Below, in pieces: positions 1 through 57,234 of a stretch of DNA of 57,234 bases. The DNA lies in assembly GCF_000739635.1 (NCBI RefSeq), contig NZ_BATQ01000146.1, positions 1 to 57,234 on the forward strand, in the 5' to 3' direction. Within the stretch, counting starts at the first letter, position 1; the number at the start of each line of letters is the position of its first letter. The translations under genes were made by a program, and so were the position numbers. The notes below the pieces were generated by a model. The model did not search any database. It saw only the letters and a list, made by a program, of their open reading frames with translations, and had not been told where the DNA came from. The DNA is from Verrucomicrobium sp. BvORR034 (lineage in GTDB: Bacteria > Verrucomicrobiota > Verrucomicrobiia > Verrucomicrobiales > Verrucomicrobiaceae).

Positions 1-106
1 GACGCACCGACGCACCGACGCACCGACGCACCGACGCACCGACGCACCGACGCACCGACGCACCGACGCACCGACGCACCGACGCACCGACGCACCGACG
101 CACCGA
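1..106. repeat. Tandem octamer array, unit GACGCACC, 13 copies
   Basis: Thirteen perfect head-to-tail copies of GACGCACC run from the window edge to base 104, followed by a partial unit that merges into the folD stop codon (bases 107-109). The array may continue outside the window. Read on the folD coding strand it begins TA-GTCGGTGC, so the G of the TAG stop is the first base of the array. There are no spacers, so it is not CRISPR. The same kind of array occurs at 1282-1329, 18071-18134 and 29981-30094. Confidence 0.95.
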
Positions 107-988
107 CTAAGCCCCCACCAACTGCTTGCAGGCCTTGATCGTGTTGGCCATGAGCATGGCAATGGTCATCGGCCCCACGCCACCGGGCACCGGGGTGATG
201 GCACGGCACTTCGGGGCCACTTCATCGAAGGCCACGTCGCCCACGATCTTGTAGCCTTTCTCGGAGCCGGGATCTTCCACGCGATTGATGCCCACGTCGA
301 TGATGACCACGCCTTCCTTGACGTGCTCGGCGCGGACAAAGTTCGGCCGACCGATGGCGGCGATGATGATGTCCGCCTCACGGGTGACTTCAGCCAGATT
401 CTTGGTGCGGGAATGAGCCACCGTCACGGTCGCATCACCGCCTTTGCCTTTGGCCATGAGGAGCAGTGCCATGGGCTTGCCCACGATCATGCTGCGTCCC
501 AACACCACCACCTTGGCCCCGCTGGTTTCCACACCGGCATCCAGCAGCAACCGCTGGCAGCCCGCCGGCGTGCAGGGCACAAATCCGGAGGAATCTTCCA
601 GCGCCAGCTTGGCCACGTTCACCGGGTGAAATCCATCCACGTCCTTGCGGGGATCGATGGCCAGCACCACCGCGCTTTCGTCGATATGCTTGGGCGGTGG
701 GCTCTGCACGAGGATGCCGTGAACGGCAGGATCCGCGTTGAGCGCAGCGATGTGCGCCAGCAATTCCTCTTGAGTTGTCTCGGCCGGCAGTTCCAGTTTC
801 ACCGAGTGCAGCCCCAGATCCCGGCACTTCTTGTCCTTGCTGCGCACATAGGCGCGGGACGCGGGGTCATCCCCCACCAGCACCACGGCGAGCCCGGGCT
901 TGTGCCCCAGAGCGGCCAGGGCGGCGATGTCCTGCTGGCACTCCGCCAGCACCTTGGCGGCCACTTCAGATCCTTTGATCAACTGCAT
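107..988 (-). CDS. folD: Bifunctional methylenetetrahydrofolate dehydrogenase / cyclohydrolase FolD
   Basis: FolD interconverts 5,10-methylene-, 5,10-methenyl- and 10-formyl-tetrahydrofolate in cytosolic one-carbon metabolism. The start is placed at ATG 986-988 (protein [12 protein letters not shown]...), giving 293 residues, the family's usual size; the open frame extends 25 codons upstream without family-like sequence. Visible motifs are the YVRSKDKKC segment with the catalytic Tyr and Lys, a QSPPPKH loop in place of the commoner QLPLP type, [15 protein letters not shown], the dinucleotide-binding [11 protein letters not shown] and the C-terminal [11 protein letters not shown]. It stands alone on its strand: a repeat element separates it from the acyltransferase gene upstream. 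Its stop codon fuses into an octamer array, so any terminator would lie outside the window. Confidence 0.96.
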
Positions 989-1080
989 GAGTGTCCCTAG
1001 CACGCGCCAGGCTGGGCGGCAAGTGCCGGGGCGGGAAATGGGGAATGCCGTCAATTTCAGCACAACTCAGAATGCCCTGA

Positions 1081-1332
1081 GCCGACTAAAGTCGGTACTC
1101 CAACACTGAGGTCTTTCCGCAATGCAACGCACTGGGTATTTGTGACCCGACCGTCCCGCATGCGGGACGGAACTCCAACTCTCTCCGTTCCGCCAGCAGG
1201 GTTGGAGTTCCGCGTTTACGCGATCACTCCACTCCAGCCCATGATTTCCCATTCACCAAGAGATTACCTCGAACCCCAACTGACGCACTGACGCACTGAC
1301 GCACTGACGCACTGACGCACTGACGCACTGAC
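1081..1332. repeat. Mosaic dispersed repeat, copy A (hairpins plus octamer array)
   Basis: This begins with the hairpin CCGACT-AA-AGTCGG, then GTACTCCAAC. A perfect 20-bp palindrome follows at 1151-1170. The next block (1172-1230) is shared with copies at 16385 and 17943: CTCTCCGTTC, CCAGCAGGGTTGGAG, then CCGCGTTTACGCG. Then come TTACCTCGAACCCCAACT and six perfect GACGCACT units (1282-1329). The array ends against the stop codon of the acyltransferase gene (TAA at 1333-1335). The block fills the space between folD and the acyltransferase gene. I see no coding potential. Confidence 0.9.
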
Positions 1333-1986
1333 TTACCTCACCGACTCACCGAAAAACTCTCGCGTCCCCTCTCGCATGATCCGCTCCAGCTCAGCCCGCT
1401 GTGCTTCGCACTCCTCCTCGGTCATCCGCCGGGGAACTGTAAACGGCTCCGCGAATTCGATCTCCACGCTGGAAAAAGGCAGGGGCAACTGGAATCCGTC
1501 CCAGGTCTTAAAGGTGAAGGCCTTGTCGTAGCGGATGTGCACCGGCATGAGCTTGCCACCGGTGAGCTGGGCGAGCTTGATCACGCCCATGTTCATATGG
1601 TATTTCGGCCCGCGAGGTCCATCTGGAGTGATGCCGATGTCATGGCCGGTCTTCACATAGTGAGCCAGCTCCACCATGGCCTGCGCACCCCGCTTGGAGC
1701 TGGATCCGCGCACCGGCTTGAGACCAAAGTCCGAGCATGCCTCGGCAATGATCTGCCCATCCCCACTGGGGCTGGTGAGGAAGGCTCCCTCCTGACCGGG
1801 AATCAAGTTCTGCCGCAGCCAGGGAATGAGGAACATGCGGTTGTGCCAGAACACCCAGATGTGCCGCTCATCCGTCGGGTAGGCCATGCCAGCCCGGTTG
1901 ATGATGCGGTACTTCAGGGTGTTGCCGATGGCACGGATCAACCATGCCACCGGGCGTCCGGGATTCTTGAGCCTTATCTTTGCCAC
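1333..1986 (-). CDS. Lysophospholipid acyltransferase family protein (DUF374 type)
   Basis: A 217-residue protein of the DUF374 branch of the LPLAT superfamily, whose members are thought to transfer acyl chains to lipid or lipid A-like acceptors at the inner membrane. Visible features are FWHNRM at about residue 46-51, corresponding to the His-containing acyltransferase block, TSPSGDGQ, RGSSSKRG near residue 93, and the conserved TPDGPRGP near residue 120. The start lies 31 bases downstream of the xylB stop on the same strand, so the two may be co-transcribed, though a functional link to xylulose is not obvious. The stop codon abuts the octamer array of repeat copy A. The exact acceptor cannot be told from sequence. 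Confidence 0.88.
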   Translation of the reverse strand: MAKIRLKNPGRPVAWLIRAIGNTLKYRIINRAGMAYPTDERHIWVFWHNRMFLIPWLRQNLIPGQEGAFLTSPSGDGQIIAEACSDFGLKPVRGSSSKRGAQAMVELAHYVKTGHDIGITPDGPRGPKYHMNMGVIKLAQLTGGKLMPVHIRYDKAFTFKTWDGFQLPLPFSSVEIEFAEPFTVPRRMTEEECEAQRAELERIMREGTREFFGESVR

Positions 1987-2017
1987 GCGATTCTCTACGA
2001 GTGAAACCTCGCCAAGG

Positions 2018-3523
2018 CTAGAGGTATTCCACCTCGTGCAGGCGCCGGGTCAGGCCCGTGAATTTCTCCAGCTGCGCATCGTAGAAGGCCACCGCCTCCG
2101 GCTCCGGCTTGCAGCGGGTGCTCTCGTCCAGCGTGACAAGGCGGTCCGTTAGTTCCTGATACTTGCTCACCTTCCCCTGCTGCTTGAGCAGTGCGAAGGC
2201 TGCCTGGATGGCGGAGCCAAGGGCAGCGCCTTCTGCGGTGGCCAGGGTAACCACTTCCGCATTGAAGACATTGGCCGCGATCTGACGCCACACGGCGCTC
2301 TGGCTGCCCCCGCCGGTGAGACGGATCTCACTGGGTGACAGGCCGAGTTCGCGGAAACGCTTCAACCCGTAGGCGAGGCCGAGGGTGGCCCCTTCCACGG
2401 CGGCGCGGGCCAGGTTGGCCGGGCTCATGTTCGTGGTGCGCAGTCCATGGAGCACGCCCGTGCCGTTGGGCAGGTTCGGCGTGCGCTCCCCGTTGAGGTA
2501 TGGCAGGAAGATCACTCCATCTGCTCCCACCGGAGCGCTGGCCACCGCAGCCTCGAGCTGCGGAATCGTCCAGCCGAACATCTCGCGGATCTGCTCTGTC
2601 ACCACCGTCACGTTCATGGTGCACACCAGCGGCAGCCACTGGTCGGTGCTGTCGCAGAAAGCCGCCACCTCGCCCTGGCCATCCACCACGGGCGAATCCG
2701 CCACGCCGTAGAGCGTGCCACTGGTGCCGAAGCTGGCAGTGATCACACCGGGCTTCACGTTGCCGGTGCCGATTGCGCCCATCATGTTGTCGCCCCCACC
2801 GGCACTGATGATGACGCTCTCGCTGAGGCCCCATTGTTTGGCCAGATCCGGGCGGAGGGTCCCGTGCACCTCATTGGAGGAGCCCACTGGAGGGAGCATG
2901 TCGATCAAGCGTGGATCGATGAAGTCGGCCAACTCCTTGGACCACTCCCTCGTCCGCACATCCAGCAGGGCCGTGCCGCTGGCATCGCCGTACTCCATGC
3001 GCTTCACCCCGCTGAGCCAGAAGTTGATGTAGTCATGCGGCAGCAGGATGGTCTTCACCTTGTCAAAATTCTGCGGCTCATTCTGCTTCAGCCAGAGGAT
3101 CTTGGGTAGGGTGTAGCCGGGCAGCATGGCATTCCCAGCCAGGGAAATGCAGCCTGGTTGCCCGCCGAACTCGTGGGCGATCTGCGCGCACTGCTCTTGG
3201 GTGGAGGTGTCACACCACAGTTTGGCGGGGCGCACCACCTGATTCTCCCCATCCAGTACCACCAGACCGTGCTGCTGGCCGCTCACGCCGATGCCCGCCA
3301 CCTTGGACCGCTCGGCCCCCAACTGGTCCAGACAGTCCGTGATGCAGCCGTTGATGGCATCGATCCAGTCCTGCGGATGCTGCTCCAGATGGCCCGCTGG
3401 CAGACCGGGGATCAGGTCATACTCCCGCTTCGCGTGGGCAACAATCCGACCGGTTTCAAATTCCAGCACGATCGCTTTGGAGCTCTGGGTGCCGCTGTCG
3501 ATGCCGAGGTAATAGGTGGACAT
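2018..3523 (-). CDS. xylB: Xylulokinase (FGGY carbohydrate kinase)
   Basis: This predicts a 501-residue FGGY kinase that phosphorylates D-xylulose to xylulose 5-phosphate, feeding the pentose phosphate pathway. The N-terminal GIDSGTQSSKA is the first phosphate-binding loop of the actin-like ATPase fold. DYINFWLSG, GDASGTALLDV, SFGTSGTLYG and FLPYLNGERTP are typical of XylB rather than glycerol or gluconate kinases. GGGSQSAVWRQIAANV near the C-terminus is the second FGGY signature region. Length matches the family. No xylose isomerase or transporter gene adjoins it, so the full xylose pathway is not encoded here; the rpe gene at 36.5 kb acts one step further along. The 159-bp gap to the divergent glyoxalase-fold gene should hold both promoters. 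Confidence 0.94.
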   Translation of the reverse strand: MSTYYLGIDSGTQSSKAIVLEFETGRIVAHAKREYDLIPGLPAGHLEQHPQDWIDAINGCITDCLDQLGAERSKVAGIGVSGQQHGLVVLDGENQVVRPAKLWCDTSTQEQCAQIAHEFGGQPGCISLAGNAMLPGYTLPKILWLKQNEPQNFDKVKTILLPHDYINFWLSGVKRMEYGDASGTALLDVRTREWSKELADFIDPRLIDMLPPVGSSNEVHGTLRPDLAKQWGLSESVIISAGGGDNMMGAIGTGNVKPGVITASFGTSGTLYGVADSPVVDGQGEVAAFCDSTDQWLPLVCTMNVTVVTEQIREMFGWTIPQLEAAVASAPVGADGVIFLPYLNGERTPNLPNGTGVLHGLRTTNMSPANLARAAVEGATLGLAYGLKRFRELGLSPSEIRLTGGGSQSAVWRQIAANVFNAEVVTLATAEGAALGSAIQAAFALLKQQGKVSKYQELTDRLVTLDESTRCKPEPEAVAFYDAQLEKFTGLTRRLHEVEYL

Positions 3524-3682
3524 GGAAGTGAGGTGAGGAAATGAAAAAGAGAGACGAATCGTGCCTATAGCGGGGTCTTTTACCGCCCGCCATGAAATCT
3601 TATCTAATACGATTGTTTCATCTCGTCCAGTCCACCAAACGGTCCTTGCCCGTATTCCAGTTCTACCCTATTCCTCAAGGCC

Positions 3683-4060
3683 ATGGTCACCAAACTTCTT
3701 CATACCCGCTATCGTGTCGCCGATTTGGACAAGACGATCTCCTTCTACAAAGACGTCCTGGGCCTGGAAGAAGTAAGGCGTCACAAGTCCCCGCGAGGCT
3801 CTGAGCTCGTCTTCTTGAAAACACCCGGCAGTGAGGAACTGCTGGAGATCTGCTGCTATCCCGCCAGCGGCCCCGTAGTGGTGGGGCCAGACCTCACACA
3901 CCTCGCCTTCCAGGTGGATGACCTTGAGGCGTTTGCCAAGCATGCCGCTGAAAAGGGCTACCCGCTTTCAGACGGTCCCACCCAGAGCTCCAGCGGCAAA
4001 TTTGCGTTCATCGATGCCCCTGAAGGCTACGAGATCGAGCTGATCCAGTACGGTTCCTAA
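3683..4060 (+). CDS. VOC (glyoxalase I-like) family protein
   Basis: A single vicinal-oxygen-chelate domain of 125 residues, the size of a bacterial lactoylglutathione lyase. Candidate metal ligands fall at the GloA positions: His7 (LLHTRYRV), Glu55 (LLEICCY), His73 (LTHLAFQVDD) and Glu119 (YEIELIQ). The whole ligand set being present favours an active metalloenzyme. Whether the substrate is the methylglyoxal hemithioacetal or another compound cannot be decided, because VOC proteins with this pattern are diverse. It is transcribed alone, divergent from xylB, and a strong hairpin follows at 4143-4170. Confidence 0.85.
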   Translation: MVTKLLHTRYRVADLDKTISFYKDVLGLEEVRRHKSPRGSELVFLKTPGSEELLEICCYPASGPVVVGPDLTHLAFQVDDLEAFAKHAAEKGYPLSDGPTQSSSGKFAFIDAPEGYEIELIQYGS

Positions 4061-4142
4061 ACCGCAGCGGGTTTACCCTGCCAGACGGTTGTTGAAAAAC
4101 TGCCAGACCGCCGTCTGAAATGTCACATTTGTATGAGAAAGA

Positions 4143-4170
4143 CCCGGTGGGGCGCATTGCCGCCACCGGG
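4143..4170. terminator. Hairpin between convergent genes, possible terminator
   Basis: CCCGGTGG pairs with CCACCGGG around a short GC-rich loop, between the convergent VOC gene and small lipoprotein gene. There is no T tract on the plus strand, so intrinsic termination is uncertain. It could serve either direction. Confidence 0.45.
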
Positions 4171-4217
4171 CTGTTCTGGGGGATTCATCTGCCGCCCGAC
4201 CTGCATAGAGCGCAGGT

Positions 4218-4433
4218 CTAGCGCACGGTCGTGGTTTCTGTGGTCGTCACCGAACGGCGCGCCGGGCTATGATAGGTCGTCACGTTGCCCGTCGTGGTCG
4301 TGACCGGGCTTACTGTCGTACGGACAGTTTCCGTCGTCGTCTGGGTGGACACGGTCGGCGGAGGAGGCGGAGATTCGCAACTGCTCAGTGCCAGGGCGGT
4401 TCCCAGGGTCAGGGCCGAAAGAATGAGTTTCAT
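4218..4433 (-). CDS. Small Thr-rich lipoprotein, function unknown
   Basis: From ATG 4431-4433 this encodes about 71 residues. The N-terminus MKLILSALTLGTALALSSC is a lipoprotein signal peptide with lipobox LSSC, followed by a proline run (ESPPPPPT). The rest is low complexity and very rich in Thr, Val and Ser. The open frame continues 17 codons upstream, but that part does not look like a signal sequence. The mature chain of about 52 residues has no domain I recognise; a short envelope-anchored protein is likely. No partner gene is adjacent. Confidence 0.65.
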   Translation of the reverse strand: MKLILSALTLGTALALSSCESPPPPPTVSTQTTTETVRTTVSPVTTTTGNVTTYHSPARRSVTTTETTTVR

Positions 4434-4734
4434 GGGTATCAGGGTTTGAATTCCGGCCGCCCCGGGTGGGGCTGCCACTCTCATCCCTTTCTAGCGATGA
4501 ACATGCCACGCCACTCGCCCCGACATAATTCATTCACTCTGAGCACCTTTGATAGTACATTCCAATTTCTTCACGCCTCTTCCTCTTGCTGAATGCAACG
4601 ATGACCTCACCCTTCTGAGCAAGTTGCACGACAGGGTTTCAGTTTTGGGACCGTTGTAAATCTCCCGCCCGCCCGGAAGCGCCCTCACCGCTGCCAGCGG
4701 CTGTGCCTTGCTTTTTCAGCTCCTAGACCTGCCC
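4434..4734. other. Intergenic region with divergent promoters expected
   Basis: About 300 bases between the small lipoprotein gene (minus) and the PVC dehydrogenase gene (plus). I see no gene, repeat or clear operator. The region is less GC-rich around 4520-4580, as expected for promoters, but I cannot place -35/-10 boxes with confidence. Confidence 0.5.
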
Positions 4735-7700
4735 ATGCCCTACTGCACCACCCTCTCACGAATCGCCCTCTTAGGGGCGTCCTGCCTGACGGTCGCGACG
4801 GCCCTGCCCGTTTTCGCGGCGGGAGACTTCCCGGTCCCTCCAGACAATCAACCCCTCACGGTTCCCTTCCCGACCCCGGAGGAGTCCCTCAAGAAGCTGA
4901 ACCTCCCGCAGGGCTTCAAAGCCTCGCTCTTCGCAGCGGAACCCGACATCAACAATCCCATCGCCTGCTGTTGGGATGAGAAAGGCCGCCTCTGGGTCGC
5001 GGAGAACTTCACTTACTCCGACAGCAAAGAGCGCTACGACATGAAGCTGCGGGACCGGATCCTCATCTTCGAGGACACGGACAACGACGGAAAGTTCGAC
5101 AAACGCACCGTGTTCTCGGACGACGTCCAGATGCTCACCAGCATCGAGCGCGGTCTGGGCGGCGTCTGGGCCGTGTGCCCGCCCCACCTGCTCTTCATCC
5201 CGGACAAGGACGGCGATGACAAACCCGATGGCCCACCGCAGGTCATGCTGGACGGCTTCAGCACCCAGGCCGCGAGCCGCCACACCTTTGCCAACGGCCT
5301 CAAGTGGGGTCCCGATGGCTGGCTCTACGGCCGCTGTGGCATCAGCAGCACCTCCTATGTAGGCACGCCGGAGACTCCCACGGAGAAGCGCCAGGGCATC
5401 GCCGGCGGTCTGTGGCGCTATCAGCCCGGGCAGAAGAAGTTTGAGATCGTGTGCTACGGCACCACGAACCCCTGGGGACATGACTGGACCGCCACGGGCG
5501 ACCTCATCTTCATCAACACCGTCATCGGCCACCTCTGGCACGGCATTGATGGAGCGCACCTCAAGCGCATGCATGGGCAGGATCTCAATCCCCGGGCCTA
5601 CCAGCTCATGGACCAGATCGCTGATCACTACCACTGGGACACCGGCAAGAGCTGGACGGACTCCCGCGGTGGCGTGGGCGTAAACGACCAGCTCGGCGGC
5701 GGCCACGCCCACGTCGGCATGATCATTTATCAGGGCACCAACTGGCCCAAGGAATACCGCGACAAGGTTATGACCTTAAACCTGCACGGCCGCCGCATCA
5801 ACGTGGAGCGTCTGGAGCGTCAGGGCAGCACCTTTGTCGGCAAGCATGAGCCCGACATCCTGAAGAGCGACGACATCTGGTTCCGCGGCGTGGAGCTCAC
5901 CTACGGCCCAGATGGTGGCGTTTACCTCCTGGACTGGAGCGACATCGGCGAGTGCCATGAGAACGACGGCGTGCACCGCAACTCCGGCCGCATCTTCAAA
6001 GTGACCTATGGCGATGCCGTGAAGCCCAAGGAAACGGACGTCACCAAGCTCAGCGATGAACAACTGGTGAAACTCCAGCTCAGCGACAACGAATGGCTCG
6101 TGCGCATGGCCCGCTGGGAGCTGCGCGAGCGCGCTCACCGCGGCCAGGTGCCGGCCGTGGCCTCGCAGGTGCTCGACATCTTCAAGAACGCCCCCAACCC
6201 GGCCAAAAAGCTCAACGCCTGGTGGACCATGGGTTACGCGGGACTGCTGGGCTCGGACTCCCCTGCCGCCCAAGATGCCGTCGCCACCTTGGTGGCAGGG
6301 ATGGTCAAATCCGACAGCGAGTTCCTGCGTCGTTGGGTATTGCAATCCATCATGGCTGAGGGCCCCACGCCGCGCACCGCGGGCATCCTGGCAAGCCTTG
6401 CCAAGGAAGAGGACAGCGCGTTTGTCCGCCTGCACCTGGCCTCCGCCCTGGGCCGACTGGCAGATGCCGAAAAGCCCGCCCTCGCCAACCAGCTGCTGAG
6501 CCATGCTGACGATGCCAAGGATGCGTATCTGCCGCTCATGTACTGGTACGGCATCATGGACATGCCCCCGGCAGAACTCGCCAAGCTGGCCGCTTCCTGC
6601 CAGATCCCGCTGGTGCGCCAGTTTATCGCCCGCCGCTGCACGGAGGACATCGAGACCAACCCGGCCCCGCTCAACACCCTGCTGGGCAACGTTGCCACCT
6701 CGAACTCCGCCGACATCCTGCAAGGGATGACCGACGGTCTCAAGGGCTGGGCCAAGGCGAAGAAGCCTGCCGCTTGGGATGCCTTTGCCGCCAAGGTGAC
6801 AGAGGCCACCCAACAGGAACAGCTCCGTGCCCTGAGCGCCCTCTTTGGCGATGGCCGCGCACTGGACGACATCAAGAAACTGGTGCTGGATGACAAAGCC
6901 GACTTCACCTCCCGCCGCAACGCCCTGCAGTCCCTCATCGCCGCCAAGGCCGACGGCCTGCGCGAGGTGTGTGAGAAGCTGCTCAAGACCCGCGACCTGA
7001 ACATGACCGCCGTGCGCGGTCTGGCGCTGTATGATGACGAGAAGATCGGCGAGTCCCTGGCCAAGAGCTACCGCAGCTTCTACCCCAACGAACAGCCTGC
7101 GGTGATGGACACCCTCACCTCCCGGGCGAACTTCGCCAAGGCCATGCTGCGGCAGGTGGGCACCGCCCCCAACCAGATCCCCCGGAAGGACATCACCCCC
7201 TATCAGGCCCGGCAGATACGCAGCTTCAAGGACGCTGCACTGGACAAGCAACTCACCGAAGTGTGGGGCGATATCCGCGAGTCCAGCGCCGACAAGCAGC
7301 AGCTCATCGCCGCCCTCAAGGGCAAGCTGACCAAGGAGCTCGTCTCCAAGGCAGATGCCAGCGCTGGGCGCGTGATCTTCAACCAGGTGTGTGCCGCCTG
7401 TCACAAGCTCTATGGCGAGGGCAACCTCATTGGCCCCGACCTCACCGGCAGCGGCCGCAAGGACGTGAACTACCTCATCGAGAACATCGCGGACCCCAGC
7501 GCCACGCTGGCCGCCGACTACAAGATGTCCGTGGTGAACCTCAAGGATGGCCGCATCCTCAGTGGCAACATTGCCGCCAAGACCGACCGCACGCTTACCA
7601 TCAAGATGGTGGGCCAGGAGCAGGTCGTGGAGCGCGGAGACATCACCAGCATCCAGGAACTGCCCGTGTCCCTGATGCCGGAGGGTCTGATGCTGGCGCT

Positions 7701-7773
7701 GTCAGATGAGCAGGTGCGCAACCTCATGGCCTATCTGACGAGCGACTCCCAAGTGGCGCTGCCAGGGCAGTAG
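4735..7773 (+). CDS. PVC-type dehydrogenase with HEAT-like repeats and C-terminal haem-binding domain
   Basis: A large secreted protein of about 1,012 residues. ATG 4735 is preferred over 4708 because it starts directly with a signal peptide (MPYCTTLSRIALLGASC..., cleavage near VFAAGDF). Residues about 40-430 form the six-bladed propeller typical of Planctomycetes/Verrucomicrobia membrane-bound dehydrogenase domains (WVAENFTYSD, FANGLKWGPDGWLYGR, GGGHAHVGM, YLLDWSDIGEC). Residues about 440-840 are helical HEAT-like repeats. A c-type haem domain of the Pirellula/Verrucomicrobium kind follows, with the haem site CAACH at about residue 885 and GPDLTGSGR after it. These proteins are expanded in PVC bacteria and are thought to oxidise sugars or related substrates in the periplasm; the substrate is unknown. 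A terminator follows. Confidence 0.92.
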   Translation: MPYCTTLSRIALLGASCLTVATALPVFAAGDFPVPPDNQPLTVPFPTPEESLKKLNLPQGFKASLFAAEPDINNPIACCWDEKGRLWVAENFTYSDSKERYDMKLRDRILIFEDTDNDGKFDKRTVFSDDVQMLTSIERGLGGVWAVCPPHLLFIPDKDGDDKPDGPPQVMLDGFSTQAASRHTFANGLKWGPDGWLYGRCGISSTSYVGTPETPTEKRQGIAGGLWRYQPGQKKFEIVCYGTTNPWGHDWTATGDLIFINTVIGHLWHGIDGAHLKRMHGQDLNPRAYQLMDQIADHYHWDTGKSWTDSRGGVGVNDQLGGGHAHVGMIIYQGTNWPKEYRDKVMTLNLHGRRINVERLERQGSTFVGKHEPDILKSDDIWFRGVELTYGPDGGVYLLDWSDIGECHENDGVHRNSGRIFKVTYGDAVKPKETDVTKLSDEQLVKLQLSDNEWLVRMARWELRERAHRGQVPAVASQVLDIFKNAPNPAKKLNAWWTMGYAGLLGSDSPAAQDAVATLVAGMVKSDSEFLRRWVLQSIMAEGPTPRTAGILASLAKEEDSAFVRLHLASALGRLADAEKPALANQLLSHADDAKDAYLPLMYWYGIMDMPPAELAKLAASCQIPLVRQFIARRCTEDIETNPAPLNTLLGNVATSNSADILQGMTDGLKGWAKAKKPAAWDAFAAKVTEATQQEQLRALSALFGDGRALDDIKKLVLDDKADFTSRRNALQSLIAAKADGLREVCEKLLKTRDLNMTAVRGLALYDDEKIGESLAKSYRSFYPNEQPAVMDTLTSRANFAKAMLRQVGTAPNQIPRKDITPYQARQIRSFKDAALDKQLTEVWGDIRESSADKQQLIAALKGKLTKELVSKADASAGRVIFNQVCAACHKLYGEGNLIGPDLTGSGRKDVNYLIENIADPSATLAADYKMSVVNLKDGRILSGNIAAKTDRTLTIKMVGQEQVVERGDITSIQELPVSLMPEGLMLALSDEQVRNLMAYLTSDSQVALPGQ

Positions 7774-7820
7774 GAGGAAATAAAAAAAACTTCAAAATTC
7801 AAACGCCAAACTTCAAAGGA

Positions 7821-7848
7821 CCCCGGGAGGCAACTTCCGGGGTTTTTT
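7821..7848 (+). terminator. Rho-independent terminator after the PVC dehydrogenase gene
   Basis: CCCCGG and CCGGGG form a stem around GAGGCAACTT, followed at once by six T residues. It lies about 48 bases after the stop codon of the dehydrogenase gene. Confidence 0.85.
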
Positions 7849-7975
7849 GTTGGTTGAGGGGAGGCGCGGGCACACCGTTCCGGTCAGAGTCTCCCGGCCT
7901 ACAACACGCCGACCGCCTGCGCGTTGGCGCAATAGGGAGCGGGCCATCCAGTCAGCACCCCCGGAACCTCGCTCT

Positions 7976-8071
7976 CTGCGACACCATCGACACCCTTTTT
8001 GGAGGTTCACAGAAAAAGAGAGGGGGTATTTTTTGGGGTAAGTTGTAAAAAGGGTGTCGATGGTGTCGCAG
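7976..8071. repeat. 96-bp inverted-repeat element, copy 1
   Basis: Two perfect 25-bp terminal inverted repeats (7976-8000 starting CTGCGACACCATCGACACCC, and 8047-8071) enclose a 46-bp centre beginning GGAGGTTCACAGAAAAAG. The left flank (about 7920-7975, with CAATAGGGAGCGGGCCATCC) matches the left flank of copy 2 in the same orientation, but the centre is reversed relative to copy 2. There is no open reading frame in the element and no recombinase gene nearby. Confidence 0.93.
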
Positions 8072-8602
8072 AATACCTGTTCACAGACGCCCCTGTGGCT
8101 GACGACCTAAGGGAAACCGCCCAAGCCCCACGCTCGGGGTGGCCACCAAGGCACCAACCGTCCACGCGCTCAGTCGAAGTTCTTCCTCGAAGAGGATGGG
8201 GCCACAAGCCCAACGTTGACGAGCTTCCAGCGAGTCTACGTTGGGTACGGGCGTTGGCGGTTTTTACTCCGAAGGAGTTGTAGCGGTCTGGCAGTTCCTC
8301 AAATGACCTGTGCATGGGAAGCTCGGGGAGCGCACGCAGCACCTGACATCGCATCCGTCTGACGTGGAGGCGTTGAAGGCGATGGCAAGAAAGCAAATGC
8401 TGTCGGCCTTCCCACCTGATCATCCTCTGCGGAGGTACCCAGGGTTGACTCGCTTAAGGCTCGTCCAACCATTGGGCTGTGCTAGATATCCCCTTTAGGG
8501 ATAAACTGCGAACTGAACCGGAGTCGGTTTCTTGGCAGGCAGCCTATGCGCTCGCGCAATAGGGAGCAGGCCATCCAGTCAGCACCCCCGGGACCTCGCT
8601 CT
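8072..8602. other. Gene-free spacer with repeat fossils
   Basis: I see no credible gene. Bases about 8360-8465 match, inverted and at roughly three bases in four by eye, 54520-54625 elsewhere in the window. Both translate to a related short peptide (DVEALKAMARKQMLSAFP here). ACGTTGG phrases near 8213 and 8240 also recur at 54540. The end (about 8549-8602) repeats the left flank of the first 96-bp element. The block looks like stacked degenerate repeats, not a decayed operon. Confidence 0.7.
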
Positions 8603-8698
8603 CTGCGACACCATCGACACCCTTTTTACAACTTACCCAAAAAAACACCTCCTCTCTTTTTCGGTGAACCTCCAAAAAGGGTGTCGATGGTGTCGCAG
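8603..8698. repeat. 96-bp inverted-repeat element, copy 2 (centre inverted)
   Basis: The 25-bp terminal repeats at 8603-8627 and 8674-8698 are identical to those of copy 1. The 46-bp centre (8628-8673, beginning ACAACTTACCC) is the reverse complement of copy 1's centre apart from a few substitutions and small shifts. The left flank matches copy 1 in direct orientation. A short right-flank similarity (ACTGGTTCA and CTGTTCACAG, then AGGCGTC and AGACGCC) may also be shared. Confidence 0.93.
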
Positions 8699-8734
8699 CG
8701 CACTGGTTCAGGCGTCTAGTCCTCACCCCCTCAA

Positions 8735-8768
8735 ACAAAAAAGGCCGGAGGTTCGCACCCCGGCCTCT
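8735..8768 (-). terminator. Rho-independent terminator of the sugar isomerase-like gene
   Basis: On the minus strand AGGCCGG and CCGGCCT pair around a short loop, followed by six T residues. It sits about 35 bases past the stop codon of the gene at 8802-9686. Confidence 0.85.
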
Positions 8769-8801
8769 AAATTCACTCGCTAATCAGCGCGCAACCCAAT
8801 C

Positions 8802-9686
8802 TCACTCAAATCCCTGGGACTTCATGTACTTCAGGCTCTGGGGAACCTGCTCCATGACGGAGGGGGATTCGTCTTCGATGAAATAATGTTTCACGCCCAC
8901 CTTCTTGGCTGTTTCCAGCACGGCGGGGTAGTTGGTCTGGCCGGAGCCCAGCACCACATCATTTTCCAGGTCCGTCTTGCCGGACAGTGAGCCCGTGGCC
9001 ACGCCCTTCTTCAGGTCCTTCAGGTGCATCAGCTTCCAGCGGTTGCTGTACTTCTCCAGCAGCTTCACCGGATCCTGGCCGGGGAACACGATCCAGAGCA
9101 CGTCCATCTGATAGCTCACAAACTCCGGCTTGGTCTCGGCAAAGAGCAGGTCGAACAGAGTGCCCTCGCCATGAGGCACGAACTCATACCCGTGCGGGTG
9201 GTAGAAGAAGGTGATGCCCTCCTTCGCCAGCGCTTCCCCGGCCTTGTTGAAGACGGAGGCGGCTTCGCGACACTCTGCTTCATCGAACCCGTCCTTGTGG
9301 TCGATCCAGGCACACCCGACGTATTTCAATCCGAGCGCCTTGGCATCCTTCACCACGCCGGCGATGTCCCCCTTCAGGCGGCCAAAGGGGAAGTGGGAGC
9401 TCACGGCCTTGAGACCGCGCTTGTCCAGCTCGCCTTTGAACTGTTCCGGCGTCTGGTCATAGGTGCCAGCCAGCTCCACTTCGGTGACGCCGAAGCTCTT
9501 GACCTGGTCCAGCGTCCACGCCACACCGCGCAGCTTGAACTGGCTCCGCAGGCTGTAGAGTTGCAGGCCGGTGGTCGGCTTTTCAACGGCAACGGCAGGA
9601 GCATCGGCCGCTTGGGAGGTCAGCAAGACAGCTCCGGCCAGGAGCCCAATTGCAGAGGCAGTGAGGAGAGGCAGACTTTTCATCAT
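8802..9686 (-). CDS. Secreted sugar phosphate isomerase/epimerase-like TIM-barrel protein
   Basis: A protein of about 294 residues with an N-terminal signal peptide (MMKSLPLLTASAIGLLAGAV..., cleavage near SQAADA). Two adjacent ATG codons (9684-9686 and 9681-9683) can start it; the 35 codons further upstream do not look like a leader. The mature part resembles the xylose isomerase-like TIM-barrel superfamily: LQLYSLRSQF at the barrel start, VELAGTYDQTPEQF, YHPHGYEFVPHGEGTLFD with likely metal-binding His and Glu, YQMDVLWIVFPGQDP and LMHLKDLKKG. Exported members of this family are common beside Gfo/Idh/MocA oxidoreductases in PVC bacteria; one lies 5 kb away at 14888. The substrate is unknown. 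Confidence 0.88.
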   Translation of the reverse strand: MMKSLPLLTASAIGLLAGAVLLTSQAADAPAVAVEKPTTGLQLYSLRSQFKLRGVAWTLDQVKSFGVTEVELAGTYDQTPEQFKGELDKRGLKAVSSHFPFGRLKGDIAGVVKDAKALGLKYVGCAWIDHKDGFDEAECREAASVFNKAGEALAKEGITFFYHPHGYEFVPHGEGTLFDLLFAETKPEFVSYQMDVLWIVFPGQDPVKLLEKYSNRWKLMHLKDLKKGVATGSLSGKTDLENDVVLGSGQTNYPAVLETAKKVGVKHYFIEDESPSVMEQVPQSLKYMKSQGFE

Positions 9687-9872
9687 GGATAGGGATCGTA
9701 GTAAAGACCCCGGATAGGCGCAAGGTTGGACTGGATTTCTGGAGATTTGCCCACGCCCAGCGCCATTGAAGCTGCGTTTCGGCAAAAACACGTTCGGAGA
9801 TCGCTCGCATAGTACGTTTTAGTCTGACCCTTTCGATAGCCTCCCCATTCCCTCCCTGCTCTGAACGCTTCC

Positions 9873-10829
9873 ATGAAACCTGCCCTGCCTCTCTTTGCCG
9901 CCCTGCTGCTTTCACTCACCTCCTCTCTCCATGCAGCAGACGCCTCCCCTGCGGACGCTCTGTGGGAAAAAGTCAGCGCCGCGAGACAGGCTCTCACCAG
10001 CCCGACCAAGCAGTTCCAGAACAAGGAGGAAGCCAAGGAGTACTACAAGACCAGCATCGCAGCCTATGACGCCGCCTACAGCGAGCTCGTGGAGAAGTTC
10101 CCCACGGACCCGCGCCGCTGGAGCGCACTGCTCTTTGAAAGCCAGACCAACAGTTCCCGCGAGGAGCTGGGCGTGCCCGTACGCGAGGGCTCCAAGGACG
10201 CCATCACCCAGATCTTGAATGCCCCAGACGCCGACAACCGCACGAAGTCTGAAGCCAGTGCCCTGCGCGTGATGCAGGATGAGACCAATGATGGCAGCAC
10301 CGCCAGCGCCGCCGCCTGGGAGAAACTGGCCGCCGAGCACCTGGAGAAGTACCCGCTCTCCCCGCGCAACGCGATGATCAAGCGCCTGCTCGCCAGCAGT
10401 CAGCTCACCACCCCGTATCGTACCAAGCCTCTGGATCTGAAGTTCACGGCCCTGGACGGCCGTGAAGTGGATCTCGAAACCCTGCGGGGCAAGGTGGTGC
10501 TCATCGACTTCTGGGCCACCTGGTGCGGCCCATGTGTCGAGGAACTCCCGCATGTCACGAAAGCCTATGAAAAGTACCGCGACAAGGGCTTCGAAGTCGT
10601 CGCCATCTCCCTCGACCAGGATCGCGGTGCACTGGAGACCTTCGTCCGCCAGAACAACCTGAAGTGGCCCCAGCACTATGATGGCAAGGGCGGCGACGGG
10701 GAGCTCTGCAAGCGCTTCGGCATCGAGATGATCCCCGTGATGTGGCTCATCAACAAGCAGGGCCTCCTCGCCCAGACCAATGCCCGCGGCAAGGTCGAGA
10801 GCGAGGTCGAGCGTCTCCTTGCTGAGTAG
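9873..10829 (+). CDS. Secreted TlpA-like thioredoxin-fold protein
   Basis: 318 residues. A signal peptide (MKPALPLFAALLLSLTSSLH, cleavage after HAA) leads into a helical N-terminal region of about 160 residues with no motif I recognise. A thioredoxin/AhpC-TSA-type domain follows from about residue 190, with WATWCGPCVEELP as the redox active site near residue 215 and the cis-proline region MIPVMWLI near residue 290. It should reduce disulphides or assist cytochrome c maturation in the periplasm, which fits the many haem proteins in this window. It converges on the ThuA-like gene with only 11 bases between the stop codons. Confidence 0.9.
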   Translation: MKPALPLFAALLLSLTSSLHAADASPADALWEKVSAARQALTSPTKQFQNKEEAKEYYKTSIAAYDAAYSELVEKFPTDPRRWSALLFESQTNSSREELGVPVREGSKDAITQILNAPDADNRTKSEASALRVMQDETNDGSTASAAAWEKLAAEHLEKYPLSPRNAMIKRLLASSQLTTPYRTKPLDLKFTALDGREVDLETLRGKVVLIDFWATWCGPCVEELPHVTKAYEKYRDKGFEVVAISLDQDRGALETFVRQNNLKWPQHYDGKGGDGELCKRFGIEMIPVMWLINKQGLLAQTNARGKVESEVERLLAE

Positions 10830-10840
10830 CCCTCCGAGCT

Positions 10841-11821
10841 CTACTTCACTACCGCAGGCGGCACGCTGGCACCTTCCGCTGGCGCTGCCGCCTTCTTGAT
10901 TTTGGCAGCAAACACTTTCCGGTCCAGGTTCGTGCTCAGCGAGGCCGCGTCCCACTTTACCGTGACGCCACCGGCAGGCACGTCCAGCCCGGCGCTCCAG
11001 AGCAGGGAGTTCAGCAAGAAACGACGCTGGCTCTCCCACCCCCAACCGATATGCAGATCGCAACCGGTGAAGCCCACACTGCGCCCGCCGTTGGGGCGCT
11101 CATAGGCCCAGGCGATCACTTCCGCCCGCCCGGCATGGCTTTTGGCATCCACCGTGGATCGCCCTGAGTCCGGTACCGCCCCTGCCAGCAGCGGGGTCAC
11201 GCCCTGCGGAGCAAAGTGCAGGTTGAACAACCAGCCATCCTTGGGCGCGGCAAAGGCCTGCACCCCACGCGTGGCCGCATGGGAGGGAATGCTCTCGAAA
11301 GCCATGTCCCAGTGCCCACGAGAGCCGATGTCCTTCTGCCACACCGCTCCCAGCCAGGATTGGAACTCCTGGGCCTGGGCCGCTGGCACCTCCACGGCCT
11401 GATGCAGCATCACCAGCCCCGCCTTCTGATCCATGAGGCCTTTGATCTTCGCCCACCGGGCGGGCTCCAGCAGGGCCAGCTTGTCCCCGCCATCCATGTA
11501 GCAGAGCACGGCCTTCGCCCCGTCCAGCACCTTTTCATTCTTGGGCCAACCGTCCGCCACCAGCACCGGCCACACGCCCGGCACCTCTTTCAGCCACTGT
11601 CTCATGAGGGCACATCCGGCAAAGTACTCGTGCTGCAGCGGTTTATTGCTCGGCGTTCCGGCGATGAGGACGATCTTGGCCAGCTTGGGGTCGGGGCTAT
11701 CCTCCTCCAGCGGCACCTGCTGCTGCTCAGCCGTGAGCTCAGCCTGGCCGGGGGTGGCCATGGCGAGGGCGAGTCCGGTGCAACCAGCGAGGACGAAAAA
11801 TCGGGAGAAAAGTGGAATCAT
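10841..11821 (-). CDS. Secreted ThuA-like domain protein
   Basis: 326 residues with a signal peptide (MIPLFSRFFVLAGCTGLALA, cleavage near GQAEL). The main domain has the class I glutamine amidotransferase-like fold of ThuA: KIVLIAGTPSNKPLQHEYFAG at the first strand, AVLCYMDGGD, GLVMLHQAVEVP, and the late VIAWAYERPNGGRSVGFTG followed by GWGWESQRRFLLNSLLW, which is typical of PVC-family ThuA proteins. In characterised rhizobia ThuA belongs to trehalose utilisation; in Verrucomicrobia the exported relatives are of unknown role. The C-terminus is a Lys/Ala-rich tail. The divergent gene at 11933 is a PQQ-like propeller, 111 bases away. Confidence 0.85.
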   Translation of the reverse strand: MIPLFSRFFVLAGCTGLALAMATPGQAELTAEQQQVPLEEDSPDPKLAKIVLIAGTPSNKPLQHEYFAGCALMRQWLKEVPGVWPVLVADGWPKNEKVLDGAKAVLCYMDGGDKLALLEPARWAKIKGLMDQKAGLVMLHQAVEVPAAQAQEFQSWLGAVWQKDIGSRGHWDMAFESIPSHAATRGVQAFAAPKDGWLFNLHFAPQGVTPLLAGAVPDSGRSTVDAKSHAGRAEVIAWAYERPNGGRSVGFTGCDLHIGWGWESQRRFLLNSLLWSAGLDVPAGGVTVKWDAASLSTNLDRKVFAAKIKKAAAPAEGASVPPAVVK

Positions 11822-11932
11822 GAGAGGAACGGGTGCGGTGGTGGGAACATCCCTTCAACCAGCGAGAGATTGCCTTTCTGTCAGCGTTTTGTTTTTCTTG
11901 TTCGCCCACACCTTTACCCCTGCCCTTGAACC

Positions 11933-13261
11933 ATGCCTGTGAACGCCCTGTCTTCCTTCCGTTTTGCCGCCCTTCTGCTCACCGTGGGCTATACCAGCAT
12001 TCATGCGGCCACCCCGGCGGTGACCCCGCTGTTCTGGCCAGACCGGCAGGGCCCCACCAAGGATTGCCTGATCCCGGAATCCGAGGCCGCCAAACTGCCG
12101 CTGGAGTGGGACGAGGCCTCTGGCAAGGGCATTGCCTGGTCCACCCCGATCGAGGATGAAGGCCACTCCACACCCGTGATCGGTGGCGATCTCATCTGGT
12201 TCACCTCCGCCTCCAAGGACGGCCACAAGATGTTCCTCTACGCCATCAACCGGCAGGACGGGAAGATCGTGCACCACAAGCTCCTCTTTCAAAACGAAGC
12301 TCCCGAGGAACTGGGCAACCCCATCAACAACTATGCCGCCCCCTCCTGTGTCCTGGAGGAGGACGCCCTGTACGTCCACTTCGGCACTTACGGCACAGCG
12401 CGGCTCGATCCCAAAACGGGTGAAGTCGTATGGCAGCGGCGGGACATCAATGTGCGCCACTTCCGCGGCCCAGGCTCCTCACCCATCATCTATGACAACC
12501 TGCTGATCCTGACTTTTGACGGGATCGACAAACAGTTCGTCACCGCGCTGGACAAGACCACGGGCAAGACGCTCTGGACCACGAACCGGACGACCGACTA
12601 CGGCGACCTCGATAAAGAAGGCAAGCCCACCCGCGACGGCGACCTGCGCAAGGCCTATGGCACCCCCTCAGTGATGAAGGTGGGCAACACGCTCCAGCTC
12701 CTCTCCGTAGGCTCCCGTGCCGCCTTCGGCTATGATCTGAACACCGGCAAGGAACTCTGGACCATCCGTCACAAGGAGTTCAACGCCTCCGCCCGCCCCC
12801 TCTCCGTGGGTAATATCGCCTACATCAACACCGGCTCGGAGCGCGCCCACCTCATGGCGGTGAAGCTCGATGACACTGCCAAGGGTGACATCACCGAGAG
12901 CCACGTGCTCTGGGACCGTGAGAAGCGCAACGCCACCCTCTCCACACCTGTAATGGTGAACGGCCACATCTTCCAGGCCACCGGCGCTGGCGTGGGCGTC
13001 TGTGTGAATCTGCAGGATGGTGCCGACATCTGGAGTGAGCGCATTTCCCCCGGCAAATTCGTCGCCGCGCCGATCGCCACCAAGGAGCGCATCTACTTCG
13101 TGAGTGATACGGGTGATGCCACGGTCATTGCTGCGAGCCCCGAGTTCAAGGTATTGGCCCGCAACAAGTTCAATGAACCCGTCACCGCCTCGCCCGCCGT
13201 GGCGGACGGAGCCATCTTCTTCCGCACCAAGACCCATCTGGTGAAAGTCGTGAAACAGTGA
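11933..13261 (+). CDS. Secreted PQQ-binding-like beta-propeller protein
   Basis: 442 residues. A signal peptide (MPVNALSSFRFAALLLTVGY..., cleavage near IHAAT) precedes repeated propeller strands of the quinoprotein alcohol dehydrogenase-like kind: LYAINRQDGKIVHH, ARLDPKTGEVVWQRR, ALDKTTGKTLWTTNR and YDLNTGKELWTIRH. No MxaF-like cofactor-binding Cys-Cys pair is visible, so cofactor binding should not be assumed. It is followed after 86 bases by a second propeller gene in the same direction, which suggests a duplicated pair acting together in the periplasm. Function is unknown. Confidence 0.86.
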   Translation: MPVNALSSFRFAALLLTVGYTSIHAATPAVTPLFWPDRQGPTKDCLIPESEAAKLPLEWDEASGKGIAWSTPIEDEGHSTPVIGGDLIWFTSASKDGHKMFLYAINRQDGKIVHHKLLFQNEAPEELGNPINNYAAPSCVLEEDALYVHFGTYGTARLDPKTGEVVWQRRDINVRHFRGPGSSPIIYDNLLILTFDGIDKQFVTALDKTTGKTLWTTNRTTDYGDLDKEGKPTRDGDLRKAYGTPSVMKVGNTLQLLSVGSRAAFGYDLNTGKELWTIRHKEFNASARPLSVGNIAYINTGSERAHLMAVKLDDTAKGDITESHVLWDREKRNATLSTPVMVNGHIFQATGAGVGVCVNLQDGADIWSERISPGKFVAAPIATKERIYFVSDTGDATVIAASPEFKVLARNKFNEPVTASPAVADGAIFFRTKTHLVKVVKQ

Positions 13262-13347
13262 TGCAATGGATGCCTGCGGGAGCCCCGTCCGGAACGTAGC
13301 GTAATCAACCGCCCGCCGTCGGCCGGGCCAATTCGATCACACCCCCA

Positions 13348-14553
13348 ATGAACCCCTTCTCTACCTCCCTCTGTCTCGCCACCGCCCTCTGTGCTCAGGC
13401 CGCTCTTGCTGCCGACTGGCCGCAATGGCGCGGCCCGGATCGCAATGGCATCTCCGCTGAAAGCGGGTGGAACGCAAAGTGGAGCAACGCTCCCAAGGTC
13501 CTCTGGAAAGCCAATGTCGGCACCGGGTTCGCCTCCTTCACGGTAGCCAATGGCAAAGTTTACACCACGGGCAATGCCGACAACAAAGACACGGTTTTCT
13601 GCTTCGACGCGACGACAGGCAAGGAAATCTGGAAACACGCCTACGATGCTGATCTGGGTGACAAGTACTTCGAAGGCGGCACCACCGGCACGCCCGCTGT
13701 GGATGGTGACAAGCTCTACCAACTGAGCCGTTGGGGGGACGTCTTCTGTTTTGAAGCTGCCACCGGCAAGATCATCTGGTCCAAGAATGTGCAGCAGGAG
13801 ACCGATGCCCGTATCCCTGACTGGGGCTTTGGCGGCTCCCCTCTCGTGTGGAAGCACCTGCTCATCCTCAATGTCGGCCAGGGCGGTCTGGCCTTGGACA
13901 AGACCTCCGGCAAGATCGTGTGGGAGTCCGATGACCGGAACGCAGGCTACTCCACCCCGTTCCCCATTGAGCGCAACGGCAAGACCGAGATCATCCTCGG
14001 CTCCGGACGTTCTTACGTCGCGGTGGATCCGGTCAATGGGCAGAAGCTCTGGGAACACCCCTGGAACACCAGCTACGGTGTAAATGCGGCGGACCCTGTC
14101 GTGCAAGGGGACCTCGTATTTGTTTCCTCGGGCTACAACAAAGGCGCCGCCCTCCTCAAGACCGCCGGCAGCAACGCCGATGTCGTCTGGCAGAGCCGCG
14201 TGATGCGCAATCAGATGAACCCCTCTGTGCTGATCGACGGCCATCTCTACGGCATCGATGGCAATGAAGGCAAGGACGCCTCTCTGAAGTGCATCGAGTT
14301 CAGCACCGGCACGGAGAAGTGGTCCGAGAAGAGCGCGGGAGCCGGGTCCGTCACCGTGGCGGACGGGAAGCTCATCGTGCTCAGTGAAAAAGGCGAGCTC
14401 ATCATCGCGGAGCCTTCCAAAGACGCCTTCAAGCCCCTCTCCCGTGCCCAGGTGCTGAGCGGACGCTGCTGGACCGTGCCCGTGCTCGCCAACGGCCGCA
14501 TCTACTGCCGCAATGCCGCTGGCGACGTGGTCTGCCTGGACGTGAAAGGCTGA
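13348..14553 (+). CDS. Secreted PQQ-binding-like beta-propeller protein (second copy)
   Basis: 401 residues with a signal peptide (MNPFSTSLCLATALCAQAAL, cleavage after LAA) and the opening ADWPQWRGPDRNGISAESG that is characteristic of PVC-group PQQ-like propellers. Blades show CFDATTGKEIWKHAYD, CFEAATGKIIWSKN, LDKTSGKIVWESD, VDPVNGQKLWEHP and CLDVKG at the end. It lies between its paralogue and a glutaredoxin gene (40-bp gap), so a co-directional transcription unit 11933-16198 is plausible. The architecture resembles BamB, but the secreted form without a lipobox makes a BamB role unlikely. Confidence 0.87.
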   Translation: MNPFSTSLCLATALCAQAALAADWPQWRGPDRNGISAESGWNAKWSNAPKVLWKANVGTGFASFTVANGKVYTTGNADNKDTVFCFDATTGKEIWKHAYDADLGDKYFEGGTTGTPAVDGDKLYQLSRWGDVFCFEAATGKIIWSKNVQQETDARIPDWGFGGSPLVWKHLLILNVGQGGLALDKTSGKIVWESDDRNAGYSTPFPIERNGKTEIILGSGRSYVAVDPVNGQKLWEHPWNTSYGVNAADPVVQGDLVFVSSGYNKGAALLKTAGSNADVVWQSRVMRNQMNPSVLIDGHLYGIDGNEGKDASLKCIEFSTGTEKWSEKSAGAGSVTVADGKLIVLSEKGELIIAEPSKDAFKPLSRAQVLSGRCWTVPVLANGRIYCRNAAGDVVCLDVKG

Positions 14554-14593
14554 CCTTCACCCCCCTACAATATTTCCCGAATCCTTTCTTCAA

Positions 14594-14839
14594 ATGAGTA
14601 TCCGCCTTTTCATCAAACCCGGCTGCCCCTGGTGTGACGAAGCCATCGACTGGCTCGAAGACCACAACGTGAAATATGAGGTACTGGACGTCACCAGCGA
14701 TCGCGAAGCACGCGCCGAGATGCATGAACTCACCGGCCAAAGCAAAGCCCCCAGCATCGATGTGGACGGCCATATCCTGGCCGACTTCGGCGCCGACGAG
14801 CTGGAGGCCTGGTGGAAGAAGATGAAGTTCCCCGGTTAG
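14594..14839 (+). CDS. Glutaredoxin family protein
   Basis: 81 residues, a single glutaredoxin fold. The dithiol active site CPWC is at residues 10-13 in the context FIKPGCPWCDEAI. The cis-proline region KAPSIDVDGH and a helical end (DELEAWWKK) complete the fold. No signal peptide, so it acts in the cytosol. It probably reduces protein or glutathione-mixed disulphides. It sits 40 bases after the PQQ-like gene and 48 bases before the Gfo/Idh/MocA gene, all in one direction. Confidence 0.9.
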   Translation: MSIRLFIKPGCPWCDEAIDWLEDHNVKYEVLDVTSDREARAEMHELTGQSKAPSIDVDGHILADFGADELEAWWKKMKFPG

Positions 14840-14887
14840 TCCCTTTCAGCCCCTCGCACTCCGCCTTTCCCTTCCGGTCCGTCTCTC

Positions 14888-16198
14888 ATGCAACGCCGTC
14901 ATTTCCTCCAATCCGCCGCCGCAGCCTCGGCCGCCTTCGGTGCCATTCCCCTGCTCGGGCAGAAGTCGGACAAGAAATACCGCACCGCGCTCATTGGCTC
15001 CGGCTGGTGGGGCATGAACATCCTGCGGGAGGCCATGGCCTCCAAGCGGATCGACGTCGTCGCCCTCTGTGATGTGGATGAAAACGTCCTCACCAACGCC
15101 GCAGGCGACGTGGCCATCGATTCCGGCAAGGAGCCCAAGACCTACAAGGACTACCGCGAACTGTTGGACAAAGAGAAGCCAGAGGTGGTGATCATCGCCA
15201 CCCCGGACCACTGGCACGCCCTGCAGAGCATTGCCGCCGCGAAGGCAGGTGCCCACATCTATGTGGAGAAGCCCACGGGTCACACGGTGAAGGAAAGCTC
15301 CGCCATGGTGCGAGCCGTTCGGGACGCGGGAGTGAAGGTGCAGGTCGGCCTGCACCGCCGCATCGGCCCCCATCATGTGGAGGCCATGAAGTTCCTCAAG
15401 AGCGGAGCCCTGGGCAAGATCGGCGAGGTCCGCTGCCTCGTCGCTGGCAAGGGCGGCCCGGAGGCTCCCAAACCCAACAGCGAGCCACCCGACGGCATGG
15501 ACTGGGACATGTACTGCGGCCCTGCCCCGCTGCGCCCCTTCAACACAAAGATCCACCCCGGCGGCTGGCGTAATTTCCTCGACTTCGCCAACGGCACCAT
15601 GGCCGACTGGGGCGTGCACTGGCTGGACCAGGTGCTCCTCTGGACCGATGAGAAGGCCCCCCAGAGCGTCTATTGCACCGGCGGCCGCCCCATGGCTGGC
15701 CCCATCGTGCTGACAGACAAACAGCAGACCAGCGACGCCCCGGACCACCAGGTCGCCGTCTTCCAGTTCGAGCAGTTCACCGCCACCTGGGAGCACCGCA
15801 AGTTCGCTGGCAGCGGCGACGACAAACACCCGATTGGCACCCGGTTCTTTGGCGAGAAAGGCGTGCTTCATATCGGCTGGCGTGATGGCTGGACCTTCTA
15901 CCCGGCCAACAGCAAGGACGCCGGAGCCCACGGTGATCACCAGCTCCAGGAGCCCGATGGTCACAACATCGCCCTGCTCTGGGCCGACTTCCTCGACTCC
16001 ATCGAGCAGAAGCGCGAGCCCGTCGCCGGCATCGAAAGCGCCCACCGCTCCTCCTGTCTTCCCCTTTTGGGCATGCTCTCCTACAAGCTGGGTCGCAGCA
16101 TCGCCTGGGACGGCGAAAAGGAAGTGATCCCCGGCGACGCCGAGGCCAACAAGCTCCTCAGCCGCGCGTATCGCGGTCCGTGGGAGTATCCGGTGTAG
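14888..16198 (+). CDS. Gfo/Idh/MocA family oxidoreductase with Tat-like signal
   Basis: 436 residues. The N-terminus MQRRHFLQSAAAASAAFGAI resembles a twin-arginine signal, as is usual for exported members in Planctomycetes and Verrucomicrobia. The Rossmann fold starts at ALIGSGWWGMNIL (about residues 35-47), with ATPDHWHA following and YVEKPTGHT carrying the catalytic Lys near residue 127. The C-terminal half has the family's substrate-binding sheet, with NGTMADWGVHWLDQ. These enzymes use NAD(P) to oxidise or reduce sugars and cyclitols; the substrate here is unknown. It is the last gene of the run that starts at 11933, before a repeat-filled gap. Confidence 0.92.
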   Translation: MQRRHFLQSAAAASAAFGAIPLLGQKSDKKYRTALIGSGWWGMNILREAMASKRIDVVALCDVDENVLTNAAGDVAIDSGKEPKTYKDYRELLDKEKPEVVIIATPDHWHALQSIAAAKAGAHIYVEKPTGHTVKESSAMVRAVRDAGVKVQVGLHRRIGPHHVEAMKFLKSGALGKIGEVRCLVAGKGGPEAPKPNSEPPDGMDWDMYCGPAPLRPFNTKIHPGGWRNFLDFANGTMADWGVHWLDQVLLWTDEKAPQSVYCTGGRPMAGPIVLTDKQQTSDAPDHQVAVFQFEQFTATWEHRKFAGSGDDKHPIGTRFFGEKGVLHIGWRDGWTFYPANSKDAGAHGDHQLQEPDGHNIALLWADFLDSIEQKREPVAGIESAHRSSCLPLLGMLSYKLGRSIAWDGEKEVIPGDAEANKLLSRAYRGPWEYPV

Positions 16199-16384
16199 GA
16201 AGGCTGCGAGGGATCCCTCCTCCGACATCGCAAGCAATTCGACGTTTCCGAGCCATCTCAACGCCATCAACACCTGATCCTGCACAGCAGGATTGTGGAG
16301 TGCGTGTGGGAACCGCCGCTTGGGCCACGCCTTGTGACGAGCGGGAACTCTTGAACATCCAATGACCACCTGAAGGCGGAACCC

Positions 16385-16500
16385 CAACCCTCTCCGTTCC
16401 CGCCAGCAGGGTTGGAGTTCCGCGTTTACGCGGTCAGGATCCTGACACCGAGCACAAGCATCCCGCCAAAAAACTTACCTCGAACCGCGACTGACGCACC
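16385..16500. repeat. Mosaic dispersed repeat, copy B
   Basis: This carries CAACCCTCTCCGTTCCCGCC, then AGCAGGGTTGGAGTTCCGCG and TTTACGCGGTCAGGAT, then a spacer, TTACCTCGAACC and a single octamer-like unit (ACTGACGCACC) only 13 bases before the start of the next gene. It has the same order and direction as copies A and C but lacks the first hairpin and an expanded array. The preceding bases 16199-16384 contain no gene that I can support. Confidence 0.88.
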
Positions 16501-16512
16501 GCCCTCCTCGCT

Positions 16513-17898
16513 ATGGCAGACCTGATTTTCGAAAGCCCCGAGGCCCGCGTCCGCGCCTACATTTCCGATTTGCATCTGCAATGGCTTGCAGCCAGGGACT
16601 ACATGGGCAGCGGCCCTTTTGACTACGACCCGGTGGCGTTCAGAAAATGGAACGAGGCCTGCAAAGTCATCCATCAACGTCACTTCACCCCCGATGCCCC
16701 AAAAGATGAATTCGGCTTCGGCTACTCCTGGAGCCAGCCAGCCCACCATTCAGAGCAGGAGAGCATCACCAATGTCCGCACTGAAACGGATTTCGCGGTC
16801 ATAGAAACGGAGAATGCCGAACACTATCCCGCCTTCTATGAGTATGAGTTGAAACACGTGGGCAACGACTGGCGGATCACCAAGGTATCACCCTTCTATG
16901 CGCCGGAAGGTGAGCGATTGTTCTCGGACTCGGTCAAGAACCAAGTCCTGGCGATGGTGAAACCCGATGCTCCCCTGCCAGATTTGCCGCCCGGCATCAG
17001 CCCAAATTGCGGTCGGCTTTTTGAAGACAACCGGATGATCAGAGTCATGGGTCTCGAAACCCCTTTGAAGGTGGCTCCCGCTGGCCTCCTTCATCTGGTC
17101 TCCGGCATCATTGGAGTCTGTGACCTAGGGAGAGACAATGATGACTTCCTTCCCTTGAGCCGCTCAGTTGCGCCAGGTGATTATCCCGTAGAGCTCGCCA
17201 TCGCCCATGGGTACGGAGCTGCCGCGCGTGTCGTTTTCCAACCCGACCGCGAAGTTGCCACATGGGCGCCAGCCCCAACTGTGAACGGAGGCTCTCACCA
17301 CACGCAGATAGCCTATATGAATCTCGCCTTTGTGGATGCCGGGGCCATGATGTCACTGGAGAAAAGAGAGAAAGAACGTCTTTTCAATCTCTCGTACCTC
17401 GAACCGATACGACAGAACATCACTGAGACGCACCGGTCCATGCATTTGAGGTCAACACCGCCGGAGAATCCAGACGCAATCTGTGTAAATGTTGGCGATA
17501 CTTCCGGCGAGTCACCTTGCTATTGGGGCCTCGCTGCTGACGGCAGCATTGTCAGCTTGGTCGCGGATTTTCAGTTCATCGCTGAACATCAGCACGAAAC
17601 CATCCAGGTCCCCTGGAGTTCTGGCCAATTGAACATGCCCATCGACCATCCCGTGCTCACGCAGTGGAATGTGATGATCTTCCTCGGCGGCGATATCAAG
17701 GGCACTGGATTCCATGTCATTGGTGCAAACTTTGACTCTGCCCGGCTGCTGGATCCCTCTGGCAATGTCATCGCCAACTCCGAAGAAGGCCCCAAAGTTG
17801 ACACCCACTTGGGAAGCGTCCACTTGATCAACGAAGTACTGACCGATGTTAAGAACGCCACCCTGGAAATCACGATCTCCACGGGGTACAGGAATTGA
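16513..17898 (+). CDS. NTF2-fold immunity-like domain fused to DUF4241-like domain
   Basis: 461 residues with no signal peptide. Residues 1-about 145 resemble NTF2-fold immunity proteins (HQRHFTPDAP, HHSEQESITNVRTET, YEYELKHVGNDWRITKVSPF). Residues about 150-455 look like a DUF4241 domain (GDYPVELAIAHG, FVDAGAMMSLEKR, YWGLAADGSIVSLVADFQ, LDPSGNVIANSE). Both assignments rest on recognition of sequence style and are moderately secure. The NTF2 half suggests a role in neutralising a polymorphic toxin, but no toxin gene is adjacent. The gene is boxed by repeat copies B and C in direct orientation and is less GC-biased in codon choice than its neighbours, which hints at acquisition as a cassette. 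The start leaves a 13-base gap to the repeat. Confidence 0.72.
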   Translation: MADLIFESPEARVRAYISDLHLQWLAARDYMGSGPFDYDPVAFRKWNEACKVIHQRHFTPDAPKDEFGFGYSWSQPAHHSEQESITNVRTETDFAVIETENAEHYPAFYEYELKHVGNDWRITKVSPFYAPEGERLFSDSVKNQVLAMVKPDAPLPDLPPGISPNCGRLFEDNRMIRVMGLETPLKVAPAGLLHLVSGIIGVCDLGRDNDDFLPLSRSVAPGDYPVELAIAHGYGAAARVVFQPDREVATWAPAPTVNGGSHHTQIAYMNLAFVDAGAMMSLEKREKERLFNLSYLEPIRQNITETHRSMHLRSTPPENPDAICVNVGDTSGESPCYWGLAADGSIVSLVADFQFIAEHQHETIQVPWSSGQLNMPIDHPVLTQWNVMIFLGGDIKGTGFHVIGANFDSARLLDPSGNVIANSEEGPKVDTHLGSVHLINEVLTDVKNATLEITISTGYRN

Positions 17899-17942
17899 TG
17901 AAAAGTCTCCGCCACCGGAGCGACGACCTACAGCCTCCCTGA

Positions 17943-18137
17943 GCCGACTAAAGTCGGTACTCCAACCCTCTCCGTTCCCGCCAGCAGGGTTGGAGCACCG
18001 CGTTTACGCGGTCAGGATACCTCCACGCAGCGCCCCCTCCCTGTCTACAACTTACCTCGAACCCCAAACTGACGCACTGACGCACTGACGCACTGACGCA
18101 CTGACGCACTGACGCACTGACGCACTGACGCACTGAC
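17943..18137. repeat. Mosaic dispersed repeat, copy C with eight GACGCACT units
   Basis: The same order as copy A: hairpin CCGACT-AA-AGTCGG, TACTCCAACCCTCTCCGTTC, CCAGCAGGGTTGGAG, CCGCGTTTACGCGG, then TTACCTCGAACCCCAAACT and eight perfect GACGCACT units at 18071-18134. It lies between the NTF2/DUF4241 gene and the zinc-ribbon gene and fills most of that gap. Unlike copy A, its array end is not next to a stop codon. Confidence 0.92.
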
Positions 18138-18184
18138 ACCCAAAATCCCCTTTCCACACCCGCCCCCCCATCTACCCTGCCCCC

Positions 18185-18724
18185 GTGGAAACGGTCGCCC
18201 TGCGCTGCAATCACTGTGGAGCCCCTCTCGAAGTCGGCCCCGCCACCCGGTTTGTCACCTGCCAGTTCTGCCACAGCCAGCTCGCGGTGAAACACAGCGG
18301 CTCGGCCGCCTACACGGAGGTCATTGAGCAGATCGCAGCGGCGACCAGCCAGATGGCGGGAAACCTGAAGGTGATCGAACTCCAGAACGAGCTGGAGCGC
18401 CTCGATCGCGAATGGACTGACCACCGGGAAACCTTCTATGTCTCAGGAAAAAACGGCCACCGCAGCCCACCCAGCCCCGCGGGAGCCGTGATCGGGGCGG
18501 TGATCGGCATCCCGTTTCTGATTTTTTGGATCAGCACGGCCAGTTCCATGGGGGCTCCGGCAGTGTTCCCCATCTTCGGACTGGTGGTGGCAGGTTTGAT
18601 TGCTTATCAACTCTTCTCCAACTTCCAGAAAGCCGAAGGAATGGAATCCGCGAAAGCGGAATACCAGGCCCAGCGAGACCGTCTGCTCCGCCAGATTGCT
18701 GAAGCACGGCAAGGCCAGGCATAA
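18185..18724 (+). CDS. Zinc-ribbon membrane protein, function unknown
   Basis: 179 residues starting with GTG at 18185. The N-terminus holds a zinc-ribbon: CNHCGAPL and CQFCHSQL give two CxxC pairs. Residues about 45-80 form a charged helix (EVIEQIAAATS...LQNELERLDREW), followed by two hydrophobic segments near residues 100-140 (AVIGAVIGIPFLIFWI and VFPIFGLVVAGLIAYQLF) and a C-terminal amphipathic helix. This is a common layout for small bacterial membrane proteins of unknown role. It is co-directional with the protease-like gene 127 bases downstream. A second short zinc-ribbon membrane protein sits at 55307. Confidence 0.75.
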   Translation: METVALRCNHCGAPLEVGPATRFVTCQFCHSQLAVKHSGSAAYTEVIEQIAAATSQMAGNLKVIELQNELERLDREWTDHRETFYVSGKNGHRSPPSPAGAVIGAVIGIPFLIFWISTASSMGAPAVFPIFGLVVAGLIAYQLFSNFQKAEGMESAKAEYQAQRDRLLRQIAEARQGQA

Positions 18725-18851
18725 GAATGCCCCCGGCCGGAACGTTGATCTCTGCTGCCTCTATGAGTTTCCGGGGTTAATTCCAAACCAGATCTCGCGG
18801 GGGGAAATTTCCCTGTCCACCCTGCGCGAAACTTGCTACACCTTCCTCATC

Positions 18852-21071
18852 ATGCGCCCGTTGCTTTTCACCGCGCTGTGGCTGGCCCTCGGCAGCGGCC
18901 TCGTCTTGGCCAAGCCCAAGCCCAAGGCTGACTCGGCCGCAGGCTCCCACGCCCATTCCGTGGAGGAGCTCACCGTGGCGGCCCGCCCCTCATTGGTCAC
19001 CGTCACCCAGATCGGCCGCGGAGGCAGTCAGGAGGCGCTCGGCACAGGGTTCATCATCAGCTCGGACGGACTCATCGCCACGAATCTGCATGTCATTGGG
19101 AACGCCCGCCGCATCAAGGTGCAGCTCTCCGATGGCTCCATGCACGACGTCACCGAAATACATGCCACCGACCCCACGCTGGACCTCGCCATCATCCGCA
19201 TCGGCAAGAAAGACCTCACGGCGCTGCCCTTGGGCGACTCCGACTCGGTCAAACAAGGCCAGCCAGTGGTCGCACTGGGCAATCCCCAAGGGCTGGAATT
19301 CAGCGTGGTAGAGGGGGTGATCTCCGCCCTCCGGGAAGTGGAAGGATCCAACATGATCCAGATCGCGATCCCAATCGAAGAGGGCAACAGCGGCGGCCCC
19401 CTGCTCAACCTCAAAGGGGAGGTTCAGGGCGTGATCACGCTGAAGAGCGCGGTCACGAACAATCTCGGCTTTGCCCATGCAGTGAATGACCTGCGGCTCC
19501 TTCTGGAAAAGCCCAACCCCATCCCCATGCAGCGCTGGCTCACCATCGGCCGCCTGGACGACCGGCTGTGGGAACCCCTGCAAGGAGCCAGCTGGACCCA
19601 GCACGCAGGCGTCATCCAGGTGGACGGATCCGGTGAAGGGTTCGGCGGCCGCTCCCTGTGCCTCAGCAAGGAGAATCCGCCCGCCATGCCGTTCGAGGCC
19701 AGCGTGACCGTGAAGCTGGACGAAGAGAGCGGGGCGGCAGGATTGAGCTTCTGCGCAGACGGCAAGGATGTGCACTACGGCTTCTACCCCAGCGCTGGAA
19801 AACTGCGACTCACGCGTTTCAACGGACCCGATGTCTTCTCATGGTCCATTCTCAGCGATGCCCCCAGCTCCGCCTACCGTTCGGGAGACTGGAACACCCT
19901 CCGGGTGCGAGTGGATGAGAACAAGATCCAGTGCTTCGTGAACGACACCCTGGTGACGGAGCAGCAGGACTCCGGGCTGCGCGGTGGCCGGGTGGGCCTT
20001 TGCAAGTTCCGCCAGACCAAGGCCTACTTTAAACACTTCCAGGCAGGGGAGAAGGTTTCCCACAGCCAGATCTCCGACCAACTTGCCTTGCAGCTCAACG
20101 CCGAGCTCACCGACTACCTGGCGCACAAGGGTCCCAAGGACAAGACGATGGAGAAACTCCTCGCCGAGCCTGCAGCTTCCCGCAGTCTGCTGGAGCAGCG
20201 CGCCAAGACGCTGGAGGAACAGGCCGCCACTCTGCGCAAGCTTGGGCGGGAAGTCCACCGCCGCAATACCGCGGAAGAACTGGTGAAAGTGCTGCAACGC
20301 CCCGCCGACCAGACCGAACTGATGCGGGCCGCCCTGCTCGTGGCGAGACACGACAATGCCGAACTGGACACAGACGCCTACTTGCGAGCCGTGGAGCGCA
20401 TGGCCAACGAGTTGAAGAAAGATCCCGAGATCACCTCCGGCTCCACCTCCAAGGCTGCGGCCCGCCTCGCACACTACCTCTTCAAGGAAAACGGTTTCCA
20501 CGGGTCTCGCAGCGATGCCATCGACGACCTCTCCAACAGCTACCTCAACCAGGTGCTGGACGACCGTGAAGGCATCCCCATCACGCTCTCCATCGTTTTC
20601 CTCGAACTCTGCCGCCAGCTTGGCCTCAAGGACGTCTACGGCGTCTCCCTCCCCGGACGGTTCATGGTCGCCTACCGCGAGCAGTTTGGCGGCGAGAAGG
20701 TGGAGACCTACATCGACGTCTTCGACGGAGGTAAATTCCTCCAACCCTCCGAGGCCGAGCGTTTCATCATTCAGACCACGGGACAGGTGGTAAGCGAAGC
20801 CCAGCGGGAGCCTGCCACACCACGGGCGATGATCCTGCGACTGCTCTACAACCTGACCAGCTTCTCCAAGAAACCGGAGCTGTCTCTGCCCTATCTGGAT
20901 CTGATCCTGGCCCTGGAGCCAGACTCTCCCGGTGAACGTCTGAACCGCGCCTTCACCCGCATGAAGACCGGCGACAGCCCCGGAGCCAAAGAGGACCTCA
21001 AGAAGCTGCTGGAAACCGCGCCGGCAGGACTGGATCTGCAGCGCATTGATGCGTTGTATCAGTCGTTGTGA
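18852..21071 (+). CDS. Secreted trypsin-like protease fused to LamG-like and SirB1 transglutaminase-like domains
   Basis: 739 residues from ATG 18852, which begins a signal peptide (MRPLLFTALWLALGSGLVLA); the frame is open further upstream without such a signal. Residues about 35-215 are an HtrA/DegP-type S1C protease with the full triad: His near 79 (TNLHVIG), Asp near 110 (TLDLAII) and Ser near 180 (EGNSGGPLL). Residues about 225-400 resemble a concanavalin/LamG-like sheet (VHYGFYPSAGKLRL). Residues about 530-690 match the SirB1 transglutaminase-like family (GIPITLSIVFLELCRQLGL, SLPGRFMVAY). TPR-like helices end the chain (YLDLILALEPDSPGERLNRA). No PDZ domain is visible, unlike ordinary HtrA. 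A periplasmic quality-control or processing role is inferred. Confidence 0.86.
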   Translation: MRPLLFTALWLALGSGLVLAKPKPKADSAAGSHAHSVEELTVAARPSLVTVTQIGRGGSQEALGTGFIISSDGLIATNLHVIGNARRIKVQLSDGSMHDVTEIHATDPTLDLAIIRIGKKDLTALPLGDSDSVKQGQPVVALGNPQGLEFSVVEGVISALREVEGSNMIQIAIPIEEGNSGGPLLNLKGEVQGVITLKSAVTNNLGFAHAVNDLRLLLEKPNPIPMQRWLTIGRLDDRLWEPLQGASWTQHAGVIQVDGSGEGFGGRSLCLSKENPPAMPFEASVTVKLDEESGAAGLSFCADGKDVHYGFYPSAGKLRLTRFNGPDVFSWSILSDAPSSAYRSGDWNTLRVRVDENKIQCFVNDTLVTEQQDSGLRGGRVGLCKFRQTKAYFKHFQAGEKVSHSQISDQLALQLNAELTDYLAHKGPKDKTMEKLLAEPAASRSLLEQRAKTLEEQAATLRKLGREVHRRNTAEELVKVLQRPADQTELMRAALLVARHDNAELDTDAYLRAVERMANELKKDPEITSGSTSKAAARLAHYLFKENGFHGSRSDAIDDLSNSYLNQVLDDREGIPITLSIVFLELCRQLGLKDVYGVSLPGRFMVAYREQFGGEKVETYIDVFDGGKFLQPSEAERFIIQTTGQVVSEAQREPATPRAMILRLLYNLTSFSKKPELSLPYLDLILALEPDSPGERLNRAFTRMKTGDSPGAKEDLKKLLETAPAGLDLQRIDALYQSL

Positions 21072-21103
21072 GGGAGAGAACGTGGGGAGCGAAGGATTGC
21101 GCC

Positions 21104-21268
21104 CCAAGGAGCGGCGGTTTGTGCTTGCACAACCGCCGGACGTGGCCGGAGGAAGCTTGCCCACAAGCCAACCTGCAGCGATGAGGCCTCATACGGTGGA
21201 TTGAATTTGGCGGACAATTGCTCCGCTACTCCTCGGCGGTTGTGCAAGCACAAACCGCCGCTCCTTGG
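21104..21268. repeat. Pair of 35-bp inverted repeats around a 95-bp spacer
   Basis: Bases 21104-21138 (starting CCAAGGAGCGGCGGTTTGTG) recur as the exact reverse complement at 21234-21268. Each arm is itself nearly palindromic (CGGCGGTT...AACCGCCG), so the segment can form two small hairpins or one large cruciform. It lies between the convergent protease-fusion and lipoprotein genes, so it may end transcription from both sides. No T tract follows. Confidence 0.88.
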
Positions 21269-21345
21269 ACAATCGGATCTGCCGAACCGTAATCGCCAGA
21301 CACCTGAACCGGCTGATGCCTGTGACTACTTTGGATCACATAGGA

Positions 21346-21966
21346 TCACTTCGCCCCCTCAGCCGGCAGTTCCATGTACTTCGGCCGTTTCAACATCTTC
21401 GTCAGCGTCATGCCATCAGAAAACTCCACCTCGGCAATCCGCCAGGCTCCGTTCTCCTGCACCATCACCACCTCCTCCTTGCCCTGGTCATAACTCTTCC
21501 CATCGGCCCTGGACGTAAACTTCACCTCAAACCGCGCTTTATTCTCGTCCTTATCTTTGTCCTTCCCCGCCGCCTCCGTCACCGTCGCACTCATCTCACC
21601 CTCCATCGTGGCGCTGATGAAATAACCTGAATCGGCAAACAGCGGCTTCTCTATCGTGGCGGGGTCGCCCTTGGCGGCAGCGAAGCCTTCCAGATAGGCC
21701 TTGCCGCGGGCCTTTTCCACTTCCAGGAGATGGGCCAGCTCCAGAGTGCACCAGGCTTTGATAATTGTCAGGTCGGCACCATCCCCCTTCGAAAGGCGGC
21801 CCAGCTCCTCCTTCATGAACGTCTCCAGCCGCGTCTTGGCCTCGGCCGCCGGTGCCGTATTGCTGACGTTGTATTTCACCTCAAACTGGCTGTTGCAGCC
21901 CACCGTGCCCAGAGAGGCCACTGCAACAAGACCGGCGAAAACCAAGGGAGAAAAAGAACGCTTCAT
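21346..21966 (-). CDS. Lipoprotein, function unknown (last gene of the MoxR/VWA run)
   Basis: 206 residues with a lipoprotein signal peptide (MKRSFSPLVFAGLVAVASLG, lipobox GTVGC, Cys at residue 24). The mature chain is helical at first (AEAKTRLETFMKEELGRL) and then strand-rich, with a Lys/Asp linker (KDKDKDENKAR). I recognise no domain. The last strands (NGAWRIAEVEFSDGMTLTKML) resemble small NTF2-like or DUF4878-like folds, but this is weak. It follows the VWA gene by 56 bases on the same strand and is probably the end of that operon, so a periplasmic accessory role is inferred. Confidence 0.72.
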   Translation of the reverse strand: MKRSFSPLVFAGLVAVASLGTVGCNSQFEVKYNVSNTAPAAEAKTRLETFMKEELGRLSKGDGADLTIIKAWCTLELAHLLEVEKARGKAYLEGFAAAKGDPATIEKPLFADSGYFISATMEGEMSATVTEAAGKDKDKDENKARFEVKFTSRADGKSYDQGKEEVVMVQENGAWRIAEVEFSDGMTLTKMLKRPKYMELPAEGAK

Positions 21967-22022
21967 GGTGACCGCAGCTTACAGGCATGCGTGGCAAAAC
22001 ACAATTCCTTGCGCCCGACACT

Positions 22023-24587
22023 TCAAGCCACGGCCTCGGGCGCCTGCTTGTCTGCCCGCTTGAACCATCCCGCTCCCCATCCGGTCCGGGTCTGCCACGC
22101 CTCCAGCAGCAGGACCAGCACGAGGGCCACCGCCAGCCACCTTCTAAAATCCTTCCACGCCGGCGGGCGCGGAGCATTCCACACATCGCTCAGATCCACC
22201 CGCTCCGCTCCGCCACTGCGGGAGCTTACGGACTTCAGTTCATCAAGCCGTTTGCGATCAAAGCTCCATTCGGGGTTCGTGACGGCATTCACCGGTCCGA
22301 ACGCGAAGGCAGCATCGCCAATCTTCACCGCCCCACGCAGATAAGTCCCCGGCACCAACTCCACCGTCGCGCGATAGTGCCCCGGTGCCAGGCGCTCCCA
22401 CTCCGCCGGTGCCGCCTGGATGTTATCCCCTTGAACCAGGACCAGCTCTGGAGCATGCGCGGCGATGCGCTGGTTCCAGCTCTCGTCGTAGAACAGATCG
22501 GCCCTCAGCTTGCTGCCTTCCAGAGCCGTGCGCAGGCCCACGCCCGGCGGCACAGTCTCCCCCATCAACCAGCGGGCCAGACTCTGGGCAAAACCTCCGT
22601 AGCCCTGCCAGCTCCGCGTCGTGGCGGAGAAATCACCCCCTAGAGGAAACGACACCGTAGCCACCCTCCCAGCTCCACGCTGCCAGAAGGCGACCAGCGG
22701 TGCAGCGTACTCGTCCCCACTCACAGCGGCCTGGGTGGCCCCTGGCCGCAGGTAGCTCAAGTTGTAGCCGTCCACCTTGGGCAGCCACTCCAGATTACCC
22801 GAGGCCATCTCCATCCAACCGGGTGTGCCCTTGAGGGCAATAGGCTCCTCGATGAAGGCAGAGCGGGCCACCGCCACGGTCTCTTGGGCAAAGAGAGCCG
22901 GCAGCTCCTTGGGATCTGAGTTGAAGAAGATGCGCCCATTGCCACGCAGCGCCACATCCTTCAGGAAATCGGCGTCGCTGTCTTTTTCCGTGCCCAGACC
23001 GATGACGCTCACCGTCCCCTTCTCCTTGCTCATCTTCTCCAGCAGGGCCTTGTATTCGCCGGGCTCCTCAGCATCTGCCGCATCCGCGAACAGGATGATG
23101 TGGCGCTGCCCCACCTTCGCCTTTTCCAGCTCAGCCCAGGCCCGCTTCAGTCCCTGGTAAACATAGATGCCCCCACCGGTGCTCTCCACGCGGCGCACGG
23201 CATTCTGGAGCGTGCCTCGATTGCTCCCCACCGCCACCAGCGGGCACACCTCATGCGGCTCACTGTCCACGGCATAGACACACGCCATATCGTTGTCGCC
23301 CAGCAGTGCGATGCCCCGTGCCGCGCCTTCGTTGGCCAGTTGCATCTTCACCAGGGAGGTGCCCGGTGCCGTCATCGACATGCTGCCAGAGCGGTCCATG
23401 ACAATGGCCATAGCCACCGCCAGCTTCCGGTGCTCCTGTTTCAACTCCATGCTCACCGGGAGCAGCGGCTCCACCGGGGATCCAAAATAGCCACCCGCAG
23501 CGAAGCTGTGCTTGCCGCCGATCATCGCCAGACCACCGCCCTGATGGTTGACAAAGAAATCCAGGGCCTTGGTGAACCGAGGATCCAGGCGGTAGGCGGG
23601 CACGTTGTTGAGCACCACCACCTTGGTCCCGGTGAGCGTGCCCACATTGAGCAGCCCCAGATCGGTGATGGCTTCAACCTCGAACCCCTGGGCCCGGAGT
23701 GCCTGGGCCAGAGGGTCATTCTCATAGGCAGTCGCCAGCACCACGCGCGGGCCGCCCTGCACCTCCACCCACTGGGAGGCCGCATTGTTTCCTGCTACCG
23801 CATCATCCGCCGCCATGAGCCGGGCCTCGTAGTGGAAGGCCCCTGCCACGCCGAGACGATCGGTGAAGCGGAGACGACCCACACCATTGATGACCTCCAC
23901 ATCCCTCCGGCCAATGCTCTGGCCGTTCCGGGTCAGCTCCACCGGGATCTTGCCATCGCGATCCCCCAGCACCACCACCTCAGCCAGGAAGGCCTCACGC
24001 AACTGGACGCGACGGGGCAGGGCCAGCGCGGCAATGCGCCAGTCCCCCACGGTGCTCTGGGCCGCGAGGCGGTAGTCCAGCGGCACCCCCTGCTCACGCA
24101 GGCGTTCAGCCAAGCCGTCGAGAGGCTCCGTACTGAAGCCGTCGGTCAGCACCAGCAGGCGGCTCGCCCGGCTCTCAGGGATCTGCGCCAGGGTATAGGA
24201 AGCTGCCGACTTCAGCCGCGTGGCCCCGCGAGGGCCCGCATACTGGGTGCCGGAGCCCGCACGGATCTGCGCTCCACGAGTCACCGCCTCCCCTGCAAAG
24301 TCCACGAAGTGGAGCCGGTCAGACGGACGACGCGACTTCTCCAAAATAGTCTCCCACTCCGAGATTCTAGGGCCCAACAGATCACCAGCCGACTCGGACT
24401 GATCCACCAGCACCCAGAGGTCCAGCGCATCACTCTGCTTGCGCACCTGAGGCTGCACCAGCAGGGCGGTCACCACCAGGAGACAAAGCGCACGCAACGG
24501 TCGCGCCAGCTTCAGTCCACGCCAGAACCACCCCGCCACAGCCAGCACGGGGATGAGAAGCAACCATTCAGGGGAAAGAAGACGCAT
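22023..24587 (-). CDS. Membrane VWA-domain protein with glutamine amidotransferase-like domain
   Basis: 854 residues. Two N-terminal membrane helices (EWLLLIPVLAVAGWFWRG and LRALCLLVVTALLV) are followed by a VWA-like strand with a DxSxS metal site (LVDQSESAGD, about residue 57). A GATase1-like region lies at about 300-370 (VVVLNNVPAYRLDP, GGGLAMIGGKHSFAAGGY). A second VWA domain begins near residue 397 (AIVMDRSGSMSM, DxSxS) and carries ILFADAADAEEP. One C-terminal membrane helix (WLAVALVLVLLLEAW) ends the protein. This matches the large BatA/YegL-like membrane proteins found with MoxR ATPases. The gene starts 35 bases after the 600-residue BatA-like gene. Its role is probably as an envelope scaffold using metal-dependent adhesion. 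Confidence 0.84.
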   Translation of the reverse strand: MRLLSPEWLLLIPVLAVAGWFWRGLKLARPLRALCLLVVTALLVQPQVRKQSDALDLWVLVDQSESAGDLLGPRISEWETILEKSRRPSDRLHFVDFAGEAVTRGAQIRAGSGTQYAGPRGATRLKSAASYTLAQIPESRASRLLVLTDGFSTEPLDGLAERLREQGVPLDYRLAAQSTVGDWRIAALALPRRVQLREAFLAEVVVLGDRDGKIPVELTRNGQSIGRRDVEVINGVGRLRFTDRLGVAGAFHYEARLMAADDAVAGNNAASQWVEVQGGPRVVLATAYENDPLAQALRAQGFEVEAITDLGLLNVGTLTGTKVVVLNNVPAYRLDPRFTKALDFFVNHQGGGLAMIGGKHSFAAGGYFGSPVEPLLPVSMELKQEHRKLAVAMAIVMDRSGSMSMTAPGTSLVKMQLANEGAARGIALLGDNDMACVYAVDSEPHEVCPLVAVGSNRGTLQNAVRRVESTGGGIYVYQGLKRAWAELEKAKVGQRHIILFADAADAEEPGEYKALLEKMSKEKGTVSVIGLGTEKDSDADFLKDVALRGNGRIFFNSDPKELPALFAQETVAVARSAFIEEPIALKGTPGWMEMASGNLEWLPKVDGYNLSYLRPGATQAAVSGDEYAAPLVAFWQRGAGRVATVSFPLGGDFSATTRSWQGYGGFAQSLARWLMGETVPPGVGLRTALEGSKLRADLFYDESWNQRIAAHAPELVLVQGDNIQAAPAEWERLAPGHYRATVELVPGTYLRGAVKIGDAAFAFGPVNAVTNPEWSFDRKRLDELKSVSSRSGGAERVDLSDVWNAPRPPAWKDFRRWLAVALVLVLLLEAWQTRTGWGAGWFKRADKQAPEAVA

Positions 24588-24622
24588 GAGAAATTCAGAG
24601 TTTCAGGAAACAAACGCGCAGC

Positions 24623-26425
24623 TCAGCTTCGGACGGTGACGATGGAGCCCGCGGAAGAACGTGCCGGACCGGACCGCCAGCCCCAGGCCCCCAGCAGACA
24701 ACCCAGCACCAACAGCACCCACAGGCCCGTCAATGGGTCGGCCTCCGTTTGTTTGAGCGCCGCCTCCCAGCGCCGCGCATCCACCGTATCCAAAGGGGCG
24801 GCCTCCCGGAAATCGGCCTCGCGGGTGTCTGCAAAGTGGATCGCTCCCCGGATCATCGTCTTCCCCCCCTCCTCCAGGTCAAAGAAGCCGACTCCATCCG
24901 GGACGCGCCCAGTGAACTCCGCGCGAGTACCATCATCGCGACGCAGCGTGAGCGCAGCCGGGGCGGCCCCAGAAGCGGCCAGCGGCGCTGGCACCTCGAG
25001 ATTCTGCCCCGCCTCAAAGTTACCCGCCCAAGGTTCCCGCTTGGCCTTGCGAAGCTGCTCCACATACCGATGCAACATCACGAGCAAGGCCGGGTGCCGG
25101 GCGGCATTCGACTGGGAGAGGTCCCAGGCCAGGAGCAGGCGGCGCACCGGGGTGCCGGTGGCAGTGAGGTCGTGCCGGATCAGCGCGAGCGGGCGGCCGC
25201 CCTTCCAGAGCAAGGGTTCGTCCCGTTCCGTCAGGCCCAGCTCCATGGGACGAGGAGTCAACAGGCTCATCCAGTTGAGGTCGCGGGTGAGCGGATGGTC
25301 CTCTGCCACGGTGTAGCTGCCGTCCAGCGGCAGGTTCTCGCCTCCGCCTCCCAGAATCTGCACCGCATCCGTATTCACAGGATTGCCCAGTTCCGCCACG
25401 GTCAGGTCCGGGTTCTGCGTGACGGGGGCCACCGCCACGCCGTCCAGGGCTTGAAGCATCTTCTTCATCACCCCGCCAGGGGCCGAGCTTGCCTCAAACG
25501 CAAGATTCACCACCCGTTCCACGGGGCGCTGCAAGGGCATGCGGTCATCCCAGGTGAACTGGTCTCCGCTCAGCACCAGCGTGGCCCGATCCACGCCCGG
25601 CGGCAGCTCGCCGCCCAGTTCTCCGGTCTGCCCAGGGGCTAGAGTGAGGCTGGAACGCTTCGGTTCCGTACTGCCCTCCTGCTCAACCCACCACTGGCGG
25701 GTCTGCGGTGCTTTGCCATAGTTGCGCACCAGCACCGACCACTTCACGCCAGAGTCGGGCACTCCCGGCTTGACCAGAGTCGTCTCCACCCCGGCCCAAC
25801 CAACATTCTCGATCTCCTCTCCCGCAGAGAGCACCGCCACGCCGGCAGCCACCTCCGCTTTGCGGTCCGTCACAAAGATGACGATGCCGTGTTCTTTCAC
25901 CAAACCCGAGCCCACTTGCAGGGCTTCATCCGGCCGATGGGTGCCGAGCACGGGCTTCCAGCCGTCATACGCCTTTAGCACTCCGGCCAGCTCCGACCCG
26001 GTGTAAAGGGTGGGCTTGCGTACATCCGTCTCCAGCAGGTGCCATTCCGTCCGCGCTGCCGCCCGGCTCCAGCCCCGCAGTTTTTCTGCCAGCAGCTCAC
26101 GCGTTGGCTCCTTGAACGCCTCCATGGAGACGGAGCTGTCCAGCACCACCACCACGGTCTGGCGGGAGTCTTCCTTGATCCAGCGGGGCTCCACCAGCAG
26201 CCAGGTCAGCAAGAGGGCCGCCAGGAGCTGGAGCCAGAGAGGCACTGAGTTCCGCAGCCGCTCAAACTTCGCCCCACCCGTGCTCTCCGGCCTCACTCTT
26301 TCCAGGAGGAAGAGCGTGCTCACCCGCAGCCGCCGGGAACGCTCCTGGAGGAAATGGATGACCAACACAGCCGGGATGGCCAGGAGGGCCCAGAGGCCGG
26401 CGGGATTGGCGAGGAGCAGTCGCAT
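24623..26425 (-). CDS. BatA-like membrane VWA-domain protein
   Basis: 600 residues. The N-terminus MRLLLANPAGLWALLAIPAV with the next residues (FLQERSRRLRVSTLFLLERV) is the BatA N-terminal domain (PF07584 style), with a second helix at LWLQLLAALLLTWLLVEP. The VWA strand VVVVLDSSVSMEAF carries the DxSxS metal site near residue 93. A C-terminal helix (GLWVLLVLGCLLGAWGW) anchors the end. It is paired with the 854-residue VWA protein, as in Bat operons, where such proteins act with MoxR ATPases and DUF58 proteins. It lies 45 bases after the lipoprotein gene upstream. Confidence 0.87.
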   Translation of the reverse strand: MRLLLANPAGLWALLAIPAVLVIHFLQERSRRLRVSTLFLLERVRPESTGGAKFERLRNSVPLWLQLLAALLLTWLLVEPRWIKEDSRQTVVVVLDSSVSMEAFKEPTRELLAEKLRGWSRAAARTEWHLLETDVRKPTLYTGSELAGVLKAYDGWKPVLGTHRPDEALQVGSGLVKEHGIVIFVTDRKAEVAAGVAVLSAGEEIENVGWAGVETTLVKPGVPDSGVKWSVLVRNYGKAPQTRQWWVEQEGSTEPKRSSLTLAPGQTGELGGELPPGVDRATLVLSGDQFTWDDRMPLQRPVERVVNLAFEASSAPGGVMKKMLQALDGVAVAPVTQNPDLTVAELGNPVNTDAVQILGGGGENLPLDGSYTVAEDHPLTRDLNWMSLLTPRPMELGLTERDEPLLWKGGRPLALIRHDLTATGTPVRRLLLAWDLSQSNAARHPALLVMLHRYVEQLRKAKREPWAGNFEAGQNLEVPAPLAASGAAPAALTLRRDDGTRAEFTGRVPDGVGFFDLEEGGKTMIRGAIHFADTREADFREAAPLDTVDARRWEAALKQTEADPLTGLWVLLVLGCLLGAWGWRSGPARSSAGSIVTVRS

Positions 26426-26470
26426 GGGGGGCGGATCAGCAGTCGGTCACGAGCGTCACATCACATCACA

Positions 26471-26878
26471 TCAGGGCTTCACGGTCGGGGTCTTGTCCAG
26501 GATCTTGTCCAGCGCGGCGCGGGTGGCGTCGTCGCTGCCTTTTGTTTTCACCTCGAACTCCACCTCCTTGCTCTCGCCAGGTACCGGTCCTGTGCCTTCA
26601 TCCGTGCCTGCGGCACCCAGCTTGGCGGGGGCATTGGGAGCCGCTTCTTTCAGACGGCTGCCGCCTTCCGCAGGCTTTTCCTTCTCGCTGCCGGCTTCCT
26701 TGGTGTCTTCACCGGTGACCATGCGGTTGCGGGCCGCGCCCGCGCCAGTTGTACAACTGGGGCCGTCCTCAGCGGGTACGACAGCGCCGGTGCTGTCGCC
26801 TTGGGTTCCCGTTTTCTTGTTGCAGGAGGACAGTGCAGCGGTCAGGAGGACGGCTGCGGTGAAGTGGATCAGTTTCAT
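26471..26878 (-). CDS. Small lipoprotein within the MoxR/VWA operon
   Basis: 135 residues, signal peptide MKLIHFTAAVLLTAALSSC with lipobox LSSC and Cys at residue 19. The mature part is low complexity, rich in Gly, Glu, Lys and Thr (GTQGDSTGAVV, GSEKEKPAEGGS), with a more ordered end (DATRAALDKILDKTPTVK). No domain recognised. It sits between the DUF58 gene (112-bp gap) and the BatA-like gene (45-bp gap), which argues that it is part of that membrane complex and not a chance frame. Confidence 0.68.
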   Translation of the reverse strand: MKLIHFTAAVLLTAALSSCNKKTGTQGDSTGAVVPAEDGPSCTTGAGAARNRMVTGEDTKEAGSEKEKPAEGGSRLKEAAPNAPAKLGAAGTDEGTGPVPGESKEVEFEVKTKGSDDATRAALDKILDKTPTVKP

Positions 26879-26990
26879 GTGGATGAGAAAGGTGGGATGA
26901 GGATTCAGAGAAGGTTACGATGGAGCCGATGCGGGCGGTGCCAGAGGCGGAGACGATCAGGTTTCATTCAACATCAACTCCGCGTCCGGG

Positions 26991-27911
26991 TCAGCCCATT
27001 TCCACCACGCCTGCACTCAGGGCCTCCGCCCGGAGAGCAACCAGGAAGGGGGGCTCCGCCGCCACCCTGGCCAGACCCGCCCCGCGGCGCACGGCCTGTT
27101 CTCGCCAGAGGGAGAAATGCATCTGATACGCCCGGAGGTAGCGAACGAGGATGTCTTTGTCCACCCGTCGCTTGTCGCGCAGGGCCGACTCGCACTCTTC
27201 GAACTCGATGTTGCCGTCCCAGGCCGGATGAGCCTCCTCAATGCAAAAGGGGGCAAACACCAGCGCCCTCCCCTTCCCATGCAGCAGGGCGTTCATCATC
27301 CGCTCCGGCGGAGTCTCGCTCAGCAGATCGCTCACCAGCACCCGTAGAGATCCAGCGCGGAGCGGGCTCCGCTCCAACAGCCCCGCGACATCGGCTTTGG
27401 TATTGGGGTTCGTTGAAACTTCGCCACGGGGCCAGTCATGCGCCAGCGCCCGCTCGATCGGCACATCCACCGCATCCCGGCCCAGTGCGTGAATCCGCAC
27501 CGCCGCGCCAAGACGCAGGGCGCTTTCGAGACAGAAATAGACCACCTCCCAGGTGCGCAGCGCCTTGGCAGGCGTGAGGAACATGGAGGGACTCAGATCC
27601 AGCAGCAGATCCACCTTGGGCGTCACCTCCTGGCGGTAGAGCTTCATCGTGTAATTCCCCGTGCGCGCATAGGCCTGCCAGTTGATGTGGCGGGGATCAT
27701 CTCCCGGGATGTAGGGACGCTGGTCCTGGAAGTCGATGGAGCTGCCAGTCCCCTGCCCCAACACGCTGCCCGCCACACCGCTCCAGTGGCCGCTGCGCAA
27801 GGGGAGCCGGGCCACGGCCGCCGCGCCTTTCATCCGCTGGTGCACGACTGCCAGTGCCGAGGGCTGGAAGTCCGCAGTGTGGAGGTCCATCTGAATCGCT
27901 GCCGTGCTCAT
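26991..27911 (-). CDS. DUF58 domain-containing protein
   Basis: 306 residues. The DUF58 signature is clear: DFQDQRPYIPGDDPRHINWQ, then YARTGNYTMKLY, around residues 65-95, with DLLLDLSPSMF (VWA-like strand with DxSxS) near residue 110. No membrane helix is predicted, so it is a cytosolic partner. DUF58 proteins are regularly encoded beside MoxR AAA+ ATPases and VWA proteins, as here. Its ATG overlaps the stop of the permease gene by four bases, indicating translational coupling with the ABC transporter. Confidence 0.9.
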   Translation of the reverse strand: MSTAAIQMDLHTADFQPSALAVVHQRMKGAAAVARLPLRSGHWSGVAGSVLGQGTGSSIDFQDQRPYIPGDDPRHINWQAYARTGNYTMKLYRQEVTPKVDLLLDLSPSMFLTPAKALRTWEVVYFCLESALRLGAAVRIHALGRDAVDVPIERALAHDWPRGEVSTNPNTKADVAGLLERSPLRAGSLRVLVSDLLSETPPERMMNALLHGKGRALVFAPFCIEEAHPAWDGNIEFEECESALRDKRRVDKDILVRYLRAYQMHFSLWREQAVRRGAGLARVAAEPPFLVALRAEALSAGVVEMG

Positions 27912-29413
27912 GAGGATGGCTGAGTGGCTGGGGTGACGCGGTCCTCACCATCAGGCCGCGATTGATCTTCCAGGCGTGAGATGGCGCGAAACTCCTTGAT
28001 CATGCGGAAGCCCAAATAGCCCACTAACACGACCACCACCGCGAGCGTCACCTTGAAATAGAAGTCCAGGGGAGTGCCGTCTGTGCCCCCCTCCATGAAC
28101 GCGAACAGAGCACTTGAGGGGAATGGAGCCAACCAACGGTAGGCCGCCTCCTTGGTCACGCCAGGAGTGCCCGCCACAATGGAGGCAATGGCAAACAGCA
28201 GACCGAAAAGAGCCTGAATGAGGACATACAGCCAGATGGGCTGGCGTACGCGCGGAAACAGAAGCAACACCGGCAACGGCGCGATGGCCGAGGCATAGAT
28301 GAGCACAAAGGTGACGATCAGCTCCACCTGCTTCATATCAGTCAGCCCGGCGCCGGAACGCACCGAAATCTGATAGACTGCGTTGAACTGGGCGATGTAC
28401 AAGATGCCCGTGAAGAGCAGTGCAGTCGCCCAACCGGGATAGAGCACCCGACCCGCAATCCGGCCCAGATAACCCCGCCGTGCCCAAGATGAATAGAGGC
28501 TGGGCAGTCGAACGGTGTGTTCACACAGGGCCTCCAGCACGATCCAGCCCCAGACGGGCGAGCACAGCAGAAACCACAAGCCAGACACATCATCATCCGT
28601 CGTGTAGGCCAGCACATTGGCCACGACCGCCATGCCGAGGGCCGTCAACCGCTTGCGCGCGGCATGGTTCTCGGAAACCGGGGCAATCCGGGTGGCAGCG
28701 ATCTCCAGCAGCAGGTACACATAGAGCCCCACCACCGTGGCAATCAACCACACCGAAGGCGAGGCACCTGACATGCCCATGAATCCAAGGCGGTTGGCAA
28801 ACAGGCTGCTGATGCCGACGGAAAATATAAAGGGCAGAAACAGCACCAGGGCAATGATACGAAACACCATGGGTGCACTGGAGAGCGCCACGGCGAAGGC
28901 CGTGAACACAAACGAAATGGCCACCATGATCGCGATGACCGTCAGATCATCCACCACATTGACCTGACCGAAGAAGTAACGCAGCACCGCATAAGGCAGC
29001 ACCGCCGCCACCAGCAACAGAGACTGCGCCACCAGCGCCACCCACTTGCCCAGCACAATGCGGAAGGCGCTCATCCGGGTGAGTTGCACAAGGTCCAGCG
29101 TATTCGCCTTCACCTCATCACTCACCGCCATCAGCCCCCGAGCTGGCATGAGCACCAGCAGAGGAATCCAGACAAAGGCCCAGAAGAATCCGTCGAAGCC
29201 CACCATCGCCCCTCGCGAAGCCCCATTGGCCAGCGCCAGCAACTGCATGCCCACCAGCAACGTCATGACCACCTGCACCAGAATGAAGATGGAAATAAAC
29301 GCCTTCGTCTTCAGCCCCTGCCGGAGTTCTTTGACCAAGATGGGACTGAGCCAATCGGAAAAGTCTGGCGGCGGGAGGGTGTATAGAGGGGCTGTTGTGG
29401 CAGGTGAGGACAT
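27908..29413 (-). CDS. ABC transporter permease (ABC-2 type membrane protein)
   Basis: 501 residues with many hydrophobic segments, roughly ten helices: AFISIFILVQVVMTLLVGM near residue 40, AFVWIPLLVLMPARGLM, WVALVAQSLLLVAAVLPYAV, LTVIAIMVAISFVFTAFAVAL and IIALVLFLPFIFSVGIS, and a last one near residue 460. The layout is that of the fused membrane half of an ABC-2 exporter. Its ATPase is almost certainly the gene at 30090, but a four-helix-bundle gene and tandem repeats lie between the two. It overlaps the DUF58 gene by four bases. What is exported is unknown. Confidence 0.85.
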   Translation of the reverse strand: MSSPATTAPLYTLPPPDFSDWLSPILVKELRQGLKTKAFISIFILVQVVMTLLVGMQLLALANGASRGAMVGFDGFFWAFVWIPLLVLMPARGLMAVSDEVKANTLDLVQLTRMSAFRIVLGKWVALVAQSLLLVAAVLPYAVLRYFFGQVNVVDDLTVIAIMVAISFVFTAFAVALSSAPMVFRIIALVLFLPFIFSVGISSLFANRLGFMGMSGASPSVWLIATVVGLYVYLLLEIAATRIAPVSENHAARKRLTALGMAVVANVLAYTTDDDVSGLWFLLCSPVWGWIVLEALCEHTVRLPSLYSSWARRGYLGRIAGRVLYPGWATALLFTGILYIAQFNAVYQISVRSGAGLTDMKQVELIVTFVLIYASAIAPLPVLLLFPRVRQPIWLYVLIQALFGLLFAIASIVAGTPGVTKEAAYRWLAPFPSSALFAFMEGGTDGTPLDFYFKVTLAVVVVLVGYLGFRMIKEFRAISRLEDQSRPDGEDRVTPATQPSS

Positions 29414-29433
29414 GGGGAGTCAGGGGGCGGGAG

Positions 29434-29470
29434 TTCAGTGGGCAGTGGGCAGTTGCCAGTGCGTCAGTAT
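29434..29470. repeat. Short heptamer/octamer repeat on the 3' side of the four-helix-bundle gene
   Basis: CAGTGGGCAGTGGGCAGT is followed by TGCCAGTGCGTCAGT. The first part is two units of CAGTGGG, the exact reverse complement of the unit in the array at 29981-30094; the second contains AGTGCGTC, the reverse complement of GACGCACT. The four-helix-bundle gene is therefore flanked by inversely oriented arrays, and heptamer and octamer families meet here. Confidence 0.85.
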
Positions 29471-29538
29471 CCGCAGCTTGGAAGTGCTTCGAGAAATTGG
29501 CGGCTGCTTGAGATCACGATTGGAAAGAGGCGAAGGGG

Positions 29539-29964
29539 TTAGGTCGGAGGTGCAATGCAGAACCTCTGATGATTGGCAATCATGGAACCAAGGATGCGCC
29601 CCAATTCAGAAGCCTTGTTGACAAGGGTTTCGCACGTTTCTTTGGAAAGGTATTTGCACGAGTAGGCCGTGCGCAGCCAGTGGAGGGTCTCTTGCAACTC
29701 GCCATCGGCATCCGTGAGCTTGCTTAGAAAATGGGCTTCGTACCGCCTCTTGGACCAGGCCTCGGCAATGTTGGCTCCAACAGCCCGTGAGCTTCTTCGC
29801 ACTTGGTCAGTGAGCGAATACCGCTCCTCCTTGGGGAACGATTGGGACAGCTTGAACACTGCCTGCTGAAACAAGAAGGCCTGACGATACAGCTCCAGAT
29901 CCCGATAGGACCGAGCCACTTTCAATATCTTCTTTGAACTATTGACTTCGTCTGCACTCATCAT
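29539..29964 (-). CDS. Four-helix-bundle protein, S23/IVP family (23S rRNA intervening sequence type)
   Basis: 141 residues from ATG 29962-29964; ATG 29959-29961 is equally possible. The open frame runs 43 codons further upstream, but that part is only translated tandem repeat (SGQWAVG units), so it is rejected as N-terminus. Family features are [14 protein letters not shown] at the start, [20 protein letters not shown] in the central helices and a [14 protein letters not shown] helix. The fold is shared with the Avd accessory protein of diversity-generating retroelements; no reverse transcriptase is in this window. It interrupts an ABC ATPase/permease gene pair and is flanked by inversely oriented heptamer arrays. 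The molecular function of the family is unsettled; nucleic-acid binding is inferred. Confidence 0.87.
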
Positions 29965-29980
29965 TTTCAACGGTAAAACT

Positions 29981-30094
29981 GCCCACTGCCCACTGCCCAC
30001 TGCCCACTGCCCACTGCCCACTGCCCACTGCCCACTGCCCACTGCCCACTGCCCACTGCCCACTGACTCACTGCCCACTGCCCACTGACTCACT
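29981..30094. repeat. Tandem heptamer array (14 GCCCACT, 2 GACTCACT) overlapping an ABC ATPase stop codon
   Basis: Twelve perfect GCCCACT units (29981-30064), one GACTCACT (30065-30072), two GCCCACT and a final GACTCACT (30087-30094). The final unit contains the TGA stop codon and the last base of the terminal Gln codon of the ATPase gene. On the coding strand the sequence reads TGA-GTCAGTGGGC. It forms the 5' side of the four-helix-bundle gene and is open in that gene's frame as a seven-residue repeat, SGQWAVG. Confidence 0.96.
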
Positions 30095-31130
30095 GTTTCT
30101 TCAGCATATCCACGAACGCATCCTCCAGCCGCCGGACCTCGCGGTGGAACTCCACGACGGGGATGCCCTCGTTGACCATTTTCTTCAGGCCTGCGGAGAG
30201 GAGGTGCAGGTCATCACTGGCGAGGGCGAGGCGGGCACCATCGCGGCGTTGCTCGACCAGACTCCAGCCGGGGTTCATACCAGCCCAGAGGTGGAGTTCC
30301 TCCACCTTGCCGAGCACGGTGATGTCCACCACCAGTTGGGAGTCGCCGTTGCTGGCACGACCATTGCCACGACGGAGCGCCTCGGCAGCACCGTGATACA
30401 CCAGCTTGCCACCGTCGATGAACAACAGCGTGTCGCACATCTCCCCGAGTTCACTGAGGATGTGACTGCTGATGAAGAGCGTCTTGCCGCGCTGAGCCAG
30501 GAGACGGACGAGATTCTTGAACTCCAGGCGCGCTTTGGGATCCAGACCCGCCGCCGGTTCGTCCAGGATCATGAAATCTGGATCGGGCAGCAGCATGCGG
30601 CCGAAACACAGACGCTGGCCCATGCCCTTGCTGAGCTTGTTCATGGGGCGGTCCGCCAGCACCAGCAGATCGGCAAAGTCCATGACCTCCTCCACGCGAG
30701 CGCGGCGCTCGGCCCTCTTGAAACCATAGGCGCGGGCGAAGAAGTCAAGGTACTCATACACTGTCATGCACGAGTAGGTGCCGTAGTGGTCAGGCATCCA
30801 GCCGATGAGACGTCGCACCTTCTCCGGCCGGTCCATCACATTCACGCCAGCCACCCGGACCATGCCGCTGGTGGGCGAGTCCAGTGTGGCCATGATGCGC
30901 ATGGTCGTGGTCTTGCCCGCCCCGTTGGCGCCGATGAACCCCACCACCTGCCCGCGATGGATGTCAAAGTTGAGATCCTTTACGGCATGCACATTGTCGA
31001 ACACCCGGTGCAGATGCCGCACCTCTACCAGGGTCTCCGGCAGGGGTGGTGGAGGCGGTGCCGAACGAACGGCCGCTGGGGCAGTCTGCGGCGGTTCGAC
31101 AGCGGGGGCGGCAGCAGTGGGAGTTTCCAT
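30090..31130 (-). CDS. ABC transporter ATP-binding protein
   Basis: 346 residues. A proline/alanine-rich N-terminal tail of about 30 residues precedes the nucleotide-binding domain: Walker A GANGAGKTTT, signature LSKGMGQRL, Walker B FMILDEPAAGLDP and the switch His in SSHILSEL. The order and spacing are those of ABC-2/GldA-like exporters, with C-terminal extra sequence of about 90 residues. Its partner permease is at 27908. Its stop codon lies inside the heptamer array. It is preceded by the 593-residue membrane protein gene, 79 bases away, on the same strand. Confidence 0.93.
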   Translation of the reverse strand: METPTAAAPAVEPPQTAPAAVRSAPPPPPLPETLVEVRHLHRVFDNVHAVKDLNFDIHRGQVVGFIGANGAGKTTTMRIMATLDSPTSGMVRVAGVNVMDRPEKVRRLIGWMPDHYGTYSCMTVYEYLDFFARAYGFKRAERRARVEEVMDFADLLVLADRPMNKLSKGMGQRLCFGRMLLPDPDFMILDEPAAGLDPKARLEFKNLVRLLAQRGKTLFISSHILSELGEMCDTLLFIDGGKLVYHGAAEALRRGNGRASNGDSQLVVDITVLGKVEELHLWAGMNPGWSLVEQRRDGARLALASDDLHLLSAGLKKMVNEGIPVVEFHREVRRLEDAFVDMLKKQ

Positions 31131-31209
31131 GGTGGCGGAACAAACTTGGGTTGAATGGAGTCGGCGTGGCGGTGGTTCAATGAGGCAACAGCATCGCCCG
31201 ACGGGTGAG

Positions 31210-32982
31210 TTAGAGCTTCTTCACGTAGTTGCCCAGGATGATCAGGCGGTCGTCGTTCCAGCGGATGGAGCCGAGCGTGGGCACGGCCAGCTTTTCAGCT
31301 TCAGCCGCCTCAGCGTAGATCCGGCCTGGTAGTCCCTTGGCGGGCCCCAGCACCTGCTGAGCGAGCGGTCCGCCATCAAACTCCACTTTCTCCCGAATCC
31401 AGCCTCGAAAGTCCTGCTCGGTGGCGGCACGCAGCGGCTTCTTTTCGCCGGTGCCGAGATCATCCGCCACCCAGAAGCGCGGCCCCTCCTCCACAATGAA
31501 GATCTTCTTCAAGGGCACCTCCAGACTGGACAACACCACCGGCGTGGCATCGCCCACCGCTGGCTGAAACTCGACCGCAGCCCGTGTCGGCCGCACCGTC
31601 TGGATGAGCTGCCCCTGCACTGACCGGCTGGCGTACCAGTCCCCCCAACGGGATTCTCCATTGTCGGCAAAAGTACCATCACGGTTCGAGGTGCCAAAAT
31701 TAGGCACACGCTCGTCATCAATGTCCAGGGGCATCATCCACACCGGCTCAGTAACCGGGAAGCTGCTGCCCATGAGCACGCCCGTGCGGGCCACCTGCTC
31801 CTGCAGCACGGTCATGCGCTTCTGGTCCGGCATGAGCGTGGCCAGGATCAATCGAGATCCCGATCCTCCCGTACCATCCTGCAAAACCATGAGCGCGACC
31901 AGCAACGCACTGCCCGCCAGAGCTATGGCCGGCGTCGTCCAGAACAGCCGGTGTCGCCGTCCCCCACCCGCCAGCCAGAACAGGTTCACAGGACCGATGA
32001 GCACCCCAAACGTGAGGATGAAGGTGAAAATCAACCCGGACTTCAGCGTGAGTTTGCCCACCTTCTCCTTCAGGTTCCACTTTTGATCGTAGTCGTCCAG
32101 CCGATTCCAGCTTCCGAGGTCGCCCCCGCTCTTCACCCGTTTTGTCACCTCATCCAGCGGGAAGGTGTTGCCGTCCCAGGTCAGCACCTCCAGCCGGCCC
32201 GCCCCGTGCCGCATCTTACCCGGGCGCTCCTCCGGGCCATTCACCATGGGGAACAGCTCCTTCACGGAATCTCCTCCAGAACCGGCGTTCAAAACATAGA
32301 GCCGGCCTCCGAGCGAGACCCAGTCCAGCACTGCTCCTTTGGTCTTCGCATCCATCCCCTGCCATTCCCCGGCATCCAGCCAGAGATGCGCCAGCCCCGT
32401 GTAGCCACGCCAGTCATCCGGCGCATCCTTCGCATCCACCTCACTCCCGATGAGCTCATTGTTAGAGCTAGAACTCCCGGTGCCGCCGTTGATCTTGCCG
32501 CGCAGTCCGCTCCATCCTTTGGTGGAGAGCTTCCTTCCCATCGCGATGAACTCCGTACTGTTGCTGCGGTAGGCCGAACCCTGGCTGTGCAGGTTCCCCG
32601 CCTGGGGGCGGTTGATGCCCGGCCCCTCCACCGAGATGCCGAGGTTGCCGTAATAGTAGGCGTTGTCCGTCTGCGGTGTTACCGGGGCATACACCATGAG
32701 ACGCCCGGAGGACTCTGCTTCCACCGTGAGCTTCGCCTCGGTCGAGAGGCCGCCTCCATACAGATTGCCCGCCCGCAATGTCCAGGTGTGGGGCCGGGAG
32801 TCGCCGTTGCGAATGCGCAACTCCAGCGGAACCAGCCCGTACTGTGGACACGTCTCCAGCCAGGATTTCACCTCTACATGGAAGTTGGCCCCGGTCTCCA
32901 CTCCGGGCGAGTAGGATGTCCCGCCGTACAGTGGCAAAAACAGGCCGCCTGCCAGCAGTGAACACAGAAGGATGCGGATCAT
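31210..32982 (-). CDS. Secreted/membrane protein of the MoxR operon, unknown function
   Basis: About 590 residues from ATG 32982; an ATG three codons earlier is also possible. A signal peptide (MIRILLCSLLAGGLFLPLYG) is followed by an extracytoplasmic sheet-rich region of about 320 residues (VPLELRIRNGDSRPHTWTL, SGRLMVYAPVTPQ). Two membrane helices (SGLIFTFILTFGVLIGPVNL and TPAIALAGSALLVALMVL) lie near residues 330-390, and a further sheet-rich portion ends the chain. I do not recognise a named family. Its place between the MoxR and ABC ATPase genes implies that it belongs to the same envelope complex. Confidence 0.75.
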   Translation of the reverse strand: MIRILLCSLLAGGLFLPLYGGTSYSPGVETGANFHVEVKSWLETCPQYGLVPLELRIRNGDSRPHTWTLRAGNLYGGGLSTEAKLTVEAESSGRLMVYAPVTPQTDNAYYYGNLGISVEGPGINRPQAGNLHSQGSAYRSNSTEFIAMGRKLSTKGWSGLRGKINGGTGSSSSNNELIGSEVDAKDAPDDWRGYTGLAHLWLDAGEWQGMDAKTKGAVLDWVSLGGRLYVLNAGSGGDSVKELFPMVNGPEERPGKMRHGAGRLEVLTWDGNTFPLDEVTKRVKSGGDLGSWNRLDDYDQKWNLKEKVGKLTLKSGLIFTFILTFGVLIGPVNLFWLAGGGRRHRLFWTTPAIALAGSALLVALMVLQDGTGGSGSRLILATLMPDQKRMTVLQEQVARTGVLMGSSFPVTEPVWMMPLDIDDERVPNFGTSNRDGTFADNGESRWGDWYASRSVQGQLIQTVRPTRAAVEFQPAVGDATPVVLSSLEVPLKKIFIVEEGPRFWVADDLGTGEKKPLRAATEQDFRGWIREKVEFDGGPLAQQVLGPAKGLPGRIYAEAAEAEKLAVPTLGSIRWNDDRLIILGNYVKKL

Positions 32983-33094
32983 AGGAAACAATGCAGTGGG
33001 GAAAATGAAATGATTGGATCATGCGCCCTCATGACCAACCCGATGATGAAAGCGGCATGCAAACCAGGTCACCGGGGCAGGGCGGCGGGAGAGG

Positions 33095-34114
33095 TCAGAT
33101 CTTGGCCGCCTTCAGACTGGTGGGCAGCGGCTTGTCCTGCGCGGGCACCTGCTCCAGCAGACGCGCCACGATGAGGTCCGGCGTGAGCCCTTCCAGCTTG
33201 GCTCCGTAGTCGAGCAGCAGTCGGTGACGCAGGACGGCCGGAGCCACCGCACGGACATCTTCATAGCTGGCGTTCAGGCGTTGATCCATGAGCGCCCGCG
33301 CCTTGGATGCAGCGGCCAGTGCCAGCGCGGCACGGGGGCTGGCTCCGTACTTCACCCCGCCCGCGTGAGGTTCACCGGGATGCGTGGCCTTCACCAGACG
33401 GGCGATGAAATTTGCGACTGGCTGCGGCATGTAAACCCGGCGGGTCATGTCCAGCACCTGGTTCAAGGAATCAGCGGTCATCACCGTGTCCACCGTGGGT
33501 TCAACGCCGATCTCGCGATGCAGCACGATCTTCTCCAGAGTCTCGGCATCGTTGCTCTTCACATCCAGCTTGAAGAGGAAGCGGTCCAGCTGCGCCTCCG
33601 GCAGAGGATAGGTGCCCTCAAGCTCGATGGGGTTCTGCGTGGCCAGCACAAAGAACGGCTGCGGCAGCGGATGGGACTCTCCCATCACCGTCACGCGACG
33701 CTCCTGCATGGCCTCCAGCAAAGCCGACTGCGTCTTGGGCGAGGCGCGGTTGATCTCATCCGCCAGCACCAGGTTGGCAAAAAGGGGGCCCGGCTGGAAC
33801 ACAAAGCGACGCCCGTCCGGCGTGTCCTGGAGCATGGGGTTGCCCGTGATGTCGCCCGGCAGCAGGTCCGGCGTGAACTGCACGCGCTTGGCCTCCAGCG
33901 CCAGGGCCTTGGACAGGCCTTTCACAAGCTCCGTCTTGCCCAGACCCGGCAGGCCCTCCAGCAGCAAGTGTCCCCGCGCCAGCAGGCCGGTGATCACATG
34001 ATCGATGAGGGCTTCCTGGCCAAAAAGCACCTGCTGCAGCGCGGTGCGCAGGCGGTTGATGGAGGTGGCACCCTGGGCGGCTTCTTCTTCAGTGAGTGGC
34101 TGGATGGGGGTCAT
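33095..34114 (-). CDS. MoxR-family AAA+ ATPase
   Basis: 339 residues. Walker A GLPGLGKTEL near residue 57, Walker B LVLADEINRASPKTQSALL near residue 117, sensor 1 VLATQNPIELEGTYPLPEAQ, and the C-terminal AAA lid with the Arg finger DRFLFKL. MoxR ATPases act as chaperones that load metals or mature complexes, often working on VWA and DUF58 proteins, as encoded here. The start overlaps the 3' end of the upstream membrane protein gene by 26 bases, which suggests translational coupling. Confidence 0.94.
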   Translation of the reverse strand: MTPIQPLTEEEAAQGATSINRLRTALQQVLFGQEALIDHVITGLLARGHLLLEGLPGLGKTELVKGLSKALALEAKRVQFTPDLLPGDITGNPMLQDTPDGRRFVFQPGPLFANLVLADEINRASPKTQSALLEAMQERRVTVMGESHPLPQPFFVLATQNPIELEGTYPLPEAQLDRFLFKLDVKSNDAETLEKIVLHREIGVEPTVDTVMTADSLNQVLDMTRRVYMPQPVANFIARLVKATHPGEPHAGGVKYGASPRAALALAAASKARALMDQRLNASYEDVRAVAPAVLRHRLLLDYGAKLEGLTPDLIVARLLEQVPAQDKPLPTSLKAAKI

Positions 34115-34496
34115 GAGGAGATGGCGGAAGTTTGTCAGAAAGGACGGTTTTGTGACCTGCTAGTCTTCCCACCCACCAGGCAAGTGAGTGCATGACGAGC
34201 ATCACCGAGAGGATGCAGGTGCCAGCAACGAAGAGATCTTCAATTTCCCCAAGCTTGGCTTGAACATGTGGCACATCGGGAATCGACGGATGCGCCCGGA
34301 ATTGAGCAAGCCTCATCCAGGCGATGGACAACGGAACGCTCAAGGATACAAAAACCAGGACCAGGCGTGAGGATATCCAAGGCGATCTGCCGCCCAGACT
34401 GGGCATGCAACGTGCGGCAAAAATGGCAAAGATCACCAATTCCACGGCCCAGAGCCCCATTTCCAGATGGTAACCGGGTGGAGGCGCTTTGGTCAT
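34089..34496 (-). CDS. Small integral membrane protein, unknown function
   Basis: 135 residues with three hydrophobic helices: GLWAVELVIFAIFAARCM (about 14-31), RLVLVFVSLSVPLSIAWM (about 45-62) and FVAGTCILSVMLVMHSLAWW (about 90-109), then a His/Pro-rich tail. No family recognised. It overlaps the downstream MoxR gene by 26 bases and the upstream 439-residue gene by four bases, so it is certainly in this operon, and the overlaps support it being a real gene in spite of its size. Confidence 0.75.
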   Translation of the reverse strand: MTKAPPPGYHLEMGLWAVELVIFAIFAARCMPSLGGRSPWISSRLVLVFVSLSVPLSIAWMRLAQFRAHPSIPDVPHVQAKLGEIEDLFVAGTCILSVMLVMHSLAWWVGRLAGHKTVLSDKLPPSPHDPHPATH

Positions 34497-35812
34497 TTGA
34501 AATAACGCTTCAGCGCCTCCCGTTCACCGGGCAGCAGGGAGTTCTGCCACACCGCTGCCCCGCCATCGCCTGCATTCTGAATGGTGCCCCCCTGCTTCGA
34601 GCCCGAGTAGGCGTTTTCATCCACCTCGTGCTTGCCATCCTGCACCCCCATGACGTCGCCGGGGGCGATGCGATTGAGGTCGAGTTGGGAGTTCAGGTTC
34701 TCGAGCTTCTTGGTATCCAGATTGGTCTCATCCTTTTTAAAGGTGAGCGGCGCAGTACCTGGCCCACGGTTGATCCCGCCTTTGCCAGGCTTGTCCCCCT
34801 CTCCTTCACAGCCAGCACACTGGCTCAGTTTCAGTTCCGGGGAGTTCGCCAGGGCCTCAGCCAGCGCTTTGGCGTTGTCCCGTAGCATTTGAGCCAGCTG
34901 CTCAAGCTGCTCCTTGGAGAGATTGCCCAGGCCATTCTGCCCCTGCCCGTTGGAAGCTTGTTGAAGCTGTTTCAAGAGTTGTTCGCCAGGCTTGATGCCC
35001 CCGGTGCGCAACCCCTGGGCGGCATTGGCCAGCTCTCCGCCGATCGCCTCCTTGGCCTCCTGCGGGAAGGCATCGCCCGCGGCACGCAACGCGGAAGCCG
35101 CTCGCTCCGCGTCGGCCAGGTTCTCAGAGAGCTCCCGCAGCATTTCAGAGGTCTGCTCTTTCAAATTGCCAGCGGCCTCCAGACTGCCGTGCTCATACCA
35201 GTTCTCCGCAGGACGCTCCAGGAGCTCGGCGATCTTCTTCTCCAGTTCCTTGAGCGACTCCTCGTCGGCTGCGTCCTTGTGACGCATCTCATCGATCCAC
35301 TGCTCCACCTCTTTGACGGCGGAGGGCTTTTCAATGGTCCGTTTCTTGGAGGCTGCCCGGGCCTCGATGGGCACCCACGCCGCCAGCGCCAGCAGCGCGG
35401 CCACCAGACCCACGGTAATAACGGGACGCTGCCACCTCCAGCGCACGGGCCAGGTGATCTTTTCGGCAGGCTCCGGCCAGGGACCCACGCCCTGAGCCGC
35501 AGCGGTCAGGCGGGTCTTCAAACCCATCGCGTCCTCAAGACGGATGCGCGATGCCTCCGCAGACTCAAACTTCCTTCGCACCGTACCCCAGGCCACGAGG
35601 GCGCCCGTCGCGAGCACGGCTCCCAGCGCTGCCCACACCCAGCGCAGTTCCACCCCCTCCATCCATCGCACCAGCAGAATCGCCACCGCGCCAGCGAGCC
35701 CGGCCGAGACCACCCAGGTGAGCCAGCTTTCCAACCACCAGCCCAGGTTCACAAATTGAGCCAGACGCTTGGCTGCCGATTGCCAGTAGCGGGCAGAGTT
35801 TTCCATTGGCAT
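34493..35812 (-). CDS. Membrane protein with long coiled-coil region, first gene of the MoxR operon
   Basis: 439 residues. Three membrane helices (WLTWVVSAGLAGAVAILLV near 30, WVWAALGAVLATGALVAW near 60, VITVGLVAALLALAAWV near 135) precede a long charged helical stretch (about 160-300: ADEESLKELEKKIAELLERP, LREGSL-type segments, LANAAQGLRTGG). The end is Gly/Asn-rich with two Cys pairs in CAGCEGEGDKPGKGG. This is reminiscent of DUF4175-like proteins found beside MoxR/VWA genes, but I am not certain. It appears to be promoter-proximal; the gap to tadA is 92 bases. Confidence 0.7.
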   Translation of the reverse strand: MPMENSARYWQSAAKRLAQFVNLGWWLESWLTWVVSAGLAGAVAILLVRWMEGVELRWVWAALGAVLATGALVAWGTVRRKFESAEASRIRLEDAMGLKTRLTAAAQGVGPWPEPAEKITWPVRWRWQRPVITVGLVAALLALAAWVPIEARAASKKRTIEKPSAVKEVEQWIDEMRHKDAADEESLKELEKKIAELLERPAENWYEHGSLEAAGNLKEQTSEMLRELSENLADAERAASALRAAGDAFPQEAKEAIGGELANAAQGLRTGGIKPGEQLLKQLQQASNGQGQNGLGNLSKEQLEQLAQMLRDNAKALAEALANSPELKLSQCAGCEGEGDKPGKGGINRGPGTAPLTFKKDETNLDTKKLENLNSQLDLNRIAPGDVMGVQDGKHEVDENAYSGSKQGGTIQNAGDGGAAVWQNSLLPGEREALKRYFK

Positions 35813-35904
35813 GGGGGAAAACTAACGACCCCATGCCCGCTTTGGCAACGGCTAAGTGGGGCTTCACACCCTTTTCACCCGATCTTCACCGGGCCTTCAC
35901 GCAC

Positions 35905-36438
35905 CTACTCGGCCCCTGTGTCAGCGATGCCCTTTTTGTGGTTGATGCCGTTGACCTTCCTCGCCCTTGCCTCGCGGAAGAAGCTCTTCAGCACCTCCAC
36001 ACACTCCTCCCCCAGCACCCCGGCGGTGATCTCAGAGCGGTGATTCAGGTTCGGTGACTGGAGCAGGTTCCAGTACCCGCCGGCCGCCCCGCCCTTAAGA
36101 TCCGGGCAGCCAAAGATGACGCGCCGGACGCGGCAGTGCATGATGGCCCCGGCGCACATGGGGCAGGGCTCCTTGGTCACGTAGAGGTCACACTCGTTGA
36201 GCCGCCAGTCCCCCAGCGCCCCCTGGGCCTGGGTGAGAGCGATCATTTCCGCATGGGCGGTGGCGTCTTTCAGCGTCTCCACCTGATTCCATGCGCGGGC
36301 AATGATCTGGCTGCCGTGGACAATGACGGCCCCAATCGGCACCTCATCCTGCCGGGCCGCCTTGCGCGCCTGGCGCAGGGCCTCCCTCATATAATGCTCA
36401 TCACCCGGGGGGTCTTCGAAGTTGATCTCAAAATCCAC
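35905..36438 (-). CDS. tadA: tRNA-specific adenosine deaminase / nucleoside deaminase (TadA type)
   Basis: 177 residues. The cytidine/deoxycytidylate deaminase zinc site is complete: HAEM (His ligand and catalytic Glu) near residue 70, and PCPMCAGAI carrying the two Cys ligands near residue 100. GAVIVHGSQIIARAWNQVE is the usual first strand pair. The start at 36436-36438 leaves about 17 extra residues before the conserved MREALRQARKAA; an internal start there is possible. TadA converts A34 to inosine in tRNA-Arg(ACG). The gene follows divergent rpe by 112 bases and precedes the MoxR operon on the same strand. Confidence 0.85.
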   Translation of the reverse strand: MDFEINFEDPPGDEHYMREALRQARKAARQDEVPIGAVIVHGSQIIARAWNQVETLKDATAHAEMIALTQAQGALGDWRLNECDLYVTKEPCPMCAGAIMHCRVRRVIFGCPDLKGGAAGGYWNLLQSPNLNHRSEITAGVLGEECVEVLKSFFREARARKVNGINHKKGIADTGAE

Positions 36439-36550
36439 CGGCCAACATGCGCAATCCCAGGCCAGTGCGCAATCGGTTGTGACCAGTTCTGACGACGCCC
36501 CCTCACCTCACCGTTTGAAAAGCCGCCCAGGCCGCGCATACTGCCCGGTA

Positions 36551-37224
36551 ATGGACTGTTTTACGCCTCTCATCCTCCCCTCCCTGCTCGCTGCCGATTT
36601 TTCCAACGTCGCTGTTGAAGTGAAACGTGCCGAGGAAGCCGGTGCCAAATGGCTCCACCTGGATGTGATGGACGGAAATTTCGTGGACAACATCTCCTTC
36701 GGCCCCGCCATGATCGAGGCCGTGAAGCGCCACACGGACATGTTCCTGGACGTGCATCTCATGATCCAGCGCGCCGACCATTTCCTGGACCGCTTCATCA
36801 AGGCCGGTGCGGGCAATATCAGCGTGCACGTCGAGGCCCGCTACGACACCTCCCTGCTCTCCACCCTGCAGCGGATCAAGTCCGCCGGGCTCAGCGCGGG
36901 TCTCGTGCTCAATCCCGCCACTCCGTTCGAAGCGGCCATCCCCTATCTGCACCTCATCGACCTCCTTCTCATCATGACCGTGGTGCCTGGCTTTGGCGGG
37001 CAGCCCTTCATGGAAAAAGAGACCATGCCAAAGCTCGCCGCCGCCCGCGACTACCGCGAGGCTCACGGCCTGAAATACCATCTCCAGGTGGATGGCGGCA
37101 TCTATGTGACCACGCCCCCATCGCCCGCCAGCACGGGGCCAATCTCTTCGTCGCGGGCACCTCCTCCTTTGGACCGCCAGACATGAAGGCCTCCATGGCC
37201 GCCCTGGCGGAGTCGGTGAAATAA
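36551..37224 (+). pseudogene. rpe: Ribulose-phosphate 3-epimerase with an apparent one-base deletion near the 3' end
   Basis: The enzyme interconverts ribulose 5-phosphate and xylulose 5-phosphate. From ATG 36551 the frame encodes FTPLILPSLLAADFSN, LHLDVMDGNFVDNI, DVHLMI, VLNPATPFE and MTVVPGFGGQPF, all typical Rpe motifs with catalytic Asp and metal His residues. After VDGGIYVTT the family reading is lost at about base 37111 and resumes in the next frame as ARQHGANLFVAGTSSFG, with the tail PPDMKASMAALAESVK ending at 37224. One G missing in ACGCCCCCA (expected ACGGCCCCCA) restores about 225 residues, the normal length. As it stands the frame ends early at 37186 with an unrelated tail. It may be a sequencing error or a real lesion. 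Confidence 0.86.
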
Positions 37225-37318
37225 CTTCCCGGGAATCCTTTCTGCCGCGCCCGCCTACATTGAGGCAGCGCGGCAATTTTTTGATATGAGCCCGGTTTTG
37301 CGGGGAATCGAGCCTGCG

Positions 37319-37443
37319 ACTGAACAGGCTGAAGCCTGTGACTACTTTTCCGGCAGCGATGCAAAAAAGTAGTCCAGAGCTTTAGCTCGGTATTGGGAGA
37401 CATGGATAGCCCGACTGACGGACTAAAGTCCTGTACTACTTTG
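37319..37443. repeat. Chain of short hairpins (dispersed repeat)
   Basis: Consecutive perfect hairpins between the convergent rpe and DUF1501 genes: ACAGGCT-GA-AGCCTGT, GACTACTTTT with AAAAAGTAGTC, GAGCT-TT-AGCTC and GGACT-AA-AGTCC followed by GTACTAC. The GGACT-AA-AGTCC form is the same design as CCGACT-AA-AGTCGG in mosaic repeat copies A and C. It could act as a terminator for both genes. Confidence 0.75.
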
Positions 37444-37456
37444 TCGAGCCCTCTCC

Positions 37457-38932
37457 CTACGCAAACAACTGCGTCACCGCCTTGGCCTTCACCAGCTCGC
37501 GAGGCTGATTGAGGTGATTGTACACAATCGTCTCCGGATCGATGCCGAATGCATGGTAGATGGTCGCCAGCAACTCCGCCGGATGCACCGGGCTCTCTGC
37601 TGGAGAGGACGCCGTGGCGTCCGACTTGCCGTGCACATAACCGCGCTTGATGCCCGCACCGGCCACAATGCTGGTGTAGCAGTAGGGCCAGTGGTCGCGC
37701 CCGTCTGCGCTGTTGCCATTGCCGCTCGTGCTCACGCCCTTCTCCGGGCTGCGGCCGAATTCCCCAATCGCCACCACGAGTGTCTCGTCCAGCAGGCCGC
37801 GACTGTCCATGTCGTCAAAGAACGCGGAGAGACCGGCGTCCAGCATGGGCCCGCTCTGGTCCTTCATACGCTTCGTCAGGCCCACATGATGATCCCACGA
37901 GTGATTGTCTGAGTTCGCCACCTTGGGCCAGATCACCTCCACCACGCGGGTGCCAGCCTCGATGAGACGACGGGCCAGCAGCAGGCTCTGGCCGAAGGTG
38001 TTTTTCCCATAACTCTCGCGCACCTTCTCGGGTTCGCGGTCCAACGCGAAGGCATCGCGGGCCCGGCCACTGGCGATGAGGTTGAGCGCACGGCTGTAGT
38101 AGTCGTCCAGGCTCATGTCCTTCACTGCATTTTCGATGGCCGGCATCTGGTCGCTCAGGGCCTCGCGCAGGCGGGCGCGACGCTGCAGGCGCACGCTGAA
38201 GAGATCCGGCCGCAATTGCAGGTCATCGATCTTGATGCGGCTCATCTTCAGCATGTCCATGTCATCGCCGTCCGGATACAGCGTGTAGGGATCGTAGCTC
38301 TTGCCCAGAAAGCCGGCCGTGCCGCCCTTGCCGATCACGTTGGACTCCTGCAGCGGACGCGGCAGCATCACAAACGGCAGCATGGGTTCATCCAAGGGGC
38401 GCAGGCGGATGATGTTGGAGCCGAAGTTCGGGTAATCCTTTGCATTCGGCGGCTCAAGCTGGCCGGAGGGGCTCACCTTGTCCGTGGTGTAGCCCGTCAT
38501 GATCTGGTAGATCGCCGCCGTATGGTTGAAGAGCCCATTGGGCGTGTAGCTCATGCTGTTGATCATGGTGAACTTGTCGTTCACCTTGGCCAGACGGGGC
38601 AGGATCTCCGTGAAGTGATGCCCGGGAATCTTCGTGGGGATGGTGTTGAAGGCACTGCGCACCTTGTCCGGCACGTTTTGCTTCGGATCCCACAAGTCGA
38701 TATGGCTCGGCCCACCCTGCAGGTAAATCATGACCATGTTCTTGGCCTTGCCCCAGCCCGGAGAACCTGCGGCGCTGGTGCCACTGGCCGCGGCGGCAGC
38801 CTGGGCACGGAAGATGTTATTGAGCGTCATGCCCACCATGCCGGCCCCGCCGATGCGCAGTACATCGCGCCGGCTTAGCCCCAGATGGGAATCACACAGA
38901 TCTTTGGCAAGCTGGCCGGGGATGCGGAACAT
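37457..38932 (-). CDS. DUF1501 domain-containing protein with Tat-like signal
   Basis: 491 residues. The start holds the Tat-type motif [15 protein letters not shown] and a hydrophobic stretch, so it is probably exported folded. DUF1501 features: [48 protein letters not shown] and [14 protein letters not shown], with His residues typical of the alkaline phosphatase-like fold. DUF1501 genes normally pair with DUF1549/DUF1553 cytochromes in PVC bacteria; here the cytochrome gene is 5.5 kb away at 44470 and not adjacent. The function of the pair is unknown; degradation of complex glycans has been suggested by association only. Confidence 0.93.
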
Positions 38933-39136
38933 GGCAGTCGGGATGGATTGATGACACGATGATGCCGGAAAAAACGCCGGCCGTCACCCCTGCATTGCAC
39001 CCCACCTGCCTGAGGCACTGCACTATCCTGCTCCTGCAATTGAGGATCTTGCTCAGAGCAACCGCGGACCAGAACCTCCCAGAAAACACGAGACTGCATC
39101 AGGTCACAGCCTACGCTAACAAGATTGAGACTTAGT

Positions 39137-39152
39137 AGCAACAAGTATTGCT
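39137..39152. promoter_or_regulatory. Inverted repeat upstream of the PEP-CTERM operon
   Basis: AGCAA and TTGCT, six bases apart, lie about 35-50 bases before the ATG of the PEP-CTERM gene in an AT-richer stretch (39090-39180). This could be an operator or part of the promoter region. The symmetry is short, so chance is possible. Confidence 0.3.
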
Positions 39153-39185
39153 AATGAGACCTGTTTGCATAAATGACACCCACCT

Positions 39186-40565
39186 ATGCGGCCCCCCATT
39201 CTCTCTCTTGGCCTAATTCCCCTCATTGCCATGACCTTGGCGATGACGCCAGCTCACGGTGCCACCATCACCAAGCTCATCGATTTCAACAACACTGGCA
39301 CCCGAGAGAGTGTGCAGAACCCCATGAGTACCCCCCTGGTGATTGGGTCGGAGCTTTGGTTCACCTCAGAAGGAGGGGGTGAGGTGGGGTTCGGAACTCT
39401 GGCGAGCTACAATCTGGCGACCAATACCCTGACAAAGCGATTGGATCTGGGCGTGCCCGATGAGGAGACGTTCTACGATCAGGGAAACTCACCCACCAGC
39501 AGCTTCACCCGGGATGGCAACCTTCTCTACTACACCACCACGCGTGGAGGCACTGGAGACCGTGGCACGCTAAATGTGTACAACACCACCACGAGCAGCA
39601 ATACCGTCCTGTGGAACTCCCCCACCAACAGCCCCGCCACCAATCCCAATACCCCTTCAGGGAATGTTGCCGTCGTGGATCGTGGTGCCGCTGGCAAGGA
39701 TGTCTATTTCATGACCGGCAACGGCGGTGCCAGCGGCTCCGGCTTCGGCACCATTCAGCGCTACAACACGGTGTCTGGTGTCACGAGCACGGTGTATGAA
39801 TTTGCGGGAGGAGCCACCGCGGGCCGCCAGCCCTTCGAGGGCTTTACTCAGGTCGGTAACAAGCTCTACTTCAATACCTTCACCGGCGGCAACGCCACCA
39901 CCACGGGTCAGACCCCAGCCTCTGGAAACGGAGCCGGAACGCTCTCCGCTCTGGATGTAACGACAAGCGGAAGTGAATCCCTCACCACGCTGGCGCTCCT
40001 GCCGCTGGGCGACGGCTCCACGCGCCTCCCCGCGCACAACCCCTTCTACAGCGCGGCGCAGAACGCCTTGTTCTTCACCACGGTGGGTACCGCAGCCCAG
40101 CCCGGCAGCCTGCAGAAGTTTGACTTTGCCACCGGCACGCTCACCACCCTCTACGAGGTGACCGGTGCCCCCACATCCTCCGGTCCGTTCCCAGATGGTC
40201 GCTACATCTACGGCTCCGCCTTTGAGTGGGGCGGCTCCCTCTACTACGCCACACGCCAGGGTGGAGCCCTCGGCGGAGGCACCATCAACCAGTTTGACCT
40301 GGCGACCTCCACGAACACGGTCCTGTACAACCTCAGCTCCGATACAGGAAACAACTTGGGTGGAGACGTGCAGAGCGGCTTCGCCTTCTCCGACTGGGAC
40401 GGCATTCCCGCCCTCTACCTGCTCACGCGCCAGGGCGGCCTCTACGACCACGGCACCTTGCTGCGCATCGATCTGGTGCCAGAGCCCTCCCGCGCCCTGC
40501 TCCTCATGGCCGGACTGGCCACCGCCTTCCTTCGCCGCCGTCGCCCTGCTCCTTCTATTTCATGA
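39186..40565 (+). CDS. PEP-CTERM sorted extracellular protein with repeated GG motifs
   Basis: 459 residues. A signal peptide (MRPPILSLGLIPLIAMTLAM, cleavage near AHG) is followed by repeated modules of the kind seen in choice-of-anchor tandem repeat proteins: LLYYTTTRGGTGDRGTLNVY, LYFNTFTGG, LYYATRQGGALGGGTINQF and LYLLTRQGGLYDHGTLLRI. The C-terminus VPEPSRALLLMAGLATAFL followed by RRRR is a PEP-CTERM sorting tail, with the hydrophobic helix and basic end required. The protein is probably sorted by an exosortase, not encoded here. The gene overlaps the next by four bases. Confidence 0.87.
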   Translation: MRPPILSLGLIPLIAMTLAMTPAHGATITKLIDFNNTGTRESVQNPMSTPLVIGSELWFTSEGGGEVGFGTLASYNLATNTLTKRLDLGVPDEETFYDQGNSPTSSFTRDGNLLYYTTTRGGTGDRGTLNVYNTTTSSNTVLWNSPTNSPATNPNTPSGNVAVVDRGAAGKDVYFMTGNGGASGSGFGTIQRYNTVSGVTSTVYEFAGGATAGRQPFEGFTQVGNKLYFNTFTGGNATTTGQTPASGNGAGTLSALDVTTSGSESLTTLALLPLGDGSTRLPAHNPFYSAAQNALFFTTVGTAAQPGSLQKFDFATGTLTTLYEVTGAPTSSGPFPDGRYIYGSAFEWGGSLYYATRQGGALGGGTINQFDLATSTNTVLYNLSSDTGNNLGGDVQSGFAFSDWDGIPALYLLTRQGGLYDHGTLLRIDLVPEPSRALLLMAGLATAFLRRRRPAPSIS

Positions 40566-41146
40566 AACCTACATCGTCCAAAGCATTCACGCTGGTGGAA
40601 CTGCTGGTCACCATCGTGATCCTCGCCATTCTGGCGACCATCGGCTTCAGTGGCTACAACGCCATCAAATTGAAGGCGCTCTGCGTCAAGGACATCTCCC
40701 AGATGCGCAAGATTGGCAACGGCGTCCTGGCGCGCGCGGCAGAGAACAACGGCTACTTTTACACGCGTGAGGAGATCGGAAACTCCTCATTTCGCGCCTA
40801 TGAAGACCGCTTCAGCCTCTGCCAAGTCATTGATCCCTGGCTGGAGGATGAGCAAGTCTGGATGAGTCCGCGCCCAAATCCCAAGCTGGTTCGGTATGGC
40901 AACACCTACGCATGGTCCCGCGCCCCGGATGTCACCCAAAAGTCTCTGGGAATGCAGAAAAATCTGGGCAAACTTCTCCTGATCTGGAACGCCCACACCT
41001 TCACCATCCCAAGCGTGAGAAATGTGGCTGAGACCGCAAGCAACGGTGGCCCCCGCAATGCCTCCAAGCAGTATTACTACTACCCGTGGAAGAACGGGAC
41101 GGCGATCAACTGGCTGTATGCCGACGGCCATGTGGAAACCCGCTAG
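40562..41146 (+). CDS. Type II secretion/pilus pseudopilin-like protein with prepilin signal
   Basis: 194 residues. The prepilin motif KAFTLVELLVTIVILAIL has the conserved Glu at +5 of the mature chain. The body contains the verrucomicrobial/planctomycete type II pseudopilin features, ending in INWLYADGHVETR, an H-X-DG-like C-terminal motif (here ADGHV). Its start codon overlaps the PEP-CTERM gene stop by four bases, and its end overlaps the next gene by 17 bases, so translational coupling is likely. Prepilin proteins of this kind are highly expanded in Verrucomicrobia, often with unrelated neighbours; secretion or surface display is inferred. Confidence 0.88.
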   Translation: MKPTSSKAFTLVELLVTIVILAILATIGFSGYNAIKLKALCVKDISQMRKIGNGVLARAAENNGYFYTREEIGNSSFRAYEDRFSLCQVIDPWLEDEQVWMSPRPNPKLVRYGNTYAWSRAPDVTQKSLGMQKNLGKLLLIWNAHTFTIPSVRNVAETASNGGPRNASKQYYYYPWKNGTAINWLYADGHVETR

Positions 41147-42380
41147 TCCGTTCCAACTGTCAGCCGTCTTGAGCATGCTGGCCATCCTGGGTGGCAGCAT
41201 GCTTCTGCACGCCCAGGATCCAGGTGCAGAGGAAGGAGAGAGCGCGGAAGCCGCTGATCGCTCCGCGACTGCTGCCCTGCCCGAACGCGATCCCGCCCTG
41301 CTTGCCGCTCTTACCGCGGACTTGCGGCAACGTTACATCAAGCCCCCCAAGGAGTGGCCGGCTCCGGACATTGATCCCGGCGTGGTCTATGCGGAACTGA
41401 GCACGCCCACGATCCCAGCAGGTCCTGCCGACAATCCCACCTCGCCCGCCAAGGCCACGCTGGGCTTGAGCCTCTTTTTCGATCCGCGGCTTTCCGGCAG
41501 TCAACAGATCTCCTGCGCCAGCTGCCACAGCCCTGAACTGGGCTGGGCCGATGGTCGGTCCTTTGCTGCCGGGAACTTCCGGCGCACCCTGAAACGTCAC
41601 ACCCCCTCCCTGCTCGGGATAGGTCATGCTGCCACGTTTTTTTGGGATGGCCGACAGAGCACGCTGGAAGATCAAGCGACCGAGGTGATCACCAATCCAG
41701 ATGAGATGGCCGGCGATCCCGCAGAGGTCGTGGCGCGTCTGCAAAAGGAAGCTGAATTCTACGCCCCGCTTTTCACCAAGGCCTTTGGCGATGCCAGCAT
41801 CGACTTCCAACGCGTGGTCCAGGCGCTGGCCGCCTTTCAACGGAGCCTCAAGGTGGGACGCTCCCCGTTTGACAAGTTCATGGCGGGCAAGCCTGAGTCA
41901 CTGAGCGATGCCGCCGTCCGGGGGCTGCATCTCTTCCGAACCAAAGGACGCTGCCTGAACTGTCACCAGGGTCCCATGCTGCAGAGTGACACCTTCCACA
42001 ACCTCGGCCTCACCTACTACGGCCGGAAGTATGAAGACCTGGGGCGCTACAAGGTGACCGGCAAACCCGAGGACGTTGGCAGGTTCAAGACCCCAACACT
42101 CCGCAATGTCGCCCGCACCGGCCCCTGGATGCACAACGGCCTGTTCCCGTCGCTCGACGGTGTCCTGCGCCTCTACAATGCCGGCATGCCCCGGCCCCGT
42201 CCGAAACCCGGACAGGAGAGCGATCCGCTCTTCCCAAAAACCGACGCCCTCCTGAAGCCATTGAAAATGGACGCCGGAGAGCTGGCGGACTTGAAAGCGT
42301 TCCTGGAGGCGTTGAACGAGCCGCAGGTGCGCATTCTCTCCCAGCCGTTCCCGCCCATTGCCTCCTCGCAAGGCAGCTGA
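41130..42380 (+). CDS. Dihaem cytochrome-c peroxidase/MauG family protein
   Basis: About 416 residues from ATG 41130, which gives a signal peptide (FQLSAVLSMLAILGGSMLLH, cleavage after HAQ). The two haem sites are CASCH near residue 129 and CLNCH near residue 275, as in bacterial cytochrome c peroxidases. Other family sequence: LGLSLFFDPRLSGSQQISC, LGIGHAATFFWDGRQSTLED and GRFKTPTLRNVARTGPWMHN. It reduces peroxide or takes part in MauG-like oxidation in the periplasm. It overlaps the pseudopilin gene by 17 bases. A strong hairpin (42433-42454) follows. Confidence 0.9.
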   Translation: MWKPASPFQLSAVLSMLAILGGSMLLHAQDPGAEEGESAEAADRSATAALPERDPALLAALTADLRQRYIKPPKEWPAPDIDPGVVYAELSTPTIPAGPADNPTSPAKATLGLSLFFDPRLSGSQQISCASCHSPELGWADGRSFAAGNFRRTLKRHTPSLLGIGHAATFFWDGRQSTLEDQATEVITNPDEMAGDPAEVVARLQKEAEFYAPLFTKAFGDASIDFQRVVQALAAFQRSLKVGRSPFDKFMAGKPESLSDAAVRGLHLFRTKGRCLNCHQGPMLQSDTFHNLGLTYYGRKYEDLGRYKVTGKPEDVGRFKTPTLRNVARTGPWMHNGLFPSLDGVLRLYNAGMPRPRPKPGQESDPLFPKTDALLKPLKMDAGELADLKAFLEALNEPQVRILSQPFPPIASSQGS

Positions 42381-42432
42381 TACGCAGGAAAAGGATTCAC
42401 GTATCAGGCAGGTCAGTACACCGTTGGGCGCA

Positions 42433-42454
42433 GGGCCGGGGCTTTCCCCGGCCC
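42433..42454 (+). terminator. Strong hairpin after the dihaem peroxidase gene
   Basis: GGGCCGGGG pairs perfectly with CCCCGGCCC across a CTTT loop. There is no T tract immediately after it. It lies 53 bases past the stop codon and before the glycosyltransferase gene. Confidence 0.55.
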
Positions 42455-42515
42455 ACCAATGCATTGCAAAAAAGAGTTCCGGGCCTAGCGTGACCGCATC
42501 GCTCCCCGAACATCC

Positions 42516-44195
42516 ATGCAGGCCCGGCATTGTGTCGTCGCCCCTTTTGATCCCGCCGCCACCGCTGACGAGTGGCTGAAGCCCATTCGTACCCATTGCC
42601 TGGGACTCGCAACATGGCTCCAGAGCCAGCACCAGCAGGTGACCCTCTTGTATGCAGTAGGCGACGTAACGCCCGGTGACGGCTCTCCCCTTCCCGGACT
42701 CGCGGGAGTGGAGCAGTGCTTCTTGCCCAACCCAGAGGGCACCCATCCCCATCTTCCGCCGTGTGCAGACCTCGAACTCTCTGTGCGGGTGTCAAACTTT
42801 CTTGGCAGTCGGGAATTCGACTTCATCCACTTTCAGGACTGGAAAGGCGCGGGCTTCGTCGCCTTGCAACGACGCCGTACGCTGGGACTGCCTGGCGAAC
42901 CGGTGATCACCTCCACAGTGCATGGCGGCACCGAACGCGAGATGGAATGCCGCGGCACATTCCCCGCCGGCACAATGGGCCATCTCATCAGCTGTCATGG
43001 GGAGCGTTGGTCCGTCCTGCATGCGGATGTGGCCATCCTGGCAAACGCCGACCTGAAAACCTGGGGCCAGCAGCATGCCTGGGAGTTTCCTCCAACCCGG
43101 GTGACGCTTCCGCTCTTTGGATCTGGAAATGAGGGAGGCACTGTGTGGGCCCAGTGGCTTCAAGAATTACCGGGCTTAAGGTCGCGCAGTGACGTCCCCG
43201 CCACTCCGGCGGGAACACCACCAGCGCTCACCGTCTGCATGGCCCATCACAATCACGGCGCTTATCTGGCGGCGGCCCTCGCTTCACTGGCCGCTCAGAC
43301 GTTTGCAGACTTTACCGTCATCGTCGTGGACGACGGCTCCACGGACGCAGACTCGATCGCAACCTTCGATTCGCTGGAAAGTCAGTACCAGCATCGGGGC
43401 TGGCAGTTCATCAGGTCCATCAACCGGGGGGCGTCAGGAGCTCGAAACCATGCCGCAGGGCTGGCTGAAACATCTCACATGGTGTTCATGGATTCCGACA
43501 ATGTCGCCCGCCCGGAGATGCTGGAAGTTCTGGGCAAAGCCGTGCACCGGTCCGGAGCCGACGCTCTCTCCTGCCATTTTCTGTTGTTTGACGGAGATAT
43601 CCCCTCCCCTGCAGCCTCCTGGTTCGCGGAGTATCACGCGGTGGGCCCCTGTCTCGAAGCGGGATTTCTGACCAATGTGTACGGCGACACCAATTTCATC
43701 ATCCGCACCGAGGTGTTTCAAAAGCTCGGAGGGTTTCGCGAGATCTCCGGCTTTAGCCTTGAGGATTGGGAGTTTCTTGGCAGGCTCGTCCAATCTGGAT
43801 ACGATCTGGACGTCGTCCCGAAATCGCTTTTTTACTACCGTCATTTGCCCGACAGTTTCAGCCGTAGAGGGGACTTTCATACAAACCATCTGCGTGTCAT
43901 CCAACCCGTGATGGGTGACTCCCCCTTCTGGGTCAAACGAGCGCTGCTTGGCTGGTTTGGCAGCGAAGGCCCGGGCGGAGAAAGCACGCGGCAGGAATTG
44001 TTACAACTGCAGGAGAAGATCGCCCAGTTGTCCACTGAGGTGGAACGCCTTCAACAAGCACGCCTCGAAGACAAGGTGCGACTAAAAGCTGCCAAGGAGA
44101 AAGTGTCCCGCCTTCGGGAAAAGCTGCTGACCCAGCAGGTGAAGGCCAGCAAGTTCGGACAGAAACTACGGCGGTTGTTTTTCCCTGGAAAGTGA
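42516..44195 (+). CDS. Two-domain glycosyltransferase (GT-B N-terminal half plus GT2) with C-terminal coiled coil
   Basis: 559 residues. Residues 1-about 215 look like the N-terminal Rossmann half of GT4/GT5 enzymes (THCLGLATWLQSQHQQVTLL, DFIHFQDWKGAGFVAL, STVHGGTEREMECRG), without the C-terminal catalytic half. Residues about 225-460 are a GT2 (GT-A fold) domain: LTVCMAHHNHGAYLAAALAS, VIVVDDGSTDADS, NRGASGARNHAAG, FMDSDNVARPEML and EISGFSLEDWEF. Residues about 490-545 are a coiled coil (LLQLQEKIAQLSTEVERLQQ). DxD-like metal ligands are present at MDSDN. It is monocistronic. The sugar donor and acceptor are unknown; envelope or exopolysaccharide synthesis is likely. Confidence 0.83.
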   Translation: MQARHCVVAPFDPAATADEWLKPIRTHCLGLATWLQSQHQQVTLLYAVGDVTPGDGSPLPGLAGVEQCFLPNPEGTHPHLPPCADLELSVRVSNFLGSREFDFIHFQDWKGAGFVALQRRRTLGLPGEPVITSTVHGGTEREMECRGTFPAGTMGHLISCHGERWSVLHADVAILANADLKTWGQQHAWEFPPTRVTLPLFGSGNEGGTVWAQWLQELPGLRSRSDVPATPAGTPPALTVCMAHHNHGAYLAAALASLAAQTFADFTVIVVDDGSTDADSIATFDSLESQYQHRGWQFIRSINRGASGARNHAAGLAETSHMVFMDSDNVARPEMLEVLGKAVHRSGADALSCHFLLFDGDIPSPAASWFAEYHAVGPCLEAGFLTNVYGDTNFIIRTEVFQKLGGFREISGFSLEDWEFLGRLVQSGYDLDVVPKSLFYYRHLPDSFSRRGDFHTNHLRVIQPVMGDSPFWVKRALLGWFGSEGPGGESTRQELLQLQEKIAQLSTEVERLQQARLEDKVRLKAAKEKVSRLREKLLTQQVKASKFGQKLRRLFFPGK

Positions 44196-44420
44196 GACAG
44201 AGGATTGAGCGAGGCTTCCCCCGCATCCCCTCGCGCTGCATGGTAGAAGAACCGTCCCACCACATCCGCAAACCGGTAAGGGAGGCGGGAGATCTCCGGT
44301 CCCGCGAGCAAACGGAGCGAACCACCGCCACCCGTCTCCACATCCCCTCACCGCCCAGCACCTCAGGAGACACGCGACTGAGCGGGGCTGCCCCCCGGCC
44401 TCCTCCAAGCCCCCCTGACC

Positions 44421-44458
44421 TCAGGTCTTGTGTCTTCTGTCTTCCAGTCTTCTGTCTG
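44421..44458. repeat. Degenerate 7/8-mer array next to the stop of the giant cytochrome gene
   Basis: On the plus strand the units are TCAGGTC, TTGTGTC, TTCTGTC, TTCCAGTC and TTCTGTC. On the coding strand of the gene at 44470 the array is (AGACAGA)-like and begins about eleven bases after the TAG stop. The unit sequence differs from GACGCACT, but unit size and position relative to a stop codon are similar to the three perfect arrays. Confidence 0.7.
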
Positions 44459-44469
44459 CTGCGAAGCAG

Positions 44470-47400
44470 CTAATGATTGAACAAGAACGCCGGCGAATTG
44501 ATCAACGCCCACGCCAGATCCTGCGCGGCCGTGAGCCTTTGATTCGCCATCTGTTGCTTGCTCAGCTCCGCATCACGACGCAATTGCAACAACTTGGGGT
44601 CAAGCTGAATCGGATTCTTCGCGACCGCGAGCACGCCATCGAGCTCATTGAGCTTCGCGTCCTCCGGCAACGGCTTGCGCGCTGCCACTACCTGCTGCTG
44701 GGCCTTTTGATAGCCCAGATCGGTCACCAAGTACCCATCCTTCAGAGCAGCCTGTTGCTCTTTGCTGCGCTTGTCAGGAGCGAGACGAACGGCATCCGCC
44801 ACGATCTGGGAGGCTCCGAATCGCAGGGGGGTTTGAGCAGTGGTCACCGAGATCTTGAACCGGCCCAGCTGATACCGCTGCCGCTGGAAACCTTGCTGCA
44901 TGACGATGGTGAACTGTGTACCTTCCTCGTACCCGGTGGTTGCCGGATCCGTCTCAAACACGGCCTGCTGATAGCGACCAGTGTTCGGAGAGACCGCCCA
45001 ACCCCGGTCTGCGACGTCGCGATTGCCATTGACCGATGCGGCGGCGGAGAAGTCCTTCTGTTCAAAGGTGGCCTTGGGAGCCAGGAGCTTCACCGCCCCC
45101 TTCAGGTCCGTATTGCGTTTGGGCGCGCCTGGAGCCTTCTGCCCCGCAGGAGTCTGGCTCACCATGAACTCAGTGAGCACGAAGTTGCCGTCCGGTGCGA
45201 GGCCCGGCCCGTTGTTGGGCAGGCGCACATCCGGCAGGGCCTCGATCTTGATCCCCGTGATGCCCTTCAAGTTCGTGCTGCCACGCAGCGTGTAGATCGC
45301 ATCCACATTGGGCCCCTCAGGGGTACCCGTGACGAAGAGCGAGCCATCCGTCTGTTTCTCAATCTTCTGCACTCCCTTGGCATCCACCACCGTCAGATCC
45401 AGCGGCACCCACACGGTGGAGAGATCCACATACGGCTCCCAAGCTTCCTGTTTGGGCGCGGCGGCCTGCACCAGCGCAGCGGAAGCTTCCTCCGCTTTCT
45501 TGATCGCCGCGGCCCGGTCGGCCTCTTTCTTGGCCACCACGGGGGCTTGTTCTTTCTTATAACCTTCCAGCGTGTTCTCCGCGGCAGCAATCTTGTCGCG
45601 GCGCTCCTGTTCCATGCGGGCGATCTCCGGGGCCTGCTTCACTTCTTGCGCGCTCCACTCGGCCAACAGGCCTTTGTTCTCCGCATCCATCCCCGCCATG
45701 GCGGCCAGGGCGGCATTGGTTTCCTGCGGCGTGGGCGGGCGATTCAGGATGCGCATGAAGAGCTCCTCCACGAGTTTCGCATCGTCGGGGATCTCCTTGG
45801 CCAGCTTGGCAATGGCATTGCCAGGATCACTGATCGCATCGCCCACCGTGGGTCCGCTGATGAGCGCCATCACGGGGCCAAGCTGCACATCGTTGCTGCG
45901 CTCGCACTCACAGGCGCTCTCCCGCACTGGGCGGCCGAAGTTCCCCAGGAAACCGTCCGGGATGTTAGTCTTCGCGTCAGCGAGTTGAGCAGCTCGCGTC
46001 CCTGGGGCCACTCCAGGAATCTTGCTGGTCGCGCCGGTCACCGTGTAGATGGCGTCAAAAAGCGCCTCCGCCGGCAGACGACGGGCCTTCGCGTGGCTGT
46101 AGTTGATCTTGTCGTCGTCGTTCCATTTGTTGGTCGAAATTCCCAACTGGTAGGTGCGCGATTTGCAGATCATCTGCATGAGGTGGCGCACGTTGAATCC
46201 GCTGTTGCTGAACTCCTGGGTCAGATAGCTCAGCAGTTCGGGATTGCTCGGCGGGTTGCCTGCGCGGATGTCATCCAGCGGCTCGATCACACCTGTGCCT
46301 GTGAGATAGCCCCAGATACGGTTGGCATAGCTCATGGCGAAGTACTGGTTGTCCGCACTGGTCATCCATGAGGCCAGTTGCTCACGGCGCGGAGCCTCCT
46401 GCGGCGTGGCAAACTTCGCCGGGTACGGGAACTCCGGTGCGGCGGGCTTGTTCGTGCGCAGGTGGATCATCTCACCCTTGCCTGTGTCTTTCACGATCTC
46501 GAACAACGGCTTGGCCCCTTCCACGGCCGTGCCACCGATGTTCCGCTCCCCACTGGCCGGGTCGCGGTCAAAACCAATCTGGGAGAAGAACGCCGCGGTC
46601 TGGTAGTACTGGTCCTGGTTCCACTTCTCAAACGGGTGGTCGTGGCACTTGTTGCAGTTGAACCGGATGGCCAGGAAGAGGTGTGTGGTGTTCTCCATCG
46701 TCTCCTCCGGCGTACGCAGGATCTTGTAGTAACTCGCAGCCGGATGCTCCTTGTTGGACCCTGAAGCCGTGAGGATCGAGTAAACAAACTTGTCATACGG
46801 CAGGTTCGACTCCACCTGCGCGCGGATCCATTCGCGGAACATTTTGGCCCCTTCATCTCCCAGGAACTTGCTGTTCACCTGGAGCATGTCAGCCCACTTG
46901 TTGGCCCACTGGTCCACGAAAGCAGAGCTGCCAATCAGCTTGTCCACCAGTTGATCCCGCTTGGCGCGGGACTCGCCGGGATCGGCCAGGAAGGCGCGCA
47001 CCTCTGCGGCCGAAGGCGGCAGGCCGGTGAGATCCAGATAGACGCGGCGGATGAAGTCGGTGTCGCTGCACAGCTCGGAGGGCAGGATCTTCATACGCTG
47101 CCACTTGGAAGCCACGTATTCATCGATCTTGTTGAACTTGGGCGGCTCCACCCAGGCAAAGCCGGAACGGTCCCCCATGACGGTGATGGTAGTGGCCGCA
47201 TAGGCCCCCTCAAAGCGGGCCAGCATGGGAGCCTCGCCACGGCGGAGTGTCGTCACTAGACCCTGCTTGTCAGATTCAGCCACTTCGATGTTGCCGCTCT
47301 CAATAAAGGCCTCGGCAGTGACGTCCTTGGTCACCCCATCCGCATAGGTGGCCAGCACCCGCATCTGCTGGCGGTAGCCGATGGCCTCCACCACGGGATT

Positions 47401-49650
47401 GCGCGGCAGCACCTCGATCCGGGTGACGCGCGGCGAGTCCATCTTCAGACGGGTCCCGTTGGCGATCCACGCCTTGATCGTCTCATAATAGAGCTCACCG
47501 GGCACCGTGACCTGGCCGCCTTCATGCGGCACGCTGCCACTGGCCTTCAGCAACATCAGGCTGTGGCCCGGTGCAGCGATGTTGGCGCGTCGGCTCCAGA
47601 GTTCCTCGGAGAAGGCGGACACATCATAGATGGGGTCATAACCACGAAGGGAGAGCTTGAAGCCGTTCTTCCCATCCTTGGATCCATGGCAGGTGCCCAT
47701 GTTGCACCCCGCCTTGGAAAGCACCGGCATGACGTCCCGCACGTAGTCGGGCTCGAACTTGGCCTTCACCCCCGACACCTCCATGGGAACCTCCACCTGA
47801 TGCGTGCCCAAAGATACCACCAGCGTGCCTTTGCCATCCTCCTCCGGACGCACCAGACCGCGTGCAGACACGGCAACAGGCAAACCTTTGGCTTCCATCT
47901 TCACCTGGCGCGTCACGTCCGCCCGGGTGCCATCGGTAAAGTTCGCCGTCACCAGCACCTGGGCGTACTCGGTCCGTTTGCCGATCTGAATGTTCCGCGG
48001 GCTCACTTCCAGCGAGCCAATGACCGCGCCCTTGGGCAGGGTTTCAGGAGTCAAAGACTTCTCCACACTGCTGCGCACCGTTTCATCCGGTGCCGAGGCT
48101 TCCAGCGCGGCCAGGGTCTTCTCATCCGCCAGAGGCACACTCACGATCTCTTTCACCACCGTGCCGGCGGCCACGTCCACCAGGCGCAAGCGGCCATCTT
48201 CGCCGCCCACCGCCACCGTTTTGCCATCGGGGCTGAAAGTTAGGGCAAACACCCCACGCTCCATGGGCACGGACTTGAGCTGCTTCACGTCCTTGGTCAC
48301 CCAGGCCTCCAGCTGCTTCTTCTCATCCGCACTCTGCCCGCTCACCACCTTCTGCACGATGGCCTGGATCTCCTTGGGCATGGCGGGATCAAACTCCGCA
48401 CTGTACAGGGTGATGCCCCCGCGGCCCTCATAGCTGCTGCCACACGCGATGAGCTTGCCATCCGGGCTGTAATCCACGGAGAAGATGCGACCCTCCACCG
48501 CAGGGAACCGGCGGATCAGGTTGGCGTTGTCTCCAATAACCCGCTTCGTCTCGCGGAACACGCGGTAGATCTGGGGAGCCCCGTCCGCGCCACCAATGAG
48601 AATTTCATCCCGCAGCGGGTGCCGCATCACCGCGTGCATGCCGCCCTTGAGAGCCCCCGGCGTGATGGAGGTGATGTTGTCCACGAACCGCTTCGTGGCC
48701 ACCTCGGTCAGTTTCGCGGACATGTCCCGGCCCGCACCGATCACGTGGCTGCCGTCTTTGCTCCACACCGTGTCCAGCACCCAGTCGTTGGCCGACCCCG
48801 TGAAAAGCACTTCCTTGCCCGTGGCGGCCTCGACCGCCCGCAGGGAGTTGTCCGCCCCGCCAAAGGCGATGAGCTTGCCGTCTGGAGACCAGCTCGCACC
48901 GTACAGCGTGTCGAACGTGACGCTGGCGCTCACCTCCAGCTTCCTCTTCGCCACATCCCACACCTGGATCTCCCCCATCCGCCCGGGGCTGCCGCCCGCC
49001 ACGGCGAGCCGCGTGCCATCCGGGGAGAACGCCACCTTCTGGATTCGCTCCGACAGCCCCACCAGCCGGGCCTCAATCCCGCTGCCATCCGCCCGATGCA
49101 GCAGCACTTCATGGTACCCTGCCACCGCGATGAGCTTGCCATCCGGTGCATAGTCCAGGGAGGTGATCAGCGGGGCGGTCGCGTACACAGGCGGATGCTC
49201 CATGTCATATTGCTGCCGTGCCGAGGCTGGCGTGTCGTCCTTGGCCCCCTCAGTGATCCACCGTTTGATCAGCGCGATCTGGGTGGCGTGCAAAGGGTCA
49301 GCCTTTTGCGGCATCTCCGCCTTGCCCGAGGCATCGGGGGTGATCTCCTTGAGCAGATGGCTGACATCCGGCTGCCCGGCCACCACGGCATGCCCCTCCT
49401 CCCCACCCTTCATCAGGCGGGTAAATTCCGTCATGATATAGTCCCCCTTGGCCTTGGAAGGCTGGTGACACCCGTAGCACTGCCCTTGGAAGATGGGGCG
49501 GATCTGCTTGTAGAAGCTGACGGGTGCGTTCGGGTCCACCACCTCCTCTTTCTTCGGGGCGGCATCTCCCTGCACAGGCCAGGACAGGGTGGTGGCGATT
49601 GCCAGCAGCGACGCGAGCCGGGCGGGAGCAAATCGGAAGGTAGGTATCAT
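44470..49650 (-). CDS. Giant secreted cytochrome: WD40 propeller, Ig-like, DUF1549 and DUF1553 domains
   Basis: About 1,726 residues. ATG 49650 begins a signal peptide (MIPTFRFAPARLASLLAIAT, cleavage near GDAAP). A Planctomycete cytochrome C domain follows with haem site CYGCH near residue 58. WD40 repeats occupy about 150-560 (LDYAPDGKLIAVAG, KVAFSPDGTRLAVAGG, TFSPDGKTVAVGGEDGRLRL). Ig/BIG2-like regions come next, with a second Cys-His site CNMGTCHGSKDG. DUF1549 lies near 880-1130 (DFIRRVYLDLTGLPPS, RFNCNKCHDHPFEKWN) and DUF1553 near 1180-1430 (NRIWGYLTGTGVIEPLDD, FSNSGFNVRHLMQMI). A coiled coil (MEQERRDKIAAAENTLEGYK) and sheet-rich region end it. It normally partners with DUF1501 proteins; one lies at 37457. 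Confidence 0.9.
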   Translation of the reverse strand: MIPTFRFAPARLASLLAIATTLSWPVQGDAAPKKEEVVDPNAPVSFYKQIRPIFQGQCYGCHQPSKAKGDYIMTEFTRLMKGGEEGHAVVAGQPDVSHLLKEITPDASGKAEMPQKADPLHATQIALIKRWITEGAKDDTPASARQQYDMEHPPVYATAPLITSLDYAPDGKLIAVAGYHEVLLHRADGSGIEARLVGLSERIQKVAFSPDGTRLAVAGGSPGRMGEIQVWDVAKRKLEVSASVTFDTLYGASWSPDGKLIAFGGADNSLRAVEAATGKEVLFTGSANDWVLDTVWSKDGSHVIGAGRDMSAKLTEVATKRFVDNITSITPGALKGGMHAVMRHPLRDEILIGGADGAPQIYRVFRETKRVIGDNANLIRRFPAVEGRIFSVDYSPDGKLIACGSSYEGRGGITLYSAEFDPAMPKEIQAIVQKVVSGQSADEKKQLEAWVTKDVKQLKSVPMERGVFALTFSPDGKTVAVGGEDGRLRLVDVAAGTVVKEIVSVPLADEKTLAALEASAPDETVRSSVEKSLTPETLPKGAVIGSLEVSPRNIQIGKRTEYAQVLVTANFTDGTRADVTRQVKMEAKGLPVAVSARGLVRPEEDGKGTLVVSLGTHQVEVPMEVSGVKAKFEPDYVRDVMPVLSKAGCNMGTCHGSKDGKNGFKLSLRGYDPIYDVSAFSEELWSRRANIAAPGHSLMLLKASGSVPHEGGQVTVPGELYYETIKAWIANGTRLKMDSPRVTRIEVLPRNPVVEAIGYRQQMRVLATYADGVTKDVTAEAFIESGNIEVAESDKQGLVTTLRRGEAPMLARFEGAYAATTITVMGDRSGFAWVEPPKFNKIDEYVASKWQRMKILPSELCSDTDFIRRVYLDLTGLPPSAAEVRAFLADPGESRAKRDQLVDKLIGSSAFVDQWANKWADMLQVNSKFLGDEGAKMFREWIRAQVESNLPYDKFVYSILTASGSNKEHPAASYYKILRTPEETMENTTHLFLAIRFNCNKCHDHPFEKWNQDQYYQTAAFFSQIGFDRDPASGERNIGGTAVEGAKPLFEIVKDTGKGEMIHLRTNKPAAPEFPYPAKFATPQEAPRREQLASWMTSADNQYFAMSYANRIWGYLTGTGVIEPLDDIRAGNPPSNPELLSYLTQEFSNSGFNVRHLMQMICKSRTYQLGISTNKWNDDDKINYSHAKARRLPAEALFDAIYTVTGATSKIPGVAPGTRAAQLADAKTNIPDGFLGNFGRPVRESACECERSNDVQLGPVMALISGPTVGDAISDPGNAIAKLAKEIPDDAKLVEELFMRILNRPPTPQETNAALAAMAGMDAENKGLLAEWSAQEVKQAPEIARMEQERRDKIAAAENTLEGYKKEQAPVVAKKEADRAAAIKKAEEASAALVQAAAPKQEAWEPYVDLSTVWVPLDLTVVDAKGVQKIEKQTDGSLFVTGTPEGPNVDAIYTLRGSTNLKGITGIKIEALPDVRLPNNGPGLAPDGNFVLTEFMVSQTPAGQKAPGAPKRNTDLKGAVKLLAPKATFEQKDFSAAASVNGNRDVADRGWAVSPNTGRYQQAVFETDPATTGYEEGTQFTIVMQQGFQRQRYQLGRFKISVTTAQTPLRFGASQIVADAVRLAPDKRSKEQQAALKDGYLVTDLGYQKAQQQVVAARKPLPEDAKLNELDGVLAVAKNPIQLDPKLLQLRRDAELSKQQMANQRLTAAQDLAWALINSPAFLFNH

Positions 49651-49947
49651 GGAAGACGGGCGGGGTCGTGTTCTGTCTGAAAAGGGGATAGGCGACACTG
49701 GACGATCCAGACCGCACGGAGGGCGATGGCATGCGCTTCCCCGCGGCGGCATCAGATCATGTCACCACACGTAAATCGTCCGGGCGATGTGAATTCCCAC
49801 ACGCCAACCAGATTTCCCATGAGGGATGCGCAGATCATGCATGGGCAGCAGCGGGCCGAAGGGAGAACATTCCCATCGTGGCCAACTGCCATGCCATTCA
49901 CTTCAGTGTTGCCAAAACATCGCCAACGCAGGGATGATGGGCTGGTG

Positions 49948-50376
49948 ATGAAGCGCACCGCTCTCATTTTTGGCTGTAGCCTCGCATTCGCAGCCTGCTC
50001 ATTGGGGGTGGCAAACTCGTGGTCCACTGCCGTTGGCGTCGGGCGCGTCACAAAAAACCTCCACGTCACCGTTCTGGACAACGTCAACGGGACGCCGCTC
50101 TCAGACATCGAAGTGATTTTTCGAGGTGATCGCGACGATCTCTCGACGCAAGTCACGGATGCGCAGGGGCAGGCACTCCTCCAGATTGAGCTCCCCTCCA
50201 ACACTGTCTCAGACTTGTTCAGGCGAGACAGTCACTACGGCGTCATGGGCAACCTCGAACTGCGGAATGCCACCGGACCTCTCATTAGCGTTCCTCTTGG
50301 CGAGTTGGTACCAAAGGGCCGACGTTCGCTGGAGACCCCGCTCCCACCGCTGACGCTTGTGACCAGTGGGCGGTGA
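49948..50376 (+). CDS. Small secreted protein with carboxypeptidase-regulatory-like fold, unknown function
   Basis: 142 residues from ATG 49948, which starts a signal peptide (MKRTALIFGCSLAFAACSLG); AFAAC may be a weak lipobox. Upstream in-frame sequence does not look like protein. The mature part LHVTVLDNVNGTPLSDIEVI...TQVTDAQGQALLQIEL is the Cna-B/carboxypeptidase-regulatory-like strand pattern: an element followed by a linker and a hydrophobic strand. It lies 297 bases from the divergent cytochrome gene. No partner is evident. Confidence 0.65.
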   Translation: MKRTALIFGCSLAFAACSLGVANSWSTAVGVGRVTKNLHVTVLDNVNGTPLSDIEVIFRGDRDDLSTQVTDAQGQALLQIELPSNTVSDLFRRDSHYGVMGNLELRNATGPLISVPLGELVPKGRRSLETPLPPLTLVTSGR

Positions 50377-50473
50377 GAAGTACCTGTGCAGAAGGGCGTC
50401 ACCAGCCATTCTCCCCATTCACTGTGAATCCCGAAGGCGACGCTTGCACTCCCCGGAATCAGCCTGCTGAATA

Positions 50474-51295
50474 ATGCCCATGCGCATCGCCTGGCTTTCC
50501 CCGCTCTCCCTCGCCTCACTGCTGGCCCTCAGCTCGACGCTGCATGCCGAGCCTGCGGCCCCGACCGCACCCGCCGTCGCACCAGCAAGCCCGCCCGCAG
50601 CCGCGCCGGCAGGGAACACGGCCATCATTCCTGTGGGGAAACTGGAGAAGGACATGTACGACTGGGACCAGCGCCATGCCGCGATCCTCGCAGTCAAAGA
50701 CCAGGTGAAGCCCCAGGTCGTGCTCATCGGCGACTCCATCACCCACTTCTGGGGTGGACCGCCCAATGAGCCCAAGGGCAACCGGGGCAAGGAAGCCTGG
50801 GCAGCCACCTTCGGCGAGCTGCCCGTCCTGAACCTCGGCTTTGGCTGGGACCGCACCCAGAACGTCCTCTACCGCATTCAGCAGGGTGAGCTGGACGGCC
50901 TTATTCCTCGGCTCGTGGTGATCCACATCGGCACCAACAATCTGGCGGGCACCAAGAACGCCCGAGCCAACACTCCTGCGGAAATCGCCGAAGGCGTGGG
51001 GGCCATCGTGGACCGCGTGCATGAGAAGTGCCCGGATGCCGCCATCGTGCTCATGTCCGTCTTCCCCCGCGGTGAGAAGCCGGACAACACCTACCGTGTA
51101 AAGATCAAGGAGATCAACGAACACCTCGTCCCGCTGGGCAAGCGCAATGGCGTGACTCTGCTGGATCTCACCAGCAAGCTCACCAACCCCGACGGCACGA
51201 TTTCACGGGATGTGATGCCTGATTTCCTGCATCCCGGTGAGAAGGGCTATGCCATCTGGGGCGCGGCGCTGAGGCCGTATCTTCCCAAACATTGA
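50474..51295 (+). CDS. Secreted GDSL-type esterase/lipase
   Basis: 273 residues with a signal peptide (MPMRIAWLSPLSLASLLALS, cleavage after LHA; ATG at residue 3 is also possible) and an Ala/Pro-rich linker. The SGNH hydrolase blocks are complete: block I VVLIGDSITHFW (nucleophile Ser near residue 87), block III VIHIGTNNLAGT and block V PDFLHPGEKGYAIWG carrying the Asp and His. It resembles the platelet-activating factor acetylhydrolase IB gamma-like esterases common in Planctomycetes and Verrucomicrobia, often acting on acetylated glycans. It is followed by the PPK2 gene, 72 bases later, with no functional link obvious. Confidence 0.9.
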   Translation: MPMRIAWLSPLSLASLLALSSTLHAEPAAPTAPAVAPASPPAAAPAGNTAIIPVGKLEKDMYDWDQRHAAILAVKDQVKPQVVLIGDSITHFWGGPPNEPKGNRGKEAWAATFGELPVLNLGFGWDRTQNVLYRIQQGELDGLIPRLVVIHIGTNNLAGTKNARANTPAEIAEGVGAIVDRVHEKCPDAAIVLMSVFPRGEKPDNTYRVKIKEINEHLVPLGKRNGVTLLDLTSKLTNPDGTISRDVMPDFLHPGEKGYAIWGAALRPYLPKH

Positions 51296-51367
51296 GCTTT
51301 GGTTTTGCCCTTTCCTCCACGAAGATGGTCTACGGCGAGACTCCGCCTGACCTCCCCATCCCAGCCC

Positions 51368-52273
51368 ATGAGCAAAGGCCCCGATCTCGATCAATTCCGC
51401 GTCACCCAAGGCGAAGGCTTCAAGCTGGAAGACTTCCCCACCAAGATCTCCAATCTCTACCTGGATGAAACGGACTACCTGGAGAAGCTGGGGAAGTATC
51501 GTGACGATCTGCACGAGATGCAGCTCCAGATGTATGCGCATGATCGCTACGCCATGCTGGCCATCTTCCAGGCCATGGATGCAGCGGGCAAGGACAGCAC
51601 CATCGAGCATGTCTTCAGCGGGGTGAACCCTCAGGGCGTGGATGTTTACTCCTTCAAGAAGCCCAGTGAGGAAGAGCTGGATCACGACTTCCTCTGGCGT
51701 GCCAACACCCTCATGCCGGGCCGCGGGAAGATCGCCGTCTTCAACCGCAGCTACTACGAAGAAGTGCTCGTGTGCAAAGTGCACCCGGAGATCGTCACCA
51801 AGATCCAAAGGCTCCCCGAGCGTGCGGTCAAGAACATGGGCAAGCTCTACGAGCAACGCTACGACAGCATTCGCGACCTGGAAAAGCACCTGCATCGCAA
51901 TGGGACCCATGTCGTGAAATTCTTCCTCAACGTCTCCAAGCGAGAACAGGCCAAGCGCTTTCTCTCCCGTCTGGATGACCCGGAGAAGAACTGGAAGTTC
52001 AACGAAGGGGACCTCTCCGAGCGGCAGTACTGGGACGACTACATGAAGACCTACCAGAAGGCCATCCGGGAAACAGCCACTCCCAACTCACCCTGGTACA
52101 TCGTCCCTGCCGACAGCAAGAAGAACATGCGCCTGCTCGTCGCCTCAATCATCCGTGCCGAGATGAAGAAGTTTCACCTTGCCTGGCCCGAGTTCCCCCA
52201 GGAGCATCGCGACGCCCTCACCCGCAGCCGCGACGTGCTCATGAATGAGCTTGAGAAGAAGCCCAAGGGTTAG
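51368..52273 (+). CDS. Polyphosphate kinase 2 family protein
   Basis: 301 residues from ATG 51368; the 23 in-frame codons before it do not belong to the family. PPK2 features are complete: Walker A AMDAAGKDST near residue 74, HVFSGVNPQGVDVYSFKKPS, FLWRANTLMPGRGKIAVFNR, SYYEEVLVCKVHPE and NRSYYEEV-type lid, RFLSRLDDPEKNWKF and TPNSPWYIVPADSKKNMR. Class III-like members (broad-range polyP-dependent AMP/ADP kinases) have this pattern, but the class cannot be proved by eye. It uses inorganic polyphosphate to phosphorylate nucleotides in the cytosol. Convergent with the hydrolase gene; an inverted repeat lies between. Confidence 0.92.
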   Translation: MSKGPDLDQFRVTQGEGFKLEDFPTKISNLYLDETDYLEKLGKYRDDLHEMQLQMYAHDRYAMLAIFQAMDAAGKDSTIEHVFSGVNPQGVDVYSFKKPSEEELDHDFLWRANTLMPGRGKIAVFNRSYYEEVLVCKVHPEIVTKIQRLPERAVKNMGKLYEQRYDSIRDLEKHLHRNGTHVVKFFLNVSKREQAKRFLSRLDDPEKNWKFNEGDLSERQYWDDYMKTYQKAIRETATPNSPWYIVPADSKKNMRLLVASIIRAEMKKFHLAWPEFPQEHRDALTRSRDVLMNELEKKPKG

Positions 52274-52333
52274 AGGAACCGACCACGCAGTCCGGTTCGC
52301 GAGTTCCTTTGGCAAACTGAACGGCTGAGGCAG

Positions 52334-52371
52334 CCGGACTACATTCGGCTGCCGCCAGCGGCGTAGTCCGG
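52334..52371. repeat. Inverted repeat in the PPK2/hydrolase convergent gap
   Basis: CCGGACTAC and GTAGTCCGG are exact inverted arms with CAGCCG and CGGCTG inside, and TGAGGCAGCC before them. The arms resemble the GGACT-AA-AGTCC plus GTACTAC motif elsewhere in the window. Possible bidirectional terminator. Confidence 0.6.
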
Positions 52372-52499
52372 TTGTGTCAACCGGCTGCGGGAGCGGAGCA
52401 GTGCAAGGTGGAGGACCGCCAGACGTAATCCCCGCCTGCCACCTCAGGGACAGACGTCCAAACCGCCTGTCAGCCCCCATCCAACGACAATCTGCCCCG

Positions 52500-53828
52500 T
52501 TATTTCCCAGACCTCAACCCCGCCGTGTTGACTGCGATCACCCGGAACCCATCCGCTTTCACCCCATCTGTCACGGCAAAGCTCATCCTCACCAGCGGCA
52601 TGGCCGGCGTGTCGCTGTACTGCAGCCCTTGAAACAGCGGCCTGCCGAATGGATTCTTCGGCTGCGCAGGCACTGTGGCCACTTCCTTGCCATCGCGCTC
52701 AACGATGAAATGGCCCACTCCACTCTCCAAATCCGCCTCCGCATCCCACTTCAGTTCTCCTCCCTCGATCCGCACATTTTTCGGCGCGGGAGGTGGGGTG
52801 GTATCCGTCACTGCCGTGTCTTTGACATATTGCATCCATGCCTTGGCTGCCGCTTCATCCGGTAACCAAACAGCCTTCGCCACCTCTCCAGTGAACTTTG
52901 CCGCAGGAACCGCCTCCGTCCCAAGCAACGGAGCGAGCCACGCGCCTTCCTTCGACATCAGTTTCAAAGCGCCACCACTCTGATCCGGCAAACGCGCCGT
53001 CAGACAAGCATCCAGCCAACGAATCGCGAGATAGCGCTGGTTCCCACACTCGTGGCTGGTGAGCGGATCCACCGCCACTCCCACCAGACCGCCTTTGGCC
53101 CGCAGTTCGCTGAAAAACGTCTCATTGCCCGGCCATACTCCGGCAAAACGACCCTCTTTGACGGTGACTCCCTCCTTGGTGCCCAGGTTGCACATGATCG
53201 GCACCTGCACCGCTTCATCCGGAATGACATGCGCTTTGATTGCCGCCCGCTCCGGATTCACCTTCAGCAGTGGAACCCCGCTGCGCAGCCACGCCGCCGC
53301 CACCCGTTCTGGATGCAGAAGCGTCATCCCGCCAGCCCAGTGGCCACCACCACTGTGTCCCCATAGCGCCCACGGCACGGTGGCGAGCTCCGGATGACCG
53401 CTCGCCTTCCCCAGGTCCCCCAGCGCCTTTTCAAACGCCGCCCCAGAGCCATTGCGGGGATCGCACCACATCTGGCAGTCCGCCTTCTCCGGCTGCTCAT
53501 AAGCTGGTGAAAGCAATGCGCAGTCATGCTTCTTCGCCAGCGCCTGCCAGTGCAGGTCAAAGGCCCCCGTCAGTCCTGATTTGCATGAGCCCTCACCGCA
53601 ACCGTGCTGGTGCACGATCACCCCACGCAAGGTCTTCACGCCGGGCGGAACCCAGACCGTGTAGTTCACCGGAAAGATCAGTCCACCCGGCTCCTTTGAT
53701 GCCTCATACCTCACCCGGTAGTACGGCACCTCCGCCGCGGGAAAGACATCATACGGCACGCTCTGGGCATGGAGCATCGGGAGCGGCGCGGTGGCAAAGA
53801 CGAAGGAGAGACAGAGAAAATGGCGCAT
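52500..53828 (-). CDS. Secreted alpha/beta hydrolase (esterase) with C-terminal fibronectin type III-like region
   Basis: 442 residues from ATG 53828, which gives a signal peptide ([20 protein letters not shown], cleavage near LHAQS). Earlier in-frame codons do not look like a leader. The alpha/beta hydrolase nucleophile elbow is [13 protein letters not shown] with Ser near residue 158. [32 protein letters not shown] and a conserved [20 protein letters not shown] region follow, with His in SHECGN as a likely catalytic residue. The C-terminal about 100 residues ([40 protein letters not shown]) resemble a fibronectin type III repeat. The substrate is unknown. Confidence 0.85.
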
Positions 53829-53935
53829 GCTTGGAGCATACGTGCCCCACTCGCTGAGCTTTGCAGCAGCTTCGCGGCACATTCACAGTCTCCATATCAT
53901 CCATCCGGTCTCCTCGCCCTGGCCCGTCCGCACTT

Positions 53936-53989
53936 CACGCCAGTGTCCTGGAGTGCTGGCGGATCGACGCTGCTTTCGGCTGCTGGAGA
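53936..53989 (-). repeat. Dispersed repeat, GCGGTGTCGAGCC family, copy 1
   Basis: CACGCCAGTGTCCTGGAGTG, then CTGGCGGATCGACGCTGCTT on the plus strand; the reverse complement is a close match to the copies at 54811 and 55873. It is nearly identical to the copy at 55664. Confidence 0.75.
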
Positions 53990-54810
53990 TGCGTCAGGTG
54001 CCCCTTGATCTTTGTCAGCTCGCCTACAACCACTCTGGGTCTGCCTCAAAACCTTCTGCTGAGACACCCACGACACCGACCGTAGTAGACGACGTGAGGA
54101 GAACAGACCAACCGCGCGCATTTTGGGGTGGGTTGCCAAGGAACCGGCTCTGGCTAATCAGCCTCAGTCCCAAACTAATCCCTCATCGCGAAGTAGAGGT
54201 GTTGAGGGGTGCTTCTCGACCGGGATGTTGCTTCAGATGATCTGATCCCGCCTCTTGTGATGCCAGCCGATGCCGGAGGCATCACAGCCCTTAGCCGGAG
54301 GTTGAAGGAGCGTAGCGACTGACACCTCCGGATGATTAGCATAGGAATTGCATCCCGGAGCGGATGCCAGCGACGTCCCTTTGCTGGCGCATATTGCTGT
54401 CACCCCTCCGGGGTGAACGCGAGGTTGTTGCTTTCCGGGGGTATCGCTACGCTCAACCCCCGGCTAAGGGCTGGGATGCCTCCGGAATCCAATTTCCCTG
54501 TCACACTGTTCCGATCGCAATCGGTTAAGCGAGTCAACGTTGGGTGCCTTGCGTAGAGAATGGTCGGGTGGGGAAAGCCGACAGCATCCGCTTCCTCCCC
54601 ATCGCCATCAACACCTCCACGTCAGTCCCCCCGAGGTTCCTTGGCAGCCACCCCAAAACGCGCGCGGTTGGTCCCTTCTCCTCACGTCGTCAACTACGGC
54701 CGGTGTTGAGTCTGCGATGGCAGAGGGGCGGGCGCTGGGGCGGTTGTGAGTCGGGGCTGCCTGGATGGTTATGACTCTTGCTGACCTATTGGGATTACAG
54801 GAAATCACCA

Positions 54811-54863
54811 CGGCCGCCAAATCGGTGTCGAGCCAAACACGCACTCCGAAGACGCTTCGCGAA
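54811..54863 (+). repeat. Dispersed repeat, GCGGTGTCGAGCC family, copy 2
   Basis: CGGCCGCCAAATCGGTGTCG, then AGCCAAACACGCACTCCGAA and GACGCTTCGCG. Aligns with 55873-55923 with few differences and with the reverse complement of copies 1 and 3. Confidence 0.75.
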
Positions 54864-55306
54864 ACCACATGCGCCGGAGCTCCTCACACTACCATTGTTG
54901 ACCCGTTCTCAAAGCCCCACCACCCCGTCCCCAAGAAGCTGTTTGGATAAAAACGCTGGGTGTGTTGCGAGGCATTTTGAGTCTGTACAAGGCGCGAAGA
55001 GGGCGTGAATCGAGATTCACAACCGATGAGCAACGCAGTCCAGACTCAAAAGGACCGCAACCCGGAGGGGGCAGTTCTCAGGCTCGGCGAAGCCGCTTTT
55101 ATCTCATTCCCTTAATTGAACCTGCCACACCCGGATGTTTTCATCCAAACAGGTTCTAAGGGACGGCGGATCGCATGTCCCCGGCTCCGGTTTTCCCACG
55201 AGAACTTCCAGGCCGTTCTAGCGGGACATCCTCGATGGCTTTGCCATTGCAGCCCTTAAAATTCGCCGTTTATTCGACCCCAACACTATTCTCGCCTGTA
55301 CTTCCC

Positions 55307-55588
55307 ATGCCCCCGCCCTCTGATCCCTGCCCCAAGTGCGGCAGCCACGACCTGCTCCATGCCGAGCCTTTCAAGCGACACTTCAGCATCTGGGCCTGGC
55401 TGTTGGGTGGTTTTCTCCTCTCCCTGCTATGGAGCGCCAGCAGCAGCAAGGCAATGCGCTGCCAGAGCTGCGATCATGTCTTTCGCCTGTCCTCCGACGT
55501 TACCCAGATAGCAAGAATACTGCTGGTGGGTCTGATCATCCTGATGCTGCTGAACGTCCTGGCCCAGTACTATGGCTGGGCAGAGTGA
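55307..55588 (+). CDS. Small zinc-ribbon membrane protein, unknown function
   Basis: 93 residues from ATG 55307; the longer upstream frame comprises repeat DNA. The N-terminus MPPPSDPCPKCGSHDLLHAE and the later MRCQSCDHVFRL give two CxxC pairs forming a zinc ribbon, between and after which lie two hydrophobic helices (FSIWAWLLGGFLLSLLWS and ILLVGLIILMLLNVLAQYY). It is embedded between two repeat-rich blocks. A larger protein with a similar ribbon-plus-membrane layout is at 18185. Function unknown. Confidence 0.72.
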   Translation: MPPPSDPCPKCGSHDLLHAEPFKRHFSIWAWLLGGFLLSLLWSASSSKAMRCQSCDHVFRLSSDVTQIARILLVGLIILMLLNVLAQYYGWAE

Positions 55589-55663
55589 GCGAGCGGGCGA
55601 GCAACAAAACACAAGCCCGCCCCCCTTTGCAGAAGCTCGCCCCCACCCTGGCACCGCCTTGCC

Positions 55664-55719
55664 GCACGCCAGTGTCTTGGAGTGCTGGCGGCTCGACGCC
55701 GCTTTCGCCTGCTGGAGAA
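55664..55719 (-). repeat. Dispersed repeat, GCGGTGTCGAGCC family, copy 3
   Basis: GCACGCCAGTGTCTTGGAGT, then GCTGGCGGCTCGACGCCGCT. Nearly identical to copy 1 in sequence and direction. Confidence 0.75.
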
Positions 55720-55872
55720 GCATACAATCCCATAGCGACCGTTGCCAGCCGGCGAAGCCTACTCGCTAGGCCACAACCAATCCCAACGCTTCTCTCACCC
55801 GCGAAAGCCCCCCATCTCCTTTAGACAACGCGTCCACCCCTGCTCCCCATACCAAGGTTCTATCCCATCACT

Positions 55873-55923
55873 CCGGCCGCCAAAGCGGTGTCGAGCCACA
55901 CGCACTCCAAGACGCTTCGCGAG
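55873..55923 (+). repeat. Dispersed repeat, GCGGTGTCGAGCC family, copy 4
   Basis: CCGGCCGCCAAAGCGGTGTC, then GAGCCACACGCACTCCAAGA and CGCTTCGCGAG. Matches copy 2 directly and copies 1 and 3 inverted. Confidence 0.75.
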
Positions 55924-56046
55924 GCTGCAAGCGCTGAAGCTCGCCACACCTTGCAAACCTTGCCCCCTTCTCAAAGCCCCCGTCCCGGAGGGACGCCGGA
56001 AATTAGCCGGTGGTGGAGGCCTGTCATCAGGCCGGGAACCACCGGA

Positions 56047-56304
56047 CTATGAACGCAACACTCTCCCGTCCCGGAGGGACGGCGGATCGCGGTGTTCATA
56101 CTTCTCCTGCTCTACCATCTTCTGAATCGCAGCCTGATAGTCCGCCTCTAGCCATTCCGGAAACTCCGACCTTTCGGCACGCCAAATGGGAAATGCAATG
56201 TCTCCCGCATAGATGACAAAGCCAGTTTCAGCACGCTCAACAGTCCTCGTCCAACTCTCCCTTTTGGACCACAACCTAAATCTCAGCGAAACCGGATCAT
56301 CCAC
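56047..56304 (-). CDS. Short protein after the SMI1 gene, C-terminus rewritten by a repeat; unknown function
   Basis: 85 residues starting with GTG at 56304, 44 bases after the SMI1/KNR4 stop on the same strand. The chain VSLRFRLWSKRESWTRTVE...FVIYAGDIAFPIWRAERSEF, ending in a helix (LEADYQAAIQKMVEQEKY), is protein-like, but I recognise no family. The last residues (about 70-85, RDPPSLRDGRVLRS) are translated from the TCCCGGAGGGACGG repeat, so the native C-terminus seems to have been replaced. An in-frame stop just upstream limits the 5' side. It may be a truncated relic of an immunity-type gene. Confidence 0.5.
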   Translation of the reverse strand: MDDPVSLRFRLWSKRESWTRTVERAETGFVIYAGDIAFPIWRAERSEFPEWLEADYQAAIQKMVEQEKYEHRDPPSLRDGRVLRS

Positions 56305-56348
56305 CGTAAACCAAAGTCACATGATCGCCTGCCCCTTGCGTCCACTGG

Positions 56349-56897
56349 TCAAGGAAGCTCCCTCGGCTGCGACTTCCCCTGCAATTTCAGCACGCTGTTC
56401 GGCTGCCCAAAGAAACCATAGAACTCATCCTCCCAGAAATATCCCTCCTGCCGCCAGGCGACGAGCTTGTTGAGCATTTCAGCAAACGATAGTGTTATAA
56501 CACGACTTCCCTGCGTAGCGTGGTCACCAGAAAAGCTGTCAAAGCAGCGCCCCAATCGGGAGGGATGCGTATCGATACTGATGTAGTCCGGCCCATCACC
56601 TCGGACCGCGATGACATACAGTCCTTCCGAGGCAGTGCCGTCGTAGTACTCCGGATGGTCTTTGTAGCTCAGTTCCAAGATCACCTTATCTGCTCGAAGA
56701 AACTCCTTGGGCCCCACCAACCGCCAACCCCAATCTTGCTGGGGAAACAGGTCGATACCGCCGCAATTCCCATAGAATTCAAGCAGGTCATCCGGCAAGG
56801 CAAAACCCAATGGCAACCCAGGAACTTCGCCGGGCGGCTCCACCGTGCATTCCGGCGTGCCTTGGAGTTCTCGAATGATTTCAGAAACCGATTTCAT
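56349..56897 (-). CDS. SMI1/KNR4 (SUKH) family protein, probable immunity protein
   Basis: 182 residues. SMI1/KNR4 features: the N-terminal helix MKSVSEIIRELQG, then LPLGFALPDDLLEFYGNCGG and IDLFP, the classic opening (ALPDDLLEFYGNCGG), and a later VIAVRGDGPDYISIDTHPSR with FAEMLNKLVAWRQ near the end. In bacteria SUKH proteins commonly neutralise polymorphic or contact-dependent toxins. It overlaps the upstream gene by four bases (ATGA), so the two are coupled, and a further short gene follows. No toxin is visible in the window; one may lie beyond its right edge. Confidence 0.85.
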   Translation of the reverse strand: MKSVSEIIRELQGTPECTVEPPGEVPGLPLGFALPDDLLEFYGNCGGIDLFPQQDWGWRLVGPKEFLRADKVILELSYKDHPEYYDGTASEGLYVIAVRGDGPDYISIDTHPSRLGRCFDSFSGDHATQGSRVITLSFAEMLNKLVAWRQEGYFWEDEFYGFFGQPNSVLKLQGKSQPRELP

Positions 56898-57214
56898 GAG
56901 GGATTCCGGTAATACTGTCCGCCGAACTCTTGAGCACCCGGCAGAGGCTCTGCAGCATCCCGATGATAGATGAGGTCAGAAAAATCAAACTGATTCAAAA
57001 CTACATCTCCTCTTCCGTCTACGAATGCTTCATGCACCTCATACCCGCATAGCGCCCGGCGAATTCCATTCTCGCTCGTTAGACTCAAGTAGAGTTCGTC
57101 AATGATCCGCGCAACCATGGCAGGCTCATTCATCCCCTCCACATAGCCGAAGGTCGAGTATCCGGGCCCCACTGGGCACGCTGTCACATACCAATAGTCG
57201 GACTTGAATGGCAC
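56894..57214 (-). CDS. Unrecognised protein, probably truncated by the window edge; possible immunity partner
   Basis: At least 106 residues. A GTG at 57212-57214 can start it, but the frame stays open to the window edge, so the true 5' end may lie outside. The sequence FKSDYWYVTACPVGPGYSTF, GMNEPAMVARIIDELYLSLT and GYEVHEAFVDGRGDVVLN-type strands look like a compact alpha/beta domain; I do not recognise the family. It ends four bases into the SMI1/KNR4 gene, so the two form an operon and may share the immunity role. Confidence 0.6.
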   Translation of the reverse strand: MPFKSDYWYVTACPVGPGYSTFGYVEGMNEPAMVARIIDELYLSLTSENGIRRALCGYEVHEAFVDGRGDVVLNQFDFSDLIYHRDAAEPLPGAQEFGGQYYRNPS

Positions 57215-57234
57215 TGACTTTAGGGTTGTTTTGG

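Follow-up and report, generated by a model that had tools for sequence, protein, structure and literature searches.

S23, or four-helix-bundle, genes have no settled function. For the 23S rRNA intervening sequence (IVS) of Coxiella, the available portion of the source describes an S23 open reading frame (ORF), 28-bp terminal inverted repeats, excision by RNase III and GACAGAT heptamers placed before the ORF (PMC4990558). S23-type proteins are found in rRNA insertions of CPR bacteria too, according to the available text of PMC11270868. Heptamer repeats are described, in the accessible parts of two further papers, for Xanthomonas (GGGAATC), Nostoc (GGGGA(C/T)T) and Beggiatoaceae (TAACTGA) (PMC4692102, PMC4679880). 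Like the arrays studied here, they are 7 nt long, intergenic and near ORF ends, and some form inverted pairs; those parts describe no link to S23, whereas the arms studied here are matched pairs built on a unit particular to each S23 gene. Avd, the accessory protein of diversity-generating retroelements, shares its fold with S23. In REP/RAYT or IS/MITE pairs, a gene lies between inverted repeats and gene-less copies are found elsewhere. Intergenic heptamer repeats and rRNA intervening sequences are already known; in the open-licence literature, as far as its text was available, we found no statement that S23 genes in general lie at operon junctions between inverted heptamers particular to each gene.

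The locus compared here with these systems belongs to a 57,234-nt contig of Verrucomicrobium sp. BvORR034 (NZ_BATQ01000146.1), referred to below as the window. The minus strand carries, in this order, an ABC transporter ATPase gene (30090..31130; PF00005, E 2.7e-27, with top NCBIfam matches of DrrA/GldA type under their cut-offs), an S23 (23S_rRNA_IVP four-helix-bundle) gene of 141 aa (29539..29964) and an ABC permease gene of 501 aa (27908..29413; weak GldF match, E 2.8e-4, below cut-off). The permease gene is present in 45 of 57 genomes. Upstream of S23 lies an arm of 116 nt (29978..30093, minus strand), delimited from the sequence and by TRF (period 7, 15.6 copies, score 204). It consists of 14 GGGCAGT-type and two GAGTCAGT-type units, which read on the plus strand as 14 GCCCACT and two GACTCACT units up to 30093. 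The ATPase gene ends in AAA CAG TGA and the first array unit overlaps its stop codon; the 16 units follow one another from this CAGTGA up to the start of S23. The downstream arm (29436..29469, minus strand, ACTGACGCACTGGCAACTGCCCACTGCCCACTG) is inverse and shorter, 34 nt. On the plus strand it comprises 2.6 copies of CAGTGGG at 29436-29453, then CAGTTGC and CAGTGCGT to 29469; on the minus strand, the S23 stop codon is followed by ACTGACGC, ACTGGCA, ACTGCCC, ACTGCCC and ACTG, shortly before the permease gene. A listed ORF with a GTG start (to 30093) runs through the array. We rejected the resulting N-terminal extension of S23 as genuine protein, since it merely translates the array and overlaps the ATPase stop. 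The start is more likely the ATG at 29964, the array then being non-coding. An earlier sequence-only reading of this DNA gave coordinates that all hold; it had also noted the overlap with the ATPase end and had taken the gene and its inverse arrays as one unit, and this unit does take up the junction between ATPase and permease, starting at the stop codon.

The S23 gene is a clear member of its family. It matches PF05635 with E 4.1e-30 and 104.6 bits (cut-off 33.8) over profile positions 1-105 of 106, and TIGR02436 (four helix bundle protein) with E 7.4e-30 and 103.4 bits (cut-off 24), that is, over its full length and above curated cut-offs. The bAvd model also matches (E 7.9e-12), but the Avd equivalog NF033474 gives only 46.8 bits against a cut-off of 80, which separates the window protein from Avd proper, and no reverse transcriptase was noticed at the junction. 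PADLOC gave no family. S23/four-helix-bundle genes are present in 220 of 288 genomes of a phylum sample. The protein is maintained under purifying selection, since dN/dS is about 0.01-0.12 (7 of 15 pairs, those with usable dS); the Coxiella IVS ORF, in contrast, is described as decaying.

The genome as a whole comprises 8.58 Mb in 200 contigs. Of its seven PF05635 matches, the one in the window alone lies within 1.5 kb of an exact 7- or 8-mer array, and CAGTGGG arrays (up to 2 mismatches in 21) are found at 19 further places, so that the exact array alone could be a coincidence. This test is misleadingly negative because most arms are degenerate. One further S23 gene of this genome (L001) is preceded by AAAAGTG and followed by CACTTTT, another (L002) has GAAGACA on one side and TGTCTTC on the other, and a third (L004) is flanked by GGTAATTCAGTAATTCG and its inverse. 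With degenerate inverted 7-mers around several of the other S23 genes, the arrangement is not a coincidence. The window carries other repeats as well. At 1075-1332 and at 17936-18137, both intergenic and without S23, related REP-like sequences (CTGAGCCGACTAAAGTCGGTACTCCAAC...) are followed by an octamer array of ACTGACGC; positions 1-107 belong to a perfect GACGCACC octamer array of 13.4 copies, where the contig probably begins at an assembly break.

The framing of S23 genes by inverted arms was then scored over samples. The 200 nt before the S23 domain were aligned to the reverse complement of the 200 nt past the stop codon, with a threshold of ≥18; genes short of 200 nt on either side or with N were left out (8 of 124, 8 of 144 and 2 of 31). 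A first sample combined the genome itself, its relatives and 80 genome_contigs loci (the best 80 of 544 relatives in a pattern scan), whose titles name Bacteroidetes, Chloroflexi, Verrucomicrobia, Lentisphaerae, Cyanobacteria, Deltaproteobacteria and others; a second was drawn from the 288 genomes of the phylum. The relatives' loci and those of the second sample are best-scoring matches and non-random, and none was picked by its flanks. In the first sample, the mean score was 22.4 for 116 S23 genes, compared to 12.3 for swapped pairs and 12.6 for 287 same-locus controls. The threshold was reached by 90 of the 116 genes, by 15 of the 287 controls and by 8.8% of swapped pairs. With 20 loci added, 107 of 136 S23 genes reach it (29 stay below), and in the second sample 17 of 29 (12 below) against 12 of 184 matched controls, which had at least 60 nt of non-coding DNA on each side. 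The enrichment of flanking inverted 7-mer arrays at S23 genes, which the sequence-only reading had proposed to search for, is thus strong. Identity at lag 7 is 0.348 in upstream and 0.362 in downstream flanks (controls 0.283 and 0.285), and in the first sample only lags 7 and 14, of all lags, exceed controls. These comparisons show that framing by inverted arms is general for the sampled S23 genes, and that arms are element-specific and matched. On plasmids, 34 records match S23. Nine of the 15 examined, all listed as Cyanobacteriota, reach 18; the rate among swapped pairs is 40%, since a AGCAGGGG-type unit is common to the arms of these elements. In seven of these 15 (L390, L392 and L396-L400), an annotated integrase/recombinase gene lies directly 3′ of S23.

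The two arms span the stretch from the upstream stop to the next start. In elements scoring ≥18, some of which have no identified neighbour, the outer end of the upstream arm lies at a median of -4 nt from the upstream stop codon (quartiles -22/+6, n=89), and that of the downstream arm at +3 from the next start (quartiles -30/+18, n=83). The upstream neighbour shares the strand of S23 in 89 of 101 cases and the downstream one in 83 of 101; over all adjacent pairs, 534 of 758 are co-oriented. Repeats vary between genes, yet within an element the arms correspond, in many cases collinearly. When the 7-mers of one arm were put in a different order, the score over 81 elements (arms of 24-80 nt with at least three different blocks) dropped from 23.8 to 16.2, with p<0.05 in 53 of them. 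Compared with the average for downstream arms that other species have at that site, an element's own downstream arm is the better fit in 34 of 46 comparisons (p 1.3e-4); against the best arm from another species it is better in 22 of 46, with 5 ties and 19 worse. At one site, a palindrome is present in both arms of one locus (L205) and absent from those of the other two species (L005, L200). Mismatches between arms are of G-U type in 257 cases and of A-C type in 279 (44 vs 45 elements). This gives no sign of selection for RNA pairing between arms, in a test of unproven power, its tRNA-stem positive control (15 tRNAs, 8 vs 4) being too small. Equal mismatch classes fit arms kept alike at the DNA level, and such arms could still act as an RNA stem.

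We read the element as the equivalent, at an operon junction, of the 23S rRNA intervening sequence: an inverted-repeat stem whose loop carries the S23 gene. To this reading we give an even chance. It is favoured because of the IVS precedent and because the arms pair in the predicted RNA fold of the window element (z -2.91; none of 20 shuffled sequences was as stable), so that complementary stem-forming ends are present as in an IVS. Coxiella and Leptospira IVSs likewise hold an S23-family ORF within complementary stem-forming ends, the heptamers upstream of the Coxiella ORF recall the upstream arm, and ORF-less IVSs recall the arms-only hairpins described below. In contrast to an IVS, which sits in an rRNA helix, the element lies between protein genes (those for the ABC ATPase and permease), and its arms are gene-specific 7/8-mer arrays. 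Location in a 23S or 16S rRNA helix was looked for and is lacking, Rfam giving no match in window positions 26000-32000; the element is therefore IVS-like and not an IVS member. By analogy, the arms would pair in the operon mRNA to form a stem with S23 in the loop. This stem may be cut (by RNase III in the rRNA case), which would separate the cistrons and free the S23 message. One arm would be the template from which the other is rewritten in the DNA, through template switching or inverted-repeat conversion, so that the two stay alike, and slippage may generate the 7-nt period. S23, probably a pentamer, could bind the stem or its RNA. Against this reading stand the short downstream arm of the window element (34 nt beside 116 nt upstream), the balanced mismatch classes, the limited advantage of own arms over the best arm from another species, the occurrence of similar arrays and hairpins without S23, S23-free genomes included, and the S23 genes that stay under the threshold, about a fifth of the first sample and 12 of 29 in the second.

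Elements at the same site were compared across species; operon names (ilvB-ilvN, metK-ahcY, gspE-gspF, nuoI-nuoJ, livG-livF etc.) are our reading of translated ends. At the ABC junction, S23 was found in 3 of 20 relative regions scanned. Two congeners have the same S23 lineage there, and so does a member of another genus, with a permease of 50% identity. The arms are GGGCAGT, as in the window, in one congener (G003), GCGTCAGT in the other (G002) and GAATCAGT in the other genus (G007), each with its inverse opposite. This distant relative thus has arrays beside its S23 gene; an S23 gene at this operon position without them would have spoken against the sequence-only reading. An empty site in relatives would have supported that reading. 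Of the 20 regions, 10 (L100-L103, L105, L106, L108-L110 and L114) have a second permease of about 240 aa between ATPase and long permease (window slot 29414-30089), which S23-bearing genomes do not have, and a simple insertion into an empty site does not describe this junction. At the ilvB-ilvN, gspE-gspF and epimerase junctions, three sibling species have different arm pairs. Over 17 same-site comparisons, S23 identity at fourfold sites was 0.72-0.86 in four, 0.57 in one and 0.19-0.45 in 12, whereas usable flanking genes gave 0.59-0.88 (the downstream gene of site A, 28% identical, being excluded); three metK comparisons were intermediate, with protein identity of 0.81-0.85. From these sequences we infer that the whole cassette was replaced at the same site. 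In many relatives (L240, L241, L244 and others), a different gene stands in place of S23 between ilvB and ilvN; by our own reading, it looks like a DNA methyltransferase gene in genus g8 and like one of toxin-antitoxin type in G008.

Elements are also lost. Two junctions that carry the element in G002 and G003 lack it in the genome studied here, one retaining a solo downstream array and the other an upstream arm with the first S23 codons. The ilvB-ilvN junction is clean in two sisters of occupied species (G004 and G011, paired with G014 and G018) and also in G009, with gaps of 80, 47 and 52 nt and no arms. Among nine genomes compared at a Flavobacterium junction, five have arms and S23, three an arms-only hairpin directly past the stop codon and one neither. 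Inspected by eye, 12 of 20 arm matches in one Flavobacterium genome had both arms and none had S23, and at least 8 of 20 in the genus and family of the window were arms-only hairpins. Together, the relics, the hairpins left with arms alone, the clean empty sites and the divergent alleles suggest that elements were lost and replaced repeatedly while their sites stayed fixed. Hairpins that persist where S23 is absent would equally be expected if the arms were a cis-acting mRNA element (for stability, translation coupling or termination) and S23 an autoregulator binding its own stem, with no mobility involved. Arms abutting stop and start codons and purifying selection on S23 fit such a regulatory role, as do the published heptamers, which are intergenic, lie near ORF ends and form about 70 inverted pairs in each Xanthomonas genome in the available text of PMC4692102. 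We nevertheless regard this explanation as unlikely: the unit differs between elements and a conserved binding site is not evident, the mismatches carry no G-U signature, and sister species have clean empty sites.

According to the sequence-only reading, a small unit, mobile or repeat-generating, had landed at the stop codon of the ATPase gene and would be mobilised in trans. Several observations are in its favour: a unit structure with inverted ends, presence or absence between sister species at ilvB-ilvN and in Flavobacterium, the low S23 fourfold identity in 12 of 17 comparisons, as if cassettes had been swapped, and the integrase/recombinase genes next to seven plasmid S23 genes. A tree of 49 S23 proteins, however, contains supported clades by operon site across genera: ilv (7), metK (4), liv (4), gsp (4), ABC (4), epimerase (3), nuo (2) and others, the xyl group being weak (83/19). 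It shows that S23 proteins group by operon site and not by genome, each site retaining its own lineage. The dispersal to new sites within a genome that would characterise a transposon was not seen among the loci of this tree, and the element encodes no transposase or recombinase. It resembles REP/RAYT and IS/MITE pairs in its inverted-repeat-flanked gene and gene-less copies, and differs from them in having no transposase and in S23 lineages that remain at their site. No clear target duplication was identified at junctions compared by eye. The origin of the G003 ilv allele from an outside donor is unproven by the tree (AU test for foreign origin, p-AU 0.34). With the ABC junction common to two genera and clades arranged by site, a recently landed mobile unit is not supported, and we judge the proposal as a whole improbable. 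Generation of repeats in trans fared no better: strict 7-mer arrays number 4 in 340 kb from six S23-free genomes and 2 in 400 kb from seven S23-rich ones, with no relation to S23, which is unneeded for making arrays since they exist in S23-free genomes. One congener (G003; L315, L316) has very long GGAGTGAT / ATCACTCC octamer arrays, with many copies in this one genome. The earlier interpretation is overall partly supported. That slippage-born heptamers simply accumulate in intergenic DNA, with S23 among them by chance, would suit their rank as the commonest long simple repeats in many bacteria (available text of PMC4692102 and PMC4679880), the 19 other CAGTGGG places and the arrays of S23-free genomes, but is hardly credible for flanks that far exceed swapped pairs and matched controls and for arms that are inverse in orientation and collinear.

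The reading as an operon-junction counterpart of the IVS can be extended, tentatively and with less confidence. S23 cassettes may be widespread and so far unrecognised site-faithful elements of operon junctions, their arms rewritten pairwise by DNA copying and the cassettes lost and re-acquired, in a homing-like manner, at the same stop/start junction; the rRNA IVS would then be a special case that was seen first. If most S23 genes are hairpin-framed junction cassettes, their function could be tested by editing the arms and the gene one at a time. The excess of heptamers long noted in bacteria would, in part, gain a partner gene, and rRNA intervening sequences, so far puzzling, a general context. 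Arms that are matched and yet change fast would offer a natural system for how inverted repeats stay alike.
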